From: Agarivorans sp. TSD2052 | Lineage (GTDB): Bacteria > Pseudomonadota > Gammaproteobacteria > Enterobacterales > Celerinatantimonadaceae | DNA: 64,000 nt | Assembly (NCBI RefSeq): GCF_023238625.1 | Contig: NZ_CP096670.1 | Span: forward strand, 857,501 to 921,500 | Direction: 5' to 3' | Shown here: positions 1 to 64,000 of the stretch, one piece after another | Layout: every line of letters begins with the position of its first letter | Numbering within the stretch: the stretch's first letter is position 1 | Notes under the pieces: model-generated | The model's database searches: none | What the model was told of the DNA's origin: nothing | Seen by the model: the letters and a program-made list of their open reading frames with translations, nothing else | Translations under genes and position numbers: made by a program

Positions 1-984
1 TGGGAAGTTTACTGCAGACAAGGTTGAACCGTTGTCTGAGTACTTGGCCATTTTTGACGCCACTTCAATACCAATGTTCTCTTGCGCTTCTTGAGTTGAG
101 CCACCTACGTGTGGACTAAGAATCACATTATCAAAAGCGAGTAGTGGCGATTCAAAGGCTTCTTTGTTTGATTTTGGCTCTGTTGGGAATACATCAATGG
201 CTGCACCAGCCAGTTTTTTGTTTTCTAATACAGAGACTAGCGCATCGATGTCTACAACAGTACCGCGCGATGCATTGATCAGGATAGAACCTTGTTTCAT
301 TGCAGCAAACTGCGCTTCACCAAACATGTATTTAGTTTGTGCTGTTTCTGGCACGTGTAGGCTTACTACGTCGCTCATAGCCAGTAGCTGGTCCAAGTCG
401 GCGACTTGAGTAGCATTACCTAACGACAATTTGTTCTCAATGTCGTAGTAATAGACTTGCATACCTAAGGTTTCGGCAAGAATACTTAATTGAGTACCAA
501 TGTGACCATAACCAATAATGCCTAGCTTTTTACCGCGAGCTTCGTAAGAGTTATCGGCAGATTTAATCCACTCACCACGGTGAGCTTTAGCGTTTTTCTC
601 TGGGATGCCACGAAGTAGTAAGATAATTTCACCTAATACTAATTCGGCTACGCTTCGAGTATTAGAGAACGGTGCGTTAAATACAGGAATACCTTTCTGC
701 TGAGCTGCTTTTAGGTCTACTTGGTTGGTACCAATACAGAAACAACCAATAGCAACTAGCTTATTAGCCGCGGCAAGTACGCGTTCGTTTAGGTCTGTAC
801 GGGAGCGAATACCAATGAAGTGAACATCTTTGATTTTCTCAATCAGATCATCTTCTGCAAGAGAGGTTTTGATCATCTCTACATTCTCATAACCCGCAGA
901 TTGGAAGGATTGTAGTGAACTAGGGTGCAGACCCTCTAACAACAAAACCTTAATTTTTTCCTTGCCTAACGAATACTTTGCCAT
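1..984 (-). CDS. serA: D-3-phosphoglycerate dehydrogenase, 3' end outside window
   Basis: Catalyses NAD-dependent oxidation of 3-phosphoglycerate, the first committed step of serine synthesis, in the cytoplasm. The frame stays open from an ATG at 984 to base 1, giving 328 codons. Visible are the start MAKYSLGKEKIKVLLLEG, the Rossmann nucleotide-binding stretch LGIIGYGHIGTQ, the motif NASRGTVVD and the catalytic region SPHVGGSTQEAQENIG. The E. coli protein is about 410 residues, so the C-terminal ACT domain that binds serine as feedback inhibitor lies beyond the left edge. Gene order rpiA then serA on the same strand matches E. coli. A rho-independent terminator separates serA from rpiA, so serA probably has its own promoter in the 985-1190 region. 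Confidence 0.96.
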   Translation of the reverse strand, partial: MAKYSLGKEKIKVLLLEGLHPSSLQSFQSAGYENVEMIKTSLAEDDLIEKIKDVHFIGIRSRTDLNERVLAAANKLVAIGCFCIGTNQVDLKAAQQKGIPVFNAPFSNTRSVAELVLGEIILLLRGIPEKNAKAHRGEWIKSADNSYEARGKKLGIIGYGHIGTQLSILAETLGMQVYYYDIENKLSLGNATQVADLDQLLAMSDVVSLHVPETAQTKYMFGEAQFAAMKQGSILINASRGTVVDIDALVSVLENKKLAGAAIDVFPTEPKSNKEAFESPLLAFDNVILSPHVGGSTQEAQENIGIEVASKMAKYSDNGSTLSAVNFP

Positions 985-1050
985 GTTTGCTTCCTAATAC
1001 CCATGTTACCGCTGAGCGGCTAAATTTAGCAAAAAAGCAGCACTTAGGGA

Positions 1051-1172
1051 ATGTAATTTTATTACATCAAATTAAATTCATATTGTAGATAATTAACTGA
1101 CAATAGTTAATTTTAAGAAATATACTACTGGCGAGATAAGTTTCCATAGAGTTTGTATGGATTAATCTATGG
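1051..1172. promoter_or_regulatory. serA upstream region with three inverted repeats
   Basis: The 200-bp AT-rich region ahead of serA holds three separate perfect inverted repeats: ATGTAAT-TTT-ATTACAT (1051-1067), AATTAACT-6-AGTTAATT (1091-1112) and CCATAGA-15-TCTATGG (1144-1172). They lie 67 to 190 bp upstream of the serA start, where operators are expected. I cannot name the regulator. In enterobacteria serA is controlled by Lrp, which prefers AT-rich sites, so Lrp is one candidate. Confidence 0.45.
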
Positions 1173-1189
1173 ATGGTTAGAATATTACA

Positions 1190-1224
1190 CAAAAAAAAGA
1201 GTGCGCTAGGCACTCTTTTTTTTA
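1190..1224 (-). terminator. rho-independent terminator after rpiA
   Basis: A 7-bp stem AGAGTGC/GCACTCT with a 5-base loop (1198-1216) is flanked by an A-run on one side and a T-run on the other. It could therefore work in both directions, but the only gene ending here is rpiA on the minus strand, 20 bases upstream. Confidence 0.85.
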
Positions 1225-1237
1225 TTTGTCCGCTTGA

Positions 1238-1891
1238 TTAGCGCTTTTTAGCCCCTTCAGGGGTGCCTATAATGACTTGGTTTGCACCACGAGCCGCAAA
1301 TAGACCATTAGTCACAACACCTACTATGGCATTGATATCGCGCTCCATGCTTAGTGGATCAGTGATTTTCATGTTGTGTACATCTAAAATCACGTTGCCG
1401 TTGTCGGTCACCACCCCTTCACGATATACCGGGTCTCCACCCAATTTCACCAACTGGCGTGCCACATAGCTGCGCGCCATTGGGATAACTTCAACCGGCA
1501 ATGGAAAGCCGCCTAGCACCGGTACTTCTTTGGTATTGTCGACAATACAAATGAATTGATCGGCTACTGCCGCAATGATCTTTTCACGAGTAAGCGCTGC
1601 GCCGCCGCCTTTAATCATGTGGTTTTGCGCGTTAATTTCATCAGCACCATCTACATAAACAGACAGTTCACTAACGCTGTTTAAGTCAAATACTTCAATA
1701 CCGTAAGCCAATAACTTTTCAGTTGACGCCTCAGAGCTTGATACCGCGCCTACAATACTGTCTTTCATGGTCGCTAAGGCGTCAATGAAATGATTGACGG
1801 TAGAGCCGGTACCTACACCTACGATAGTGTTTTCTTGAACGTATTCTAAGGCAGCCCAGCCAGCGGCTTTTTTCATCTCATCTTGTGTCAT
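1238..1891 (-). CDS. rpiA: ribose-5-phosphate isomerase A
   Basis: Interconverts ribose 5-phosphate and ribulose 5-phosphate in the non-oxidative pentose phosphate pathway. The product is 217 residues, close to the 219 of E. coli RpiA. Family motifs are in order: GVGTGSTV near residue 26 (phosphate loop), VSSSEAST near 50, DGADEIN near 81 (catalytic acid region), [11 protein letters not shown] near 94 and [12 protein letters not shown] near 126. It lies between fau and serA on the same strand, the conserved gammaproteobacterial order, and is followed at once by a strong terminator. Confidence 0.97.
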
Positions 1892-2035
1892 TACAGTGCT
1901 CCGAGCAAAGTGTAGGGGAGTGGCCAGTAAAGCTGGCTCATTTGGCGCGGATTATAACCAAGCCCTCGATTTAACGCCAATTGCTATTGCAGATTTTTTG
2001 ATTAATGTTAGTCAAGGAGGGGTTAGCGTTTGGCC

Positions 2036-2638
2036 TTACCATTGCCAGTCTTTGCTGGGGGTAATAATTCGCTTCAGTGGCTGATCCCAATCTTGCATCG
2101 GCACTTGGTCTACTTGCTGGCAATCGTGAGCTACGCCCACTACTGCTGGTTTCTCGCCATCACATTGGGCCAATAAGCGGTCGTAATAGCCGCCGCCCAT
2201 TCCTAAGCGATTACCTTCAGAGTCAAAGGCTACCAAGGGGGCTAGTATCACATCCAGTTGTTGGCAGTTTTGTACTTCGGCATGGTCAAATACGGGCTCG
2301 GCAATGCCAAACTGGTTGAGCTGCATGGGGCTATTGGCATGGTAATGATGAAAACACATTGCCCCGCTGGTGCTTGGGTCTACTAAGGGAACAAATACCT
2401 GTTTATTTTGCTGCCATAACCAGCCAATGATCACGCTTAGATCTACCTCACCATCAAAGGCCAAATATAAGGCGCAGCGTTGCATGCTGGCCAGTGTTGG
2501 GTCTTGCTGTAGTCGCTCTAGAATGGCTAAACCAGCTTGTTGTTGTTGCTCAGGGCTTAAGGCGCGGCGTTGTTGGCGAATACTCTGGCGAAGTTGCTGG
2601 CGATGTTGTTGATCGTGGTGAGAGTCGAGTTGGCTCAT
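2036..2638 (-). CDS. fau: 5-formyltetrahydrofolate cyclo-ligase
   Basis: ATP-dependent conversion of 5-formyltetrahydrofolate to 5,10-methenyltetrahydrofolate (YgfA/Fau family), a folate salvage enzyme. The 200-residue protein starts with a Gln- and Arg-rich helix (LRQSIRQQRRALSP) and carries the diagnostic GNRLGMGGGYYDR motif near residue 143. In E. coli fau lies directly downstream of the 6S RNA gene and is co-transcribed with it. Here the 6S RNA gene is about 20 kb away, so fau must use another promoter, presumably in the 113 bases before yebC or by read-through from it. Confidence 0.95.
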   Translation of the reverse strand: MSQLDSHHDQQHRQQLRQSIRQQRRALSPEQQQQAGLAILERLQQDPTLASMQRCALYLAFDGEVDLSVIIGWLWQQNKQVFVPLVDPSTSGAMCFHHYHANSPMQLNQFGIAEPVFDHAEVQNCQQLDVILAPLVAFDSEGNRLGMGGGYYDRLLAQCDGEKPAVVGVAHDCQQVDQVPMQDWDQPLKRIITPSKDWQW

Positions 2639-2711
2639 AACTATGGCTTATGCGGCTACGGGTGTGGTTTAGTGTGCAATGAGAGAGGGGCGTGATGCAA
2701 GGTAAACGACC

Positions 2712-2736
2712 ACCAAGCCTGAATAACAGGCTTGGT
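2712..2736 (-). terminator. hairpin just after the yebC-like gene
   Basis: A perfect 10-bp stem ACCAAGCCTG/CAGGCTTGGT with the 5-base loop AATAA sits 16 bases past the stop of the YebC/YeeN gene. No U-tract follows on the minus strand, so it is at best an imperfect intrinsic terminator, or a 3'-end stabilising hairpin. Confidence 0.5.
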
Positions 2737-2751
2737 TGAAAGGCTCAGCTT

Positions 2752-3471
2752 TTAGTCGAGCTCTACATTGTGATAAACGTTTTGTACGTCGTCACAGTCG
2801 TCAAGCATCGCTTGGAATTTCTCAAACATTGCCACGTCGTCACCCGATATTTGGGTGTAGTTTTGAGGCACGAAGCTAATTTGCTCAATCTCAAAATCTA
2901 GCTCTGGCATGGCTTGGGTTAGCGAGGTTTTTACTTTGAAGTACTCGGTATGTGGGGCAAACACGGTAATCATACCGTCTTCACTCTCTACGTCGGTGAC
3001 TTCAACGTCATCCATTAGCAAGATTTCTAGAATCGCATCTTCGTCGTCACCCTTAAACGCAAAGATAGCTTGGTGATCAAACATATGAGCCACACTGCCT
3101 TGGTTACCAATTTTCGATTTGGTTTTAACAAAGGCTTGGCGAACGTCGGTAAAGGTTCGGCTGTTGTTGTCAGTTAAACATTCAACAATCACCATACAAC
3201 CGCCTGGGCCGTAACCTTCGTAAACCGCCGGTACGTAATCTTCACCTGCGCCGCCTTTGGCTTTATCAATGGCTTTATCGATTACGTGGCTAGGCACCTG
3301 ATCTTTTTTAGCGCGGTCTACCACACTGCGTAGTTGCAGATTGGCTTCAATATCGGCACCGCCGTTTTTAGCGATAACGTAGATTTCTTTACTGTATTTA
3401 GAATAAACCTTGGTTTTTGCACCAGCGGTTTTGGCCATTGAGGCCTTGCGTACTTCAAAACTTCTGCCCAT
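2752..3471 (-). CDS. YebC/PmpR family protein, YeeN-like
   Basis: Member of the YebC/TACO1 family. Members have been described as DNA-binding transcription regulators, and more recently some as ribosome-associated factors that relieve stalling. The 239-residue product shows the family blocks in order: [30 protein letters not shown], the highly conserved [16 protein letters not shown] near residue 80, [14 protein letters not shown] near 105 and the acidic C-terminus [14 protein letters not shown]. The N-terminus and residues 20-40 resemble E. coli YeeN more than YebC. It stands alone, with hairpins on both sides, and is probably monocistronic. Confidence 0.9.
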
Positions 3472-3584
3472 GGGGATGCTCTTTTTTATCGATGCTTAAA
3501 AATTCTGGAAAGGATTTTACCAGCTGAAACGCAGGGAACAAGGTCTGGCGGGGGTTCTCGATCAATAATGCGGCGAAAGTTGCT

Positions 3585-3622
3585 AAATCGTGAGGCAATT
3601 AACTGTAATTACCCCACGATTT
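3585..3622 (-). other. long 17-bp RNA hairpin between operons
   Basis: Positions 3585-3602 and 3606-3622 form a stem of about 17 pairs with a tiny loop. Read as minus-strand RNA, the exceptions to Watson-Crick pairing are G-U wobbles. On the plus strand the same positions are A-C mismatches. That asymmetry suggests selection as minus-strand RNA, downstream of the LolA-like gene. No U-run follows on that strand, so it is not a classical terminator. Confidence 0.5.
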
Positions 3623-3650
3623 TTATCAATTCAACTGTGATTAAGTTGAT

Positions 3651-4400
3651 TTAGAGTTGTTCGAGAGATTGTTTACTCAAATAAGCGGGGTTGTAGTATT
3701 TGTCGGCTAGGCTGTGAGGCTCTACCGACTCGTAGTTAATGACCGTACTTTTAGAGGTTTGAATGCTATCGATAAGCGTCATAGTTTGCACCACCGTTTG
3801 CCCGTTCCGCTGGCCCTGCTCAAAATAAGCTTGCTTGGCTAATTTTCCTGACTTTAAGTAAAGATCGGCTTGTAGCGGAAAGTTATTATCTAGCGCTACC
3901 CATAAGTCTATTTTTTGATAGCTGGCACCACTGGTTTTGGCTTGGAGTGCCAAGTGAATTGCGTTTATCCCATTAATTACGCTGCGTTCGCCTAATTCTC
4001 CTTGGTAGTCTTCACTCCAGGTGAGGGTTGAGATATCACCTACCGATGCTTCTCCCAGTAGTTTTTGCATGGGTGTAATGCGGATAGGCCGACGACTATT
4101 GGGCATCAATAACCAGTAGTTATCCCCGAGCATTAACATTTTTTGCCCTAGCTCGGATTGGGCCTTAAATACCACTAAGGATTCACGCTCAGGACGGATA
4201 TACACATTGTAACGGTGCTGTTTTTTAAGCTGTTGGTTATGGTACTGGCTCACTTGGGTGACGACTTTAGCCGAGCGGCTTTGTAGCCGATAACTGTCGG
4301 CCTCTAACAGTCGACCACTGACCTGTTCACCTGCCTGAGCAAGACCTCCACAGCATAAACTCGCCAACAGCCAATATTTTGAAATGTTAAACTTAAACAT
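3651..4400 (-). CDS. LolA-like outer-membrane lipoprotein-sorting family protein
   Basis: Probable periplasmic protein of the COG2834 LolA-like group. It has a signal peptide (residues 1-23, ending GLAQA) and a beta-rich body with the group's typical line LGDNYWLLMPNSRRPIRITPMQKLLGEASVGD near residues 90-120. The 249-residue length fits this group, which is larger than true LolA (about 200). It is the last gene of the ABC exporter operon and its ATG overlaps the end of the permease gene by 8 bases, implying translational coupling. The likely role is to accept or chaperone a lipid or lipoprotein substrate delivered by the exporter. The substrate is not shown by the sequence. Confidence 0.8.
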   Translation of the reverse strand: MFKFNISKYWLLASLCCGGLAQAGEQVSGRLLEADSYRLQSRSAKVVTQVSQYHNQQLKKQHRYNVYIRPERESLVVFKAQSELGQKMLMLGDNYWLLMPNSRRPIRITPMQKLLGEASVGDISTLTWSEDYQGELGERSVINGINAIHLALQAKTSGASYQKIDLWVALDNNFPLQADLYLKSGKLAKQAYFEQGQRNGQTVVQTMTLIDSIQTSKSTVINYESVEPHSLADKYYNPAYLSKQSLEQL

Positions 4401-5607
4401 AGATAAGTGCCTCGGTGATGGGCTTTTTTAAGCCTTTGTTGGCGGCGATGGCAGACGCGAGGGCGCAGATGCAAACAACACCTAACGACACAATGCCCGC
4501 CAGCATAAAGGAGAAGGTAATGTGTAAGGGGTAACCCACACTGCGCCCCGGTGGGGGGGGCATTTGGATATCGGCGAATAATAAGAACACCGATACTGAA
4601 CCACTCAGCAGTAAGCCAATTGCACTGCCAATCACCGCCAGTACTATCGCCTCTAAGATAAAGCCAATTAGTTGCTCGGAGTTGGCCGTGCCCAATGCTG
4701 ACAAGGTACCTATTTCACGAGTTCGCTCGGTGACCGACATGCTTAAGGTATTAAATAGAGCGACAAATACCACCAAGGCCATAATGATGCCCATAACCCC
4801 AAATATTCGGTTATATAAGCCTTTTACTGCCTCGTAGAAAAAGGCTTGTTTCCACCATGGTGTCACTAACAGTGTGCTCTGTTGCTGCGCGACTTGTTGC
4901 GCCAGAGTAGAGATATCTTGGTTAGCAAAGGCAAATACCGACATCAAACTCACTTTATCGGTAGCCAGCAGTGCTTGGCTATAATCTAGCGATACATATA
5001 CTAAGCGTTTGTCCATGTCTGGTACCCCTGTAGACACAATGCCTTGCACCATAAAGTCATAGGCGTTTAGCGCGCCTTCGGTGGTGGTGCTTAGCAAGGT
5101 GATCCAATCGCCAGGTTGAGCTTTCATGTTGCGGGCTAGCTCTTCGCCGAGTAACACTTGCGGCTGATCTTGGCTTTCTTTGTTGTTGAGCAGTCGCCCT
5201 GCCTTGACGTTAAGAAACGGCCCTTTTTGAGTAAACTCACTGGGTAATACGCCTTGGCCGATGAAAATCGCCGACTTATCACCATTGCTAATTAAGCCGC
5301 TAAATTCAATTCGTGGTTGTACTGCTTTTATTCCGCTCAAGGCCATCAGTTGCTGACGTTGTTGTTGCCAATTTTCTAGGCCATATTGCAAGGGAGAGTC
5401 TTCTTGTTCAGTAAAATACTGTTGGCTCGACAGGGTTAAGTGGCCGGTATCACGAGCCGCAGCTTCAGCCAGCGATTGATAAGTGAATAAACCAAACCCC
5501 CCCGCACTGACAAGCGCTAAAACCGCAATAGCGATAATCAGTACCGACATCATGCTGCGGCGGCGATTACGTTGTACATTCAATAAGGCATGTTTTACGC
5601 GACGCAT
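4393..5607 (-). CDS. ABC transporter permease, MacB/LolCE (FtsX) type
   Basis: Inner-membrane permease of the type VII/MacB superfamily. A membrane segment near residues 18-40 is followed by a large periplasmic MacB-PCD domain (about 45-260), then three C-terminal membrane helices of the FtsX domain (starting near 270, 320 and 368). The motif NTLSMSVTERTREIGTLSALG near residue 290 is the standard FtsX coupling region. Its length of 404 residues matches LolC/LolE-type subunits. The gene overlaps the upstream ATPase gene by 13 bases and the downstream LolA-like gene by 8. A single permease suggests a homodimer. Such complexes do not pump across the inner membrane but use ATP to drive work in the periplasm. 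Confidence 0.9.
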   Translation of the reverse strand: MRRVKHALLNVQRNRRRSMMSVLIIAIAVLALVSAGGFGLFTYQSLAEAAARDTGHLTLSSQQYFTEQEDSPLQYGLENWQQQRQQLMALSGIKAVQPRIEFSGLISNGDKSAIFIGQGVLPSEFTQKGPFLNVKAGRLLNNKESQDQPQVLLGEELARNMKAQPGDWITLLSTTTEGALNAYDFMVQGIVSTGVPDMDKRLVYVSLDYSQALLATDKVSLMSVFAFANQDISTLAQQVAQQQSTLLVTPWWKQAFFYEAVKGLYNRIFGVMGIIMALVVFVALFNTLSMSVTERTREIGTLSALGTANSEQLIGFILEAIVLAVIGSAIGLLLSGSVSVFLLFADIQMPPPPGRSVGYPLHITFSFMLAGIVSLGVVCICALASAIAANKGLKKPITEALIYV

Positions 5608-6281
5608 TCGGTTTTCTCCTTGGCTAATATTTGTCCGTCTTGCAGTTGAATTAAGCGGTCACAGTGGTCGCTCATGCGGCTATCGTGAGTAGCAATAACA
5701 AAAGTGGTGTTATGGCTTCTGCCTATCGCTTTCATTAACTCCACTACTTGGTGGGCGGTGTGGCTATCTAGGCTAGCTGTCGGTTCGTCGGCAATCACAA
5801 GGCGTGGTTGGTGCACTAGGGCGCGCGCCACTGCAATACGCTGCTGCTGCCCCCCTGATAATCTATCTGGCTTGGATTGAGCAAATTCAGCCATGCCTAC
5901 CGCCTCGAGAATTTGCATCACACGCCGTTTACGCTCTGTTGGTGAAATCGTGTTTAGAATGAGTGGGTACTCTACGTTTTCATAGGCACTCATTACCGGG
6001 ACCAAGTTGAAACGTTGAAACACAAAACCCAGGTGTTGGCGACGTAGTAACATGCAGTGTTGTGGGTCTTTATCGAGCAGCTTGCCGTCAAAATACAATT
6101 CACCTTGGTAGTTGAGATCTAGCAAGCCACAAATATTCAGCAGGGTGCTTTTCCCCGAGCCTGAAGGGCCACATAAACCGATCATTTCGCCGGTGTGGAT
6201 CTGCTCACTAATCTGGGTTAGCGCTGGCTGTTTGATTTGGCCTGTTTGGTAACTCTTAGAAAGACCATTAAATTGCAGCAT
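5595..6281 (-). CDS. ABC transporter ATPase, LolD/MacB type
   Basis: Cytoplasmic ATPase that powers the adjacent FtsX-type permease. The 228-residue protein has Walker [10 protein letters not shown] near residue 39, a Q-loop in [10 protein letters not shown] near 91, the signature [15 protein letters not shown] near 142, Walker [13 protein letters not shown] near 161 and the H-loop ATHD near 199. This layout is diagnostic of the LolD/MacB/FtsE subfamily. It is the second gene of the operon, 34 bases after a periplasmic helical protein gene, and overlaps the permease gene by 13 bases. Confidence 0.93.
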
Positions 6282-6315
6282 GATGTGTCCTTATATCAAT
6301 CTAGTTGTGTAGTGC

Positions 6316-6945
6316 TTAGCCGTTGCTATGTTGGGCCATTAACTGCGCTGCCATTTGGCTATATTGGTCGTTTACGCTGGCCTGCTTAAGTTGTGCAAAC
6401 CACTGTTCGGCCAGCGCTGTTTGTTCTGCATTCAGGGCAGCTTCTATGGCATAGCGGTAGACCCAGCTAGTGGCTTGGGCAGGAGATTGAAGAAAGCGAG
6501 AGTCACTTAGCACTTGGTCAAATAGCTCCATTCCGCGTTCTTGGTAATTAAAAAATGTAGGCACACTGGTAAAAGTAACCGCAGCGGTGGCTTGCATGTA
6601 AATGGCTTTAGGCAAATAACGGTATTGTTGTTGCCAGTGACTGTCGTCAATCATTGAAAGGGCCTTGTCCATGCGTGCTAGGCCGTCTTCGGTGTAGCTT
6701 AATTTGCTCCACGGTAGCCAAGCATCATCACCTTTTAGGGTTTCACTCGCGCCTAAATAAAAGAGCGCCCAAGGGTCACTGGGTTGTTGCTGATTGGCGT
6801 GTTGTAAATCTTTATAAACTTGATTCAGTTCAGAGTAATCACCTTGCGCGGCGGTAAAGTAACGATCCAATAGTTGTTCATCGACAGTGGCCTGTGCTGA
6901 ATAACTGCAAATGAGTATTAGGCTGGCGAGTGTTAACTTTTTCAT
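6316..6945 (-). CDS. periplasmic helical (TPR-like) protein of the ABC operon
   Basis: Unassigned 209-residue protein with a clear signal peptide (MKKLTLASLILICSYSAQA). The mature part is almost all helix with tandem hairpin-like segments (for example LLDRYFTAAQGDYSELNQVYKDL and DPWALFYLGASETLKGD), as in tetratricopeptide-type adaptor proteins. It is the first gene of the operon and lies 34 bases before the ATPase. I infer a periplasmic accessory protein that helps the MacB/Lol-like machine recognise its substrate. No catalytic motif is visible. Confidence 0.7.
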   Translation of the reverse strand: MKKLTLASLILICSYSAQATVDEQLLDRYFTAAQGDYSELNQVYKDLQHANQQQPSDPWALFYLGASETLKGDDAWLPWSKLSYTEDGLARMDKALSMIDDSHWQQQYRYLPKAIYMQATAAVTFTSVPTFFNYQERGMELFDQVLSDSRFLQSPAQATSWVYRYAIEAALNAEQTALAEQWFAQLKQASVNDQYSQMAAQLMAQHSNG

Positions 6946-7116
6946 GATGCTTCCTTGTCTGGTTTGGGTACATCACTAAGCCTACTGAGTTTACGGGCTG
7001 GTAAAGTCGCTTTGCGACGAAATGCCAATAAGACCGACTAATGGTGATATACAAGGAAGTGAAGATCGGTGGTGTTGGGGCAACAGAGAAACAAGGGGTA
7101 ATCAAGCATGCTATTT

Positions 7117-7144
7117 GCTCCCCAGAGGATAAAAAGCGGGGAGC
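7117..7144 (-). terminator. hairpin after the osmC-like gene
   Basis: A perfect 7-bp GC-rich stem GCTCCCC/GGGGAGC with a 14-base loop begins 18 bases past the osmC-like stop codon. The U-tract is missing (AAATAG follows on the minus strand), so termination is only inferred from its position. Confidence 0.4.
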
Positions 7145-7162
7145 TATTGCCGATTGATAAAC

Positions 7163-7627
7163 TTAACGCACAATGTGGGTCGTTATTTTGCTGGTTACCG
7201 AATTAGCAATAAAACACTGCTGGTGGGCTTGATGGTGCATTTTTTCAAGTTTAGCCAGGCTAATGTCTTTGTTTGCAAAACTCACCTTAGGGTTAAGCTT
7301 TACCTCTATCATCGCCATAAGCCCTTGATCATTTAGTGCCATTACGCCTACGGCATTATCAACATAGCTGTCTACCACTAAGCGGTTTTTGGCTGCAATC
7401 GATAAGAAAAATAACATATGGCAGCTGGACAATGAGGCGACAAAGGCTTCTTCGGGGTCAACGTTGCCTTCAACCGAATAAGGCAGTGGCACTACATGTG
7501 GTGAAGAAGACGCCGGCACACTTTGACCACCATCAAAATGCCACCAGTGAGCGCGACTATAGTGATTGTTAATGTACGTTTCATCGGCTTGACGTTGCCA
7601 TTCTACGGTCGCGGTATATTCAGACAT
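7163..7627 (-). CDS. OsmC family protein
   Basis: Member of the OsmC/Ohr superfamily, cytoplasmic thiol peroxidases that reduce organic hydroperoxides. I choose the ATG at 7627 (MSEYTATVEWQRQ) because AAGGA lies 6 bases upstream; a further in-frame ATG two codons earlier touches that ribosome site. The 154-residue product has the typical N-terminal beta strands and the motif DPEEAFVASLSSCHMLFFLSIAAK, whose Cys near residue 74 is the expected catalytic cysteine. The second family cysteine is probably that in HQQCFIANSV near residue 139. It is closest to the YhfA/SACOL1771-type OsmC branch. It is divergent from the cupin gene that follows. Confidence 0.9.
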   Translation of the reverse strand: MSEYTATVEWQRQADETYINNHYSRAHWWHFDGGQSVPASSSPHVVPLPYSVEGNVDPEEAFVASLSSCHMLFFLSIAAKNRLVVDSYVDNAVGVMALNDQGLMAMIEVKLNPKVSFANKDISLAKLEKMHHQAHQQCFIANSVTSKITTHIVR

Positions 7628-7803
7628 GCGCATTCCTTGCGTGGTTGTTCCCAAGAGGATGCTAGTTAGCATGCTGACCTCGTTGCTGACTGTCAAATTT
7701 AGCGTATATAGCTCAACTAGAACGCTTAGAAATATGTCTTCGACTTGAAATTTGTGGCTAATAAGTCAACTCTATTCAACATAGCCTTCAGTTAGGAAAA
7801 ACA

Positions 7804-8469
7804 ATGTTGAACATGGACTTTAGCCAAGCGTTGGCAGTTAACACCGAGCAAATAGAATGGGTGACAAGCCCATCAGCGGGAGTATTGCGCAAACCATTAG
7901 AGCGTGAAGCCAAGGAATCGGGCCATGTCACTAGCGTTGTACAGTATCAGCCAGACTCCTACTTCCCCGAGCACCAACATCCAATGGGCGAAGAAATTCT
8001 GGTACTAGAGGGGATATTTTCTGATGAACATGGCGACTACCCAGCAGGGACATACATTCGCAACCCTCCTGGCAGTGCGCACAGCCCTTTTAGTAAAGAC
8101 GGTTGTGTGATCTTTGTTAAGCTTAATCAGTTTGACACACGCGATCTTACCGAGATACGCGTAGATACCCATAACACGCCCTGGTTACCAGGCATTGGCG
8201 GCCTTGAGGTCATGCCTTTACACCAGTTTGAGCACGAGAATGTGGCCTTGGTTAAATGGCCTGCGGGTGAAGTATTTCAGCCACATAGTCATTTTGGCGG
8301 TGAAGAGATCTTAGTATTGACCGGCGAGTTTAAAGACGAGCATGGTAGCTACCCTAAGCACACTTGGCTACGCAGCCCACACATGAGCAAGCACCATCCT
8401 TTTGTCGAGCAAGAAACCATTATTTTGGTGAAAACTGGACACCTACCTTTGGGCAACGAGGGGGTTTAG
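7804..8469 (+). CDS. double-cupin protein of the ChrR-like cupin family
   Basis: The 221-residue protein consists of two tandem cupin domains (about residues 15-110 and 120-215). Each has the metal-binding pattern: EHQHPMGEEILVLEG in the first and PHSHFGGEEILVLTG in the second. Domains of this type form the C-terminal half of the anti-sigma factor ChrR, but the zinc-binding N-terminal anti-sigma domain is absent. This is therefore a stand-alone cupin (COG3806 type), not an anti-sigma factor. An AGGA ribosome site precedes the ATG. Being divergent from an OsmC gene fits an oxidative-stress setting, which is inference. The substrate is unknown. Confidence 0.85.
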   Translation: MLNMDFSQALAVNTEQIEWVTSPSAGVLRKPLEREAKESGHVTSVVQYQPDSYFPEHQHPMGEEILVLEGIFSDEHGDYPAGTYIRNPPGSAHSPFSKDGCVIFVKLNQFDTRDLTEIRVDTHNTPWLPGIGGLEVMPLHQFEHENVALVKWPAGEVFQPHSHFGGEEILVLTGEFKDEHGSYPKHTWLRSPHMSKHHPFVEQETIILVKTGHLPLGNEGV

Positions 8470-8653
8470 CAAAGAGGGCGTAAAGGCGGCGCTCAAATGA
8501 GGAGAGTCGGTGAACGCCGCCCTTACTAAACTAACTAAAAATAACGATTGATTAAGTGCTTAGCTGTCTTTGTTATAGCAAGGCAAACAATACAAAGAGG
8601 GCGTAAAGGCGGCGCTCAAATGAGGAGAGTCGGCGAGCACCGCCCTTACTAAA
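8470..8653. repeat. two copies of a 61-bp hairpin-forming repeat
   Basis: Copies at 8470-8530 and 8593-8653 differ at only three of 61 bases. Each can fold into a stem of 10 positions with 9 pairs (8485-8494 with 8512-8521, and 8608-8617 with 8635-8644). The mismatch falls at a different position in each copy, so the fold survives the substitutions. Similarity continues weakly for another 25 bases. The first copy starts inside or just after the cupin stop codon. I saw no third copy in the window. From 8654 to 8920 I see nothing else except AT-rich DNA. Confidence 0.75.
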
Positions 8654-8922
8654 AAGAACTATTGATTGAGCACTATTGGGCCAACACGAGTCTGAGCGTT
8701 ATCCCTGTGCAGTTTCCTGATGATTAGCCTGTGAGCAATCAATCCAAGTTTAGTTCAATAGCCTATCTGGTTATTAATGCTATCTTAATATTGTACTACA
8801 ATATGTGATTTGGCTTGCAAATGCAGCCATTGAGCAGAAAAAAGTTGATTTAAGGCTGCTTGTAGTGACTTGATTGGTTAGTCGTAGTTAACTTGATTAT
8901 CGTTTAGCGTCTGCTTTACCTG

Positions 8923-8945
8923 CAAAAAAAGGGCTGACACAGCCT
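8923..8945 (-). terminator. rho-independent terminator of the LacI-type gene
   Basis: On the minus strand GGCTG-TGT-CAGCC is followed by CTTTTTTT. The hairpin begins immediately after the regulator's stop codon. Confidence 0.75.
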
Positions 8946-10004
8946 TTAAGGCAGGGCGTTTTTTATTTGCAGTAGTAGCCGCTCCAACGCTGCTTTGTTA
9001 TAGCTCTGCTCGGTGAACAGCTGAGTACTTTGGCGCTCAATCAATTGCGTTGCTATAGACGCTTTTAAAGGCAGCGAACTGCTTTTATCATCAAACAACA
9101 TGGCTATTGCTCGCTCTGATATAAGTGAAAAATCTTGTTTAATGGTGGTGAGAGGCGGGGAGAAGTAAGCACTGTCGGCACTATCATCAAAGCCTATCAC
9201 TGCCACTTGCTGAGGCACTGTCAACGCATGCTCATGTAGTGCACGCAATACCCCAAGGGCCATCTGATCACTCGCCACCAACACCCCATCAATTTGGGCC
9301 CCGTTACGCAGTGCTTCGCGGGTGAGTTGGTAGCCACTGCTGGCAAGCCAATCGCCTTCTAGTTGGGCCACCACAGTCGCTTTTTGTCGCTCTATTTGGG
9401 CCAACCAACCTTGTAAACGTAATTTGGAAGCGCTGGAATCACTCGGACCGGTAAGCAACAACAACCTGTGTCGTTGCTGCTTAAGCATCAAGCTAGCGGC
9501 ATCACTTGCACCTTGGTAATGCGCTGCACTGACGGAATTAACCTGGCTGTCATCGGGCACATCAATAAATACAAAATGTAAATTGGGAAACAGCTCAACC
9601 AATTGCTCGGCTTCGTTTTTGGTTAGCGGTAGGTTAACGATGATGTATTCGATACGTTGGGATGTTAGCTCGCGTGTGGCACTAACAATTTTGTCGAAGG
9701 CATGCTCATCGACCACTGAGAACGCGGTGCCAAAATCGTGCCGCTGCGCTTGAATACGAATGTTATTGGCGATAAGTGAAATGCCGTGCAGCGATACATC
9801 TAAAGTGATTAAGCCAATGACCTTTGATTTAGCTCCGCTTAATAATTGCGCGCCTTTGTTTGGCACATAACCCAATTGCGCAATGGCAGCGTTGACTTTA
9901 TCTCGGGTATCTTGGGCTACATTGCTGGCACCATTGGTGACGCGAGACACAGTTTGAGTCGATACTCCTGCTAACTCAGCCACTTGTTTGAATGTAACAC
10001 TCAC
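8946..10004 (-). CDS. LacI/GalR family transcription regulator of the alpha-galactoside module
   Basis: Cytoplasmic repressor of 352 residues. The N-terminal LacI helix-turn-helix is textbook (VTFKQVAELAGVSTQTVSRVTNG, then KVNAAIAQLGYVPN as the hinge lead-in). The rest is a periplasmic-binding-protein-like sugar-sensing domain, with LLLLTGPSDSSASKLRLQGW near residue 180 and VLVASDQMALGVLRALHE near 240. It is divergent from the alpha-galactosidase and symporter genes, and the intergenic region holds three matching operators. Its inducer is most likely an alpha-galactoside or galactose, inferred from that neighbourhood. Confidence 0.93.
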   Translation of the reverse strand: MSVTFKQVAELAGVSTQTVSRVTNGASNVAQDTRDKVNAAIAQLGYVPNKGAQLLSGAKSKVIGLITLDVSLHGISLIANNIRIQAQRHDFGTAFSVVDEHAFDKIVSATRELTSQRIEYIIVNLPLTKNEAEQLVELFPNLHFVFIDVPDDSQVNSVSAAHYQGASDAASLMLKQQRHRLLLLTGPSDSSASKLRLQGWLAQIERQKATVVAQLEGDWLASSGYQLTREALRNGAQIDGVLVASDQMALGVLRALHEHALTVPQQVAVIGFDDSADSAYFSPPLTTIKQDFSLISERAIAMLFDDKSSSLPLKASIATQLIERQSTQLFTEQSYNKAALERLLLQIKNALP

Positions 10005-10121
10005 CTTTGAATTCCTTAGCTTTATTGCTCACCTGTCAGCCTCAGGCAGATTGTAACACTGAGATGCTAGGAAATCTTACCCAAGCCGATAAAACGCGAG
10101 TTAGATAAACCTGAAGTAAAG

Positions 10122-10135
10122 TGTTTACGAAAACA
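10122..10135. promoter_or_regulatory. LacI-family operator 1
   Basis: TGTTTACGAAAACA is a 14-bp near-palindrome with the central CG typical of LacI/GalR operators. It lies 118 bp from the regulator's start. Confidence 0.75.
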
Positions 10136-10154
10136 TAGTTAGATCTGGCTCACA

Positions 10155-10168
10155 AGTAAACGTTTACC
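10155..10168. promoter_or_regulatory. LacI-family operator 2
   Basis: Contains the perfect 12-bp palindrome GTAAACGTTTAC (10156-10167), same CG-centred core as operators 1 and 3. It is 33 bp centre to centre from operator 1, close to three helical turns. Confidence 0.75.
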
Positions 10169-10240
10169 TATTTGATCGGTGTCACATTAAAGAAGCGGTA
10201 TGTTAGCGAATTAATACGCGTTAGCGCATATTGCATTCAA

Positions 10241-10254
10241 TGTTTACGCAAACA
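10241..10254. promoter_or_regulatory. LacI-family operator 3 next to the alpha-galactosidase start
   Basis: TGTTTACGCAAACA differs from operator 1 by one base. It ends 13 bases before the ATG at 10268, so a bound repressor would block the gene's 5' leader. Confidence 0.75.
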
Positions 10255-10267
10255 ATTGGATGTTACC

Positions 10268-12370
10268 ATGAACCAGCTGATTCACCTTTGTAGCAAAAAC
10301 TGCAGTTTGATCATTAAGCTAGAACGGGTCCCTGAAATCTTGCATTGGGGCAATAAAATTGAACAGCTAGACGCTGATATTTTACTGTCTACCGAGCGAC
10401 CTATTTCGCAAGCTCGATTAGACGTGGATGTCCCTTTAACGCTATGCCCAGAATTGGGCAGTGGGCACTTTAATGCGCCTGGTATTGAGGGGCACCGTCA
10501 TGGTTTTGATTGGGCGCCAGTTTTTAAGACCACCGATCATTATGCCAGTGATAGTTGCGCGGTGTTTACCCTACGTGACGACGTGGCTAATTTAGAGCTG
10601 AGCATTGAAATAGAGCTGGACTACGACAGCGATGTTGTCAAAAAACGCATCACAGTGACGAATTTAGCGCACACTGAATACTTACTGACAAAGCTTTCAC
10701 CTACCTTACCATTGCCACATCATGCCAACGAATTAATGACCTTTCATGGCCGTTGGAGCCGAGAGTTTCAAACTCATCGCCAGGCCTTTTCTCACGGTGG
10801 TTTCATGCAAGAGAATCGTCGTGGCCGCACTTCCCATGAAAACTTTCCGGGTCTGTTTGCGGGAAGTAAGCACTTTGATCAACAGCATGGCCAAGTGTGG
10901 GGGTTCCATTTGGGGTGGAGTGGCAACCACCAGCTACGTGCTGATGTAAAAAGTGATGGCCGTCGCTTTGTACAGGCGGGTGAGCTATTGCTGGCTGGCG
11001 AAGTTTGCCTCGATTATCTGCAAAGTTATAGCTCTCCGTGGTTGTATGCTTGCTGCAGTAACCGTGGCTTAAACGGTATTTCTGAGCGTTTTCATCGTTA
11101 TGTTCGCGCTAACATTATCCAATTCCCAGAAAATAAACCCCGTCCGGTACATCTAAATACTTGGGAAGGGATCTATTTCGAGCATGACCCTCAATACATC
11201 ATGCAAATGGCTAGCGAAGCGGCTGAAATGGGGGTAGAGCGTTTCATTATTGACGACGGTTGGTTTATTGGCCGAAATGGCGAGCGCAGTGCGCTGGGCG
11301 ATTGGTATCTTGATGAGAAAAAATACCCTAACGGTTTAGAACCGGTGATTGAACATGTCAACCGACAGGGCATGGAATTTGGCTTGTGGGTTGAGCCAGA
11401 AATGATCAGTAAAGATTCTATCCTGTTTCGTGAACACCCTGACTGGGTATTAGAGTTAAGCGGCTACCATCAGCCCTCAGGGCGCTGGCAGTACGTACTT
11501 AACCTGCAAAATCAAGCCTGTTTCAATTACTTATTTGAGCGTTTAAGTGAATTATTAACTCGCTACAACATCGCCTACCTGAAGTGGGATATGAATCGTG
11601 AATTGGTGCAACCTGGCCATAATGGTCGCCCTGCGGTAAACGGTCAAACCACCGCCTTATATGCGCTATTGGATAAGCTAATAGAGGCTCACCCAAGGGT
11701 AGAGATTGAATCTTGTTCATCGGGTGGTGGTCGTATCGATTTTGAAATCCTCAAGCGTACGCACCGTTTTTGGGCCTCAGATTGTAATGATGCTTTAGAG
11801 CGCCAAACCATTCAGCGGGGGATGAGCTATTTCTTCCCTCCTGAAGTGATGGGCGCGCACATTGGCCCAGATGAAAGTCATACCACGCGCCGTTGTCACC
11901 ATATTAACCTACGCGGAATGACTGCATTAAGCGGCCATATGGGAGTAGAACTTGACCCTGTCAACGTGGATGCAGAAGAGAAAAAAGCGTTTGCCCATTA
12001 CATTGCATTGCATAAACAATACCGTCAGTTACTGCATAGTGGCCGCAGCTTCCGTTTAGATGCTTCTGATCATCGCCAGCATATTAGTGGGGTGCAAAGT
12101 GACGACGAAATGCTGATTACAGTATGTCAATTAACCATGCCTGATTATGCCCTACCAGCACCGCTACGAGTGAGTTGTGTAGATGAAAAGGCCAATTACC
12201 AAGTCAAATTGGTAGAGATGCCTGACACTAGTTTCCAACTCATGAAGCAGCGCCCTAGTTGGCTAGATAAAACCCTCACTTTAAGCGGCGATAACCTGCG
12301 AGAGATAGGCTTAACTTTGCCGATTTTAGACCCCGAATCAGCGCTGATGCTGCATCTAAAAAGAATTTAG
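10268..12370 (+). CDS. GH36 alpha-galactosidase
   Basis: Hydrolyses terminal alpha-1,6-linked galactose from raffinose-type sugars. The product has 700 residues, usual for bacterial GH36, and no signal peptide, so it acts in the cytoplasm on imported sugar. Visible are the family lines HGRWSREFQTHR near 160, FIIDDGWF near 329, the nucleophile Asp near 441 in LKWDMNRE, CSSGGGRID near 481, and the acid/base Asp near 505 in FWASDCNDALERQ. I start at the ATG at 10268. A longer reading from a TTG at 10172 would translate through an operator and has no family similarity. It is followed after 63 bases by a sodium symporter, so uptake and cleavage are co-expressed. Confidence 0.95.
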   Translation: MNQLIHLCSKNCSLIIKLERVPEILHWGNKIEQLDADILLSTERPISQARLDVDVPLTLCPELGSGHFNAPGIEGHRHGFDWAPVFKTTDHYASDSCAVFTLRDDVANLELSIEIELDYDSDVVKKRITVTNLAHTEYLLTKLSPTLPLPHHANELMTFHGRWSREFQTHRQAFSHGGFMQENRRGRTSHENFPGLFAGSKHFDQQHGQVWGFHLGWSGNHQLRADVKSDGRRFVQAGELLLAGEVCLDYLQSYSSPWLYACCSNRGLNGISERFHRYVRANIIQFPENKPRPVHLNTWEGIYFEHDPQYIMQMASEAAEMGVERFIIDDGWFIGRNGERSALGDWYLDEKKYPNGLEPVIEHVNRQGMEFGLWVEPEMISKDSILFREHPDWVLELSGYHQPSGRWQYVLNLQNQACFNYLFERLSELLTRYNIAYLKWDMNRELVQPGHNGRPAVNGQTTALYALLDKLIEAHPRVEIESCSSGGGRIDFEILKRTHRFWASDCNDALERQTIQRGMSYFFPPEVMGAHIGPDESHTTRRCHHINLRGMTALSGHMGVELDPVNVDAEEKKAFAHYIALHKQYRQLLHSGRSFRLDASDHRQHISGVQSDDEMLITVCQLTMPDYALPAPLRVSCVDEKANYQVKLVEMPDTSFQLMKQRPSWLDKTLTLSGDNLREIGLTLPILDPESALMLHLKRI

Positions 12371-12433
12371 CAATATTTGTTTCAATCGAGTGGCCAGTGA
12401 TCGCTGCTCGCCAACCAAAATGAAGGATTAATT

Positions 12434-14137
12434 ATGTCTATAACAGTGTTCTTATCGTTCTTGCTGTTTACTGGCTTTGTTGGGGTATTTACCTACAACA
12501 AGGTGAAAAAAAACAAGCATGACTCGCAAGATGGCTACTTTCTGGGAGGCCGCAGTTTAACCGGTGGCTTAATAGCTAGCTCGCTGATCTTAACTAACCT
12601 TAGTGCCACCAGTTTTGTTGGCATGAGCGCACAGGCTTACACCCACAACATGAGTGTAATGGGCTGGGAAGTTGCCTCGGGGGTTACCTTGGTGATCATC
12701 GCGCTATTGTTGGTGCCGCGTTACTTAAAGCAGGGCATTACTACCATTCCTGACTTCTTAGAAAGTCGCTATGATCTGTCAGTGAAAAAGTTTGTCACCC
12801 TGCTGTTCTTATGCCAATACGTCATTAACATCTTACCTACCACCTTATATGCAGGTGCCGTGGTATTAGGTGAAATCTTCGACGTTCAAGGCTTGTTAGG
12901 TGTGTCTGAATTTACCGCCATTGCCATTATTTCGGCCACCATTGGTATTTTAGGTTTCTTCTATGCAATTTATGGTGGCTTAAAAGCCGTCGTCATCGCC
13001 GATACCATTAATGGTGTAGGTCTTATTATTGGCGGTTTGATGATTCCGGTATTTGGCTTAATGGTATTAGGTGGCGGCAGCTTTGGCGACGGTTTACAGC
13101 AAATCATTACGGTTGCCCCAGAGAAGCTACAGTCTGTAGGTACATCAACGGATCCACTGCCATTCTCAACCCTGTTTACCGGTCTATTACTGGTTAATTT
13201 ATATTACTGGGGAACCGATCAATCTATTATCCAGCGTGCTTTAGGTGCTAAAAACTTAAAAGAAGGGCAAAAAGGGGTGATTTTGGCCGGTGCAATTAAG
13301 GTTATTTCACCACTATTTTTGATTATTCCGGGAATTATTGCTTTCCACATGTTTGGTGCCGATGCGGGCAACCCAGATACCATGTATACCCGTTTGGTAA
13401 ACGAAGTATTACCTAAGCCTCTGGTTGGTTTTTTTGTAGCAGTAATGTTTGGCGCCATTCTTAGTACCTTTAATGGGGTGTTAAATAGTTCGACTACCTT
13501 ATTTGCTCTAAACGTATATAAGCCCTTATTTGGCGAAGGAAAAACAGACCAAGAGTTAGTAGCAAAAGGCCGCATATTTGGCGTATTGATTGCGATTATC
13601 GCAGTGTGTATCGCACCGTTCATTATGTTTGCGCCTGAAGGCTTATTTCAATACTTACAAATGGTTGCGGGCTTCTTTAGTGTGCCTATCTTCACCATTG
13701 TATTTGTTGGTTACATTTCTAAACGAGTGCCTGCAATTGCCGCTAAAGTGTCTTTGGTTGTGTTTGTGTCATCTTATGCAGCGATGCAACTGGTATTTGA
13801 AACGCCATTGCACTTCTTGCATCAACTCGCCATTTTGTTTGTCGTATGTACCCTCTTAATGTTTGTTATTGGCGCACTTAAACCGCGTGAAAGCGACTAC
13901 GTTATGCCGATTAACCAGAGCATGGATGTGACGCCTTGGGAATTCCGTTTTGAAGCCTCAGCCGTGGTTTTATATATGGTGCTAGGCGCGTTCATCGTAT
14001 TCTCTGATGTAGGTCTAATGTCTGACGACCCAACAATCATGCAAACCTACGGTTTCTGTGGAGTGATTATGTTGGTGGGTATCTTCTTTAGACATATCAA
14101 GCGCAATAAACTCAATAGCGCAGCAGAAGTGAGTTAA
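12434..14137 (+). CDS. sodium:solute symporter (SSS/SLC5 family), probable galactoside importer
   Basis: Inner-membrane sodium-coupled importer, 567 residues, about 14 membrane helices. Typical SSS features are the N-terminal line DGYFLGGRSLTGGLIASSLILTNLSATSFVGMS, IPDFLESRYDLSVKKF near 115 and YWGTDQSIIQRALGAKN near 258. The family matches SglT-type sugar symporters. It is preceded by AAGGATT and lies directly after the GH36 gene, ending in a strong terminator, so the two form a dicistronic unit under the divergent LacI regulator. An alpha-galactoside such as melibiose or raffinose is the inferred substrate. Confidence 0.9.
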   Translation: MSITVFLSFLLFTGFVGVFTYNKVKKNKHDSQDGYFLGGRSLTGGLIASSLILTNLSATSFVGMSAQAYTHNMSVMGWEVASGVTLVIIALLLVPRYLKQGITTIPDFLESRYDLSVKKFVTLLFLCQYVINILPTTLYAGAVVLGEIFDVQGLLGVSEFTAIAIISATIGILGFFYAIYGGLKAVVIADTINGVGLIIGGLMIPVFGLMVLGGGSFGDGLQQIITVAPEKLQSVGTSTDPLPFSTLFTGLLLVNLYYWGTDQSIIQRALGAKNLKEGQKGVILAGAIKVISPLFLIIPGIIAFHMFGADAGNPDTMYTRLVNEVLPKPLVGFFVAVMFGAILSTFNGVLNSSTTLFALNVYKPLFGEGKTDQELVAKGRIFGVLIAIIAVCIAPFIMFAPEGLFQYLQMVAGFFSVPIFTIVFVGYISKRVPAIAAKVSLVVFVSSYAAMQLVFETPLHFLHQLAILFVVCTLLMFVIGALKPRESDYVMPINQSMDVTPWEFRFEASAVVLYMVLGAFIVFSDVGLMSDDPTIMQTYGFCGVIMLVGIFFRHIKRNKLNSAAEVS

Positions 14138-14152
14138 GTTTTACTCTGCATG

Positions 14153-14185
14153 TAAAAAGCCCAAACATTTGTTTGGGCTTTTTTA
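14153..14185 (+). terminator. rho-independent terminator of the galactoside operon
   Basis: A stem of AAAAAGCCCAAAC with GTTTGGGCTTTTT around a 4-base loop starts 16 bases after the symporter stop codon. It is symmetrical with A- and T-runs and may also serve the convergent LytTR operon. Confidence 0.9.
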
Positions 14186-14223
14186 TTTGGGTAAGGGGAT
14201 GTTAGGCTGAAAATAGTGTTGCG

Positions 14224-14973
14224 CTACATCGCCTTAAACAAGTGGTTGGCGCTGCGGCTTACCGGATATTCACTGCCATCTACCAGGGCAACCGTTAGCT
14301 TACCTAGCATGTTTTTGTTAACGCGTTTTATCGCATTCACCCTTACCAGAGTCGAGCGATGGATCTGCCAAAATTGCCCGGGTTGAATTTGCCCAAGTAG
14401 CTCTTTTAATGGTGTGCGAATAACATAATCACCTTGTTGGCTACGTACCGTGGTGTATTTATCTTCGGCGACAAACGCGAGTACACAGTCTATTGCTATC
14501 AACTCAACTGATTCACCCTTACTGGCTCGGATCCACTGTAAGTATTGTGGTTTATCGTCTAGGGCTTTCACTAGTAATTCTAGGTCGTAATCTTGGCCAA
14601 CGGTGGCGTGTGTTTGCTGCTGTTGAATTCGCTGACAAGTGCGCAGTAAGCGTTGCTCATCAATGGGTTTAAGCAGGTAGTCGATGGCTTGCTGTTCAAA
14701 GGCTTGAATGGCGTATTCGTCAAAGGCCGTGGTGAATACGATGTGCGGCGGCTGCGCGAGTTGATTAAGTTTTTGCGCGACTTCTATGCCACTCATGCCG
14801 GGCATGCGAATATCTAAAAACACCAGCTCGGCGCCAAGTTGTTCCACCGCAACTAAGGCACTGGGTCCATCACCGGCTTTGTCTACGATTTCTAGCTCTG
14901 GCCAACATTCGGCTAGCATTTTGTCTAAATGAAAGCGCAGTAGTGGTTCGTCATCAACAATTATTGCTCGCAT
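14224..14973 (-). CDS. LytTR-type response regulator
   Basis: Cytoplasmic response regulator of 249 residues. The receiver domain spans about 1-115, with acidic pair VDDEP at 7-8, phospho-acceptor Asp54 in FLDIRMPG and the Lys of LLKPIDEQ near 104. The C-terminal LytTR DNA-binding domain (about 145-248) contains LLGQIQPGQFWQIHRSTLVRVNAI. Its start overlaps the histidine kinase gene by 13 bases. It is the last gene of a three-gene operon with the kinase and an outer-membrane barrel protein. Likely targets include the operon's own upstream region, which carries repeated AGTTCAC elements. Confidence 0.93.
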   Translation of the reverse strand: MRAIIVDDEPLLRFHLDKMLAECWPELEIVDKAGDGPSALVAVEQLGAELVFLDIRMPGMSGIEVAQKLNQLAQPPHIVFTTAFDEYAIQAFEQQAIDYLLKPIDEQRLLRTCQRIQQQQTHATVGQDYDLELLVKALDDKPQYLQWIRASKGESVELIAIDCVLAFVAEDKYTTVRSQQGDYVIRTPLKELLGQIQPGQFWQIHRSTLVRVNAIKRVNKNMLGKLTVALVDGSEYPVSRSANHLFKAM

Positions 14974-15983
14974 GGAAACTCCAGTTTCGCCAAGGTGCCA
15001 CCATTGGCTTGCGCGGTGATATGCAGGCTAGCGTTGTCGGGGTAAAGGCTGGCTAATCGCTTTCTAATGTTCGCTAAAGCCATGCCATTGCCTTGGCTAG
15101 GTGCTTGATTAAATCCCATCCCGTTATCAACGATAGCTATTTGCCAGCGCTGGTTTTGCATCGCAATCTGCACGTTGACTTCGCCACCGTCAGTTTTAGG
15201 CTCTATGCCATGAAAAACGGCATTTTCTACCAAGGGTTGTAATAACATTGGCGGCAATTGCTGATGATTTAGCTCTGGCTGGGCGATATCAATTTTAAAT
15301 TGTAAGCGCTCGCCTAAACGAATTTGTTGAATTGACAGATAGGCACTAATACCTGCTACTTCGTCTTCCAAGCGAATACTTTCTTGGCGGCTTTTCTTGA
15401 GAGTAACCCTAAGTAGCTCGGTAAACTTATCTAGCAATACTTCTGCTTGTTTAGGGTCTACGGCTATTAGTGCTTTTAAATTAGCTAAAGTATTAAATAA
15501 AAAGTGTGGTTCTATTTGGCTTTGCAATAGCTGTAACTGGCTGTAGGTAAGTGCTTGCTCCGCCTTTAGCTTTTCTAATTCGGCTTGCTGTAGTGCAGAG
15601 GCCATTTCCAAACTATGTTCACGGCTAAAAAAGTAATAGTAAATGGCGCTACAAAATACTAAACCAATTATTACTACTTTAAGCATTAGCGACCAGTCAA
15701 AATCATCGTAATAAGGACTAATCCAATACCAAGTATGGGCGCTACCTATGCTAAGCGTGATGGGGGCGCTAACCACAAAGGTTCCAAAATTACCTAGTTT
15801 GGGAAACCACACATTAATAAGCATGCTGGTTACTGTACCTACGGTACCAAAACCGAGTGCGATAATATAATGCATCCAATAGGGGCCGCCCCATATAGCA
15901 TTAGTGACATAGGCTATAGCAAAGGAAAATAATGCGCATATGACGAGCGAGCGCCATAGCGACTTAAAACATGGTGTGTTCAA
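14961..15983 (-). CDS. LytS-like sensor histidine kinase
   Basis: Inner-membrane kinase of the LytS/YehU class, 340 residues. Three or four N-terminal membrane helices (about 12-30, 38-58, 68-88, 98-118) are followed by a short coiled coil (MASALQQAELEKLKAEQAL). The His_kinase domain has the phospho-accepting His160 in QSQIEPHFLFNTLANL, and the HATPase domain has PMLLQPLVENAVFHG and VDNGMGFNQ. No large periplasmic sensor loop is present, so it may sense membrane state or a partner protein. Its start overlaps the barrel gene by 4 bases, which hints that the barrel protein and the kinase act in one signalling route. Confidence 0.92.
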   Translation of the reverse strand: MNTPCFKSLWRSLVICALFSFAIAYVTNAIWGGPYWMHYIIALGFGTVGTVTSMLINVWFPKLGNFGTFVVSAPITLSIGSAHTWYWISPYYDDFDWSLMLKVVIIGLVFCSAIYYYFFSREHSLEMASALQQAELEKLKAEQALTYSQLQLLQSQIEPHFLFNTLANLKALIAVDPKQAEVLLDKFTELLRVTLKKSRQESIRLEDEVAGISAYLSIQQIRLGERLQFKIDIAQPELNHQQLPPMLLQPLVENAVFHGIEPKTDGGEVNVQIAMQNQRWQIAIVDNGMGFNQAPSQGNGMALANIRKRLASLYPDNASLHITAQANGGTLAKLEFPCEQ

Positions 15984-17161
15984 AAGTGCCCCTCAAGTTT
16001 TACTAAGCCAACGGTGCGTTCTGGTAGTCGTTGATAAACTGCATCGCTAGCCCCTCCAAGATAACGCAGTCGAGCGCCTATCGTCCATCCTTGGCTAAAT
16101 TCATAATCTAGCCTTGCTGTAGCGATCACGCCGCCATCTTCTGGCGCCAGCATTAAATCAAAGGCTGGTTGCCAATCTTCAATGTCGCGATGCCAGTGAA
16201 CCATTAGGTTATGCTGCAGCAGGTTTTGGCCATTAAACACCGCGCCTTGTGAAAAACGTAAATCGGCGGCACTACCTCCTTGTTGCAACAAATACTGGCT
16301 GATATCGGTAACCGCTTGCCACTGTTGCTGGCTTAAGGCTCGATTATCAAACCAGTATTCAATAATGATATTGTGGCCAGCTAAGCTGGCCCAAGTCATG
16401 CCTAATAATGCTTGAAAACCATCTTGGAACTGTTGCTCACTGACAGGGGCTATTTGGCCAATATTGCTATAAGTTAGCTGGCTAACATAGCGTTGGTAAT
16501 GCTGTTGATAACGGCTTTCGGCATGTACTTCCCAGGCATCGCCAAAGGTGGTTACCCACGAGCCTCCTAGGTTAAGCGCACGTTTGTTATCGTAATAAGC
16601 CAGACCTTGCCATTCGCTATCATCGCTTAATTGGTACCAACGCATGCCAATACCGCGCTGCTGTAATCCTTCTGTGTCAGTGGCGATATATGAGTCGCTA
16701 TAAAACAGAGAATATTCGCTATAACCACTAAATTGGCTAATGCTGACAACTCCCACGCCTTCTTCCACCTGAATCGCTACCGGGTTGCGACGGTAAGGAA
16801 GAAACATGTCTAAAGGGCGAAAACCATAACTTACGCCTAAGTCTATGCGTTGTTTTCCTACCAGCAAATCACGTTCGGCTAGCTCGGTTTTCCAGAATAG
16901 CTCGGCCACAATCAAGTCATGCTGATTATCTTGCTTTTGTTTGGCTTGGCTTAAAGCAACTAGCTGCCCTTGTACATTGCCATATTGAGGAAACCAGCGC
17001 AGAGCTGCATCGCCAAACCATTGGTCTTCACTGTCGAATGCCGGGCTACTTGAAGCGCTAGCAAAACCGCTATCTAGTTCCAAATGCCATTGCTGCTGCC
17101 AAGCTGCTTGGCTAAAAGTATTGGTAAACAATAGCAGCCAAATAAAACGAAATTGAGCCAA
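15980..17161 (-). CDS. probable outer-membrane beta-barrel protein of a LytTR operon
   Basis: I do not recognise a named family. The 393-residue product has a signal peptide (about 1-19, ending SQAA) and alternating amphipathic strands throughout, such as QWHLELDSGFASA, YSLFYSDSYIAT, NIIIEYWFDNRAL and GWTIGARLRYLGGA. It ends with the outer-membrane insertion signature VGLVKLEGHF, with a C-terminal Phe. This points to a porin-like barrel of about 16 strands. It is the first gene of the operon, overlapping the kinase by ATGA. Either it supplies a substrate or envelope signal to the kinase, or it is the output of the system. Confidence 0.7.
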   Translation of the reverse strand: MAQFRFIWLLLFTNTFSQAAWQQQWHLELDSGFASASSSPAFDSEDQWFGDAALRWFPQYGNVQGQLVALSQAKQKQDNQHDLIVAELFWKTELAERDLLVGKQRIDLGVSYGFRPLDMFLPYRRNPVAIQVEEGVGVVSISQFSGYSEYSLFYSDSYIATDTEGLQQRGIGMRWYQLSDDSEWQGLAYYDNKRALNLGGSWVTTFGDAWEVHAESRYQQHYQRYVSQLTYSNIGQIAPVSEQQFQDGFQALLGMTWASLAGHNIIIEYWFDNRALSQQQWQAVTDISQYLLQQGGSAADLRFSQGAVFNGQNLLQHNLMVHWHRDIEDWQPAFDLMLAPEDGGVIATARLDYEFSQGWTIGARLRYLGGASDAVYQRLPERTVGLVKLEGHF

Positions 17162-17321
17162 AAGTTTTCCTAGTTAAATCGTGTCCTTTGAGCATTAGCT
17201 TATGAGAGTGGCTAAGGGAACTGATTTGAATGCGATAAACGGTTAGTTAAGTTGATAAAGTGTTTTAAGCAGGGATAAGTGGTAAGGGAATTATTGAGGT
17301 TTTATATGGGTTAGTTGGAAT

Positions 17322-17348
17322 GTGAACTGTGAACTGTTTGGGTGAACT
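17322..17348 (-). promoter_or_regulatory. triple AGTTCAC motif upstream of the barrel/LytTR operon
   Basis: On the minus strand the heptamer AGTTCAC occurs three times: 17348-17342, 17335-17329 and 17328-17322. Two copies are preceded by AC, giving ACAGTTC, which resembles the ACAGTT core of AgrA-type LytTR sites. The outer copies begin 20 bases apart, about two helical turns. It lies about 160 bases before the operon start. The remaining 17162-17529 interval shows no gene. Confidence 0.4.
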
Positions 17349-17529
17349 AAATAGGTTTTGCCCCGAAATAAGTTAAGGCTTGGTTTGTGATTTTAAATGA
17401 TTACTCGTTATGTCATGAAAAAACTAATTAATGACAAGCAGTAGAATGTCCGCCTTGTTCAGTATTTCGGCAGTAACTGCTGAGCAGAAAGGTATGTCTT
17501 TATGCGGTCATACTCTCTCCGGTGGGTGC

Positions 17530-18471
17530 TTAAAGTGTTAACGAAGCTAAACATTGTTGGACACACTCAATAGTTATCTGACTTAGCCATCGGTGATAAG
17601 GGGTTTCAATAGACTTGTATGAGCTAAGCACCCCTATCGATTTGGTATCGACCCCCTTGATATGACTGATATCGATAAGCTGAAGATCTTCAGTCAATGC
17701 GCCTTTCGCCAGTTCGTTAATGACAAGTAGACTCGGAATTTGCCGTGTTGTGTCAATGCTAACATCAATCTTGTCTGTGCGTACCATTACATGAGGTGAG
17801 TGACCGCTACCTGAAAGAACCTTGAGAAGCTGATTCTGCTGACGGTTAAAATCAGGCATTTGTGTTAGCACAAATGGATATCGAGTTAATTCATATGCTG
17901 AGGGCCTATCGATGGTGAGCAGTGGGTTACTTCTATGGCAGCAAAGTAAAACTTTTGATCTGGCAGCGTTCTTTTGGATGATCTCTTTCGAGATATCGAG
18001 TGGATAAAAATTTACCCCAATATCTACAGAGCCTTGTTTAATTTTAGATTCACTATCTGAGGTCCAATTATGAAGAATAATGGTTGCATTCGGTGCCTCT
18101 TTATTAAGCCGTTTAAAGAGAATAGACATAAGCGGTCGCGAAAGTGCCGCATTAATATCAATGCTAATGCTGCCGGTATATTGGGCTGGATCAAATACAT
18201 TCGTACGATTGTATAGTTCATCTAATGTGTTAATTAAAGCTGGCAACTTCGTCAGCATGAGCTCACATTTTTCTGTTGCTATTAAGTGGTTCCCTTCCCT
18301 TACAAAGAGTGGATCATTGATCTGTTCTCTGAGTTTTTTTAAAGCTTTACTAACCCCTGATTGCGTAATAAAAAGTCGTTTAGCCGCGCGTTTTGTATTT
18401 TTCTCTTCCCCTAAAATTTTCAGCAGCTTTAGAGCATTGAAGTCCATGTTACTCAATTCACTCTTACTCAT
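17530..18471 (-). CDS. LysR family transcription regulator, second of a tandem pair
   Basis: DNA-binding regulator of 313 residues from the ATG at 18471, chosen because GGGGGAAG precedes it. A longer reading would run 26 codons into the upstream LysR gene. The N-terminal winged helix-turn-helix (FNALKLLKILGEEKNTKRAAKRLFITQSGVSKALKKLREQ) is followed by a LysR substrate domain. It is paralogous to the gene just upstream, with the same motifs such as DINAALSRPLMS against HINPSLCHPLSM and VNFYPLDIS against INFYPLKTV. The two genes overlap by 8 bases. The wing reads RAAKRLFITQSGVSKALKKL, close to the NodD/ToxR-like LeuO branch. Targets are unknown; the barrel and DUF1254 genes nearby are candidates. 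Confidence 0.9.
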   Translation of the reverse strand: MSKSELSNMDFNALKLLKILGEEKNTKRAAKRLFITQSGVSKALKKLREQINDPLFVREGNHLIATEKCELMLTKLPALINTLDELYNRTNVFDPAQYTGSISIDINAALSRPLMSILFKRLNKEAPNATIILHNWTSDSESKIKQGSVDIGVNFYPLDISKEIIQKNAARSKVLLCCHRSNPLLTIDRPSAYELTRYPFVLTQMPDFNRQQNQLLKVLSGSGHSPHVMVRTDKIDVSIDTTRQIPSLLVINELAKGALTEDLQLIDISHIKGVDTKSIGVLSSYKSIETPYHRWLSQITIECVQQCLASLTL

Positions 18472-19474
18472 CTCTTCCCCCACTAGTGCGTTCAATCTGG
18501 GAAAGCGTGTCGTAAACATACTGATCGCTGGTATTAGAATACCTATCAATTAGTTGCTTTATTTCGGCTTCTACGGCATCGATTAGCCAATCCAATAAAG
18601 GGGTATTTCTAGCTTGTTCAGAAACATAATGAGCAATGGAGTTATGTTGGACGTCATCAAAGCCTTTTAGGTTGAGAAGTGCTAAGCCCTGATCTTGAAC
18701 GACAGGGTGTACTATCTCTGAAACGGGAGCAATCGCGTCTGTTGCTCTAATCACATCTGCGCATGCGTCCAGCCTATCCGAACGAAACAAAACGTTGGGT
18801 AGATAACCTACCCGCTTTAGGTAGCTTTCAGTAATGCTTTCGCTTCCCGTGTAGCCGGCCATTGAGACGAGTACTAAGGGAGAGTTTGCTACGTCTTCAA
18901 CAGTAATTGCATCCTTTTGAGTCAGTGGATGCCCTTGACGACAGCAGAACTTAAAACTGGGTTGACAAACAATCTTGCTAGAAAGGCCCGGAACTGTTTT
19001 AAGTGGATAGAAATTAATACCGAGATTGACTGCGCCGTTTTTGATTTGTTGATCCGTAGTATCACTCCAGTCCTCTAGCATCAATGACGCCTTTGGTGCT
19101 TGTGTATGCAGCGCATGGATGAGCATCATTGAGAGCGGATGGCATAACGAAGGGTTGATATGTAAGGATAAGACGCCTTCGTATGAACTTGGATCAAACC
19201 TAGAATGGCTTTCAAAAACCTCTTTCACTTGATCCATGATCTTGGGGAGTAAGCCTAAAATAGTCTGGCACTTAGGTGTCGGTTCGAGGCCATGCAAAGT
19301 GCGATAAAAGAGTTGATCGTCAAATTGTTCACGCAGTTTCTTTAGCGCCTTACTGACCGCCGGTTGTCCAATCCCTAATCGCTCCGCCGCACGTTTCGTG
19401 CTCTGTTCATGCCCAAGTACCTTAAGCACTTTCAAGGTATTGAGGTCAATTTTAAACAGGTCTTCATCTTTCAT
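18464..19474 (-). CDS. LysR family transcription regulator, first of a tandem pair
   Basis: LysR-type regulator of about 336 residues. The start at 19474 (MKDEDLFKIDLNTLKVL) has GGATGGA upstream; an ATG three codons earlier (19483) is possible but has no ribosome site. The helix-turn-helix lies at about residues 15-45 (STKRAAERLGIGQPAVSKALKKLREQF), followed by an effector-binding domain and an acidic tail extension. It is co-transcribed with the paralogous gene downstream, overlapping it by 8 bases. It is divergent from the outer-membrane and DUF1254 genes, which are its most likely targets. Confidence 0.9.
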   Translation of the reverse strand: MKDEDLFKIDLNTLKVLKVLGHEQSTKRAAERLGIGQPAVSKALKKLREQFDDQLFYRTLHGLEPTPKCQTILGLLPKIMDQVKEVFESHSRFDPSSYEGVLSLHINPSLCHPLSMMLIHALHTQAPKASLMLEDWSDTTDQQIKNGAVNLGINFYPLKTVPGLSSKIVCQPSFKFCCRQGHPLTQKDAITVEDVANSPLVLVSMAGYTGSESITESYLKRVGYLPNVLFRSDRLDACADVIRATDAIAPVSEIVHPVVQDQGLALLNLKGFDDVQHNSIAHYVSEQARNTPLLDWLIDAVEAEIKQLIDRYSNTSDQYVYDTLSQIERTSGGRDE

Positions 19475-19692
19475 AAGTTCCATCCAAAATATAAGTCATG
19501 AGCATTTGGAATAAATTAAAGTACCATGATTCCATTTGGTATTAAATATGGTTTGGTTATATTTGTCCGCGTCAAGGGGTGAGGGCAACGAATATATCTT
19601 TAGTTAACAGATGTTGCTCCTCATTAAGACCAAATCAAACAGCATATGGATGCGCTTCAAAGAAACTAAATAACTATTTTGAAGACAACAAT

Positions 19693-20481
19693 ATGAAAAC
19701 TAATAAAGCAGTAATCGCAGTTAGCCTTGCAGTGGCACTTTCAACTTCTTTCGTTCAAGCAGAAGCCGAACTTCAAGATATGTCGGATCCTTTAGCCATC
19801 TATACACAATTTGGTCTTGGTTATACCGACAAAGGGTTGAATCTTAAAGTGGGAGAAAGCTATGACACAGGCAACCCAGACACCATGGCTATGAATGTTC
19901 TAGAGGTGAAGGGCTTTGCAGGCGACATGCTAGGTTGGAGTAACCGTGATACAGACGACAGCATTGACTCCATCCGTTACCGTAACTTTAACGTTGATAT
20001 GGTTAATGGACGCGGTGGCCAAGTTGACGTAAACCTTGGCTTTACTGATACAGGCACACAAGGCACCGCATCTTACAGCCTAATTCAAGCTCTACCCAAG
20101 ATGGGACCAGTAAACCTTTATCCTCTTGTTGGTTTAGGGGTGGCCTTTGGAGAGTCTTTTGATACAGAGCGTCAGGGAGATCTGCAAGCTCAAAATCGCT
20201 GGGACCTACATGGTACTTTTTATGTTGCAGGCCTATACGGAAAGCTTGAAATCACCGACAAAATCTGGCTGAACTACAACCCTATGTACATGGGAGCACT
20301 GACGGGGTCAGATGCATTTAAACAATCAGGCATTCAGGGTGATGACACCATGCTTCATCATGAAGCCGCTCTTAGTTACCAGATTAATGACCGCACAAAC
20401 GTACGCTATTTCGCGAACTGGACAGAGCAGACTAATTACACCAATGGCGACCACCGTATAGAAGTCAACTACCAGTTCTAA
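19693..20481 (+). CDS. outer-membrane beta-barrel-like protein next to DUF1254 gene
   Basis: Unnamed protein of 262 residues with a signal peptide (1-23, ending SFVQA). The mature part is rich in alternating strands (YTQFGLGYTDKGLNLKVGES, YRNFNVDMVNGRGGQVDVNLGF, LHGTFYVAGLYGKLEIT) and ends HRIEVNYQF with a C-terminal Phe. These are marks of a 10-12 strand outer-membrane barrel. The start at 19693 (MKTNKAVIAVSL) gives a proper signal peptide, while earlier in-frame starts add a tail without similarity. It lies 125 bases before the DUF1254 gene on the same strand and is divergent from the LysR pair. Confidence 0.75.
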   Translation: MKTNKAVIAVSLAVALSTSFVQAEAELQDMSDPLAIYTQFGLGYTDKGLNLKVGESYDTGNPDTMAMNVLEVKGFAGDMLGWSNRDTDDSIDSIRYRNFNVDMVNGRGGQVDVNLGFTDTGTQGTASYSLIQALPKMGPVNLYPLVGLGVAFGESFDTERQGDLQAQNRWDLHGTFYVAGLYGKLEITDKIWLNYNPMYMGALTGSDAFKQSGIQGDDTMLHHEAALSYQINDRTNVRYFANWTEQTNYTNGDHRIEVNYQF

Positions 20482-20606
20482 TCATCCAGTTAATCACTAC
20501 AGATTGGCATAACTTGCTCAAAAACGATGACAAGCAAGAGGTCCAACTGTACGGAACTCTTCACACGGACGTGTCTTTATAACCATAGATTTAGAAGACG
20601 CATATT

Positions 20607-22061
20607 ATGAAAAAATCAGTAATTTCTCTCGCATTGTGTGTTGCGACTGTATTAACTCCCGTATCATTTTCTTTTGCTAGCAATGATACTAATGTACATA
20701 TTGAAACGGCTTCCATTGCTGAGCAAAGGTTTGAACGTAGAGCTCTGGAAGCAGGTACTTGGTTCATTCCACAAGTTCTTTATGAAACGATTGCCTCTGA
20801 AACGATTGCTAAATTTGGAGGTGACCGCAATAGCACAGTGTACTTTTTTGAACGACCTGTGACTTGGCATGCTCAGATGATGACTGGCAACAATAATACG
20901 CCGTATGTTCACACTTATCATAGTATTGAAGATGGTCCAGTGGTCATCGAGATACCTGCTGCAACAGAAGATAATGCTTTCTTTGGCACTTTGCTGGACT
21001 CTTGGCATAAGCCTTTAATGGACGTTGGCCCGGATGGCGCTGACCAAGGAAAGGGTGGTAAGTACCTGATAGTGCCCAAAGGTTACAAGGGTGATACCGA
21101 TGGCTACATTGTCGTGGAACAGGAAACTTTCCAAGGCTATGCGACGATACGTTCGATGACAAAAACTACATCTGAAGAAGATATGAAGGGTCATGTCGAC
21201 TACGTTACAAAAGGCGTAAAAATGTACCCATTGGGTTCAAGCAATACCCAGACAACATTTATAGCAATGGATAATGTCGTTATTGATACACACCTTCAGT
21301 GGCAAGAGCACTTTTCAACCTCCTTTTGGGAACGAGCACATCAAGCTTTGCAAAATGAAGTTGTTAAGAGTGATGAGAAAGCCATGTACGGTATGCTACG
21401 TCATTTAGGCTTGGAAAAAGGGGAAGCATTCGCACCTAATCAACAGCAGGAAGATATGTTGAATGAAGCACTAGTGAAGCTTCATGCAGAAATGAAAGAT
21501 AGTTTCACACATTATGCGCCTAAGTTGTGGGGTGATCAATCGCAGTGGACGATTCCTGTTAACAGAGAAATGATGCTAACCGATGCAACCTACACTGCTG
21601 ATTACTGGCACGATTATGCAGGTCGTGGAACCACATTTGCGTACTACATAGCGCCACCTAAATCTTTGGCGGAATCACGATCGACGACCTATATCAAAGG
21701 TATTCTTGATGCTGATGGAAACCCAATGTTTGGTGACTACGATTACACCATTCATGTCCCTGCGGATGTGCCAGCGGAACGTTTTTGGTCATTTCTAACT
21801 TACTCAATGGAAACAGGTAGTTTTATCTATGAAGCTGACCGTTTAGGTTGGGCATCCAATGAGCCAGAGATGGCATTCAACCAAGATGGAAGTACTGACA
21901 TTTACTGGTCTTCAGACTGTGAAAATAGAGGTTACGCTAACTGTATGCCAATTACTAAAGGTGAACAGTTCTTTACTTTATTTAGACTTTACGGCCCTCA
22001 AGCTGATTTCTTCAATGGCAACTTTGTATTAGGTGACATTCAACGTATTGATATTAAATAG
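20607..22061 (+). CDS. exported DUF1254/DUF1214 domain protein
   Basis: Exported protein of 484 residues with a signal peptide (1-25, ending SFSFA). The N-terminal DUF1254 domain contains STVYFFERPVTWHAQMM and YVHTYHSIEDGPVVIEIP. The C-terminal DUF1214 domain contains DYTIHVPADVPAERFWSFLTYSMETGSFI and the closing FNGNFVLGDIQRIDIK. The two domains together are common in marine proteobacteria, but no enzyme activity has been firmly assigned. It follows the barrel gene and ends at a terminator, so the pair may share the divergent LysR control. Base composition is somewhat more AT-rich than the galactoside genes. Confidence 0.88.
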   Translation: MKKSVISLALCVATVLTPVSFSFASNDTNVHIETASIAEQRFERRALEAGTWFIPQVLYETIASETIAKFGGDRNSTVYFFERPVTWHAQMMTGNNNTPYVHTYHSIEDGPVVIEIPAATEDNAFFGTLLDSWHKPLMDVGPDGADQGKGGKYLIVPKGYKGDTDGYIVVEQETFQGYATIRSMTKTTSEEDMKGHVDYVTKGVKMYPLGSSNTQTTFIAMDNVVIDTHLQWQEHFSTSFWERAHQALQNEVVKSDEKAMYGMLRHLGLEKGEAFAPNQQQEDMLNEALVKLHAEMKDSFTHYAPKLWGDQSQWTIPVNREMMLTDATYTADYWHDYAGRGTTFAYYIAPPKSLAESRSTTYIKGILDADGNPMFGDYDYTIHVPADVPAERFWSFLTYSMETGSFIYEADRLGWASNEPEMAFNQDGSTDIYWSSDCENRGYANCMPITKGEQFFTLFRLYGPQADFFNGNFVLGDIQRIDIK

Positions 22062-22091
22062 TCGAAATCTAGTAACAAATTAAAATGACAG

Positions 22092-22122
22092 GCCATCACT
22101 CTTCATGAAGGATGGCTTTTTC
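22092..22122 (+). terminator. terminator after the DUF1254 gene
   Basis: GCCATC (22092-22097) and GATGGC (22111-22116) enclose an inner CTTCATGAAG palindrome and are followed by TTTTT. It starts 31 bases after the stop codon. Confidence 0.8.
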
Positions 22123-22350
22123 GATTTTATAGTAGTTGCAACCGTCCTTGCGAAATGGGGGCAGGCCTTGTCTCTTGCCCTACTTATTCTCATCCACATG
22201 TCCGGTATTCGCAAGAAATCGTAACTCAGAATTGTCCAATTGTGATTTACAACACCCGCTTGTTTGACGTTACGCTCTATTGGTGACTTACCTGCGAATG
22301 TGCAAGTTCGAGTATGTGATTACTATTTGTGGGTCGGTTTTTTAGGAAAT

Positions 22351-22569
22351 AAGTACCCAAAGTGTCGCTGTAAATTTTGCGTTTGAGCTATGAAGTTCTT
22401 ATCGAAAGCGAAATAGTGCCTTTAAAGGAAAGAAGTAACAGACTGCATGTGTTGTTTTAGCCTTTGAGCTATGAGGTTCGTATGGAGAGGGGAAACGCTG
22501 TTATTAAGAGTAAAGAAGGTCCCAGAGTGCCGCTGTTGATTTTAGCCCTTGAGTTGTGAGGTTCTAATG
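22351..22569 (-). repeat. three tandem degenerate copies of the 6S RNA 3' arm
   Basis: The last part of the 6S RNA gene (about 22595-22657) recurs three times just downstream in the direction of transcription, with shared anchor positions 22540, 22455 and 22375 against 22629 in the gene, so spacings are 89, 85 and 80 bases. The nearest copy keeps the exact 3' closing-stem strand CACTCTGGG (22521-22529) and the following CGGCACTC context. The farthest keeps CACTTTGGG (22356-22364). The apical hairpin that is perfect in the gene (22637-22656) is decayed in all three copies. Nothing gene-like was seen in 22125-22350. Confidence 0.85.
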
Positions 22570-22603
22570 ATGGGGGTAACTAATGACAAATGATAAGAGT
22601 AAA

Positions 22604-22786
22604 GAAGTACCCAGAGTGCCGCTGTTGATTTTAGCCCTTGAACCATGAGGTTCAAGGCGGGTAACAAATCTCATACCGTAGGCTTCTCAGTCGGGCTGAG
22701 CATGCTCAATAGTAGAAAAAAATCACCCTAAAGATACAATTATCGGCTCAGGGACATCACCAACTGGCGAACACCCCAGGAAACTA
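22604..22786 (-). ncRNA. ssrS: 6S RNA
   Basis: Small RNA that binds sigma-70 RNA polymerase by imitating an open promoter. On the minus strand the sequence shows the family's conserved blocks in order: GTTCGCC, GTCCCTGAGCCGATA, GAGCATGCTCAG, CTGAGAAGCC, and the apical hairpin CTTGAACC-TCAT-GGTTCAAG (22656-22637). The closing stem pairs CCTGGGGTG (22780-22772) with CACTCTGGG (22618-22610) completely, using G-U pairs. Ends are estimated from that stem and from the -10-like TATTAA at 22798-22793. Length is about 183 nt. It lies directly after zapA as in E. coli, but fau, its usual downstream partner, is 20 kb away. Confidence 0.93.
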
Positions 22787-22834
22787 AACTCTTTAATACA
22801 CTGTAGTAAAACATGCTGCGCAGCGCGAGCGTAT

Positions 22835-23152
22835 TTACTCCAGTTCTTCGCCAGCGGGTTGGCTTTGTTCTAACAAAGCGCGCTCGATGGTGTGTTGCAA
22901 ATCTTTAATGCGCTGATTCATATTGTCAGCGTAATTTTGGTTTTTAGCTTGCTCGTTATGCAACTCGTAAGAGAGATGCAAACCAACCATAATGGCTAAA
23001 TGCTCGGTGCTACTTACACTACTTTTTTCTTTTAGTGCTTGTAAGCGTTGCGATAATTCGTCAGCAGCAAGACGAAGTTTGTCTTCTTCACCTTCTGGGC
23101 AAGCAACTCTATAGTTCTTACCTAACAATATAATGTCAACGCCCTGAGCCAT
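22835..23152 (-). CDS. zapA: cell division protein ZapA
   Basis: Cytoplasmic FtsZ-ring-associated protein that bundles FtsZ protofilaments. The 105-residue product has the family N-terminus (VDIILLGKNYRVACPEGEEDKLRLAADELSQRLQ), the conserved HLAIMVGLHLSYEL near residue 50 and a C-terminal coiled coil of about 35 residues ending in an acidic tail. It sits directly upstream of the 6S RNA gene and divergent from the PilZ and ygfB genes, the arrangement known in gammaproteobacteria, with a PilZ gene added. Confidence 0.95.
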   Translation of the reverse strand: MAQGVDIILLGKNYRVACPEGEEDKLRLAADELSQRLQALKEKSSVSSTEHLAIMVGLHLSYELHNEQAKNQNYADNMNQRIKDLQHTIERALLEQSQPAGEELE

Positions 23153-23423
23153 GATTCGCCTTAGCTAAACCCAATTACTCGAGTGAATATATAGCGCCTC
23201 GCAATAACTTGCAACCATTGTAAGGTGGCTGGGGGTTGCTCTGCGGCAATATCGACCAGTTTGCTGTATTGCTAAACAAATCTGCGGAATCAAGCTCATA
23301 AAACACAACCTATAGGCTTGAATAAGACGCAATTATTGGCGACCATAACGCTCTTCGTCCATAGCGTGAACGCTTACAATAGCGGTACAACTGCGATTTA
23401 TAGGTAATAGGAAAGATAACTTA

Positions 23424-24029
23424 ATGGCGCAACCAGGCAGTTTTGCCGATGAACGTCGCAGATTTTATCGCATTGTTTATCCAGTGCGTTTGATTCAGCT
23501 ACTGATAAAAATGGTCAATACAAAAATAGCCAATGTTGACCCTCGAGGGCGTAAAAAATCGGAAATTAAAGATGCCTATGCGGCGCAATTTATGCCGATG
23601 ATGCATCTTGGAGACCATGTCTTTCCGGTGCTAGATCTATCAGAAGGCGGCTGTCGAATTCAATGGCGCTCGTCTGCTGAGCCTTTACCTATCAGCCATA
23701 AAGCGTTGATTGGCCGAATTATCTTCCATAAAGATCTGAGTCGAATCGTCGAATATCTACCTAAAGATGTTCAAGACGATTTTGCAGACTTAGGCGTTGC
23801 CTATAATAGCGAAGGCTACGAACATCAGTTTGAAGCGCGCATCTGTCGAAAAATCGAAAACAAGCGCGACCCTTATCCGCAGCTATGTCTGCAGTTTAAT
23901 AAAGCCAGCCACATTTCTACGCGGTTTATTCGCCAGCAAGAAGGCATCTTAATTAAATTGTTTCGAGATCAATATATTGAGCGAGTTAGGCTGCGTCGAA
24001 AGCAACTTAAAGAAGCTCAAACAAGATAG
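23424..24029 (+). CDS. PilZ domain protein
   Basis: Probable cyclic-di-GMP binding protein of 201 residues. The N-terminal RRRFYRI near residue 11 supplies an RxxxR motif and DLSEGGCRIQW near residue 73 supplies the (D/N)xSxxG motif, the two parts that define PilZ ligand binding. They are further apart than in minimal PilZ domains, with an insert at about 25-60. The C-terminus is basic and helical (QYIERVRLRRKQLKEAQ). No enzymatic domain is attached, so it may act as a stand-alone c-di-GMP effector. It lies between zapA and ygfB. Confidence 0.8.
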   Translation: MAQPGSFADERRRFYRIVYPVRLIQLLIKMVNTKIANVDPRGRKKSEIKDAYAAQFMPMMHLGDHVFPVLDLSEGGCRIQWRSSAEPLPISHKALIGRIIFHKDLSRIVEYLPKDVQDDFADLGVAYNSEGYEHQFEARICRKIENKRDPYPQLCLQFNKASHISTRFIRQQEGILIKLFRDQYIERVRLRRKQLKEAQTR

Positions 24030-24116
24030 CTTTTAGCGCTCTTCACCGCCAATAACATGGCTGCGCGGCGCATCAGGTGGTAGGATTAATTGATTAATTA
24101 TATATAGGTATTTCAA

Positions 24117-24683
24117 GTGACTAAAATTGTGTATCCAGACTATGAAGATCTGGGCGAATTACTCATCGGTTCAAAAATATTTGTTAGCCCTGCAGAAGTG
24201 CATGGCTTGTTGAGCGGCATGTTAGCTGCTGGTTTACCGGCCGACGGTGATTGGTTAAGCCAAATGAATATGCTTATAAACGATGGCCAAGGTTTACCCG
24301 TTGATCTCAAAAAACAATTGAAGCCCCTGATGGAAGCTACTCATAGTTCGATGAGCGATAGCTTACTTGGTTTTCAGCTTATGTTGCCAGAGGACGATGT
24401 GGCAGTAGAAGAGCGCACTGAAGCGTTAGCTCAATGGGTGCAAAGCTTTTTAGTCGGTTTTGGCGTAGTACAAAGTGACTTATCTAAACTTGCCGAAGAT
24501 GTGCAAGAGCTAGTAAAAGACTTTACCGAAATTAGCCAATTATCTTCTGACTTAGAAGATGATGAAGAAGAAAACGAACAAGCATTGTTCCAAGTGGTGG
24601 AATATGTGCGCATAGGTGCCATCACTATTTTTGCTCACCAAACCGCCAGTGACAGTGATCAACCACCTGCTACATTGCATTAA
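24117..24683 (+). CDS. ygfB: YgfB/UPF0149 family protein
   Basis: Cytoplasmic UPF0149 protein of 188 residues with a GTG start (VTKIVYPDYEDLGELL). Family lines are VSPAEVHGLLSGMLAAG near residue 22, ALAQWVQSFLVGFGV near 103 and the acidic stretch LEDDEEENEQALFQVVEYVRIGAITIF. It is the first gene of the ygfB-pepP-ubiH-ubiI group, with pepP starting 23 bases later. In Pseudomonas aeruginosa YgfB has been linked to regulation of beta-lactamase expression. Whether that applies here is unknown. Confidence 0.93.
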   Translation: MTKIVYPDYEDLGELLIGSKIFVSPAEVHGLLSGMLAAGLPADGDWLSQMNMLINDGQGLPVDLKKQLKPLMEATHSSMSDSLLGFQLMLPEDDVAVEERTEALAQWVQSFLVGFGVVQSDLSKLAEDVQELVKDFTEISQLSSDLEDDEEENEQALFQVVEYVRIGAITIFAHQTASDSDQPPATLH

Positions 24684-24706
24684 AAAATAAACGCCAAGGA
24701 GTTGCT

Positions 24707-25999
24707 GTGTTTTTACAACGTCGTCAGCAGTTATTTACTGCCATGTCAGACAACAGTGTTGCGATTTTCTGCGCTAGTGAAGAGCAAGTGCGTAGTCGTG
24801 ATACCGAATTTCCGTTTCGTCAAGACAGTGACTTTTTCTATTTCTGTGGGTTTAGTGAACCCAAAGCGCTGTTATTACTAATAAAAAAAGCGGGTGAAAC
24901 TCGCAGCGTATTGTTTAATAGAAGCAAAGATAAACTCGCCGAGATTTGGCAAGGCCGTCGCTTAGGCCAAACGCAGGCTATTGATCAACTAGCGCTAGAC
25001 AAAGCCTTACCGATTGAAGAATTGAATGAGCATTTACACCTAGAGTTAGAAGGCCTAAGTAAAGTTTACTTAGCGCAAGGGCGCTATCCTGCCTACGATC
25101 AGCACATATTTGCGGCCATAGAGCGCTTACGCAATGGTCTACGTTCGGGTTGGCAAGCGCCTACTCAACTAGAAGATTGGCGGCCACTGGTCGATGAAAT
25201 GCGGTTAATTAAATCAGCCGACGAAGTCGCTTTAATGCGCAAAGCCGGTGAGATTTCTGCCGCTGGGCACTGCCGCGCCATGCGCAGCGCTAAAGTAGGT
25301 ATGTTTGAATACCAACTAGAGGCGGAGATCCATCATGAATTCTTAATGGCGGGGGCACGCGCTCCGGCATACGGCACCATTGTAGGTGCGGGTGATAATG
25401 CTTGTATTTTGCACTACACCGAAAACCAAAGCGTGATGCAAGACGGTGATTTAGTGTTGATTGATGCTGGCGCTGAATACCAAATGTACGCCGGTGACAT
25501 TACTCGAACCTTCCCGGTGAATGGTAAGTTTAGCCCCGAGCAAGCCAAGTTATATAACGTCGTGCTTGAAGCGCAAATAGCGGCCATTGACATGCTAAAA
25601 CCCGGCGCGTCTATATATGATGCTAACCAACGAGTGTTAAACATTATGGTTAGCGGCATGGTTGAGCTAGGCATTATGCAAGGTGACGTAGCCACGCTGA
25701 TTGAAGAAGAAGCCTACAAAGAATACTACATGCATGGGCTAGGGCATTGGATCGGCCTAGATGTACATGATGTCGGTGACTACCACGATGTTAAACGCAC
25801 GCGCCCGTTGGTTGAAGGCATGGCCATTACCATTGAGCCGGGTTTGTATATTCCGGCAGATGCCGATGTGCCTGCTGCGTATCAAGGCGTGGGTATTCGC
25901 ATCGAAGACGATGTGGTGATTACCGCCAATGGTTGTGAGGTACTCACCGCTGATGTGCCTAAAACTGTTGCCGATATTGAAGCCTTAATGGCGAGCTAA
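24707..25999 (+). CDS. pepP: Xaa-Pro aminopeptidase
   Basis: Cytoplasmic dimanganese peptidase that removes N-terminal residues preceding proline. The start is a GTG with AAGGAG just upstream. The 430-residue protein has an N-terminal control domain (QDSDFFYFCGFSEP near 40) and a C-terminal pita-bread domain. Expected metal ligands are visible: Asp in LIDAGAEY near 254, Asp in AGDITRTFP near 265, His in MHGLGHWIGLDVHD near 348, Glu in TIEPGLYI near 379 and Glu in GIRIEDDVV near 401. The order ygfB-pepP-ubiH-ubiI is conserved from E. coli. Confidence 0.96.
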   Translation: MFLQRRQQLFTAMSDNSVAIFCASEEQVRSRDTEFPFRQDSDFFYFCGFSEPKALLLLIKKAGETRSVLFNRSKDKLAEIWQGRRLGQTQAIDQLALDKALPIEELNEHLHLELEGLSKVYLAQGRYPAYDQHIFAAIERLRNGLRSGWQAPTQLEDWRPLVDEMRLIKSADEVALMRKAGEISAAGHCRAMRSAKVGMFEYQLEAEIHHEFLMAGARAPAYGTIVGAGDNACILHYTENQSVMQDGDLVLIDAGAEYQMYAGDITRTFPVNGKFSPEQAKLYNVVLEAQIAAIDMLKPGASIYDANQRVLNIMVSGMVELGIMQGDVATLIEEEAYKEYYMHGLGHWIGLDVHDVGDYHDVKRTRPLVEGMAITIEPGLYIPADADVPAAYQGVGIRIEDDVVITANGCEVLTADVPKTVADIEALMAS

Positions 26000-26003
26000 C
26001 TGC

Positions 26004-27215
26004 ATGCAAACCGCGCCAAACTCGCAACACTTCGACATGATTATTGTTGGCGCTGGCATGGCCGGCGCCAGCTTAGCCTTGGCGCTGTCAAAGCCCAGCC
26101 TTAAAGGCAAAGCCATTCGCATTGCCTTAGTTGAAGCGGCCGAGCTCAACTTTGGCCAGCACCCAGGCTTTGATGGTCGAGCCATTGCCTTATCGGCTGG
26201 CTCAGAGCGCTGGCTACGCGAGCAAGATCTTTGGGCTCCTTTAGCGCCTCATGCTTGTGCCATCGAGCACATTCATGTTTCTGATCGTGGCCATTGTGGC
26301 AGCACCACCTTAGATGCACATGAATACCAGCTTGATGCCTTGGGCCAAGTGATCGAGCTTGAGCATGCCGGCCGTGAGTTTCACCAGTTATTAGCTCAGC
26401 GTGACAACGTTAGTTTGTTCTGCCCTAATAAAGTGGTACACATAGAGCAGCAACAACAGCAGGTCACTATTCAGCTCAACAACCAACAAAGCCTTAGCGC
26501 GAGTTTGTTAATCGGTGCCGATGGGGCTGATTCGGTGGTGGGTAAGCAAGGTGGCTTAAGTCAACAGCAGCATGACTTTGCTAAGTATGCGCTGATTGCC
26601 AATGTGCAAGCCGAGCAAGATTTAGCCGGTAGAGCCTTTGAGCGCTTTACCGAAGATGGCCCCTTGGCACTGTTACCTATGACCGATAACCGTTGGTCGG
26701 TGGTATGGAGTGTTAAGGCTGATGAAGCCAAACGTTTGCAAGCACTAGAAGAGCATCAATTTGTCGCCGCTTTACAGCAAGCATTTGGCTTTCGAGCTGG
26801 GCAATTTTTAAATGTAGGTAAACGCTATGCTTATCCTTTGGTCTTGCGTTATTACCCACGTTTATTTAGTCATCGCTTATTAGTATTAGGCAATGCTGCG
26901 CATAGTTTACATCCTATAGCAGGGCAGGGTTTTAACCTTGGTTTGCGTGATGTAGCGGCGTTAAGTTCGCTGGTGTTAGCCCAATGGCAGCAAGCTGAAG
27001 ACTTAGGCGCACATAGCCTGTTAGATCGCTACCAACAGCTACGCCAAGACGATATAGAACGCACTATTTCGATGACTTCTAGCCTTGCTAGCCTATTTGC
27101 TAGCAGCGATAAAAGCTCGGTAGTACCGCGTAATCTAGGCCTTATGGCCATGCAAATGTCACCCCGCTTTAAATCGCTATTAGCGAAGCAAAGCTTAGGT
27201 CTATTTTCTCGTTAA
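26004..27215 (+). CDS. ubiH: 2-octaprenyl-6-methoxyphenol hydroxylase
   Basis: FAD-dependent monooxygenase of ubiquinone synthesis. The 403-residue product has the FAD-binding MIIVGAGMAGASLALAL near residue 12, the middle motif LIGADGADSVV near 170 and the C-terminal VLGNAAHSLHPIAGQGFNLGLRD near 295. It follows pepP after 4 bases and precedes its paralogue. Of the two genes this one takes the ubiH position, adjacent to pepP, and the N-terminus and FDGRAIALSAGSERWL agree with UbiH rather than UbiI/UbiF. Confidence 0.93.
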   Translation: MQTAPNSQHFDMIIVGAGMAGASLALALSKPSLKGKAIRIALVEAAELNFGQHPGFDGRAIALSAGSERWLREQDLWAPLAPHACAIEHIHVSDRGHCGSTTLDAHEYQLDALGQVIELEHAGREFHQLLAQRDNVSLFCPNKVVHIEQQQQQVTIQLNNQQSLSASLLIGADGADSVVGKQGGLSQQQHDFAKYALIANVQAEQDLAGRAFERFTEDGPLALLPMTDNRWSVVWSVKADEAKRLQALEEHQFVAALQQAFGFRAGQFLNVGKRYAYPLVLRYYPRLFSHRLLVLGNAAHSLHPIAGQGFNLGLRDVAALSSLVLAQWQQAEDLGAHSLLDRYQQLRQDDIERTISMTSSLASLFASSDKSSVVPRNLGLMAMQMSPRFKSLLAKQSLGLFSR

Positions 27216-27234
27216 CACGCTTTAGGACTGGTCA

Positions 27235-28446
27235 ATGCAAGCAGTAGATATAGCCATTATTGGTGGTGGAATGGTAGGACTCGCTTTCGCTAGCGCGCTG
27301 GCTGATAGCCCCTTGCGCATTGCTATTGTAGAGCCTAAGCCTTCGCAACAACCCGATCTAAACCAATACAGTTTACGGGTGAGTGCAATTAGCTTGTCTT
27401 CGCAGCAATTTTTGCAGTCTTTAGGTGTTTGGCAAGCTATTGTTGAGCAACGGGTTGCGCCCTACAACGACATGCAAGTGTGGGAGCAAGACAGTTTTGC
27501 TAAAATTCGCTTTCAAGCCGAGCAGCTGTTAGTGCCGCAAATTGGCCACATTGTAGAAAACGACATTATTCGCCATGCGCTGTGGCAGCAAGTGAGTCAG
27601 CAAAGTAATGTCACCCTTGTAGAACAGCCAGTTGATAAACTGCACCGTGGCGACAGTGAATCATGGTTAAGCTTTGCCGATGGCCAAGGTGTTAGCTGTA
27701 AATTGCTGGTGGCTGCCGATGGGGCTAACTCTTGGCTACGTGAGCAGCTAGATGTGCCGCTTACTTACTGGGATTATCAGCACACCGCGATTGTCGCCAC
27801 CATTAAAACTGCCGAGCCACATCAAGATTGCGCTCGACAAATTTTTACCCCAGAAGGGCCGTTAGCCTTTTTACCCTTAAGTGAAGCCAACACTTGCTCA
27901 ATTGTTTGGTCGGTCTCGCCCGATAGAGCGGCTGAGCTTCAAGCACTGCCTGAGGCCGAGTTTAATAAGCAGCTCACCATGGCCTTTGATGGGCGTTTAG
28001 GCTTGTGTGAGCGAGTGGGGGACTGCGCGGGCTTTCCATTGCGAATGCGTTATGCACGAGACTTTGCCGGCAAGGGCTTCGCACTGATCGGCGATGCCGC
28101 CCACACCATTCACCCGTTAGCGGGTCAAGGTGTCAACCTGGGCTTAATGGATGCAGCAGCCTTAGCGCAAGAGCTAATCACCCTGCAGCAAGCGGGTAAA
28201 AGCATTAACGATTATGCTAATCTGCGCCACTTTGAGCGCTGGCGTAAAAGTGAAGCCAGCCAAATGATCGCCTCTATGGAGTTTTTTAAGCGCCTGTTTG
28301 GTAATGACAACCCCGCGCTTAAACTGCTGCGTGGTGTAGGCATGAGCTTGGTAGATAAAGCTGAACCTCTAAAGCAGCAAGCCATGCGTCGCGCTTTGGG
28401 CCTAGAGGGCGATTTACCGCAAGTGGCGAAAGCCAATGGTGCTTAA
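27235..28446 (+). CDS. ubiI: ubiquinone biosynthesis FAD-dependent hydroxylase, UbiI type
   Basis: Second FAD monooxygenase of the ubiquinone pathway, acting on a different ring carbon from UbiH. The 403-residue protein has VDIAIIGGGMVGLAFASAL at the N-terminus, LLVAADGANSWLREQL near 160 and FALIGDAAHTIHPLAGQGVNLGLMD near 283. The UbiI (VisC) assignment rests on position directly after ubiH, as in E. coli; UbiF is the alternative. Nineteen bases separate it from ubiH, so it is the last gene of the operon. Confidence 0.9.
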   Translation: MQAVDIAIIGGGMVGLAFASALADSPLRIAIVEPKPSQQPDLNQYSLRVSAISLSSQQFLQSLGVWQAIVEQRVAPYNDMQVWEQDSFAKIRFQAEQLLVPQIGHIVENDIIRHALWQQVSQQSNVTLVEQPVDKLHRGDSESWLSFADGQGVSCKLLVAADGANSWLREQLDVPLTYWDYQHTAIVATIKTAEPHQDCARQIFTPEGPLAFLPLSEANTCSIVWSVSPDRAAELQALPEAEFNKQLTMAFDGRLGLCERVGDCAGFPLRMRYARDFAGKGFALIGDAAHTIHPLAGQGVNLGLMDAAALAQELITLQQAGKSINDYANLRHFERWRKSEASQMIASMEFFKRLFGNDNPALKLLRGVGMSLVDKAEPLKQQAMRRALGLEGDLPQVAKANGA

Positions 28447-28484
28447 CCGCATTGAATAAGCTGAGCCCCTCACGGTTTTTTCGC

Positions 28485-28515
28485 TAAAAAAAATCCAGTA
28501 GTGAACCTACTGGAT
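28485..28515 (-). terminator. terminator of the efflux operon
   Basis: On the minus strand the 9-bp stem ATCCAGTAG/CTACTGGAT (28515-28507 with 28501-28493) is followed by TTTTTTTT. It lies about 90 bases beyond the tolC-like stop codon. The plus-strand ubiI gene has no obvious U-tract terminator of its own. Confidence 0.85.
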
Positions 28516-28606
28516 AGCGAAGCAAATATTCATTCTTCAAACAGAGTTGTTTGTTTATCGCGGCTAATTAACTCTAGCTAAGAGCTCCTTGGCTTAAGCT
28601 CTCTCG

Positions 28607-29932
28607 TTACAATGGGTCAATTAAGCCCGCGTTAACTAAACGCACATCGTCTTCAGTTAAACGACCGGCCGCTTGTTTTAGGCTCAGCATATTAAGGATG
28701 TAATCGTATCTAGCATTGGCTAAATCGTTCATTGCTGAATATAAGTTTCGGGTCGCATCTTGTACGTCAACAATGGTACGGGTACCCACTTCAAAGCCCG
28801 CCTCAGTAGCCGCTAGCGCACTGTTAGAAGAGATAACGGTTTGTTCAAAGGCTTTTACTGAACCGACACTGGCACTCACGTTGTTCACTACTGAATTTAC
28901 TGTGCTTTGCAACGCACGATAGCTTTGTTCAAGTGCTTCAGATGAGGCAACATAACTAAATTGCGCTTGTGTCACCTGTGAGTTGATACTGCCGCCTAAA
29001 TAAATCGGCCAATTGAATTCCAAGCCTATATTGCCGGTGTTAGTTTCGCCGCCATAGTTGGTATCGTAACTATCATTGCCATATTGGTTATTTGTGTAAC
29101 CGATCCCTGCAGTTAGATTTAAAGTGGGTAAATGGCCACTTTGGGCTAGTTTTATTTGCTGCTGGGCAATCTCTTTGGCAATCCGTTGAGCATTTAGCGT
29201 TAGGTTTGCATCGGTGGCTGAATCTAGCCAATAACTGGCATTTTGCTCTAGTTCACTAGGCTGGAAACGTTGGGTATTTAATACCTTTAGTTGCTGGTGT
29301 TTAAGGCCGGTTAGTTCGCGTAAGGCTTCGTAGCTATTCGCCAAATTGTTATTGGCTTGAATTTCTTCGGCAAGGGTTCGGTCATACTCAGCTTGTGCTT
29401 CATGTACATCGGTGATGGCGGTTAAACCTACATTAAAGCGCTGCTTAGTTTGCTCAAGCTGTCGCTCTACCGCTGTTTTATTGGCGGCGACAAAGTTAAG
29501 GTTGTCGTTTGCTCGCAGTACTTTGAAATAGGCCTTACTCACCCTAATGATGAGGCTTTGCTGGTCACTCATATAGAGCGCGTCGGCCCTTGTGGCACTT
29601 TTTTCGGTAATGCTTAGGTTGGTCCAATACGATTGCGAATAGAGTGATTGGCTTAAACCGATGTTGGCACTGTTATTAGTGGTGCTGTCGACAAGGCTAT
29701 TGCTAGTGCTGGTATAATTGATGCCTGCACTAAAGGCTAATTGTGGCAGCAATGCAGCGCGGCTTTCGGTAATTTTCTCAAAGGCGATATCTCGTTGAGC
29801 TTTGCTTTGTAAGATCTGTGGATCTTTTTCTTGAGCAAGTTGATATATTTGCAGTAAATCATCTGCTTGTGTAGGCAAGGCCAATGTCGCTAGGCTAAAT
29901 GATAGCAACAACATATTGGTTCTGTAATTCAT
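28607..29932 (-). CDS. tolC: TolC-family outer-membrane efflux protein
   Basis: Trimeric outer-membrane channel of tripartite pumps. The 441-residue product has a signal peptide (1-23, ending PTQA) and two internally repeated halves of coiled-coil helices and short barrel strands. Typical lines are LLQIYQLAQEKDPQI, RVSKAYFKVLRANDNLNFV, QRFNVGLTAITDVHEAQAEYDR and, in the second half, FEVGTRTIVDVQDATRNLYSAMNDLANARYDYILN, which are close to E. coli TolC. It follows the RND pump gene after 123 bases and ends at a terminator, so the whole tripartite pump is encoded in one stretch. It may also serve other exporters. Confidence 0.92.
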   Translation of the reverse strand: MNYRTNMLLLSFSLATLALPTQADDLLQIYQLAQEKDPQILQSKAQRDIAFEKITESRAALLPQLAFSAGINYTSTSNSLVDSTTNNSANIGLSQSLYSQSYWTNLSITEKSATRADALYMSDQQSLIIRVSKAYFKVLRANDNLNFVAANKTAVERQLEQTKQRFNVGLTAITDVHEAQAEYDRTLAEEIQANNNLANSYEALRELTGLKHQQLKVLNTQRFQPSELEQNASYWLDSATDANLTLNAQRIAKEIAQQQIKLAQSGHLPTLNLTAGIGYTNNQYGNDSYDTNYGGETNTGNIGLEFNWPIYLGGSINSQVTQAQFSYVASSEALEQSYRALQSTVNSVVNNVSASVGSVKAFEQTVISSNSALAATEAGFEVGTRTIVDVQDATRNLYSAMNDLANARYDYILNMLSLKQAAGRLTEDDVRLVNAGLIDPL

Positions 29933-30055
29933 TTAATACATCCAGTAAGGGTGTCAAAACACTCAAAGATATTGGGCTAATGGGCATGTGTTAGCGCGTA
30001 AACTTAGCAAACAAACGTGTTTGCTAAGCTGATTAAGGTCTAGGTCGCTATGGGT

Positions 30056-33000
30056 TTAGGTCACTATGGGTTTAGGCACTTTAATTCTAAAGACTAAGGT
30101 GTAGATAACCGGCAGTACTACCAGCGTTAATACCGTGGCAAAACCTAAACCAAACACAATGGTAACGGCCATTGATTGGAAGAAAGGATCAGACATTAGC
30201 GGCAACATACCTAACATGGTAGTAAGTGCGGCCATACCTACCGGGCGAACTCGGCTTACTGACGAGTGGTAAACTGCATCGTAAGCTGCTCGGCCTTCTT
30301 TTAGCTCAATGTTTATCTGGTCTACCAGTACAATGCTGTTTTTAATAATCATCCCGCTTAAACTCAACATGCCTAAAATGGCCATAAAGCTGAGTGGGGC
30401 ATCTAGCGCTAACAAGCCAAAGCTCACACCAATAATGGATAGCGGTACCGTTAGCCAAATCACCAACGGCTGCCTAATCGAGTTAAATAGCAGCACCGTT
30501 AGCAGGAACATGGCTAAATATCCCATCGGCACAGAACCGCCAATGCCTTTTTGCGCCTCGGTTGAGGTTTCGTACTCGCCACCCCATTCCAGCGAATAGC
30601 CTTCTGGTAAGTTGATGGCTTCAACTTTATGGCGCACTTTTCTTAATAGTGAATCCGCCGTTTCTGCACTGTTATTGGCAGGGTCAGCCAGCACCGTTAC
30701 TAAGCGTTTTCTATCGCGGCGCATAATAATGGGATCTTCCCACTCGGTATCAAAATTAGATACGAATTGGGTAATCGGAACAAAGCTTGAGTACTTTGAA
30801 CTCCATATCTGCAAGCCATTTAAGTTAGCTTGGCGTTCGCTAGCGGGAGCGCGCGCCACAATAGGCAGCAAGTGTGAGCCATCACGATACACGCCAATTT
30901 CTTCACCGTTAAAGTGTCGTAGTAATGCCGCATCAAGATCTTGCTTGCTGATGCCTATTTCACGGGCTCGGGCTAAGTCTATTTGCGGTCGCACTAGCAT
31001 CACTTGGTTGCGCCAATCGTGGCGAATGTTATCGGCTGTGGGCTCGTCTCTAAGAATGGCTATCGCGCTATCGGCGAGCTGACGTAATACTTGCGGGTCG
31101 TCACCATAAAAGCGCGCTTCTATTTTGGCTGCTGGCGAGGGCCCATTAATAATCAATTTAACGCGGTATTCAGCCTCAGAGAAATCTTGGCGTAAGGTTG
31201 CTTCTACCCAAGGCAAGAACACATTCAGGCTGGCTAAATCGTCCATTTCTATCAAAAGCTGCGCATAAGCCGGATAGGCTTTTTCAGGCTGATAAGGCAG
31301 CGCGAAACGCTGTGAACCTTGGCCTACTACCGAGGTGATATTGGCAATGCCATGCGCCGAATCGGCTTTCTTAGCAAGCAGTGTTTTCTCAATGTCACCG
31401 ACAAATTTTTCTGTGGCTAAAATATCGGTCCCCTCGGGTAACCAGATATCCACCATAAAAATAGGCGTGGTTGAGGCTGCAAAAAATACATTTTTCACCT
31501 TGCTCATGCCAAACATGGCAGAGCCTAGCATGGCAATAACAATCAAAACGGTGATGATCCGATAACGCATCGCCGTATTTAAAATGCTGCGATAAATGCT
31601 AAATATTACGCCTTTGTAAGGTTCTTGCTCGGCACTGTCTTGATCGCCGTCTTTAAACAACAAGTAGCAGAAAAACGGCGTAATGGTGATCGCGGTAATC
31701 CAGCTAATAGAAAGCGATATAAGCAATACTTGGAATAGCGATAAACAGAATTCACCAGTAGCATCCGACGACAGCCCAATAGGGGCAAACGCCATGATGG
31801 CAATGACGGTGGCACCGAGTAGTGGCCATTGGGTTTGGCTTACCACCTTGGCGGCTGCTTGTTTACGGCTTAAACCTTGTTTAAGCCCAATAATGATCCC
31901 TTCGGTAACCACAATTGCATTATCAACTAACATACCAAGGGCAATAATTAACGCCCCTAAAGAGATGTTTTGCAGTTGAATGTTGAGCGCGTTCATTACG
32001 ATAAAGGTGCCCAAAATAGTAATAACTAATACGGCCCCCATGAGCAGGTCAGATCTAGCGCCCATAAATACCAGTAACACTACAATTACAATGGCGATAG
32101 ATTGCGCCAAATTGGTTAAGAAGCCGCTGACTGATTGCTCTACCATTTTGCCTTGGTCGTAAATCACATTAATCTGCATACCTATTGGCATTTCAGTTTT
32201 CAGCTCAGCAAGCTTGGCGGTTATTAGTTTCGATATATCAACAACATTTACACCCGAGGCGTATGACATCCCCATCGATAAAGCGTTATTGCCGTTATCG
32301 TGGTAAATCTGGCTTGGGGTCTCGGTGGTGGTACGGTATATGTCTGCTATATCGCCCAAGTAAACTAAGTTATCGCTACTGGGAGGGCTGACTAAAATGT
32401 CTTTCATTTCAGATTCATCGACAAATTCACCAGTAGGGTGAATCCGAATTCTATTGCCGTTTACTAGCGCTTTACCGGCATTAGATACCACATTTTGCGT
32501 TTGCAGTAAGTCGTATATGTAAGCGGGATCGAGACCCAAAGCACTCAGCTTTTGTTGGCTAATTTCTATCAGTATTTGTTCTTGAGGGGCGCCGACAACC
32601 GACACCTTTTTAACCCCTGGTGTAAGCACTAATTCGCGTCGAACTAAATCACTGTAGTTTTTCAGTTCACGGTAGCTATAACCTTCGCCGGTAATATTCA
32701 CTAAGTAGCCATATACGTCTGAGAAGTCATCAATGACTAATGGCGTTTGCACTCCCGGTGGCAGCAGGCCTTGTGTGTCGCTAATTTTTCGTCTGAGCTC
32801 ATCCCATACTTGTGGCAAGGTTGCTTTATTATATTGCTCGCTCATCTCAACTTCGATTTGCGACAAGCCCGCACTGTTAATTGAAGACACATGTTTTATT
32901 TGCGACATCTTTTGCAGCGCATCTTCTAATTGCAGCGTTACCTCTTCTTCTACTTGTTCTGCACTTGCTCCTGGGTAGTTGGTAATAACGAGCGCGGTTT

Positions 33001-33127
33001 TAATCGTAAATTCTGGTTGTTCTAATTGGCCCAAACCAGTAAATGATATGGCGCCCCCCACTAACATCAGTATCACGACCATCCAGCTAATGACTTTGTG
33101 GTTGATACTATACAGCGCAGCATTCAT
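30056..33127 (-). CDS. RND efflux transporter, HAE1/AcrB-like
   Basis: Proton-driven inner-membrane pump of 1023 residues with about 12 helices and two large periplasmic loops. I choose the ATG at 33127 (MNAALYSINHKV), where GAGGAG precedes and the adaptor stop codon is 2 bases away. A Lys of helix 10 is present (SGMIIKNSIVLVD). In helix 4 the usual acidic pair is replaced by LVDNAIVVTEG, so only one of the two proton-relay Asp residues of AcrB is present, as in other branches of the family. It sits between its adaptor and a TolC protein. Substrates cannot be read from sequence. Confidence 0.93.
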   Translation of the reverse strand: MNAALYSINHKVISWMVVILMLVGGAISFTGLGQLEQPEFTIKTALVITNYPGASAEQVEEEVTLQLEDALQKMSQIKHVSSINSAGLSQIEVEMSEQYNKATLPQVWDELRRKISDTQGLLPPGVQTPLVIDDFSDVYGYLVNITGEGYSYRELKNYSDLVRRELVLTPGVKKVSVVGAPQEQILIEISQQKLSALGLDPAYIYDLLQTQNVVSNAGKALVNGNRIRIHPTGEFVDESEMKDILVSPPSSDNLVYLGDIADIYRTTTETPSQIYHDNGNNALSMGMSYASGVNVVDISKLITAKLAELKTEMPIGMQINVIYDQGKMVEQSVSGFLTNLAQSIAIVIVVLLVFMGARSDLLMGAVLVITILGTFIVMNALNIQLQNISLGALIIALGMLVDNAIVVTEGIIIGLKQGLSRKQAAAKVVSQTQWPLLGATVIAIMAFAPIGLSSDATGEFCLSLFQVLLISLSISWITAITITPFFCYLLFKDGDQDSAEQEPYKGVIFSIYRSILNTAMRYRIITVLIVIAMLGSAMFGMSKVKNVFFAASTTPIFMVDIWLPEGTDILATEKFVGDIEKTLLAKKADSAHGIANITSVVGQGSQRFALPYQPEKAYPAYAQLLIEMDDLASLNVFLPWVEATLRQDFSEAEYRVKLIINGPSPAAKIEARFYGDDPQVLRQLADSAIAILRDEPTADNIRHDWRNQVMLVRPQIDLARAREIGISKQDLDAALLRHFNGEEIGVYRDGSHLLPIVARAPASERQANLNGLQIWSSKYSSFVPITQFVSNFDTEWEDPIIMRRDRKRLVTVLADPANNSAETADSLLRKVRHKVEAINLPEGYSLEWGGEYETSTEAQKGIGGSVPMGYLAMFLLTVLLFNSIRQPLVIWLTVPLSIIGVSFGLLALDAPLSFMAILGMLSLSGMIIKNSIVLVDQINIELKEGRAAYDAVYHSSVSRVRPVGMAALTTMLGMLPLMSDPFFQSMAVTIVFGLGFATVLTLVVLPVIYTLVFRIKVPKPIVT

Positions 33128-33129
33128 GG

Positions 33130-34236
33130 TTAAACTCCTCGCGCCCAATGTAGCGGCTTGATCAGTTCGTTACCGGTGAGAGAATTAACGCCGCTAGCTA
33201 CAACCCTATCGCCTTTATCTAAGCCTGATAATACTTCCACTCCGTTAGCATGAATCCTACCCAAAGAAATGGGAGTAAGTTGCAGAGATTGTGAGCTTGC
33301 TTGATATACCCAAACACTGGCTATTGGCGTACCGTTGGTGGCCTCGATGTTGCTATCTCGAACAATGGCGGTAAGCGGCAGTATGGCAATAGGTGTTTGC
33401 TTTGAATGGGCTGACGGCAGCTTAATAACCACCGATGTACTCATACCCGGTAGCAAGTGTAATTGCTCAGGCGGCGTTAAATGAAACGTCATCTCGTAGG
33501 TTTGGGTTCCCTCGGCGGCAAGATTGCTATGTTCTTTATAAGTGAGTTTTAAGGCTTGGTTATTCAATTGAGCAAAAGCGTCCACATCCTCGAGAGAAGC
33601 GTCATTTTGCAAACTCAAAAGCATAGATTCTGGCAGTTGAATTTTTAGCTCGAAAACCTTGGTATTTTGTAAGGTCACAATCGCTTGATGGGGCTGAACC
33701 ATTTGGTAATTGTCGGTATGCACCTTTGCTACAACACCAGAAAAGGGCGCGTAAATAGTGGTGTAGCTCAATTGATCTTTGCTACTGCGTAAGGTGGCCT
33801 CTGCCGACTTTAAGGTGGCGCTAGCGCTGTCAAAATCGGCTGGGGAAATGAGCTTACGCTTTAATAACGTTTGGATACGAGCAAAGTCTGCTTGAGCCAG
33901 TTCAAAATTCGCTTCGGCATTTAACAGTGCGTTTGCAGCATCGCGTTTATCTAGCTGAGTAAGAATTTGTCCACGCGCGACTTTTTGCCCTTCAATCAAA
34001 TCGAGTTTCACCAGCTCTCCGCTAATGCGAAAGGCGAGTTCGGCCTGCTGACTAGCAAAAATTTTAGCCGGAAACGTCCGCTCTAGAGACGGTACAGATT
34101 GATCAATATCGATCAACTTAACCGGTCTAGGTTTCACTATTGGAGTGGCAGCGGCGTTGGCCGACAAGTCACATCCAGAGATGAATGTTGATACAAGCAC
34201 TACGAGTGCAATCTGATATTGAGTGGGAATAAGCAT
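33130..34236 (-). CDS. RND periplasmic adaptor (membrane fusion) lipoprotein
   Basis: Bridges the RND pump and TolC in the periplasm. The start at 34236 has AAGG upstream and gives MLIPTQYQIALVVLVSTFISGC, a lipoprotein signal with lipobox ISGC; a longer reading adds 22 residues without a ribosome site. The 368-residue protein has lipoyl halves (AFRISGELVKLDLIEGQKVARGQILTQLD near 65 and YTTIYAPFSGVVAKVHTDN near 153), a short helical hairpin between them and beta-barrel and membrane-proximal domains after 190. First gene of the efflux operon, divergent from a LysR gene. Confidence 0.92.
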   Translation of the reverse strand: MLIPTQYQIALVVLVSTFISGCDLSANAAATPIVKPRPVKLIDIDQSVPSLERTFPAKIFASQQAELAFRISGELVKLDLIEGQKVARGQILTQLDKRDAANALLNAEANFELAQADFARIQTLLKRKLISPADFDSASATLKSAEATLRSSKDQLSYTTIYAPFSGVVAKVHTDNYQMVQPHQAIVTLQNTKVFELKIQLPESMLLSLQNDASLEDVDAFAQLNNQALKLTYKEHSNLAAEGTQTYEMTFHLTPPEQLHLLPGMSTSVVIKLPSAHSKQTPIAILPLTAIVRDSNIEATNGTPIASVWVYQASSQSLQLTPISLGRIHANGVEVLSGLDKGDRVVASGVNSLTGNELIKPLHWARGV

Positions 34237-34387
34237 ACTTACCTTGCTCTTAGTATTATAAGAAGCGCTTAGTATAGGTAGCTTTAAAGTTTGCAAAAAC
34301 ATAACAGTTCGAAACTTTATGTTCTGAATTATGGGATTGAAATGTTAAGCTTTAGCTGAGCAATAACCCTAAAGGACCAGCATTGCC

Positions 34388-35293
34388 ATGAAAACGGAAG
34401 ACATTAAGTTATTTCACTTTATTGTGGACTCTGGCAATTTAACTAAGGCTTCAGAACGGCTTGATCTGCCTAAATCTAACCTTAGTCGTCGGCTTAAAAA
34501 TCTCGAAGATGAGTTAACCGTGGATCTGTTTCATCGGCATCAGCGAACCATGACCTTGTCTGAGAATGGTCGGCAATTTTACCAACGTACCAAACCTTTA
34601 ATCTTCGAATTAGAAACAACCATTGAAGAGATGACTACCGAGTCGCCAGAACTGAGTGGCTACCTGCGTATTCAGCTTTTACCGCTGCCTGGCAACCATA
34701 AGTTTGAGGATATAATTTTTAGGTTTATGGCGCTGCACCCCAAGGTACATATTGAAATTATTACCAGTGCAGATGAGCGCGACCTCATTGAACACAACAT
34801 TGATGTTGCCTTTAGAATTGGCAAGCGTTTAGACGATTCTAATCTGATTGCTCGGCCACTAAAAACGGTTCCCTTTGGTTACTATGCTAGCCCTGAATAT
34901 TTAGCCAAGCAGGGTGGTTTGCCTCAAACCGAGCAAGAGCTTACTCAGCACCGCTTTATTATAAGCCGCTTACCGAACGGGAAGTTGGCTAAGCAACTGC
35001 CTTTATCTAAGGGTCATAGCTTTGAAGCAAAAGGCAGGCTGGTGGTTAATCATGAAGCGTTGTTGCTGCATGCATGTTTGGAGCACCAAGGTGTTTCATA
35101 CGTACCTGCTCACATAACCCAACAAGCCGTTCAACAAGGGCAATTGGTTCACTTGTTACCAGAGATGGACGCACTAACCACAACGGGTTGGTTGGTGTAC
35201 CCCACTAAAGCGAGTCTTTCTATGGCTGCCAAGGCGTTAATTGAATTCTTATTTGAGGGGATTGAAGGGCTAACTCTTGAGGATGCTAATTAA
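34388..35293 (+). CDS. LysR family regulator of the RND operon
   Basis: Transcription regulator of 301 residues. The helix-turn-helix at about 17-45 reads NLTKASERLDLPKSNLSRRLKNLEDEL, followed by LFHRHQRTMTLSENGRQFYQR and a LysR effector domain (ADERDLIEHNIDVAFRIGKRL near 130). This belongs to the AaeR/DmlR-like branch of LysR proteins. It is divergent from the adaptor gene with 151 bases between starts, the classical layout for a regulator of the neighbouring operon. An inverted AGAACATAAAGTTTCGAACTGTT-like element near 34298-34330 may be its site. Confidence 0.9.
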   Translation: MKTEDIKLFHFIVDSGNLTKASERLDLPKSNLSRRLKNLEDELTVDLFHRHQRTMTLSENGRQFYQRTKPLIFELETTIEEMTTESPELSGYLRIQLLPLPGNHKFEDIIFRFMALHPKVHIEIITSADERDLIEHNIDVAFRIGKRLDDSNLIARPLKTVPFGYYASPEYLAKQGGLPQTEQELTQHRFIISRLPNGKLAKQLPLSKGHSFEAKGRLVVNHEALLLHACLEHQGVSYVPAHITQQAVQQGQLVHLLPEMDALTTTGWLVYPTKASLSMAAKALIEFLFEGIEGLTLEDAN

Positions 35294-35351
35294 AGCGGCT
35301 TTGGTTTATGCCATCGCCGACAGCAAACCAGTATTGGCTGTACTCTTGAAC

Positions 35352-35381
35352 AAAAAAACTACCGATACGGTAGTTTTTTTG
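35352..35381. terminator. bidirectional terminator
   Basis: The stem ACTACC-GATAC-GGTAGT is flanked by A7 and T7 (35352-35381), so it can end both the LysR gene on the plus strand and the convergent gene at 35421 on the minus strand. Confidence 0.9.
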
Positions 35382-35420
35382 TAGCAAAATATGCTCGCTT
35401 AGGTGCGCCTTGAGACGCCG

Positions 35421-35819
35421 CTATAATTGTGCGTGTTTTATCGATCGCTTCATAATGGCCGAAAACTGGTCACCACTGCTATTTGCCGATACCAATAACC
35501 AGCCGTGTTGGTGTAAATGGTTTACGGCATCAATCGGCGAGTTGAAAGAAATAACGCTGCCATTCTCATCGCGTAATAGATCGTTGTTACGCAGCCCTAT
35601 TTTAAGCTCTTGACCAAAATCTACCGCTACTTTCCATTTGGTTAAGCTGAGTAACTTACCGCTGGCCATCACCATTGCGTACTCTTCGCTGGGCTGAGTG
35701 GCAGCTTCACTTGCTTCTACCGTTACGCTTAGCAGTAACATTAAAACAATAGAAGCTAGCATGCCTTGTACTATCGCAGTGCGTTTACGGATGTTTCTAT
35801 TCAGTGTTTGGGGATTCAT
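35421..35819 (-). CDS. hypothetical membrane-anchored or exported protein
   Basis: Not recognised. From the ATG at 35819 (MNPQTLNRNIRKRTAIVQ) it has 132 residues. A basic N-terminus is followed by one hydrophobic segment (about 19-34, GMLASIVLMLLLSVTV), which is either a signal peptide or an anchor. The rest is a small soluble domain with KLLSLTKWKVAVDFGQEL and a C-terminal DQFSAIMKRSIKHAQL. It follows the serine hydrolase gene by 19 bases on the same strand, so the two are probably co-transcribed. An earlier in-frame start would run back into that gene. Confidence 0.65.
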   Translation of the reverse strand: MNPQTLNRNIRKRTAIVQGMLASIVLMLLLSVTVEASEAATQPSEEYAMVMASGKLLSLTKWKVAVDFGQELKIGLRNNDLLRDENGSVISFNSPIDAVNHLHQHGWLLVSANSSGDQFSAIMKRSIKHAQL

Positions 35820-35838
35820 TATAAAATGTCTCTCTCTA

Positions 35839-37032
35839 TTAAGGTTTGCGTAGTAAATCAATAATGTCGTAGGCCGCTTGATAGAGCTTATTGAAGTGCT
35901 CATAAGGTGCCGGTAACTCACTGGCGATACGGCTGTTAATGGCGATAATGGTGCCTGAATCTGGGTCAGCCCAAATAAGCTGGCCGCCCCAACCACTATG
36001 GCCCACTCCGTAGTCGTTCATAATTGCCGATTTGTAATAGCGAGATTCAATATTGGTGAGTTCGGCAGGAACAACTTCGCCCTCTTTTTGTGCGTGTTTA
36101 ATGTCTTGTTTTACTGCGTTTGTATCTTCAATTAATAAACGACCGTAGCGGGCAAAGTCTAAGCTGGCACTCATCATAGAGGCACCAATCATCGGTACAC
36201 CTTCAAAATCGGTACCCATAAACACGGTTTTTTCTCCGCCGATATCGTGCATTAGCTCGCGTACCAATTGAGCGGCAGGTGTTTCAGTCGCGGCTTCAAG
36301 AATCAGCATTAATACATTGGTATTAATGGTGGCGTAATTGGCTATTTCACCTTGCCATTGGTTACTCGCGCCCATGGCATCAATGTCAGAGGCAAATTCA
36401 CGCAGGGTTTGGCGCTTATCGTTACGCTGTAAACCAATCACACGTTCGTCGTTATCAAACATCTCTAAGGCTTGTGGGTCGCCTGTGTAGGCGGCCAACT
36501 CAGAGATACTATGATTTACCGCCATGTTGGCTACGTCGCCCACGGTGCGGCCTCTAAAGCCAGCGCCAATATCGGGAAGGTAGCTTTCTACTTTGTCATC
36601 TAACTGTATTTGACCGGCTTTAAGCGCTCGGCTTAGCAGAACATAACCCATCGATTTAGTTGATGACTGGTCAGAATAAATGGTAGAGCGGTCGCTATCT
36701 CGATAGTGCTCTAACATGACGTCGCCCTGTTTGTTCATGACTACAATGCTCGCCACGGCTGGATGGTTAATTAAGCGGGCTACAGAGTCAATTTCATGTA
36801 AATCGTAATTGCGCATTTGATGGTTAAGAGGAAAACTGTTTTGCGCATTCACTGCCATAATGTTTGGGGTAATAGATGGCAAATTAACTAAGCCCTGGGC
36901 GCGTTGTTGCTGCCAGGTATCAATGTTTAAAGGGGTTTGGTTAGAAGGCGCGGCACTTACGTTGCTAGTGCCAATTATCACTGTAGTGATTGCTGCTATG
37001 AGTTGTGTTTTAAGTTTCTTTTTGTTGTTCAT
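35839..37032 (-). CDS. serine hydrolase of the beta-lactamase/penicillin-binding family
   Basis: Exported enzyme of 397 residues from the ATG at 37032, where AGGTGG precedes. The signal peptide (about 1-27, ending SNVSA) is followed by a class C beta-lactamase-like fold (COG1680). The SxxK motif is at Ser123-Lys126 (SDQSSTKSMGYVL), and a Tyr-containing second motif may be the NYATINTNV near 235. The C-terminal VGHSGWGGQLIWADPDSGTIIAINSR is typical of the group. Members include esterases, D-amino-acid peptidases and amide hydrolases, so the substrate is undecided. The 37033-37453 interval upstream shows no gene. Confidence 0.88.
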   Translation of the reverse strand: MNNKKKLKTQLIAAITTVIIGTSNVSAAPSNQTPLNIDTWQQQRAQGLVNLPSITPNIMAVNAQNSFPLNHQMRNYDLHEIDSVARLINHPAVASIVVMNKQGDVMLEHYRDSDRSTIYSDQSSTKSMGYVLLSRALKAGQIQLDDKVESYLPDIGAGFRGRTVGDVANMAVNHSISELAAYTGDPQALEMFDNDERVIGLQRNDKRQTLREFASDIDAMGASNQWQGEIANYATINTNVLMLILEAATETPAAQLVRELMHDIGGEKTVFMGTDFEGVPMIGASMMSASLDFARYGRLLIEDTNAVKQDIKHAQKEGEVVPAELTNIESRYYKSAIMNDYGVGHSGWGGQLIWADPDSGTIIAINSRIASELPAPYEHFNKLYQAAYDIIDLLRKP

Positions 37033-37453
37033 GGTCGTTCCACCTATTGGTTTAGGCGACTCCTGCCTAATGCTAACAACTTGATCCTCAAGCTGTATCT
37101 GTTCGCTGTTGCGTTTCAATAAAGCCACTATAAAGGATAGTTATTTCGTAATATGAATTGGGTTAGAGGTAAATTCCATTTTATGAACAGTGAAGGGGTC
37201 AGCGAAGAGAGCAGTAAAAAGAACAGCAAAAGGGAAAAGCTTGCTTAACACTGATGTTTAACAAAACGAGGGATGCTGTAGTTAAAATGACCAAGAAACA
37301 GTTAGGGGTAAGGTAGCGGGTAAAGAATCACACACCTTTAATCTTGCTCGAAGTTTGAACTTAATAAGGCGTGTTAACTAGATAATTTATACAGAGGTGG
37401 TAGCGACTAAACTATTTGCTTGTTAAGTGGCAAATCTGCTGGTGGATCGCTAA

Positions 37454-38041
37454 CTAAAACCTGCGGCCTACACTTACGCTAAAGGGAACATCAAAGCCGG
37501 GGTTGGGTGGCAGTAAATCAGCATTAGAAAGGTGGCGCCAAGAGAAGCTTAGCTCCCAATCTCTGTTCTCGCCAAAGTAGGCCCCAAAGGTAATAAAATC
37601 GTTGAACAAAAATGTAGAGCCCTGTTCTTGATAACCTAACTTGTTGGATGACATTATTGAAGGGCCCGCGGTAAAACCTAAGTAAGGGTCAAAGCCTTCT
37701 CTACTGTCTAAATAGTAGCGAACGGTTGGCAATACTGAATAAACATCAACCTTGCTGTTTACGTCTACATCAGTAGTTAAACGGCTATATCCAGCACCTA
37801 GCAGAATCTCCCAGCGCTTAGTCTCTCCAAATCGTTGCTGTAAAAACGTGTAGTTAATATCGAAAACAGCATTGTTTTGTCTGTCTACATTAGCCCCTAC
37901 TTGCGGCCCATAACCCAAGCCAATATTTAGCTGTCCGGCGACAACCGGCAGGCTAAGGGCGACAAAACTAAGACTCGCCACTAACGGTCTCATTTTTTGG
38001 AAGCCGGTTTTTGTTTTCAATAGCGAGTTGTTGTTACTCAT
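37454..38041 (-). CDS. PagL-like lipid A 3-O-deacylase (acyloxyacyl hydrolase)
   Basis: Probable outer-membrane enzyme that removes the 3-O acyl chain of lipid A. The 195-residue protein has an N-terminal export signal (about 1-36, ending PVVAG) and an eight-stranded barrel pattern. The diagnostic C-terminal motif WRHLSNADLLPPNPG carries the catalytic His170 and Ser172, as in Pseudomonas PagL (HxSNA). It ends VSVGRRF with a C-terminal Phe. The first ATG is kept because AGAGAG lies upstream, though an ATG at residue 17 also leaves a usable signal. It is divergent from a small HTH regulator. Confidence 0.85.
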   Translation of the reverse strand: MSNNNSLLKTKTGFQKMRPLVASLSFVALSLPVVAGQLNIGLGYGPQVGANVDRQNNAVFDINYTFLQQRFGETKRWEILLGAGYSRLTTDVDVNSKVDVYSVLPTVRYYLDSREGFDPYLGFTAGPSIMSSNKLGYQEQGSTFLFNDFITFGAYFGENRDWELSFSWRHLSNADLLPPNPGFDVPFSVSVGRRF

Positions 38042-38160
38042 TAAGCTTGTCTCTCTGCTGTGTGCTGTTAATTACAGAGCAAACAGTAAACAAAGCTGTT
38101 TCCGAAATATGAACAAACAACTAAGCTGTATTACATATTATGCAAACGGTAGTGATAGCA

Positions 38161-38577
38161 ATGGCCGAGTTAAATACCCAAGGTTTTGAGTTTTTTGGTG
38201 AAGACGAGCAACGTTTTAGAATGATGCTAATAGAGCGAGTAGAGGCCTACATGGTGCACAATAACATCACTAAAAGCGCTTTGGCCGACAAAGCCGGCAT
38301 AGGTAAAACCGCCTTTTACAGTAAAATGGATAAAGCCCAAGGGAGCCAGTTTACGGTGTCTGACTTATTTAGAATGGGCAAAGTGTTAGACGTAAGTATT
38401 TTGCAGTTTTTCCCAGTAGACGAGATAGACAGGCAGCAAGGCGGGCAGTTAGCGGTGCCAGCCAGTGTATTAAAGCTAATGGATGAAATGATGGGCATGC
38501 CCACAGAAGATATAGAGTTACTGCATGCATTAATGAGAACTTTACAGCAGCATAAACGAATAGATGGCGTAAAGTGA
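38161..38577 (+). CDS. small helix-turn-helix (XRE-like) regulator
   Basis: Predicted DNA-binding protein of 138 residues from the ATG at 38161 (MAELNTQGFEFFGED); another ATG seven codons earlier is possible. The XRE-like helix-turn-helix is at about residues 36-66 (ITKSALADKAGIGKTAFYSKMDKAQGSQFTVSDLFRMGKVL). The C-terminal half is helical (SVLKLMDEMMGMPTEDIELLHALMRTLQ) and may serve for dimers. It is divergent from the PagL-like gene with about 120 bases between them, and may regulate it. Confidence 0.75.
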   Translation: MAELNTQGFEFFGEDEQRFRMMLIERVEAYMVHNNITKSALADKAGIGKTAFYSKMDKAQGSQFTVSDLFRMGKVLDVSILQFFPVDEIDRQQGGQLAVPASVLKLMDEMMGMPTEDIELLHALMRTLQQHKRIDGVK

Positions 38578-38896
38578 ATAAGGCCTGTTTAATTAGTGAA
38601 CACTTTTTGGGGTAAACTAACGCGGCTAAGCGAGTCGCTTTACAGGTGATTTATTTTTATTGAATTTTTTGCTGTGGATTAGATTAACTAATGCTTGTTA
38701 CGGTTAGCTTAGGCTTAGATATAGTGGTTAAATTCAAGTTTACGAGAATAAATTAGTGATAAAGCCAGTTTATAGGCGGTTTTATTAGTGTTTAGCGCTG
38801 CTTTATCCGATTTTAGGCTAAAGCTTGTCACAAGGCTGTTAAGTGAATGTAAGCAGAATGGACGCGCTATAGATTAGCTCAATTTGTGATTAACGT

Positions 38897-38924
38897 TTTA
38901 CAGTGGCGCGCTTGTAGCTATAAT
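38897..38924 (+). promoter_or_regulatory. sigma-70 promoter of the gcv genes
   Basis: TTTACA (38897-38902), a 16-base spacer and a perfect TATAAT (38919-38924) lie 60 bases ahead of the gcvT start. The leader from about 38931 to 38983 is too short for a glycine riboswitch and shows none of its motifs. The rest of the 38578-38896 gap is AT-rich with no gene. Confidence 0.75.
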
Positions 38925-38983
38925 CGTTCAGCATTGGCAGGGGGAGTTTATCCTTCGTGTCCTCATAATAAAGGGAACAGCAC

Positions 38984-40075
38984 ATGACACAGCAAACGGT
39001 ACTTCATCAAGCACACTTAGATGCAGGCGCAAAATTAGTTGATTTTCACGGCTGGGAAATGCCGATCAACTATGGTTCTCAAATCGAAGAACACCACGCG
39101 GTTCGTCAAGCGGCTGGCATGTTTGATGTATCCCACATGACCATTGTTGATGTGCAGGGCGAACAAGCCCAAGCCTTCCTGCGTAAGCTGCTGGCGAACG
39201 ATGTAGCCAAGCTAACAGTTAAAGGCAAAGCGCTATATGGCGGTATGCTTAACCATGACGGTGGCGTAATCGATGATTTGATTACCTACTATTTTAGCGA
39301 AACCGAATATCGCTTAGTGGTTAACTCGGCCACCCGCGAAAAAGATCTAGCTTGGATCAATCAACAATCCAGTGCTTATCAGGTAGAAATTATAGAGCGC
39401 CCAGAGCTGGCGATGATCGCCGTGCAAGGCCCTAAAGCTAAAACCCTCACTGCTGCGGTATTAGATAACGATCAAAATCTTGCTATTGAAGGTATGAAGC
39501 CGTTTTTTGGGGTGCAAGCGGGTGATTTATTTATCGCCACTACCGGTTACACCGGTGAGCAAGGCTACGAGATTGTAGTGCCGCAAGATAAAGCGGTTGA
39601 ATTATGGAAAGCCCTAGAAGCGCAAGGCGTACAACCTTGCGGCTTGGGCGCGCGCGATACCCTACGCTTAGAAGCCGGCATGAACCTTTATGGCCAAGAT
39701 ATGGACGAAACCATATCACCATTAGCGGCTAACATGGGCTGGACCATTGCATGGGCCCCAGAAGACCGTGACTTTATTGGCCGCCAAGCCCTAGCAGCAC
39801 AAAAAGCCGAAGGCACCGACAAGCTGGTGGGCTTAATCATGGAAACCAAAGGCGTAATGCGTGCAGGCCAAGCGGTTACGGTAGTGAATGAGTTTGGCGA
39901 GGCCCTTCCTGGCATCGTTACTAGCGGCACTTTTTCTCCCACTTTAGGCCAAAGTATTGCCCTTGCTCGCATCGCTGATTGCGACGTAGATGAAGCCTTA
40001 GTGGAAATGCGCAAAAAACAGGTTAAAGTGAAAGTAGTAAAACCTGTTTTTGTGCGTAATGGCGCCAAAGTGTAA
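38984..40075 (+). CDS. gcvT: glycine cleavage system aminomethyltransferase (T protein)
   Basis: Transfers the methylene group of aminomethylated H protein to tetrahydrofolate, releasing ammonia. The 363-residue protein starts [27 protein letters not shown] and has the folate-binding lines [12 protein letters not shown] near 46, [12 protein letters not shown] near 186 and [24 protein letters not shown] near 220. It is the first gene of the gcvT-gcvH-gcvP set and is followed by gcvH after 68 bases. Confidence 0.97.
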
Positions 40076-40143
40076 GCCATTTAGTTACTCGATTATGTAG
40101 ATTTGAATTAACCCTTAAAATTAGAACTTAAAGGAATAGAATT

Positions 40144-40536
40144 ATGGCTAATATCCCTGCCGAACTGCGTTATGCCAGTACTCATGAATGGGTACGCTCT
40201 GAAGGCGACGGCGTTTACACCGTTGGCATTAGTGAACATGCTCAAGAGCTATTGGGTGATATGGTGTTTATTGATCTGCCAGACGTTGGTGACGACATCG
40301 ATGCCGGTGATGATTGCGCAGTAGCTGAATCAGTGAAAGCGGCTTCAGACATCTACGCTCCTTTAAGTGGCGAAGTGTTAGAAATTAACGAAGACTTAGA
40401 AGATTCGCCAGAGCTAGTAAACAGCGATGCTTACGGCGACGGCTGGATGTTCAAAGTTAAAGTGAGCGACGAAACAGAAGTAGAAAACCTGCTGTCTGCC
40501 GAAGACTACTCCGCTACCATCGAAGAAGACGAATAA
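40144..40536 (+). CDS. gcvH: glycine cleavage system H protein
   Basis: Small lipoylated carrier that moves the aminomethyl group between the P, T and L proteins. The 130-residue acidic product has the lipoyl-attachment Lys65 in the conserved line [19 protein letters not shown] and the N-terminal [17 protein letters not shown] terminator lies between it and gcvP, so gcvP may be expressed at a different level. Confidence 0.97.
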
Positions 40537-40549
40537 GCTTTAACAAAAA

Positions 40550-40579
40550 ATGCGCTCCGCTAGTCGGGGCGCTTTTTTT
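40550..40579 (+). terminator. terminator between gcvH and gcvP
   Basis: GCGCTCCG-CTAGT-CGGGGCGC (one G-U pair) is preceded by A6 and followed by T7. It is a full intrinsic terminator inside the gcv cluster. Confidence 0.85.
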
Positions 40580-40648
40580 ATCTATAAAAAGAAAATACTC
40601 AGCAAACTAACGCAACGCACTTTGTTTCAGTAATACAGGAATTGTTCA

Positions 40649-43534
40649 ATGAACCCCTCTTTGCCTTTAAACGAACTAGAGCAAAACCAAGACTTTATTC
40701 GCCGCCACATTGGCCCCGATCAAGCCGAAGTTAGTACCATGCTCAAGCAGCTGGGCCTTAACTCGGTAGAGCAACTTATCGAGCAAACGGTGCCCGAGCA
40801 AATTCGCTTAAGCCAAGGTTTAAACATTGGTGATAGCCTTACTGAGCAACAAGCCTTAGCCGCGCTCCGCACGCTTGCTAAGCAAAACAAGGTGTACCGC
40901 AGTTACATAGGCATGGGGTATAACAACACCCATGTACCGCATGTCATTTTGCGTAACGTATTTGAAAACCCCGGTTGGTACACCGCTTACACGCCTTACC
41001 AGCCAGAGATAGCCCAAGGCCGCTTAGAAGCACTGCTTAATTTTCAGCAGTTAAGCCTAGACCTCACCGGGCTAGAGTTAGCCAGTGCATCACTGCTAGA
41101 CGAAGCCACCGCCGCGGCAGAAGCCATGGCACTGGCCAAGCGCGTCTCTAAAAACAAAAAATGTAACCTGTTTTTTATTGCCGACGATGTACACCCACAA
41201 ACCATCGACGTAGTAAAAGAGCGTGCCGACTTCTTTGGTTTCGACGTAGAAGTAGGCCCAGCCGAGAGCGTAGTAAAACACAATGTATTTGGCGCTTTAC
41301 TGCAATACCCTGGCACCACTGGCCGAGTACGTGATTTAAGTGAGCTAATCGAACAGGTACATAGCAACAAAGGCATTGTGGCAGTAGCGGCCGACATTAT
41401 GGCCTTGGTAATACTTAAATCACCGGGCGCAATGGGCGCCGACGTAGTGCTAGGTTGTGCGCAACGTTTTGGTGTACCTATGGGGTACGGCGGCCCACAT
41501 GCGGCATTTTTTGCAACTCGCGACGCTTACAAACGCTCACTGCCGGGGCGTATTATTGGCGTCTCTAAAGATCGCCGCGGCAAGCCAGCTTTGCGTATGG
41601 CTTTGCAAACCCGCGAGCAACATATTCGCCGCGAAAAAGCCAACTCAAACATTTGTACCGCTCAAGTATTACTGGCCAACATGGCCTCGTTTTACGCGGT
41701 ATTTCATGGCCCAGACGGCCTACGTATTATTGCCCAGCGTATTCACCGCTTAACGGCTATTTTAGCCCACGGCCTAGAAGCCAAAGGCCTAAGCCCAGAG
41801 CATGCCCAATACTTTGATACTCTAAGCATTAAGGTTAGCGACAAAGACGCGATTAACGCGCGTAGCGAAGCGCTAGGCATTAACCTACGTATGGACCTAG
41901 ACGGCGCAGTGGCGCTTAGCCTGGATGAAACCACCACCGCAGCTGATGTAAACGACCTATTCACGGTATTACTAGGCGAAGACCACGGCTTAGACGCGGC
42001 ACGCTTAGACGCCGTCGTGCAGGGCGAAACCTGTATTCCAGCCACGCTATTACGTGATACACCCATTTTAGAGCACGAAGTATTTAACCGTTACCGCAGC
42101 GAAACCGATGTACTGCGTTACATTCGCAAGCTAGAGAGCAAAGACTTAGCGTTAAACCACTCGATGATCTCGCTAGGCTCGTGCACCATGAAGCTAAACG
42201 CCACCGCCGAGATGATCCCAGTCACTTGGCCAGAGTTTTCTAGCATGCACCCGTTCTGCCCAAGTGACCAAGCGCAGGGCTACCACGCCATGATTAGCCA
42301 GCTAGAAGATTGGCTAGTAAACATTACCGGTTACGATTCAATTTGTATGCAGCCTAACTCGGGCGCGCAGGGCGAATATGCAGGCTTGTTAGCGATTCAA
42401 AAATACCACGCTAGCCGCGGCGACCATCACCGTAATATTTGTTTAATCCCTAGCTCGGCGCACGGTACTAACCCGGCCTCGGCGCAAATGGCTAACCTAA
42501 AAGTAGTGGTAGTGGCTTGTGATAAGCTGGGTAACGTAGACATGGATGACTTGCGCAGCAAAGCTGAAGAGCTTTCAGAGCAGTTATCTTGTGTAATGAT
42601 CACCTACCCAAGTACCCACGGTGTATACGAAGAAACCATTAAAGAACTGTGTGACGTTATTCATGACAATGGCGGCCAAGTGTACATGGACGGCGCCAAC
42701 ATGAACGCTCAAGTAGGTATTACCTCACCGGGCTCTATTGGCTCAGACGTAAGCCACTTAAACCTACATAAAACCTTTGCTATTCCGCACGGCGGTGGTG
42801 GCCCAGGCATGGGGCCAATTGGGGTAAAAGCCCACTTAGCGCCGTTTGTGGCAGGCCACAGCGTAGTAAGCAATGGCAAAGCCAGCCATGCTAACGCGGC
42901 AGTATCGGCAGCGCCTTACGGCAGTGCCTCTATCTTGCCTATTAGTTGGATGTACGTAGCCATGTTAGGCAACGAAGGGCTACGCCAATCATCAGAGATT
43001 GCCATACTCAACGCCAACTACCTGGCTAGCCGTTTAAGCCAAGCCTTCCCTATTTTGTATAGTGGTAAAAATGGCCGCGTAGCGCACGAGTGTATTATTG
43101 ATATGCGCCCACTGAAAGAAGCCACTGGCATTAGCGAAATGGACGTAGCCAAGCGCTTAAACGACTACGGCTTTCACGCGCCTACCATGAGCTTCCCGGT
43201 AGCGGGCACGCTAATGGTAGAGCCTACCGAGTCAGAATCGCTAGCTGAAATCGACCGCTTTATTGATGCGATGTTATCGATACGCGCCGAGATAGCCAAA
43301 GTAGAAACCGGCGAGTGGACCCTGCAAGACAACCCACTAGTGTTTGCCCCGCATACCCTAGACGATATTACCGACGCCCAGTGGACCCACAACTACAGCC
43401 GCGAGCTAGCGGTGTTCCCATGTGCTGCGGTTAAGCAAAATAAATTCTGGCCTACCGTAAACCGTATTGATGACGTGTTTGGAGATAGAAATTTATTCTG
43501 CGCATGCCTTCCGATGGAAGCTTATCAAGAGTAA
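40649..43534 (+). CDS. gcvP: glycine dehydrogenase (P protein) of the glycine cleavage system
   Basis: Pyridoxal-phosphate enzyme that decarboxylates glycine and loads the aminomethyl group on H protein. The 961-residue product is full length and single-chain, as in E. coli (957). The N-terminal half has [17 protein letters not shown] and [42 protein letters not shown]. The PLP-binding Lys lies in [24 protein letters not shown] near residue 710. The 3' end, from about base 43225 to the terminator, exists as a second, decayed copy at 46710-47014. Confidence 0.97.
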
Positions 43535-43566
43535 AAATCAACACCTTTTCAGTGTGTTATGATAGA

Positions 43567-43595
43567 AAGCGAAGCAGCGATGCTTCGCTTTTTTG
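43567..43595 (+). terminator. gcvP terminator
   Basis: AGCGAAGCA-GCGA-TGCTTCGCT (43568-43589) followed by a T6 run. Near-identical hairpins recur at 45838-45867 and 46988-47014. Confidence 0.9.
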
Positions 43596-43673
43596 TTTTG
43601 AGCGTTGTAAGGTGAAAGGGCTAGCTGAGCCTATAAACTGATTCAATTTTTAAGCACAAGGATAAGGCTTAAG

Positions 43674-44981
43674 GTGAAAGGATATCTGTGTATACCAATA
43701 ATAGGTTTTTTTGTCTTAATCGCCGTTGTTGCAGGTATCTTCCACATTTTAACTGATGACGAGTTACACCCAGAAGCCAAGAGTTGGATTGAGCACTACT
43801 CAAGGCCTGTCGATTTAAAGGGCAATGCTTTTATTGAGTTAATAGCGCTGTCTTCAGCGGGTGAGTGTTCTAGAAAGCAGGCTATCAATAGTTATCAATC
43901 TAAACTCCACGAGATAAATACTGTTCCACCATCTGACTTTCAAGAGCTACAGTATCCAAATGTTAATGGCTTGCCTAATGTGTTTGATGAAACAAGCTTT
44001 TGTTATTTCGATAAAGAAAACTGTTTATTGAAAACAGCGCGTAACAGAATAGAGTTAGAAGCACACACGCTTCAATTTGAGAGCGTAATTCATCGGTATC
44101 TAAGCATTTCGAAGCTAAGCAATTTCACCCCTATCAATACCTTTGCCACAAAACCTATTATGGATTCTTTGGCTTCGCTACAAAGGCTAGCTTTGTTAGA
44201 GGTGTATTTTTATATATTAGATAACAACCTCGAGTTGGCAGCACAGCAGCTTTCGCAGTTAATTGTTATAGATAGGAAGTTATTAATTAACTCACCAGAT
44301 TTAGCGTTTCATGCCTTGGCCATCGTCAATTATGAGAGCTTTTATCAACCTTTGATTATAGAGTTGAAGAGGAAGGGGTTTTCTAATTGGGATTTGTTGG
44401 CTCCAGCGTTTGTGCCTTTATCTATTGAAGAGATATCCTTCAACAGCGTGTGGCAAAGTGAGTTTTCTAATTTTGCAAAGAATATTGAGTCTATAGGGAA
44501 GCGAGTAAGAAGTAACCTCTGGAACGTTTTTACAGTAAAACTTAAATTTAAAGAAAATATGACGTTAAACAGGGCGTTCAAGTTTTGGCATCAAATGATG
44601 ATTCCTGAGGAGGTGGAAAAAGGTGGCCTCATCGAGATAGTTAAGTTGCACGAAACTAGCCTAGATGAGCAACTTGAAGAGGTAAGATGGGCTTCTGATA
44701 AACGGTTTTGGTTTGGGCTTAACAACTATCGGAATATTATTGGCTCAATTGTGGAGATGACGGCGCGCCCTCGTTTTCTATCCTTTTATCCCGAAAAGCT
44801 TAAATTTGATCTTAGGATCTTGTTGTTGGATTTGCTGATTAATCAAGATGCTGGCTTTATAGCCGAGGCTATAAATTTAGAAGAGTACAATAATCCCTAT
44901 ACAGGCGAAGCGCCAACACTCTCGGAAACGGATGTTTGTTATACCTTGGAAGAAGACAAGGTTTGCGTGCCTTTGTACTAA
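43674..44981 (+). CDS. hypothetical protein with one N-terminal membrane anchor
   Basis: Not recognised. A GTG start preceded by AAGG gives 435 residues. One membrane segment at about 4-24 (YLCIPIIGFFVLIAVVAGIFHIL) anchors a large, mostly helical domain that should face the periplasm. It has several cysteines (GECSRKQ, FCYFDKENCLL, and a C-terminal pair in DVCYTLEEDKVC) that could form disulfides. The middle part LLEVYFYILDNNLELAAQQLSQLIVIDRKLL looks like helical repeats. The gene is more AT-rich than gcvP and lies inside the segment bounded by duplicated gcvP ends, so it is probably acquired. Confidence 0.7.
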   Translation: MKGYLCIPIIGFFVLIAVVAGIFHILTDDELHPEAKSWIEHYSRPVDLKGNAFIELIALSSAGECSRKQAINSYQSKLHEINTVPPSDFQELQYPNVNGLPNVFDETSFCYFDKENCLLKTARNRIELEAHTLQFESVIHRYLSISKLSNFTPINTFATKPIMDSLASLQRLALLEVYFYILDNNLELAAQQLSQLIVIDRKLLINSPDLAFHALAIVNYESFYQPLIIELKRKGFSNWDLLAPAFVPLSIEEISFNSVWQSEFSNFAKNIESIGKRVRSNLWNVFTVKLKFKENMTLNRAFKFWHQMMIPEEVEKGGLIEIVKLHETSLDEQLEEVRWASDKRFWFGLNNYRNIIGSIVEMTARPRFLSFYPEKLKFDLRILLLDLLINQDAGFIAEAINLEEYNNPYTGEAPTLSETDVCYTLEEDKVCVPLY

Positions 44982-45051
44982 GTGTTTTCATAAAGGGGAG
45001 TGGTAGGTTTGTTGTTTGGATTAGTCGGTATATCAGAGAGAAGCTGTTTAA

Positions 45052-45375
45052 GTGACATTTCTTAAGATACACAATGTAGTTTGTTGGCTAAGTGCTGCGT
45101 TTTTTGGCCTCGCTCTTGTCATTGGTGGAATAATTGAGCTTCCTAATAGAACTGCCATTGCAATGGATGGCATGTGGTTGAGTGGAAGCTGTTTTATGGT
45201 GTCTTATTGCTTAAAGGGCATTGAAGTTGGTCGTATAGAGCTGCTTAGCTCAACTGATGAATTGACTCGAGATAAAGAGCCTTTTCAGTTTTGGTTGTTT
45301 ACAATGATTTGTCTTGGTACTTCCGTTCTCCTCGTATTTACTACGCTATTCAGGTTACTTACTAGGTTAGTTTGA
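45052..45375 (+). CDS. small hypothetical inner-membrane protein
   Basis: Not recognised. GTG start, 107 residues, three predicted membrane helices (about 11-28 VCWLSAAFFGLALVIGGI, 38-54 and 80-100 WLFTMICLGTSVLLVFTTLF) with a cytoplasmic-looking loop between the second and third (GIEVGRIELLSSTDELTRDKE). No strong ribosome site precedes the GTG. It sits 70 bases after the anchored unknown protein on the same strand. The coding claim rests on coherent helix structure and on length. Confidence 0.55.
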   Translation: MTFLKIHNVVCWLSAAFFGLALVIGGIIELPNRTAIAMDGMWLSGSCFMVSYCLKGIEVGRIELLSSTDELTRDKEPFQFWLFTMICLGTSVLLVFTTLFRLLTRLV

Positions 45376-45427
45376 TTTCATTGCGCTGTTTGTATTTCAC
45401 TCATAGAGCTAATAATTAGGTTACGTT

Positions 45428-45829
45428 ATGCAACGACCGCTCAACACTATAACGCTTAGCTTCTTACTATTTTCTGGCGCGGCTTGTACCCAAGACAATA
45501 AGCCGTTGCAAATAAGGGACGAAGTTGTTGGCATTGTAGGTAGCGAAACCGTAACTTACATGAGATACAACACCGAAGAGCAACCATGTATCACTTTACA
45601 GCTAGAAAGTGCAGGCGTTGCTAAAACTCTATGTCATTACACCGATCAACAAGGTAATACTGTAGACGTAACAACAGATGTTGCGGCTGTAGATTACCTT
45701 TCTCCCAAATTTACAGCTGATGTTTTTGAAGTGACCTTAGATTTAATCTCTTATTACTTGGATTGCCGTATTCCACTTACCGAAACAACTATTGGTGAGC
45801 CTGTTTGCACCTTTAAGGATATGGATTAA
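45428..45829 (+). CDS. hypothetical lipoprotein
   Basis: Not recognised. The 133-residue product has a lipoprotein signal (MQRPLNTITLSFLLFSGAAC, Cys20 in a GAAC lipobox), so the mature protein should be membrane-bound in the periplasm. The mature part has a beta-rich body and four further cysteines (EQPCITL, TLCHYTD, LDCRIPL, PVCTF), enough for two disulfide bonds. It ends at a terminator that copies the gcvP terminator. Confidence 0.65.
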   Translation: MQRPLNTITLSFLLFSGAACTQDNKPLQIRDEVVGIVGSETVTYMRYNTEEQPCITLQLESAGVAKTLCHYTDQQGNTVDVTTDVAAVDYLSPKFTADVFEVTLDLISYYLDCRIPLTETTIGEPVCTFKDMD

Positions 45830-45837
45830 GAGGATAG

Positions 45838-45867
45838 GCGAAGCAGCGATGCTTCGCTTTTTTTGTG
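45838..45867 (+). terminator. terminator, copy of the gcvP terminator
   Basis: GCGAAGCA-GCGA-TGCTTCGC followed by T7, 10 bases after the lipoprotein gene. The hairpin matches the one after gcvP. Confidence 0.9.
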
Positions 45868-45912
45868 CGTGTAGTTGTAGAGTTCAAGCTGTTGAATTTA
45901 AAGTTATCTGAC
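45841..45912 (+). repeat. 72-bp direct repeat, left copy
   Basis: From the terminator hairpin through GTGCGTGTAGTT to TTTAAAGTTATCTGAC this stretch is repeated, with scattered differences, at 46989-47062. The interval 45913-46154 that follows is very AT-rich, with poly-A and poly-T tracts, and holds only the promoter region of the next gene. Confidence 0.8.
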
Positions 45913-46154
45913 TCAATATATATCGCCTTTTATATCATGCTATGCGCGTTGCCTAAGAGTTGCTTTGTGACGCAATAATATTCACATTTTATCAAACTGA
46001 ATCATTTTTATATACTATGCAGTTATTTATTAATAGCTGAGTCACAAAGTCTCAAAATAATTTTTATCTCTATGTTTTTAAATGTTTTAATGCGCCCGCA
46101 AGTTTTTATAAATAAAAATATAATAAAGAATTTTTTTTACAGCTAAGGAAAGGC

Positions 46155-46691
46155 ATGAGAAATATAAGCATATCGGCTTTATTACTTTGCGCGGTAATAA
46201 GCCCTCTGCAAGCAGAGGAGCAGAGCGTAACAGAGCAACAGCATTATCTTTGGTTAGAACCTGGGCTTTCTTTTGGTCGGCCCGGAATGAGTATCGCTCT
46301 AGACCTTTATTATAGTTACTCAGATTATAGTATTTCTTTAGGAGTGCTAGGAGGGAATGATGATGGGTGCCAATTGATATGTGAGTATGAAGATGGGAAG
46401 GATAATTATAGTTCTACAAGATTGATGGTTGGTAAGTACTTCTATCCTGGAGAGTATGAGTTTTTGGTAGAAACAGGAATAGCCAAACTCTCTGTGGCTA
46501 CAGATCATTTCGATGGGGAAACTTGGCAAACGTTCGAGAGTGATAGTTATGGTATCCCTATTCGATTTTCCAAATACTTCAACCTCAAGTACATAGGTTT
46601 TGCTGTTACCGGTGAGGCTTTAGTTACCACTGATGATTGGTTAGCATCCTTCGGTTTTAGAGTTCCATTCGGAAAGCTACGCCACTGGTAA
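46155..46691 (+). CDS. hypothetical exported beta-barrel-like protein
   Basis: Not recognised. The 178-residue product has a signal peptide (1-20, ending PLQA) and then alternating strands typical of small outer-membrane barrels (HYLWLEPGLSFGRPGMSIALDLYYSYSDYSISLGVLGG, YFYPGEYEFLVETGIAKLSV, FAVTGEALVTTDDWLASFGFRVPFGKL). AAGGAAAGG precedes the ATG. The gene lies in the AT-rich accessory segment, directly before the gcvP remnant. Confidence 0.65.
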   Translation: MRNISISALLLCAVISPLQAEEQSVTEQQHYLWLEPGLSFGRPGMSIALDLYYSYSDYSISLGVLGGNDDGCQLICEYEDGKDNYSSTRLMVGKYFYPGEYEFLVETGIAKLSVATDHFDGETWQTFESDSYGIPIRFSKYFNLKYIGFAVTGEALVTTDDWLASFGFRVPFGKLRHW

Positions 46692-46709
46692 GTTAATATT
46701 TTGATTTCG

Positions 46710-46956
46710 CCTACCAAGCCAGAATCGTATGGCGAGATCACCAACTTTATCAACAGCTATGTTGTCGATAAGTGCCGAAACCGCCAAAGTGGAAACTGGC
46801 GATTGGAGCCACAACTACAGCCGCGAGCTAGCGGTGTTCCCATGTGCTGCAGTTAAACAAAACAAATTTTGGTCTACCGTAAACCGTATTGATGATGTGT
46901 TTGAGGATAGAAATTTATTCTTCGCGTACCTTCAGTGGAAGCATATAAAGAGTAAA
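46710..46956 (+). pseudogene. decayed partial copy of the gcvP 3' end
   Basis: The stretch aligns base by base with gcvP 43225-43534: CCTACCAAGCCAGAATCG against CCTACCGAGTCAGAATCG, then the nearly identical line CACAACTACAGCCGCGAGCT and on to AGAAATTTATTC. About 70 bases corresponding to 43319-43388 are deleted, and a one-base loss near 46936 shifts the frame at the end. Similarity continues through the downstream CAGTGTGTTATGAT and the terminator. It cannot encode a functional product. An 83-codon open frame across it (46729-46980) is an accident of the remnant. Confidence 0.9.
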
Positions 46957-46987
46957 GTCTTATTTATCAGTGTGTTATGATTAAAAT

Positions 46988-47014
46988 CGAAGCAGCAATG
47001 CTTCGCTTTTTTTG
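46988..47014 (+). terminator. terminator of the gcvP remnant
   Basis: CGAAGCA-GCAA-TGCTTCG followed by T7, third copy of the gcvP terminator hairpin in the window. Confidence 0.85.
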
Positions 47015-47062
47015 TGCGTGTAGTTACAGAGTTTACGCAGTTGAATTTAAAGTTACTCTGAC
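46989..47062 (+). repeat. 72-bp direct repeat, right copy
   Basis: Right copy of the repeat at 45841-45912, ending TTTAAAGTTACTCTGAC. Beyond it, 47063-47202 shows no gene. Confidence 0.8.
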
Positions 47063-47202
47063 CCTTTTAGAATATAGTCTCTCAAGACATTGTTGCTTCC
47101 ATTCGTCACTCGAAACTGTTCAAAAACACGTTAGCTGAGTACGAATCAAGTGCACAAAGCGTCATTTTGAGCTACTAAATCACCATTATAATTTAATACT
47201 AA

Positions 47203-48090
47203 TTACCGATTTGGTAGTTGTGCAACTTTCTTGATAAACAAGTCCATTGCTGCATTTTTAGGTTTTGCAGTAAGCCAGCTCAGCTCCGTTGTCCATTGAT
47301 TCGCTCGTACAGAGCCTGTTGGAGAGATATAGAACTCTTCCAAATCACCAGCGGCAATAGCACGTTCGCAAATAAAGCCTGGCAGCATCGCCCAGGCATT
47401 GCTTTGCAAGAGTAACTCCAGAGTGCTAAGAGAGTTATTACTATAGATGATTCGTGAACTCAGATTGTGAGTATCTTGTTTGCCAAGTTGCTTCATAAAC
47501 AAAGCCGCAACTTGTAACTGCCCGCGAACTCGCTCTAAAGGGACTACCTGCTCTCTGAACCCTAATGCGGGTGAGGCAACAAAGGTGACATCGAAAGAAA
47601 ACCCATCAGCGAGCGTCAGTTCATGATGACCGCTAAAGAGTGAAACTCCAAAGCCAACATCTGCTTGTTCATTTAATACATGCCCACGCACTTGCATTGG
47701 ATCGGTGCTGAGTACCTTGAGCTCTAAAGCGGGGTAGCTGGATAAAATACTGGCGAAAACCGCACTCAGCTCTGCCCCCATAAGATCACTGTCAACAGCA
47801 ATGGTGAGGCTGTTCGGCAGCCCTTCGATGAGGCTGTTTGCTTTAACATCGAGCAGGTCAAATTCTCGTAGTACCGATTTCGCATATTGATACAGCTCAG
47901 AACCAGCAGGCGTTATTTCTAAAGATCGTGGTTTTCGGATAAAAAGCTCAATCCCAAGCTCTGCCTCCAAATTCGCGATTAAGCCACTCACGGTAGACGT
48001 ATGTTTCCCGATCTGGTAGCTCGCTTGTTTGAAACTACCCTTATCAACCGTTATTACAAAAGCATTCAATTGCTCTAAAGTTGCTGCCAT
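47203..48090 (-). CDS. LysR family regulator divergent from choloylglycine hydrolase gene
   Basis: Transcription regulator of 295 residues from the ATG at 48090 (MAATLEQLNAFVITVDKG); a longer reading adds 37 residues unrelated to LysR proteins. The helix-turn-helix is at about 18-38 (SFKQASYQIGKHTSTVSGLIANLEAEL), followed by LFIRKPRSLEITPAGSELYQY and an effector domain. It is divergent from the exported hydrolase gene with 176 bases between starts, so it likely controls that gene. Confidence 0.9.
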   Translation of the reverse strand: MAATLEQLNAFVITVDKGSFKQASYQIGKHTSTVSGLIANLEAELGIELFIRKPRSLEITPAGSELYQYAKSVLREFDLLDVKANSLIEGLPNSLTIAVDSDLMGAELSAVFASILSSYPALELKVLSTDPMQVRGHVLNEQADVGFGVSLFSGHHELTLADGFSFDVTFVASPALGFREQVVPLERVRGQLQVAALFMKQLGKQDTHNLSSRIIYSNNSLSTLELLLQSNAWAMLPGFICERAIAAGDLEEFYISPTGSVRANQWTTELSWLTAKPKNAAMDLFIKKVAQLPNR

Positions 48091-48266
48091 TAAAAAATCC
48101 GGATTCTTTACATGGGTTTTAATCTTATCACAAGAAAGGGTTGAACCCATCCTTGGGCTTGTTCTTTGTCTAACTACTCTGTTGCATGATAGCACCATCA
48201 ATCAGGATTGAGATTGTTGCTTTGCTTCATATCAGCTGATTACCAATAAACCTAAGAGGAACGATC

Positions 48267-49337
48267 ATGAAAAACTTCAAGTTCAACAAAATTGCTTTGG
48301 CAGCCATTGCAGCGGCCTCTATTGCTGGTAGCCTTTCAACAGCAAGCGCATGTTCACGCCTTATAATGGATGGCGGCGATACCCATGGTGTAACGGTTGC
48401 TCGCTCGTTTGATTGGGGCGGTTCGGAACTGCAATCCATTGCCAAGGCACTTCCCGTTGGCACCCAAATAACGACCTTCGACGTACCGGAATACCAAAGC
48501 CCAGCGTCTTGGACAGTAAAGCATCACACTGTTGATTATGTAGAAGTAGAAACGTTCCACAACACTTCTGGCGAAGCGATTAACGATAAAGGTTTGTCTG
48601 CTTCAATGTTGTACCAAAACCCTTCCGTAGAATTTGTGAATAGTGCGACCGACACTGGGGCTCCAGCAGTCCATATGTCGAATATAGTTCAATTTTTAGT
48701 GACTCAGTTTGCCACTGTTGAAGAAGCGGTAACGGCATTTGACGCGGGTGAGTTTCAAGCCGCGTGGATTACTGGTATCGGAGGTCATCAACATGGTTTT
48801 CATTTCTCGGTTCAAGATAAGTCGGGTGACATTGCCTTATTCCAACTAAATGAAGGTGGCAAGATGGTCGTTCACCGTGGAGACATTAACAGTGACTTAA
48901 GAGTGATGGCGAATGCACCTTTACGTCAAGACGTGCTTAAGTACGCGAAAAAATTTGACCTTAATGATGCTACCACCTTACCGGGTTCAATTAGTTCTCC
49001 CGATCGTTACATACGTGGCCTGCATGCTACGGCTAACATTAGTTTAGATGGCGACGCTGACTGGGTTGATGTACGAGGAAAAATGAAAGGTATATTCGAC
49101 TTTGGTAATAAGGTTCCTCAAGACCTGATTGACCCTACTAACCATGAATCTTATGCAACGTGGGAGACTTACGTCTACAACCTAGAAACAGGTAACACGA
49201 CCTATTACAACGAAGGGAATGGTTCACAAATCAACATAAATTTCGCAGAAACGGTCGATTTTACTCAACCCATGTGTGCCGATATCTACCAGCAAGCGCG
49301 GGCGGATCAAAAAATCACATGGTCTACGTGTAGTTAA
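48267..49337 (+). CDS. exported choloylglycine hydrolase/penicillin V acylase family enzyme
   Basis: N-terminal-nucleophile amidase of 356 residues. The signal peptide ends ...TASA and cleavage would expose Cys29 (ACSRLIMDGG), the nucleophile of this family. The catalytic Arg is in VARSFDWGG near 47, Asp in DKGLSASM near 111 and a conserved Asn in ETYVYNLETGNTTYY. A periplasmic location fits Gram-negative penicillin V acylases, some of which also cleave N-acyl homoserine lactones. Bile-salt hydrolase is a less likely role in a marine organism. AAGAGGAAC precedes the start. It stands alone with a divergent LysR gene. Confidence 0.9.
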   Translation: MKNFKFNKIALAAIAAASIAGSLSTASACSRLIMDGGDTHGVTVARSFDWGGSELQSIAKALPVGTQITTFDVPEYQSPASWTVKHHTVDYVEVETFHNTSGEAINDKGLSASMLYQNPSVEFVNSATDTGAPAVHMSNIVQFLVTQFATVEEAVTAFDAGEFQAAWITGIGGHQHGFHFSVQDKSGDIALFQLNEGGKMVVHRGDINSDLRVMANAPLRQDVLKYAKKFDLNDATTLPGSISSPDRYIRGLHATANISLDGDADWVDVRGKMKGIFDFGNKVPQDLIDPTNHESYATWETYVYNLETGNTTYYNEGNGSQININFAETVDFTQPMCADIYQQARADQKITWSTCS

Positions 49338-49553
49338 TCTAAACATTTGACCAATAAAGTAGTGGCTCATTGAATGAGTCACTATTTTCATCAATGTGAG
49401 CCTAGTACGGTTTCTAGTTGAATAGCTGATTGGTCAACATTAGGGAGCAATTCTACTATTTACTTAAAATTATTAATCTTAAATTACTAAACTATTTACA
49501 ACATCGTAACTAGGTTATGGCTGTAACCAACCAATTAACGAGAGAGTACCACT

Positions 49554-50273
49554 ATGTTTGGCTGCAATTACGATGATACAGCGATCCAAAACAAGCTTGA
49601 TAACCTATTAAGAGCTAACCATGAAGCTAGCCAAGAAGCACTGAAGCTAATTAGGCGCAACAGCATTTTAGCAGCGAAAGCTAATCTTGAAATTGCATTA
49701 GCGAACTATTCGCCAATAATCGAGGTGAAAGCGCACGTTGAATTTATTAATGAGCTTGGCGGGTATTCTGAGTTTAACGAATACCTCGAAGCTGACTATG
49801 TACGCGAGCTAGAAGAACGCATGCGCGATCAGGAAGTAAAACGCTTAATGGGGTTAGCTTCTGCAAATATGAAGCTGTTAAACAAGCTGATCGGCAAAAG
49901 CTTAAACGAGCGACTAGAAAGCGCATTGTATGACAATGATAAATGGCAAAGCTTAACAGCCATTGATTTAGACACTGGCGGTAAGTTCAGCAAGATTGAC
50001 CGTCTCAAGCAGTTAGCTAGTTACGTTTGCGCCTATTACGAGCGAGCCGATGAAATCTGTCATAACGATCCGCGCGTTGAGGCGATAGCGGCGGTGCTTG
50101 ATAAGCTGGAAGGCTGGCAAGTACTAGGGGGCTTTTCGGTTAGCGATGAACGAGAAAAAGCTGAGCAGGAATACTACGACAACGAAGGTTCGCGCAGCCA
50201 GTTTAAACAAGTGCGCGAAATACTAGTGACAGTTTCTGCGCTAGAAATCATGCACGATTTACTAATTTTTTAA
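49554..50273 (+). CDS. hypothetical cytoplasmic helical protein
   Basis: Not recognised. The 239-residue product has no signal or membrane segment and is predicted almost wholly helical, rich in Glu, Lys and Leu (DNLLRANHEASQEALKLIRRNSILAAKANLEIALANY, VRELEERMRDQEVKRLMGLASANMKLLNKLIGKSL). The acidic C-terminal part contains VLDKLEGWQVLGGFSVSDEREKAEQEYYD. The leader CGAGAGAG ahead of its ATG resembles the leaders of the next two genes. It is a core candidate of a small accessory cluster beside dgt. Confidence 0.65.
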   Translation: MFGCNYDDTAIQNKLDNLLRANHEASQEALKLIRRNSILAAKANLEIALANYSPIIEVKAHVEFINELGGYSEFNEYLEADYVRELEERMRDQEVKRLMGLASANMKLLNKLIGKSLNERLESALYDNDKWQSLTAIDLDTGGKFSKIDRLKQLASYVCAYYERADEICHNDPRVEAIAAVLDKLEGWQVLGGFSVSDEREKAEQEYYDNEGSRSQFKQVREILVTVSALEIMHDLLIF

Positions 50274-50344
50274 CAAGGACAGCGCCTTGGGTTTTTGGGT
50301 GCTCCAAGAGCTTAAGAACAACCAATGCCAGCGAGAGGGCAACC

Positions 50345-50539
50345 ATGAACCTAAAAAAGAAAATAGCAATCACTGGCTTGGCAATCACTATAGGCTTGGG
50401 CGCAACCTGGGGCCATCTTTGGCTAGTTAAGGGGGTGAGCAATATGATAAAAGTAGCGAGATGGAATGCGCCAGCGCTCGGCATATGGAAGAACTACAAG
50501 GTAATAGTAGCGACTGGTTTAAAACTGGCAATTCCTTGA
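50345..50539 (+). CDS. small hypothetical membrane protein
   Basis: 64 residues, one hydrophobic segment (about 7-29, IAITGLAITIGLGATWGHLWLV), then a short basic tail. The coding call rests mainly on its leader CAGCGAGAGGGCAACCATG, which matches the leaders at 49538 and 50618. An opposite-strand frame in the same place has no such leader. Confidence 0.45.
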   Translation: MNLKKKIAITGLAITIGLGATWGHLWLVKGVSNMIKVARWNAPALGIWKNYKVIVATGLKLAIP

Positions 50540-50634
50540 AAAGCCGATGGGGCTACAAATACACAAGACTGCCTAGTCGCATTAAGCGAACGCTAGGCGT
50601 TTAGCAATCACCAACAACCAACGAGAGATTAACC

Positions 50635-50967
50635 ATGAGAACAGCAACAACTATCAACGAGGCACTAGTTTTTTCCGGTGCCATTAACCGCGCGCAATTT
50701 TTGAAATACATGGGCGTAATAATTTTGGGTTTGGTCATGACTGTTTTTTGGATTGTGGTATTTAAAGACAGCGCTATAGCTCTATTTTTTGCATTAAGCA
50801 GCATGCTTAATCTTTGGTTTTATGCGGCCTTTTGCTATTGCCGGGCGCTTTCTATATTTGGCAGAAATAAGCAATGGGCTATGCTTTCAACCATTGCGGC
50901 ATTCATTCCCTTCACAGCATGGCTAGCTTTGTTGGCGTTACTGTTAATTCCAGCTAAAGAGGCTTAA
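50635..50967 (+). CDS. small inner-membrane protein, possibly DUF805-like
   Basis: 110 residues with three or four membrane helices (LKYMGVIILGLVMTVFWIVVF, IALFFALSSMLNLWFYAAFCYC, MLSTIAAFIPFTAWLALLALLLI). The N-terminus FSGAINRAQFLKYMGVI resembles the GRINR-QFW start of DUF805 proteins, but the rest does not allow a firm assignment. CGAGAGATTAACCATG is the shared leader form. The next small frame starts 3 bases after its stop codon. Confidence 0.6.
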   Translation: MRTATTINEALVFSGAINRAQFLKYMGVIILGLVMTVFWIVVFKDSAIALFFALSSMLNLWFYAAFCYCRALSIFGRNKQWAMLSTIAAFIPFTAWLALLALLLIPAKEA

Positions 50968-50969
50968 CC

Positions 50970-51089
50970 ATGCTCACTATAATTAAAGCCTGGTTAAGTA
51001 GGCCAGAAACACTAGAAAATGAGTTAGGAAAAGTAAAAGAAGAGAAAGTAAAAGGTGTCAGAGTCACTTTAAACATCTGTTCTCTTTAG
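50970..51089 (+). CDS. possible small protein after the DUF805-like gene
   Basis: A 39-codon frame (MLTIIKAWLSRPETLENELGKVKEEKVKG and on) begins 2 bases after the previous stop codon, with AGAGG six bases upstream of ATG. The last third runs through the repeated GTCAGAGTCACTTTAAA motif, so its natural end may have been replaced by that element. Amphipathic helix only; function unknown. Confidence 0.35.
   Translation: MLTIIKAWLSRPETLENELGKVKEEKVKGVRVTLNICSL
51057..51073 (-). repeat. GTCAGAGTnACTTTAAA motif, third occurrence
   Basis: The 17-bp sequence recurs in opposite orientation at 47046-47062 (one difference) and, shortened, at 45897-45912. Similar motifs flank small transposase-linked repeats in other gammaproteobacteria, but no transposase gene is seen here. 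Confidence 0.5.
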
Positions 51090-51105
51090 CACCTTTTCCG
51101 CTTAC

Positions 51106-52611
51106 CTAAAAATCACTTATCACATTAAACGCTCTAAATTCGTCGTAGGCGTATTGGTCGGTCATGCCGCTGATGTAGTCGATAATCAGCCTTGTGCGGT
51201 AGTAAAACTCGCGGCACTGCTCGTTGCCAAACGCATCGCTTACTGGCGCGTCGCTCATGGCTTTTTGATACGCCGCCAAGTGTTTAGACGGCAGTTTTTT
51301 GAATAGACGTTGTATGTAAGCAGAGCTTTTTTCTTTTGCTTTGCTGTTATCAACTAAGTATTCAAATTGGCCTTGGCTTAGTGCTAACAGCGGTTGGTAG
51401 CAAGCCATTAAGCCTGAGATGATTTGATAGCCTTGCAGCTCGCGGGCCTCTACTTCTGGGTGGCAAAAGCAACGCTCTAGTGCGACGCTTTTAAAGGTTT
51501 CAACTATGAGGTGGTTTACGCTGCCATCTTCGATAAGCGCGCGGTTCAAGCTGCCTTGGTAAACGGCGTCTAAGTTTGCCACAAACTGGTTTTTGGCATG
51601 TTCGGGCAAGCGTTGGTTTACTGCTACGCGCAGATAAACAAAAAACATCGAGTCTCTTTCTTCATCACTCAGCTGTGGTTTTTTACTTTGGTGAGCAAAG
51701 TCGAGAATGGTGCCCATTTCTTTTGGTTTGCTGCAGCCATGTTCACTGCTTAGTTTGGCAAAGGTGGCTAATAGGGCGTGCTTTAGTTCTTTAATGCTCA
51801 GCACGCCTTTTTCTATGGCGTCTTCTAAGTCGGCGATACCATAAGACACATCGTCGGCGGCTTCCATAATGTAAGAAAAGGGCGCGCGGCAGAATTGGTC
51901 TATGGCTAGGTGTTCGCGAATGTCTTCTATGTAGCGTTGCTCGCTAAGGTAGTAGCCCACTTTCTTTTTAAGGTAGCTAAAGGGAGCGCTTTTACCTGGC
52001 TTGGCTTCTGTACCGCAGCGGGTGTATTTGAGTATGCCTGAGGCTTGCGAGTAGGTGAGGTTTAGCTTTAATAAGGAGTGAATAAGCCGAATGCCTTGGG
52101 CATTGCCCTCGAAGCTGACTAAATCCCGATGAATCGCTTCTGGCAGCTTGGGTGTTTGTTCTTTGTTTTCATCTAGCTCGGTGGCTTGGCTCGCTTGATA
52201 CAAGCTATTGAGGTTTTTGCTTAGCCAGTCAATTAAGGCGGCTTCACCAAAGTGACCAAAGGGTGGGTTGCCAATGTCGTGCATTAAACAGGACATTTCA
52301 ACAATGCTTTCTAACTGGCGCTCAAGCCCCTTAAGTTGGTAGCTGTTTTGTTCATCAACTAAGGCTTCGCAGATGAGTTGCGAAATATAACGGCCCACTT
52401 GCTGTACTTCTAGCGAGTGGGTAAGGCGGCTGCGTACGGCGGCATTTCGCTCTAGCGGGAATACTTGGGTTTTTTGTTGTAAGCGGCGCACCGCAGCGCT
52501 GTTAATGATTCGGCCTCGGTCGCTTTCAAACTTCTTTAGGTCGGCATTAAGATCTGCTTTGGCTGGATAAGGCCGAGAACCACAAATTTTGCTGGCGAAA
52601 TTTACCGTCAT
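51106..52611 (-). CDS. dgt: deoxyguanosine triphosphate triphosphohydrolase (dGTPase)
   Basis: HD-domain enzyme that splits dGTP to deoxyguanosine and triphosphate. The 501-residue length is close to E. coli Dgt (505). The metal site is visible: His in RSRLTHSLEVQQVGR near 65, HD in SCLMHDIGNPPFGHFGE near 112, and Asp in MEAADDVSYGIADLEDAIEKG near 257. The N-terminus (ADLNADLKKFESDRGRIINSAAVRRLQQKTQVFP) is typical. It lies between two groups of unknown small genes and is transcribed alone. Dgt-type enzymes act in dNTP balance and in some bacteria in phage defence. Confidence 0.96.
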   Translation of the reverse strand: MTVNFASKICGSRPYPAKADLNADLKKFESDRGRIINSAAVRRLQQKTQVFPLERNAAVRSRLTHSLEVQQVGRYISQLICEALVDEQNSYQLKGLERQLESIVEMSCLMHDIGNPPFGHFGEAALIDWLSKNLNSLYQASQATELDENKEQTPKLPEAIHRDLVSFEGNAQGIRLIHSLLKLNLTYSQASGILKYTRCGTEAKPGKSAPFSYLKKKVGYYLSEQRYIEDIREHLAIDQFCRAPFSYIMEAADDVSYGIADLEDAIEKGVLSIKELKHALLATFAKLSSEHGCSKPKEMGTILDFAHQSKKPQLSDEERDSMFFVYLRVAVNQRLPEHAKNQFVANLDAVYQGSLNRALIEDGSVNHLIVETFKSVALERCFCHPEVEARELQGYQIISGLMACYQPLLALSQGQFEYLVDNSKAKEKSSAYIQRLFKKLPSKHLAAYQKAMSDAPVSDAFGNEQCREFYYRTRLIIDYISGMTDQYAYDEFRAFNVISDF

Positions 52612-52891
52612 AGCCTTAAGCCGTTTTTAGTCAATTAGGATGTTTATACTGCTGTATTATCTAGATAAAATCAATTTATAGAGTGCTAGCTAATAAAACT
52701 TGGCTAGCGTTTTTAAGCCAAAGTTTGGCCCCACAATCTATTGGCAAAAAAAACAAGCTGTCAATTATGTCAATTGATTGTTTTGTTACTGGTGATAGTC
52801 TTTTCAAATAATCTACAGCCATTTAGCTCAGAGTAGAGTTGCTTTGGTATTAATTGCCGCTGCTAGCGCTATTGTCTGGTAAACCAAAGGA

Positions 52892-53332
52892 ATGAGTAGA
52901 CAGATGAAAGAACTAAAGGGCTACCGAGTGGTAAAGGGCGAGGGTAGCGTAAACGTTATACCTTCTGGCTCTACGCTGGCGATTAACTTGCCAGGCCTAG
53001 TGGTTGAAAATGGCTTTGATGTGCCAGCACTAGGTAGCCTTTGGTTTACCAGCAATGACTCTCCCTATGAAGAAACACTTTATATCAGCCTGGTTGACTC
53101 GCAGGCAGTAGTGATTGATCACATTGAGCTGTACAAACCTTACACTCCAGGCCTGTTAAAAGAGGTGGTTGCAAATGGAAACAACATTCAATTTAAATTT
53201 TGGCAAGCGCTAGTACATTACTTAAGCGTTGATAGAGAAAAGCATTTGCGCTTATCTCGGTTACTTCCGCCAGCGGGGTGCTACTACGCTAGCAAGCTAA
53301 CACCCAGTTATTTAACCCTCTCAAAAATATGA
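52892..53332 (+). CDS. hypothetical cytoplasmic protein
   Basis: Not recognised. 146 residues, no signal, mixed alpha/beta (LKGYRVVKGEGSVNVIPSGSTLAINLPGLVV, LYISLVDSQAVVIDHIELYKPY, FKFWQALVHYLSVDREKHLRLSRLL). An ATG four codons later (52904) is an alternative start, since AAGGA lies directly against the first ATG and 12 bases before the second. Single gene between dgt and a convergent larger unknown gene. The upstream 52612-52891 interval is AT-rich with no gene. Confidence 0.55.
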   Translation: MSRQMKELKGYRVVKGEGSVNVIPSGSTLAINLPGLVVENGFDVPALGSLWFTSNDSPYEETLYISLVDSQAVVIDHIELYKPYTPGLLKEVVANGNNIQFKFWQALVHYLSVDREKHLRLSRLLPPAGCYYASKLTPSYLTLSKI

Positions 53333-53442
53333 AGTAAGCACGGTTAAGGTTAGCGTTTACGCACCTGTATTTTCACTGCCGCCTTGATATTTAAGACAGG
53401 CCACAATTGGGCTCTCGTTCAGTACACCACTTTTCTTTAGTG

Positions 53443-54801
53443 TTACCGTTCAGCACTAACTAAAAGCGAGCGGAAGACGAACCGTGAGTTTGGAAGCTCA
53501 TTATTAAGCAACCATTCTTTTTGGTATTGGAGTAGCGCCTTAAATGCACTGCTTTTGGCGAGTCGCCTTACTGCTTCATACGACTGCTTTATGGTGCTCT
53601 CACTGTACCCTTCAGCTTGGCAGTATTGTGTTAGCGCCGCTTTAGTCGTTAATTTTTCTGTATTCACAGCGGTTTTAGCAAAATAGATAGAAAAGGCTAG
53701 CCCCCTAGTTATAACAGGTAGAGAAATGAGTCTTCGCCTTGCGAGCGCTGATGGTTTCTTATTGATATCTTCCGAGCTTAAGTTGCTAATGAACTGATCG
53801 CGTCGGAAAGAGGCCCAAAAATCATACTGTAGGTACGCCTCAACGGCGTTAAAGGCCTGTACGCTAGCCCAAGGCTGTTCTTCATCGCTAAGCTGTTTAT
53901 CTAGGGCATAATAAAAACTGTTGAACAAGCCGTCCCAATTACTGTCTTTGAACTCGAGCTCTACATCCTGTTTTTTCATCTTTATTGTGATCACCTCAGT
54001 GTTAGAGCTTGAAAACAACTCTTCCCACTGTTCCGTTTTTGTTTCGGTTTTAATATTCAGTGGCATTTTGCTGGTTTGTTTGCCCCACAATAGAAGCGTT
54101 TCTATGCGCGCCAGAGGGTGATTTAGCGCCTGATAAAACAGGTCGTTAACCATTCGATATACTTTGCGATTTAAGTGAAACGATGTTTCAGCTTTTTCCA
54201 ATAACTCGTTTATTGAACTCATCGGCACTGATTTACTTAGCTCTTGCTTGAACTTTCCGAGAAGCAAAAACTCAATATTGCTGTAATCAAGAGTGTTTAG
54301 TGCCGCTACCTCACTCAGTAACTCTTGTGCATTGATATATGCCAAGAGGAGATGTAGGTGCTGGTAGTTATTCGCCGCGTCATGAAAGCCTTCAAACTTG
54401 AAGTTAATGTTATCGAGGATGGAGGGGAGGGTATCGTCAAGAATTTTTTTCAACAATTCTTGCTGATATCTAAGGCGAGTTGATTGGCTATCTTCTATAC
54501 GAATAACGTCTTTTAAGCACTCCCTAGTAAATCGGTTAGCACTCCAGCCATGATCTAATGCTGTACAGACCCTAGCAATAAATTCATATGACTGTTTCGG
54601 CGAGGCGTGGTTAGAGGCTTTAACATAGTCTTGAATTTGTTGTGATGAATCTATTTCTTGTTTTAACTCTGCTAGTTTTCGCAATTTCGCATAAAGATTT
54701 TTATCTGTCTTCAAATACTCAACGACGAGTAATAGTTGAAGCACTTCATTGGTGATTAGGTCTATAGCGTTAGTAAAAGGATTTTTTAATTCGGTCTTCA
54801 T
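53443..54801 (-). CDS. hypothetical helical protein
   Basis: Not recognised. 452 residues from the ATG at 54801 (MKTELKNPFTNAIDL). It appears all-helical and soluble, with leucine-rich segments (VLQLLLVVEYLKTDKNLYAKLRKLAELKQEI, LLHLLLAYINAQELLSEVAAL) and a basic helical C-terminus that includes KAALTQYCQAEGYSESTIKQSYEAVRRLAKSSAFKALLQYQKEW. The TKAALTQYCQAEGYSESTI part could form a helix-turn-helix, which is only a suggestion. It is convergent with the gene at 52892. Confidence 0.6.
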   Translation of the reverse strand: MKTELKNPFTNAIDLITNEVLQLLLVVEYLKTDKNLYAKLRKLAELKQEIDSSQQIQDYVKASNHASPKQSYEFIARVCTALDHGWSANRFTRECLKDVIRIEDSQSTRLRYQQELLKKILDDTLPSILDNINFKFEGFHDAANNYQHLHLLLAYINAQELLSEVAALNTLDYSNIEFLLLGKFKQELSKSVPMSSINELLEKAETSFHLNRKVYRMVNDLFYQALNHPLARIETLLLWGKQTSKMPLNIKTETKTEQWEELFSSSNTEVITIKMKKQDVELEFKDSNWDGLFNSFYYALDKQLSDEEQPWASVQAFNAVEAYLQYDFWASFRRDQFISNLSSEDINKKPSALARRRLISLPVITRGLAFSIYFAKTAVNTEKLTTKAALTQYCQAEGYSESTIKQSYEAVRRLAKSSAFKALLQYQKEWLLNNELPNSRFVFRSLLVSAER

Positions 54802-55167
54802 GAACCCACACAATAAAGTAATTTGGCTTCTTCAATCATAACATTTGACCTAGATAAAACACCAACTTCCCGTTGAGTGTTGCTACTTTATCTATTAATG
54901 CAATAAAAAGATGCCAATTTTACGTTTGTGTGTTTTTATTGCGATTTATAAATTTCCACATAGTGTTATGTTTGCCTTGCTGGTGTTTTGGTGTGTTTTT
55001 TTGTGTTTTTATGTGTGTATGGTTTGATTTAATTTTTGCTATTGACTTTTATTTGTGTCCTTGGTTATTTTGAATAAGACAATGATTAAGGCGTCGATTT
55101 ATGAATTTTTCAATAAGTGCTGTGGATATGAATAGTAAGCAAAGCAAAGGTACTTGATTAACACTGC
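54802..55167. other. T-rich gap without a supported gene
   Basis: A stretch of very T- and GT-rich sequence (54930-55070) carries an open frame of 66 codons with nine phenylalanines and many cysteines, and no ribosome site. I take it for a compositional artefact. Promoters for the flanking genes are likely here, but none stands out. Confidence 0.5.
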
Positions 55168-55317
55168 ATGATGCCGAGTGAGCTTATCAATAGCGGGCCG
55201 TTAGGAGTGAAGCGCTTAGCCGCAGCAAGAGCATTAAACATGATGGATCGGTGTCCTCAGTTGTCTCAAGAGGATGCCAGCATAAACAATGAGATAAGGA
55301 GATTTACCAATGACTAA
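55168..55317 (+). CDS. possible 49-residue protein at the head of a small-gene cluster
   Basis: The frame MMPSELINSGPLGVKRLAAARALNMMDRCPQ and on ends with TAA inside the start of the next gene, overlapping it by 8 bases (ATGACTAA). The amphipathic helix GVKRLAAARALNMMDRC is plausible, but the ribosome site (AAAGG) is 18 bases upstream. The overlap with a well-initiated gene is the main support. Confidence 0.35.
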   Translation: MMPSELINSGPLGVKRLAAARALNMMDRCPQLSQEDASINNEIRRFTND

Positions 55318-55510
55318 AGGCAATAACGTTTATGAGTTTGCGAACCATAAGCGCGACACGAATATGCACCGAGAGGGGGGGGCTGAAACAAGCGATAACA
55401 GTAAGCCAGCAGGGAAAGCGATGTCGTTACCTCAACATTTGAGGACAACAATTGATGATGGATTAAGACAGCAAATGCGTGAACAGATGAGGAATAAACA
55501 TGGGCTTTAA
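55310..55510 (+). CDS. small hypothetical hydrophilic protein
   Basis: 66 residues, strongly polar and probably disordered in the first half (ANHKRDTNMHREGGAETSDNSKPAGKA), then a helix (PQHLRTTIDDGLRQQMREQMRNKHG). AAGGAG ends 6 bases before ATG, a very good ribosome site. Its 3' end overlaps the next gene by 11 bases, implying coupled translation. Function unknown. Confidence 0.6.
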   Translation: MTKGNNVYEFANHKRDTNMHREGGAETSDNSKPAGKAMSLPQHLRTTIDDGLRQQMREQMRNKHGL

Positions 55511-55751
55511 TAGTAAAGAGCGAAACCTACAAGACCAACAAGCCAGTGTTCTTGAAGAAACCTATCGTTTGGCTTGGATGGATGGCTACGGAGAGGGCTA
55601 TGACGATGGTGTTGAAGATACCGAAGCAAAGCAAAATTCTGTTGAAAATGAGCTAGAGCTAATGCGAGAACTGTTAGCGCAGAAAGACCAAGTTATTGAT
55701 GAATTAGCGACGAATGCAGGGAGGTCATTGCAGGTTTTAAAAAAGCGATAA
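55500..55751 (+). CDS. small acidic hypothetical protein
   Basis: 83 residues with the striking stretch RLAWMDGYGEGYDDGVEDTEA followed by a coiled coil (NSVENELELMRELLAQKDQVIDELA). GAGGA precedes ATG, inside the previous gene. Soluble. The Gly-Tyr-Asp pattern GYGEGYDDG resembles the DGYxxGYxDG pattern of some phage and plasmid small proteins, which is only an impression. Confidence 0.6.
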   Translation: MGFNSKERNLQDQQASVLEETYRLAWMDGYGEGYDDGVEDTEAKQNSVENELELMRELLAQKDQVIDELATNAGRSLQVLKKR

Positions 55752-55826
55752 ATGCTCATAAATGGGGGAGCAACAAAGTGATGCTTCCTCGACTACCAGT
55801 AGGCTAGTTCATTTAGCTAATACCGC

Positions 55827-55846
55827 TGTGACCATTTGGGGTCACA
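55827..55846. other. hairpin between small genes
   Basis: TGTGACC-ATTTGG-GGTCACA, a perfect 7-bp stem 76 bases after the 83-residue gene and 69 bases before the next gene. No U-tract. It may be a regulatory hairpin or a palindromic operator. Confidence 0.4.
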
Positions 55847-55914
55847 ACAAATATCGCTAAGGGGTCTTTGCCTAGAGGCTGACTAATCACAAGCGATAAC
55901 CATGGAGAAAGATT

Positions 55915-56214
55915 ATGGGAATTCTAAAAGTTATTTCAGACACTATTTGCCTTGGTCCATCATTTGCTTTGTCTGAACTAAAAAACGATGCCGAAGATGC
56001 GATTGGTTTATTGACCCAAAATCCGCTTAAAACCGTAAGCCAAACGATGACCCAATCACTAAAGACAAACGTTAACCCACTGCAGGGTTTTTCGGGTAAC
56101 GGTTTTGAAGATTCGCCAGAGTACGAGGACTGGATTACAGAAACAGGAGGTAGGGACGAGCTGTACAGCGATTATTATCATCGCTGGGAGCAAAGAAATA
56201 GGGGCTACTTTTGA
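55915..56214 (+). CDS. small hypothetical protein
   Basis: 99 residues. The N-terminal half is helical with a mildly hydrophobic start (ILKVISDTICLGPSFALSELKNDAEDAIGLL), the C-terminal half is polar and aromatic (EDSPEYEDWITETGGRDELYSDYYHRWEQRNRGYF). GGAGAAAG lies 6 bases before ATG. No family recognised. Same strand as its neighbours; next gene starts 44 bases later. Confidence 0.55.
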   Translation: MGILKVISDTICLGPSFALSELKNDAEDAIGLLTQNPLKTVSQTMTQSLKTNVNPLQGFSGNGFEDSPEYEDWITETGGRDELYSDYYHRWEQRNRGYF

Positions 56215-56258
56215 GCGATGATTTACACCAAAGATCACTGCAACCAAGAGGGCTGTCT

Positions 56259-56846
56259 ATGTTGAGAATAAAAGAAACATTGGCGACTACGAATACTATC
56301 ATCACTACTTATTCTGATATGTTGGTGGCAATGCGAGGTCAGCAAAATCTGCTTTTTTGTATGGATGATAGTTACAAGGAGTGGGCGTTAGCGGATTTAG
56401 AGGCTTTAGCGGGTGAGTATGGAAAAAGGGTGTTGGTATTACCCGGTAATGCCACTATGTCGACAGCGGTCTATGACATTCTCACCAAGCCATCGCTGAT
56501 CAACCTTGACATAGAAGATTTTAACATTGGCAGTATTGATGGAAGCAGAGCTCAATATCACAGGTTTAATAAGCGCAGTATTGATAGTGTTTTGTCCCAC
56601 TGTGAGATTAACACCCCGGTGGTTGTTATATTGGCGCTGAGTACATCAATGACATTTTCAATTAGTCGATATAATCAGATTGTTGACCAACTACAAACCA
56701 CGTTCCCTATGCCTAAGCATTGCGCTATTGGAGTACGATTAGACCCAGCGCTGTCAGGTGACAACTATGAGGCCGACCTGTTTGTCTTTGACAAAAGGTT
56801 ACGCAATCAACACGCGAGAGTGTTCTGTATTGAAGACTCACCTTAA
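56259..56846 (+). CDS. hypothetical cytoplasmic alpha/beta protein
   Basis: Not recognised. From the ATG at 56259 (MLRIKETLATTNTII; AGAGGG upstream) it has 195 residues; a TTG reading from 56211 would overlap the previous gene. Alternating strands and helices (QNLLFCMDD, KRVLVLPGNATMSTAVYDIL, TPVVVILALSTSMTFSI, HCAIGVRLDP, ADLFVFDKR) suggest a nucleotide-binding-like Rossmann fold but without a P-loop. Last gene of the small cluster, convergent with eutC. Confidence 0.6.
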   Translation: MLRIKETLATTNTIITTYSDMLVAMRGQQNLLFCMDDSYKEWALADLEALAGEYGKRVLVLPGNATMSTAVYDILTKPSLINLDIEDFNIGSIDGSRAQYHRFNKRSIDSVLSHCEINTPVVVILALSTSMTFSISRYNQIVDQLQTTFPMPKHCAIGVRLDPALSGDNYEADLFVFDKRLRNQHARVFCIEDSP

Positions 56847-56936
56847 AAATATAAAAGGGGAGAGCCTCTAAATGTAGTCGGTATGCTTTTCCCTTTCTCG
56901 CTTTCTTGTAAGCCAAGGTTGATGCCCCAAGCTTAA

Positions 56937-57806
56937 CTAGGATAGAAGAAAGTTAGAGCTTGCAGGTGCCTCTATTACCTCACTGTCTTCAAGGTTAGTT
57001 GAGCGGTCTTTTAGGCCAATACCAGAGAGCCGTAGCCTGATAGATTCACTTAGCAGGTAAAAGGCTTTGCGGCTTGCTTCATTATAGTTTAGGCCTTCAG
57101 GCCGAATATTAGAGATACAGTTTCGGCTAGCATCTTTAATACCGCGTTTGGGAGCCCAGCTGATGTAGATCCCCATGCTGTCAGGCGAACTTAGCCCCGG
57201 CCGTTCTCCAATGAGTATCATGGTTATTTTTGCCTTCAAACACTCACCTACATCATCGCCCACCGCGACTCTACCTTGAGTGACAATGGTTACCGGGGCA
57301 AGTGACCAACGATGTTTTTTATCGAGCGCTAAGGTGGACACGAGCCTTTCTATGACGGACAGAGCGTGCCGTTGAATCGCGATGGAAGAAAGCCCATCGG
57401 CCACTACGATAGCGAGGTCATACTCTGTGTTATTTGTTGCGCGCCGCTCGATGAGTGTTTGCCATGAGTTCTGATTGAGCTGCCGCCCTAGGTCTGGCCT
57501 TTGCAGATAAGTCATCCTGTCAGTGGCTTTACTCGCGAGCACCATGGGTGGCTCTTGCGTAACGCTAAGCAATACAGGTGAACAGGCGAGTTGCTTGCAT
57601 AAGGTTTCTACATCTAGCGCTTTGTGCACCGCATCTATCGCGCGGGCGTGATCGAGCTGAAAAGCCAGTAACTCATTGCTGGGAATACTATTGCCCGCTC
57701 GGCCCAGAGCGATGCGGGCGGAGGTAAACTGTTTTAGCGATTGCCAGGGCGTTGCTGTCACCAGTGGCTCAGCCTTGATGCTTGGTTTATTTGAAGGTTT
57801 ACTCAT
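56937..57806 (-). CDS. eutC: ethanolamine ammonia-lyase small subunit
   Basis: Light subunit of the adenosylcobalamin-dependent enzyme that turns ethanolamine into acetaldehyde and ammonia. The 289-residue product contains the family lines FTSARIALGRAGNSIPSNELLAFQLDHARAIDAVH near 28, NNTEYDLAIVVADGLSSIAIQRHA near 125 and TIVTQGRVAVGDDVGECLKAKITMILIGERPGLSSPDSMGIYISWAPKRG near 180-230. It overlaps eutB by 4 bases (ATGA) and is the last gene of the TRAP-eutBC operon. Confidence 0.96.
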   Translation of the reverse strand: MSKPSNKPSIKAEPLVTATPWQSLKQFTSARIALGRAGNSIPSNELLAFQLDHARAIDAVHKALDVETLCKQLACSPVLLSVTQEPPMVLASKATDRMTYLQRPDLGRQLNQNSWQTLIERRATNNTEYDLAIVVADGLSSIAIQRHALSVIERLVSTLALDKKHRWSLAPVTIVTQGRVAVGDDVGECLKAKITMILIGERPGLSSPDSMGIYISWAPKRGIKDASRNCISNIRPEGLNYNEASRKAFYLLSESIRLRLSGIGLKDRSTNLEDSEVIEAPASSNFLLS

Positions 57807-59209
57807 ACGCTTTCATCTTCTAATCGGGAGAGTGAGGACCTGAAGGGCGAAGCGAGATTTTGATTGAGCTGGACCTGCTCAACATCACTAAATATTTCCA
57901 TCTGCGTCAACCAGGATTCAAACTCAGGTGCCGGTTTCAGGCCTAGCGCTTTACGTGCATATAGCGCATCGTGAAATGAGGTGGTTTGATAGTTAAGCAT
58001 TATGTCGTCTGAGCCGGGGATCCCCATAATAAACGTGCAGCCTGCCACACCCAACAAGGTTAGCAGGTTGTCCATATCATTTTGATCGGCATAGGCGTGA
58101 TTGGTATAGCAAATATCACAGCCCATTGGCAGCCCCAATAGCTTACCGCAGAAGTGGTCTTCTAACCCGGCGCGAATAATTTGTTTACCATCAAACAGGT
58201 ATTCAGGACCGATAAATCCCACCACGGTGTTAACCAGTAAGGGATCGAAGTGGCGGGCAACCGCATAAGCCCTTGCTTCGCAGGTTTGCTGATCAACGCC
58301 GAAATAGGCATCGGCCGAAAGCGCGGTGCCTTGCCCTGTTTCAAAATACATGACGTTGTTGCCAACGGTTCCTCGGTTTAGTGACAGTGCTGCCTCTTGC
58401 GCTTCTTTTAATAGGTTAAGGTTTACCCCAAAGGTGTCATTGGTGCCTTGAGTTCCGCCAATAGACTGAAAGACTAAATCAACCGGAGCGCCTTTCTCTA
58501 TGGCCTCTATGGTATTGGTGACATGAGTAAGCACGCAAGATTGAGTGGGAATTTGATAGCGCTGGATCACCTCATCCATGAGTGATAGCAGCTTGATAGT
58601 TTGCGCTACATTATCGGTAGCGGGATTTATCCCTATTACAGCATCGCCGTTACCGTACATTAGGCCGTCGAAAATGCATGCGGCAATGCCATTAAGAGAG
58701 TCGGTAGGGTGATTGGGTTGTAAACGTGTAGAGAGCCTTCCTTGTAAACCAATAGTATTGCGGAACGCGCTCACCACATTGCATTTTTGGGCCACCAGAA
58801 TGAGGTCTTGATTACGCATTATTTTGCTTACCGCGGCAACCATTTCGGGAGTAAGCCCAAGGCGTAATTTAGCTAAGCTTTCTCCATCTGCCTGACTACC
58901 AAGCAGCCAGTTGCGCAGATCGCCTACTGTCATATGAGAGATGGGAGCAAAAGCGCTGATATTGTGGCTGTCGAGGATGAGGCGGGTTATTTCATCAGAT
59001 TCATAGGGAACAAGCGCCTCATTGAGAAAGGTTTTTAAGGGCACTTCGGCTAGGGCCATTTGTGCGATGACTCTCTGCTCTGCTGTTTCTGCACATATAC
59101 CGGCTAATGCATCACCAGAGCGAGCGGGTGTGGCTTTTGCCATTAAATCGGCCAGTGAATGGAACTGGTATACCTTGTCTCCTTGTTGCCAGCGATATGT
59201 TGCGGCCAT
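57803..59209 (-). CDS. eutB: ethanolamine ammonia-lyase large subunit
   Basis: Catalytic subunit of ethanolamine ammonia-lyase, 468 residues (E. coli 453). Visible are YESDEITRLILDSHN near 68, the substrate-site line LSTRLQPNHPTDSLNGIAACIFDGLMYGNGDAVIGINPATDN near 160-200, ETGQGTALSADAYFGVDQQTCEARAYAVARHF near 290 and IPGSDDIMLNYQTTSFHDALYARKALGL near 400. No microcompartment signal extension is obvious at the N-terminus. No eutA reactivase is seen within the window, though it may lie beyond. It is followed without gap by eutC. Confidence 0.97.
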   Translation of the reverse strand: MAATYRWQQGDKVYQFHSLADLMAKATPARSGDALAGICAETAEQRVIAQMALAEVPLKTFLNEALVPYESDEITRLILDSHNISAFAPISHMTVGDLRNWLLGSQADGESLAKLRLGLTPEMVAAVSKIMRNQDLILVAQKCNVVSAFRNTIGLQGRLSTRLQPNHPTDSLNGIAACIFDGLMYGNGDAVIGINPATDNVAQTIKLLSLMDEVIQRYQIPTQSCVLTHVTNTIEAIEKGAPVDLVFQSIGGTQGTNDTFGVNLNLLKEAQEAALSLNRGTVGNNVMYFETGQGTALSADAYFGVDQQTCEARAYAVARHFDPLLVNTVVGFIGPEYLFDGKQIIRAGLEDHFCGKLLGLPMGCDICYTNHAYADQNDMDNLLTLLGVAGCTFIMGIPGSDDIMLNYQTTSFHDALYARKALGLKPAPEFESWLTQMEIFSDVEQVQLNQNLASPFRSSLSRLEDESV

Positions 59210-59276
59210 AGCGTTCCCTTTAGTGATTAATGCCTATGATAACAACAGCGACCACGGTCGCTGTTGTTCGTCACTG

Positions 59277-60317
59277 TTAGTTGTATCGGTAAGGTCTACC
59301 CGCTTTCACCATATCGGCGTTGTACTTTTTAAATATTTCGACAACCTTGGCTTTAGTGGGCGATTCTTTGGCTATTTCTTCCCAAAATTGGTGTGCTTCT
59401 GCTTCTACCGTTGCCCATTCTTCATCGGGAATGGTGGTTAATTTCATATCACTGCCTTCAACACGTAGCTTGGCTTCTCCGCCCCAATACCACCATTGGC
59501 GATAGTAATGAGAGGTGTCTAAACATAAGCTAAGTAGCTCTTTAAGGTGGTCTGGTAGTGCGTTATAACGATCCATATTGGCAAAGAAAGAACCAATCCA
59601 GGCACCAGAAATATTGTTAGTAAGGAAATAATCGGTCACTTTTGACCAGCCAACAGTATAGTCTTCGGTGATACCTGACCAAGCAATACCATCTAACTCG
59701 CCGGTTTGAAGGGCTACTTCTACATCTTCCCAAGGAATAGACACCGGCACTACGCCAAATTTAGCGAGGAAGCGACCAGCCGTTGGAAAGGTAAATACTC
59801 TTAAGCCTTTTAGGTCTTCAAGGCTATTGATGGGCTTTTTGGTGGCAAAGTGACAGGGATCCCATGCACCTGCAGAGATGTGTTTGACCCCGACTTTAGC
59901 GTACTCTTCTGCCCAAATTTCTCCCAAACCGTATTGGTTGAAAAGCACCGGCACATCTAAAGAATAGCGGCTACCAAACGGGAAGTAGCCCCCGAAGGTG
60001 GTTACCTCGGTAGGGGATGCCATTGAATCATCATCAGATTGAACTGCATCGATAATTCCTTTTTGCATGGCGCGAAATAGCTCACCGGTTGGCACTAATT
60101 GATCGGCAAAGTACAGCTCAATCTGCATTTCGTCACCAGCGATCCGGTTAAATGCTTCAATAGCGGGCTTAATTACATGTTCGGCTAAAGCCGGGCCTGC
60201 GTAGGTTTGCATACGCCACTTAATTTTTGGGTTTGCTGCAAACGTTTTGGCCGGAGCCAATAAAGTACCCGCGGTTAAAGCGGCCGCACCGGTTAAAAAC
60301 TTACGTCTAGAAGTCAT
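59277..60317 (-). CDS. TRAP transporter substrate-binding protein, DctP family
   Basis: Periplasmic binding protein of 346 residues with a twin-arginine signal (MTSRRKFLTGAAALTAGTLLAPAKTFA), so it is probably exported folded. The mature part shows DctP features: WRMQTYAGPALAEHVIKPAIEAFNRIAGDEMQIELYFADQLVPTGELFRAM, and LKGLRVFTFPTAGRFLAKFGVVPVSIPWEDVEVALQTGELDGIAW near 170-210. It lies between the DctM permease gene and eutB, 67 bases ahead of the latter. Position suggests ethanolamine or a related amine as ligand; known relatives of this branch bind carboxylates, so this needs care. Confidence 0.93.
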   Translation of the reverse strand: MTSRRKFLTGAAALTAGTLLAPAKTFAANPKIKWRMQTYAGPALAEHVIKPAIEAFNRIAGDEMQIELYFADQLVPTGELFRAMQKGIIDAVQSDDDSMASPTEVTTFGGYFPFGSRYSLDVPVLFNQYGLGEIWAEEYAKVGVKHISAGAWDPCHFATKKPINSLEDLKGLRVFTFPTAGRFLAKFGVVPVSIPWEDVEVALQTGELDGIAWSGITEDYTVGWSKVTDYFLTNNISGAWIGSFFANMDRYNALPDHLKELLSLCLDTSHYYRQWWYWGGEAKLRVEGSDMKLTTIPDEEWATVEAEAHQFWEEIAKESPTKAKVVEIFKKYNADMVKAGRPYRYN

Positions 60318-60404
60318 GGTTATCCCTCCAATGGATATTGTCTCAGTGGGCCAGTTGCCCGCCGTGTATTTGCATTTCGGTGTTAGTGTGCAAAGGGTGC
60401 CTCG

Positions 60405-61727
60405 CTACTTTCCATATACGTATTCCGGCAGCCACAAAGCCAGCTGAGGAAAGATCATAATTAGAATCAGTGAGGCAATCATTATGGCGACAAAGGGGCC
60501 GATGGAGCCGTAGATATCGCGCAGAGTGATTTCAGGCGGCGCCATGGCGCGCATCAGAAATAAGTTGTAGCCAAATGGTGGCGTCATGTAAGCGATTTGA
60601 GAGGTAATGGTGTAGAGCACACCGTACCAAATAAGGTCAAAGCCAAGCGCATTGACCAGTGGCACATAAAGGGGAGCCACAATAACCAACATTGCCGTAT
60701 CGTCAAGGAAGGATCCCATGATCAGAAACGACAGTTGCATCAGTATAAGAATCATCCAAGGGCTTAGCCCTAACTGCTCGGTAAATAGGTTTTCTATTGA
60801 TTTTACCGCGCCTAGCCCATCAAATACGGCACCAAAGCCCAGCGCTGCAAGGATGATCCACATAAACATGCAAGATATCGCTAAGGTGTTACGCAGCGAC
60901 TTCTCGAATACGAGTTTGGTCATGCGTTTTTTAAAAATAGCCGCTAACAGTGCAGCCATTGCACCAATGGCGGAGCTTTCTACTAGACTGGTCCAGCCGT
61001 TAACAAAAGGAACCATCATTACTGCAAATATACCTAATGGCAGTGCCCCTGCACCAAGCAGGCGGATTTTCTCTGCCATAGGAACATTGCGCTCTTCAGC
61101 GCTAAGAGTTGGCCCTAGGCTGGGGTTCATTCGACAGCGTATAGCGATGTAAATGATAAATAGCGCCGCCATAATGAGGCCCGGAATAATACCCGCTAGC
61201 CAGAGTTGCCCTACTGGTTGGCGAGCAATCATGGCGTACAGAACCAGCACCACCGAAGGAGGCACCAGAATACCCAGTGAGGATCCTGCTTGAATCACCC
61301 CGGTGACCATTCTTTTGTCATAGTTACGTTTTAGTAACTCTGGCAGGGCAATAGTGGCACCGATTGCCATACCTGCAACAGACAGCCCGTTCATGGCTGA
61401 GATAAGTACCATAAGGCCGATAGTACCGATGGCTAGCCCGCCGGGCATTGGCCCCATCCAAACATGAAACATTTTGTAAAGATCATCGGCGATTTTGGAT
61501 TCAGAAAGGATGTAGCCCATAAAGATAAACATGGGGAGGGTAAGCAAGGGATACCAATTCATCAGCTTTAAGGTGGCGGTGAAAGGGATCTCTATTCCCC
61601 CTGTTCCCCACAGAAAAATAGCGGCGATGGAAGCAACCGCGCCTATTGCAGCAAACACTCGTTGACCCGTTGCCATTAGCAACATCATCAACGAGAACAT
61701 CATTGTTGCGATCATGCCATAACTCAT
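60405..61727 (-). CDS. TRAP transporter large permease, DctM family
   Basis: Inner-membrane transport subunit of 440 residues from the ATG at 61727 (MSYGMIATMMFSLMMLL), which overlaps the small permease stop by 4 bases. A longer reading would overlap that gene. About 12 membrane helices; motifs NWYPLLTLPMFIFMGYIL near 60, MLVISAMNGLSVAGMAIGATIALPELLKRNYDKRMVTGVIQAGSSLGILVPPSVVLVLYAM near 105-165 and DDTAMLVIVAPLYVPLVNALGFDLIWYGVL are typical of DctM. Sodium-coupled uptake is expected. Confidence 0.95.
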   Translation of the reverse strand: MSYGMIATMMFSLMMLLMATGQRVFAAIGAVASIAAIFLWGTGGIEIPFTATLKLMNWYPLLTLPMFIFMGYILSESKIADDLYKMFHVWMGPMPGGLAIGTIGLMVLISAMNGLSVAGMAIGATIALPELLKRNYDKRMVTGVIQAGSSLGILVPPSVVLVLYAMIARQPVGQLWLAGIIPGLIMAALFIIYIAIRCRMNPSLGPTLSAEERNVPMAEKIRLLGAGALPLGIFAVMMVPFVNGWTSLVESSAIGAMAALLAAIFKKRMTKLVFEKSLRNTLAISCMFMWIILAALGFGAVFDGLGAVKSIENLFTEQLGLSPWMILILMQLSFLIMGSFLDDTAMLVIVAPLYVPLVNALGFDLIWYGVLYTITSQIAYMTPPFGYNLFLMRAMAPPEITLRDIYGSIGPFVAIMIASLILIMIFPQLALWLPEYVYGK

Positions 61728-62233
61728 TTGATTTCTACTCTCCGAATAATCGCGATATCTTTTATTAACTGTGAGACCGCCTGCAGGATCATCATTAAAA
61801 ATCCGGTGCACATTACGGCCTTAATTGGCCATAAATAGGGCCGCCAAGCGCTACGGCTACGCTGACCATATTCAAGCGAATAAAGTGTGCTTTCTAGGCC
61901 TCCATAGAGAAGTACAAACAGATAAAAAATCAGAAAGAAGACGGTAAAGGCATCTACCCAAGCGCGCTTTTTTATCGACCATTCACCGTAGAACAAGTCC
62001 ATTCGAACATTCGCGTTTAGCTGGATGGCATAGGCGCCACCAAGGATGTAGTAGCCAACCATCATGAATTGGGCAGACTCGAGGGTCCATAGAGATGGCA
62101 AGAAAAAGGTTTTGGATATAGACGACCACATCAGTACGCCTATTATCAGGAAGATTCCGTACATCATAAAGCGGCCTATAAGACGATTAAATCTATCAAC
62201 GTAATTGACGTAGGCAACAATAAAACCGGGCAT
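61724..62233 (-). CDS. TRAP transporter small permease, DctQ family
   Basis: Small membrane subunit of 169 residues with four helices (about 17-37, 48-66, 90-110, 135-155) and the DctQ-type stretch GYYILGGAYAIQLNANVRMDLFYGEWSIKKRAWVDAF. First gene of the operon DctQ-DctM-DctP-EutB-EutC. The 62234-62670 intergenic region upstream contains no gene and must hold the divergent promoters. Confidence 0.93.
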   Translation of the reverse strand: MPGFIVAYVNYVDRFNRLIGRFMMYGIFLIIGVLMWSSISKTFFLPSLWTLESAQFMMVGYYILGGAYAIQLNANVRMDLFYGEWSIKKRAWVDAFTVFFLIFYLFVLLYGGLESTLYSLEYGQRSRSAWRPYLWPIKAVMCTGFLMMILQAVSQLIKDIAIIRRVEIK

Positions 62234-62670
62234 TAGATTTCCTTATCGCAAAAGCATGGCAACTAAGCTTGCTAATTTGGCGCTGTAAACGGGCTTAACG
62301 GCTTAAGCCTTTGCTCATCAGCGCTGTTGTTCTAATCCTTTAAAACACAGGGGTGTTGACCAAGTTGATGTTAGGTACAGCGTTGTGCCATTGAGTGGCG
62401 CGTCTAAAATGGTTGCTGCTATGCCGTCTGATTCGCTAATTGAGTTTTACTCACTGCGACGAGATGGCTTTATAACATTTCAATATGGTGACACGTTTAT
62501 TTGGACCATTTTTTGCTCACTTATAAGACTAAAAGGCCTTGCTACTCAGGCTGCAATGTTTATTCCGAACGATTATCGAAAAGTGGCAATGAGGAAAAGT
62601 GTATATATAACAATGTGATAAGTTAGTCTTGCCCTGTTTTGATACATTGGGCGAGCCAAGGATAGAAAAT

Positions 62671-63645
62671 ATGGAGAAACGCACTGTAACGAACAATGAA
62701 TCATTGTTGTGCACACTTCACTCGAATGATGCAAATCATCAGGCGGCAAACCTGATCAACTGGCAGCAAGAGTTTGACCAACTCAGCCAAGGCCAGTTTC
62801 TTGGTGTAATAAATGAAGTTAGCTTGCCGCATATTCATGTGTTTCGAGAAGATACTAGCCATGAGTTGCGGCAACAGTGTCGAGTAGAAGACGGTGGGCT
62901 ATGGTTAGGGGTTAGCGCAAATAATAAAAGCTGTCGCATTAATCATCAGCGGACCAGTCATGACCAATTTTTATGCATGCCTGGTGGCTTAGATTTTGAA
63001 CTGTTGACGCCAGATAACTTTTCTATCTTTGGTCTTGTGCTGCCTAAAAGCTTGTTAACTCAATTCGCAGAACAAAATGAAGAAGCTCAGATAAGCCAAA
63101 CGCCTAGAGGCCTTTGCATAGAAGGAAGTGGCGCGGGGGCGCAAATGGTATTTCGGCAATACTTGTCGCTGCTATTGCAACCGCAAGGTAATCGCTGGAG
63201 TAGTATCACCCAGGAGATAATCCTTCAGGATGCGGTGCAAGAACTACTTAGCCAAGCTCAGCAGGTATCCGCTTCACATGTTGGTTCTCATCAGCGGCTA
63301 CGTATTATGAAGCGGGTTAAACACTATTTAAGCGACTCGCGCTTAAAGACCCCTGTCACTATAAGCGAGATATGCGCGGCAGTGCATGTTAGTCGCCGCA
63401 CCTTGCAGTACACTTTTAGTGAGTGTCTTGGCATGTCACCTAAGCAATATATTAAAATTATTCGGCTTAACCAAGTGAGACGTAGGCTGCTAAATTGTGA
63501 CAGCGCCAGAACGATTTCAGAGATAGCATTTGATTATGGTTTTTTTCATCTTAGCCAATTCAGTCAGGATTATATGCGCTTGTTTGGTGAGAAACCTCGG
63601 CAGACACTTCAGCATAACCATCGCTATCGCTCGGAGAGCACGTAA
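62671..63645 (+). CDS. AraC family regulator, EutR-like
   Basis: Transcription activator of 324 residues from the ATG at 62671 (MEKRTVTNNESLL), chosen because AAGGATAG precedes it; a TTG start 14 codons upstream is less likely. The C-terminal AraC domain holds two helix-turn-helix units (SEICAAVHVSRRTLQYTFSECLGMSPKQYIKIIRLNQVRRRLL and TISEIAFDYGFFHLSQFSQDYMRLFGEKP). The N-terminal domain resembles EutR-type sensors (EVSLPHIHVFREDTSHELRQQC). It is divergent from the TRAP-eutBC operon and is its probable activator, in response to ethanolamine and possibly cobalamin as in EutR. Confidence 0.9.
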   Translation: MEKRTVTNNESLLCTLHSNDANHQAANLINWQQEFDQLSQGQFLGVINEVSLPHIHVFREDTSHELRQQCRVEDGGLWLGVSANNKSCRINHQRTSHDQFLCMPGGLDFELLTPDNFSIFGLVLPKSLLTQFAEQNEEAQISQTPRGLCIEGSGAGAQMVFRQYLSLLLQPQGNRWSSITQEIILQDAVQELLSQAQQVSASHVGSHQRLRIMKRVKHYLSDSRLKTPVTISEICAAVHVSRRTLQYTFSECLGMSPKQYIKIIRLNQVRRRLLNCDSARTISEIAFDYGFFHLSQFSQDYMRLFGEKPRQTLQHNHRYRSEST

Positions 63646-63987
63646 CCCCAACCCATTGGCTACAGTATTTCTCAGGCTAAATCCTTCTTCTATAAACTGA
63701 CATAAGCACTTGTTCTGATTGTTATATTTTTGTTGGTCAATACCGAGGATAGCTTGTGTCACGCAAGATTTGATCTACGCTTTATTGATACCAGCCATAG
63801 TTATTTGCGCAATGCAGCACTTAAAGAGACCGCTTGGGTGGGGCTAATACTGCCTCGCTTGTCTTACGGCTTTACCGCTTTCTAAGCTTGTTATGTATCT
63901 AAGCATTAGCGCTCTGGTATTACTTGAGTTCGGCCTTGTTGGATGAACAATCATTAAAAAAGCTGAGTAATCAGTTAAGGAGAAAGA
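63646..63987. other. intergenic region without a supported gene
   Basis: A 52-codon open frame near 63725-63884 (ending LILPRLSYGFTAF) lacks an ATG and any ribosome site. It could be a gene remnant or chance. Promoter elements for the gene starting at 63988 are expected here, but I cannot point to a convincing one. Confidence 0.4.
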
Positions 63988-64000
63988 ATGAATAGGATGT
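63988..64000 (+). CDS. start of an unidentified gene, cut by the window edge
   Basis: AAGGAGAAAGA directly precedes ATGAATAGGATGT at the window's end. The strong ribosome site with 6-base spacing makes a real start likely. Only four codons (MNRM) are visible, so no function can be given. By position an ethanolamine-related gene such as an aldehyde dehydrogenase is conceivable. Confidence 0.5.

Follow-up and report, generated by a model that had tools for sequence, protein, structure and literature searches.

Tandem partial copies of the 6S RNA 3' arm behind ssrS in Agarivorans and two further genera

6S RNA is a small RNA that holds bacterial RNA polymerase in check. In Agarivorans sp. TSD2052 its gene, ssrS, is followed by three tandem partial copies of the 6S 3' arm and flank. 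The Agarivorans array is a genuine feature with a long history in the genus, and it recurs: 1 to 5 copies are present behind ssrS in six of the seven Agarivorans genomes compared, and arrays of the same part of 6S RNA were found in two further genera. In the best reading, the duplicated 3'-end modules would at most provide additional signals for termination or processing; 3'-end formation is the most likely function of the array, if it has any, with neutrality as the main rival.

The array in the Agarivorans sp. TSD2052 window

The window, the whole stretch of 64,000 nucleotides that was analysed, belongs to a chromosome of 4.6 Mb (genome G000). The features around ssrS are as follows, in the order in which they are met when reading from upstream of the gene.

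22835..23152, minus strand: zapA-like open reading frame upstream of ssrS (ORF list), which we take to be zapA-like from its position and resemblance
22604..22785, minus strand: ssrS, encoding 6S RNA, parent of the array (RF00013, 120.5 bits, gathering threshold 46.4, full model 1-187)
22509..22588, minus strand: partial copy 1 of the 6S 3' arm plus flank, CACTCTGGG kept, hairpin broken (ends set by eye)
22426..22497, minus strand: partial copy 2, closing strand lost (CAGTCTGTT), clustering with copies of G005 and not with its own parent in alignment and tree (ends set by eye)
22350..22415, minus strand: partial copy 3, with CACTTTGGG, clustering with the final G001 copy (ends set by eye)
22232..22342, minus strand: distal element adjoining the array, 93% identical to G001 and 87% identical to G004 over a slightly longer stretch
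20607..22061, plus strand: convergent DUF1254/DUF1214 gene beyond the array (ORF and domain search)

The covariance search with the Rfam 6S model, which the sequence-only reading had proposed, found one normal 6S gene. As this was the single RF00013 match in both the window and the genome, the copies do not qualify as 6S genes, and the possibility that the whole array is a second 6S gene was ruled out. The partial copies that had been reported from 22351 to 22657 are real, three of them being found on the minus strand, and these limits are about right, as copy 3 extends to 22350. The similarity of the array to the 6S 3' arm is far beyond chance. Copy 1, the nearest, is 90% identical to 6S RNA over 60 nt and matches 6S nt 145-176 with 32 identical bases, as opposed to a maximum of 11 in 200 mononucleotide shuffles of the downstream sequence; the best-copy local score is 75, against at most 26 in 60 Markov-resampled sequences, and TRF gives a score of 242 across 22450-22657.

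The hairpin-start anchors, counted 0-based from the start of 6S RNA, lie at 132, 221, 306 and 387, giving spacings of 89, 85 and 81; the first two agree with the intervals previously read from the letters, while the third had been put at 80. None of the three copies has an intact apical hairpin (GAACC..GGTTC), in agreement with its reported loss. The closing-stem strand is unchanged in copy 1, again as described, and is present as CACTTTGGG in copy 3 but lost from copy 2, so that a read-through transcript would offer its own strand and two copies as 3' partners, rather than the upper figure of four in the predicted range of two to four.

Several other sequence features were noted. A promoter-like TTGAAC-16-TAAAAT lies inside the 6S 3' arm (22655-22628, minus strand; 9 of 12 positions), one of 3 such sites in the region where 1.5 are expected; its second box reads TATAAT in some copies (G001_c1, G005_c2). 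A small open reading frame on the strand opposite to the units (starting MRF..., by eye) was dropped as a candidate; unit lengths of 71-89 break its frame. Elsewhere in the window, positions 8470-8653 hold two direct 61-bp copies with 95% identity.

Genes directly 3' of ssrS vary among the seven Agarivorans genomes (regions L038-L043 of G001-G006, and G000). Only in the array-free genome G006 was a 5-FTHF cyclo-ligase gene (fau/ygfA) recognised behind ssrS, at a distance of several kb, which sets these loci apart from the ssrS-fau operon; the ORFs of the other genomes were judged by eye and by synteny, and part of them were searched. The distal element is 93% identical to its counterpart in G001, whereas identity in the neighbouring genes is about 80%. 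A second copy of it in G001 (L052) has a tyrosine integrase gene on one side and a phosphoribosyltransferase-like ORF on the other, and the element is possibly a remnant of a mobile element. Integron integrases scored over the cut-off in six of the seven genomes, with three in G000. An interpretation of the variable region as integron attC sites was rejected: these integrases are either distant from ssrS or located on other contigs, and by eye the synteny-edge repeats and the distal element are unlike attC sites.

Distribution, age and known relatives of the arrays

Each of the seven Agarivorans genomes has one ssrS gene (118.7-122.5 bits with RF00013), followed by three partial copies in G000, two in G001, one in G002, five in G003, one in G004, three in G005 and none in G006; the decayed sixth unit of G003 (G003_c6) and a chance match in G004 (G004_c2) are left out of these counts. 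The comparison with related genomes suggested earlier has thus been carried out, and close relatives, six of the seven Agarivorans, are not free of copies. The units, 71-89 bp long, are tandem and carry no cargo. The proposed origin by slippage followed by decay agrees with their appearance, as the copies look like tandem duplications of which some are decaying, namely the sixth unit of G003, the G002 copy and the last G005 copy. G003, with its five near-identical 82-bp units, has amplified its array recently.

In a tree of the units (FastTree, support values not considered), the parents of all seven genomes cluster, and most copies are separate. Both the alignment and the tree place G000_c2 with the G005 copies and G000_c3 with G001_c2, the last G001 copy; the species that share these units are about 80% identical in the ssrS region. 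Because copies of the same type group across species, the array predates the split of these Agarivorans species.

For the wider survey the 3' part of 6S RNA was compared with the downstream sequence of each genome, with resampling by a first-order Markov model rather than exact dinucleotide shuffling. Within the order, arrays were detected in 10 of 137 genomes (six Agarivorans and two from each of the genera g9 and g19); no array was detected in 67 genomes of the class outside the order, drawn from the better-scoring ones. The Shewanella-like genus g9 is probably Shewanella, and decahaem cytochromes of the OmcA/MtrC type scored over the cut-off in all seven g9 genomes tested. Its 3'-arm arrays were found behind ssrS in 19 of 83 distinct genomes examined out of 129, which is not an unbiased frequency: all 19 came from a set of 30 picked by similarity to one array, the rest being 39 genomes without arrays and 14 further negatives. 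The third genus, g19, has arrays in three of nine genomes. The contigs of G300 and G311 (L172, L173) stop within or just before the ssrS arrays, and matching pieces are found on other contigs; G311, from g9, was counted as negative on 72 nt of flank despite such a piece, and the flank is 248 nt in G300 and 348 nt in G166. Arrays may accordingly be under-counted in draft genomes.

The part of 6S RNA that is copied is alike in the three genera. It runs from about nt 116-131 to 181 in Agarivorans, from about nt 120-125 or 157 to 181 in g9, and from about nt 111 to 171-180 in g19, thus starting at nt ~111-131 or ~157, mostly extending to the 3' end and always consisting of the 3' arm. Because the flank repeated along with it differs between the genera compared, separate origins of the arrays are suggested. 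Among 36 g9 copies, mean identity is 0.90 in the last 25 nt and falls to 0.83 and then 0.21 in the two preceding 25-nt stretches.

The same scan recovers two arrays of E. coli: that of rnpB, whose repeats carry terminators, with three copies of nt 327-377 at 113-bp spacing, and that of tyrTV, with the last 19 nt of tRNA-Tyr (tyrV) at 178-bp spacing. Like the former, the 6S arrays repeat the 3' end of an RNA (~50 nt in rnpB, three times) at fixed spacing behind its gene. The RNA is a different one, and none of 29 genomes tested from these genera and one neighbour genus has an rnpB array (a 30th, G394, had 96 nt of flank only).

The tRNA-linked repeats (TLRs) of E. coli, which include the 178-bp tyrT/tyrV repeats and rrA/rrB/rrF behind 5S rRNA, are described as one to five units per locus that immediately follow the gene for a stable RNA and finish with a copy of its 3' end (PMC8144298). 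In that account rrA, rrB and rrF lie between two terminators, the repeats behind 5S rRNA are transcribed, are processed into defined RNAs and bind Hfq and CsrA, their repeat is proposed as a signal for RNase E, and an earlier claim for the tyrT repeat is withdrawn; 3'-end repeats behind E. coli stable RNA genes have been known since 1978 and their function is described there as unsettled (PMC8144298). The 6S arrays share the position directly behind a stable RNA gene, the repetition of the 3' end of that RNA and the range of one to five copies per locus. TLRs, by contrast, belong by definition to tRNA or rRNA operons, and their repeated part measures 18-19 bp. The 6S arrays have ssrS as the host gene, which places them outside that definition, and repeat ~24-70 nt; the Agarivorans units moreover lack an intrinsic terminator. 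As for the 3'-end identity typical of TLRs, 11 of the 19 g9 arrays have 20-37 identical bases that reach the 3' end of 6S RNA, and in the window the 32 identical bases stop 6 nt before the Rfam end. The 6S arrays are best classed with the 3'-end repeats found behind stable RNA genes, as a variant linked to 6S RNA and a counterpart of the E. coli TLR and rnpB repeats. The literature searched contained no report of such a 3'-arm array for 6S RNA, as the sequence-only reading had supposed, but the kind was already known from these E. coli repeats.

Intrinsic terminators and base composition

In g9, 18 of 19 parents and 27 of 33 copies have an intrinsic terminator within 110 nt downstream of their end, which makes 45 of 52 ends in all, compared to 10 of 355 background windows. 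These terminators comprise 35 distinct hairpins and persist with stems that vary yet still pair. Part of the repetition is inherited with the units, as seen in the three identical hairpins of G232, and no terminators accompany the array of G290. In Agarivorans and g19, no intrinsic terminator was found within up to 600 nt behind ssrS; a pattern scan of the minus strand of the window likewise gave none, and no Agarivorans unit showed a hairpin with a T run. The array-free Agarivorans genome G006 has none in 600 nt either, and only 25 of 56 array-free ssrS genes (50 from g9, including G311, and six from g19) have a terminator within 110 nt, so 6S RNA need not end in an intrinsic terminator.

Agarivorans arrays are rich in C (0.27-0.33) and poor in G (0.09-0.15). 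With both strands of the TSD2052 window as background, C minus G is above the 95th percentile for 56-100% of the 78-nt windows in five of the six Agarivorans arrays, as opposed to 0% in one-copy G002 and 9% in array-free G006; the values for g19 are 51% in G069, 19% in G050 and 0% in G166. The array of TSD2052 contains a C-over-G bubble of ~78 nt whose maximum is at the 99.6th percentile of the window, while G006 reaches the 98th, a measure of composition only and not proof of Rho action. On these sequence data, most Agarivorans arrays fit the composition of a Rho site. The C skew partly follows from duplication, because the 6S 3' arm is itself C-rich.

Origin and possible role of the copies

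The sequence-only reading offered the copies as alternative 3' partners of the 6S 5' strand that alter the length or stability of the RNA. In equilibrium folding of 6S RNA with 100-360 downstream bases, standing for read-through transcripts, the 5' closing strand of G000 is predicted to pair with an array copy (0.84) and not with its own partner (0.00), and an array copy is also preferred over the own 3' strand in G001, G003, G232, G341, G290, G050 and G069, which would favour such a role in these eight genomes. However, the own arm is transcribed first, and G344 and G355 keep their own pairing, as does G339 at full length. Array-free controls (G116, G009, G026 and Agarivorans G006) also lose their own pairing, to unrelated sequence, when extended; it is largely kept in array-free G096, G149 and G242, and G016 lacks it from the start. 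Retention of the closing strand in g9, with the last 25 nt as the best-kept part of the copies, speaks for alternative pairing there, and the behaviour of the array-free controls speaks against alternative pairing in general. Conservation of the copies as partners is not supported in Agarivorans, where just 4 of 15 keep the closing strand CACT[CT]TGGG. Because the own arm is made first and so few Agarivorans copies keep the strand, we regard this role as very unlikely.

Copies of the 3' arm could also be scars left by integrases, if ssrS were an attachment site with the palindromic hairpin CCTTGAACC..GGTTCAAGG as its core and insertions brought replacement 3' arms that seeded the copies. One g9 genome, G318, carries a 9-kb island (L211, ~239-9232) inside the ssrS hairpin at GAACCTACGGTTC, with genes for a tyrosine integrase (372-1940, PF00589) and a resolvase. 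A replacement 6S 3' arm comes with the island, on whose far side, ~9 kb away, the displaced arm is found. The 5' strand of G318, similar to that of G387, pairs with both arms (-36.4 and -31.2 kcal/mol), so a fit to the island-borne arm only was ruled out. This island indicates that ssrS can be an attachment site and that such events duplicate the 3' arm. The start of the copies near the palindromic hairpin is in line with integration, as are the differing genes directly behind ssrS in Agarivorans and the fragment that follows the array in G000, G001 and G004, whose other copy in G001 adjoins a tyrosine integrase. Yet insertions do not leave cargo-free tandem units of 71-89 bp behind. Unlike in G318, no integrase or cargo lies between the window copies, no integrase match was found among the three window ORFs searched, and self-comparison of about 19-21 kb per genome revealed no further 3'-arm copy at E 1e-5. 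Integration is quite unlikely as the source of the arrays.

Our preferred explanation, held with slightly less than even confidence, is that the array consists of tandem duplications of a 6S 3'-end module with a modest function in 3'-end formation. The module (3' arm, 3' end and first flank) would have been duplicated in tandem in the zone covered by ssrS read-through, a change presumably tolerated because overlap with the 3' end of the gene leaves the first copy intact. The array would then grow, shrink and exchange units by slippage or recombination. Each unit would repeat a 3'-end-forming signal, in g9 the intrinsic terminator and in Agarivorans probably a Rho-type site, rich in C and poor in G, and/or a 6S 3'-end processing site; the array would stop or trim read-through, and unit-length by-product RNAs may be released. 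This explanation is favoured by recurrence at the same part of 6S RNA in three genera, by the anatomy shared with E. coli rnpB and tyrV, by the terminators at 45 of 52 g9 ends, by the C-rich, G-poor Agarivorans arrays and by the grouping of copies across species. Counting against it, copies decay and number from 0 to 5, the G290 array is free of terminators, the composition of G002 is unremarkable, and array-free G006 and 31 of 56 array-free ssrS genes also lack a nearby intrinsic terminator.

There is an appreciable chance, clearly below even, that the array is instead a neutral relic, in which slippage duplicated the 3' arm and copies were gained, homogenised and lost without effect. Copy numbers of 0, 1, 1, 2, 3, 3 and 5 in seven species would be expected of such a relic, as would the near-identical units of G003, the decayed copies, the copy 2 type without the closing strand and the absence of arrays from most genomes examined. 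It accounts less readily for the recurrence of arrays behind ssrS in three genera, always of the 3' arm, when 29 rnpB genes show none, for the survival in g9 of the last 25 nt (0.90) over the region 50-75 nt from the end (0.21), for the persistence of g9 terminators with varied but pairing stems, and for old units common to species ~80% identical. A more far-reaching proposal, which we consider rather unlikely, is that ssrS in at least three lineages has a fast-evolving but retained 6S 3'-end repeat module whose products, 6S-linked small RNAs or 3' isoforms, couple ssrS read-through to the level of 6S RNA or to the activity of Rho or CsrA.

The arrays add another stable RNA with the repeat anatomy known from E. 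coli, in lineages whose tested rnpB genes have none, and in one genome (G318) ssrS is shown to be an integration site. The two contrasting versions of the array, with and without intrinsic terminators, and the 0 to 5 copies in sister species constitute natural comparisons, which could tell arrays that end or process transcripts from duplications that are merely tolerated.
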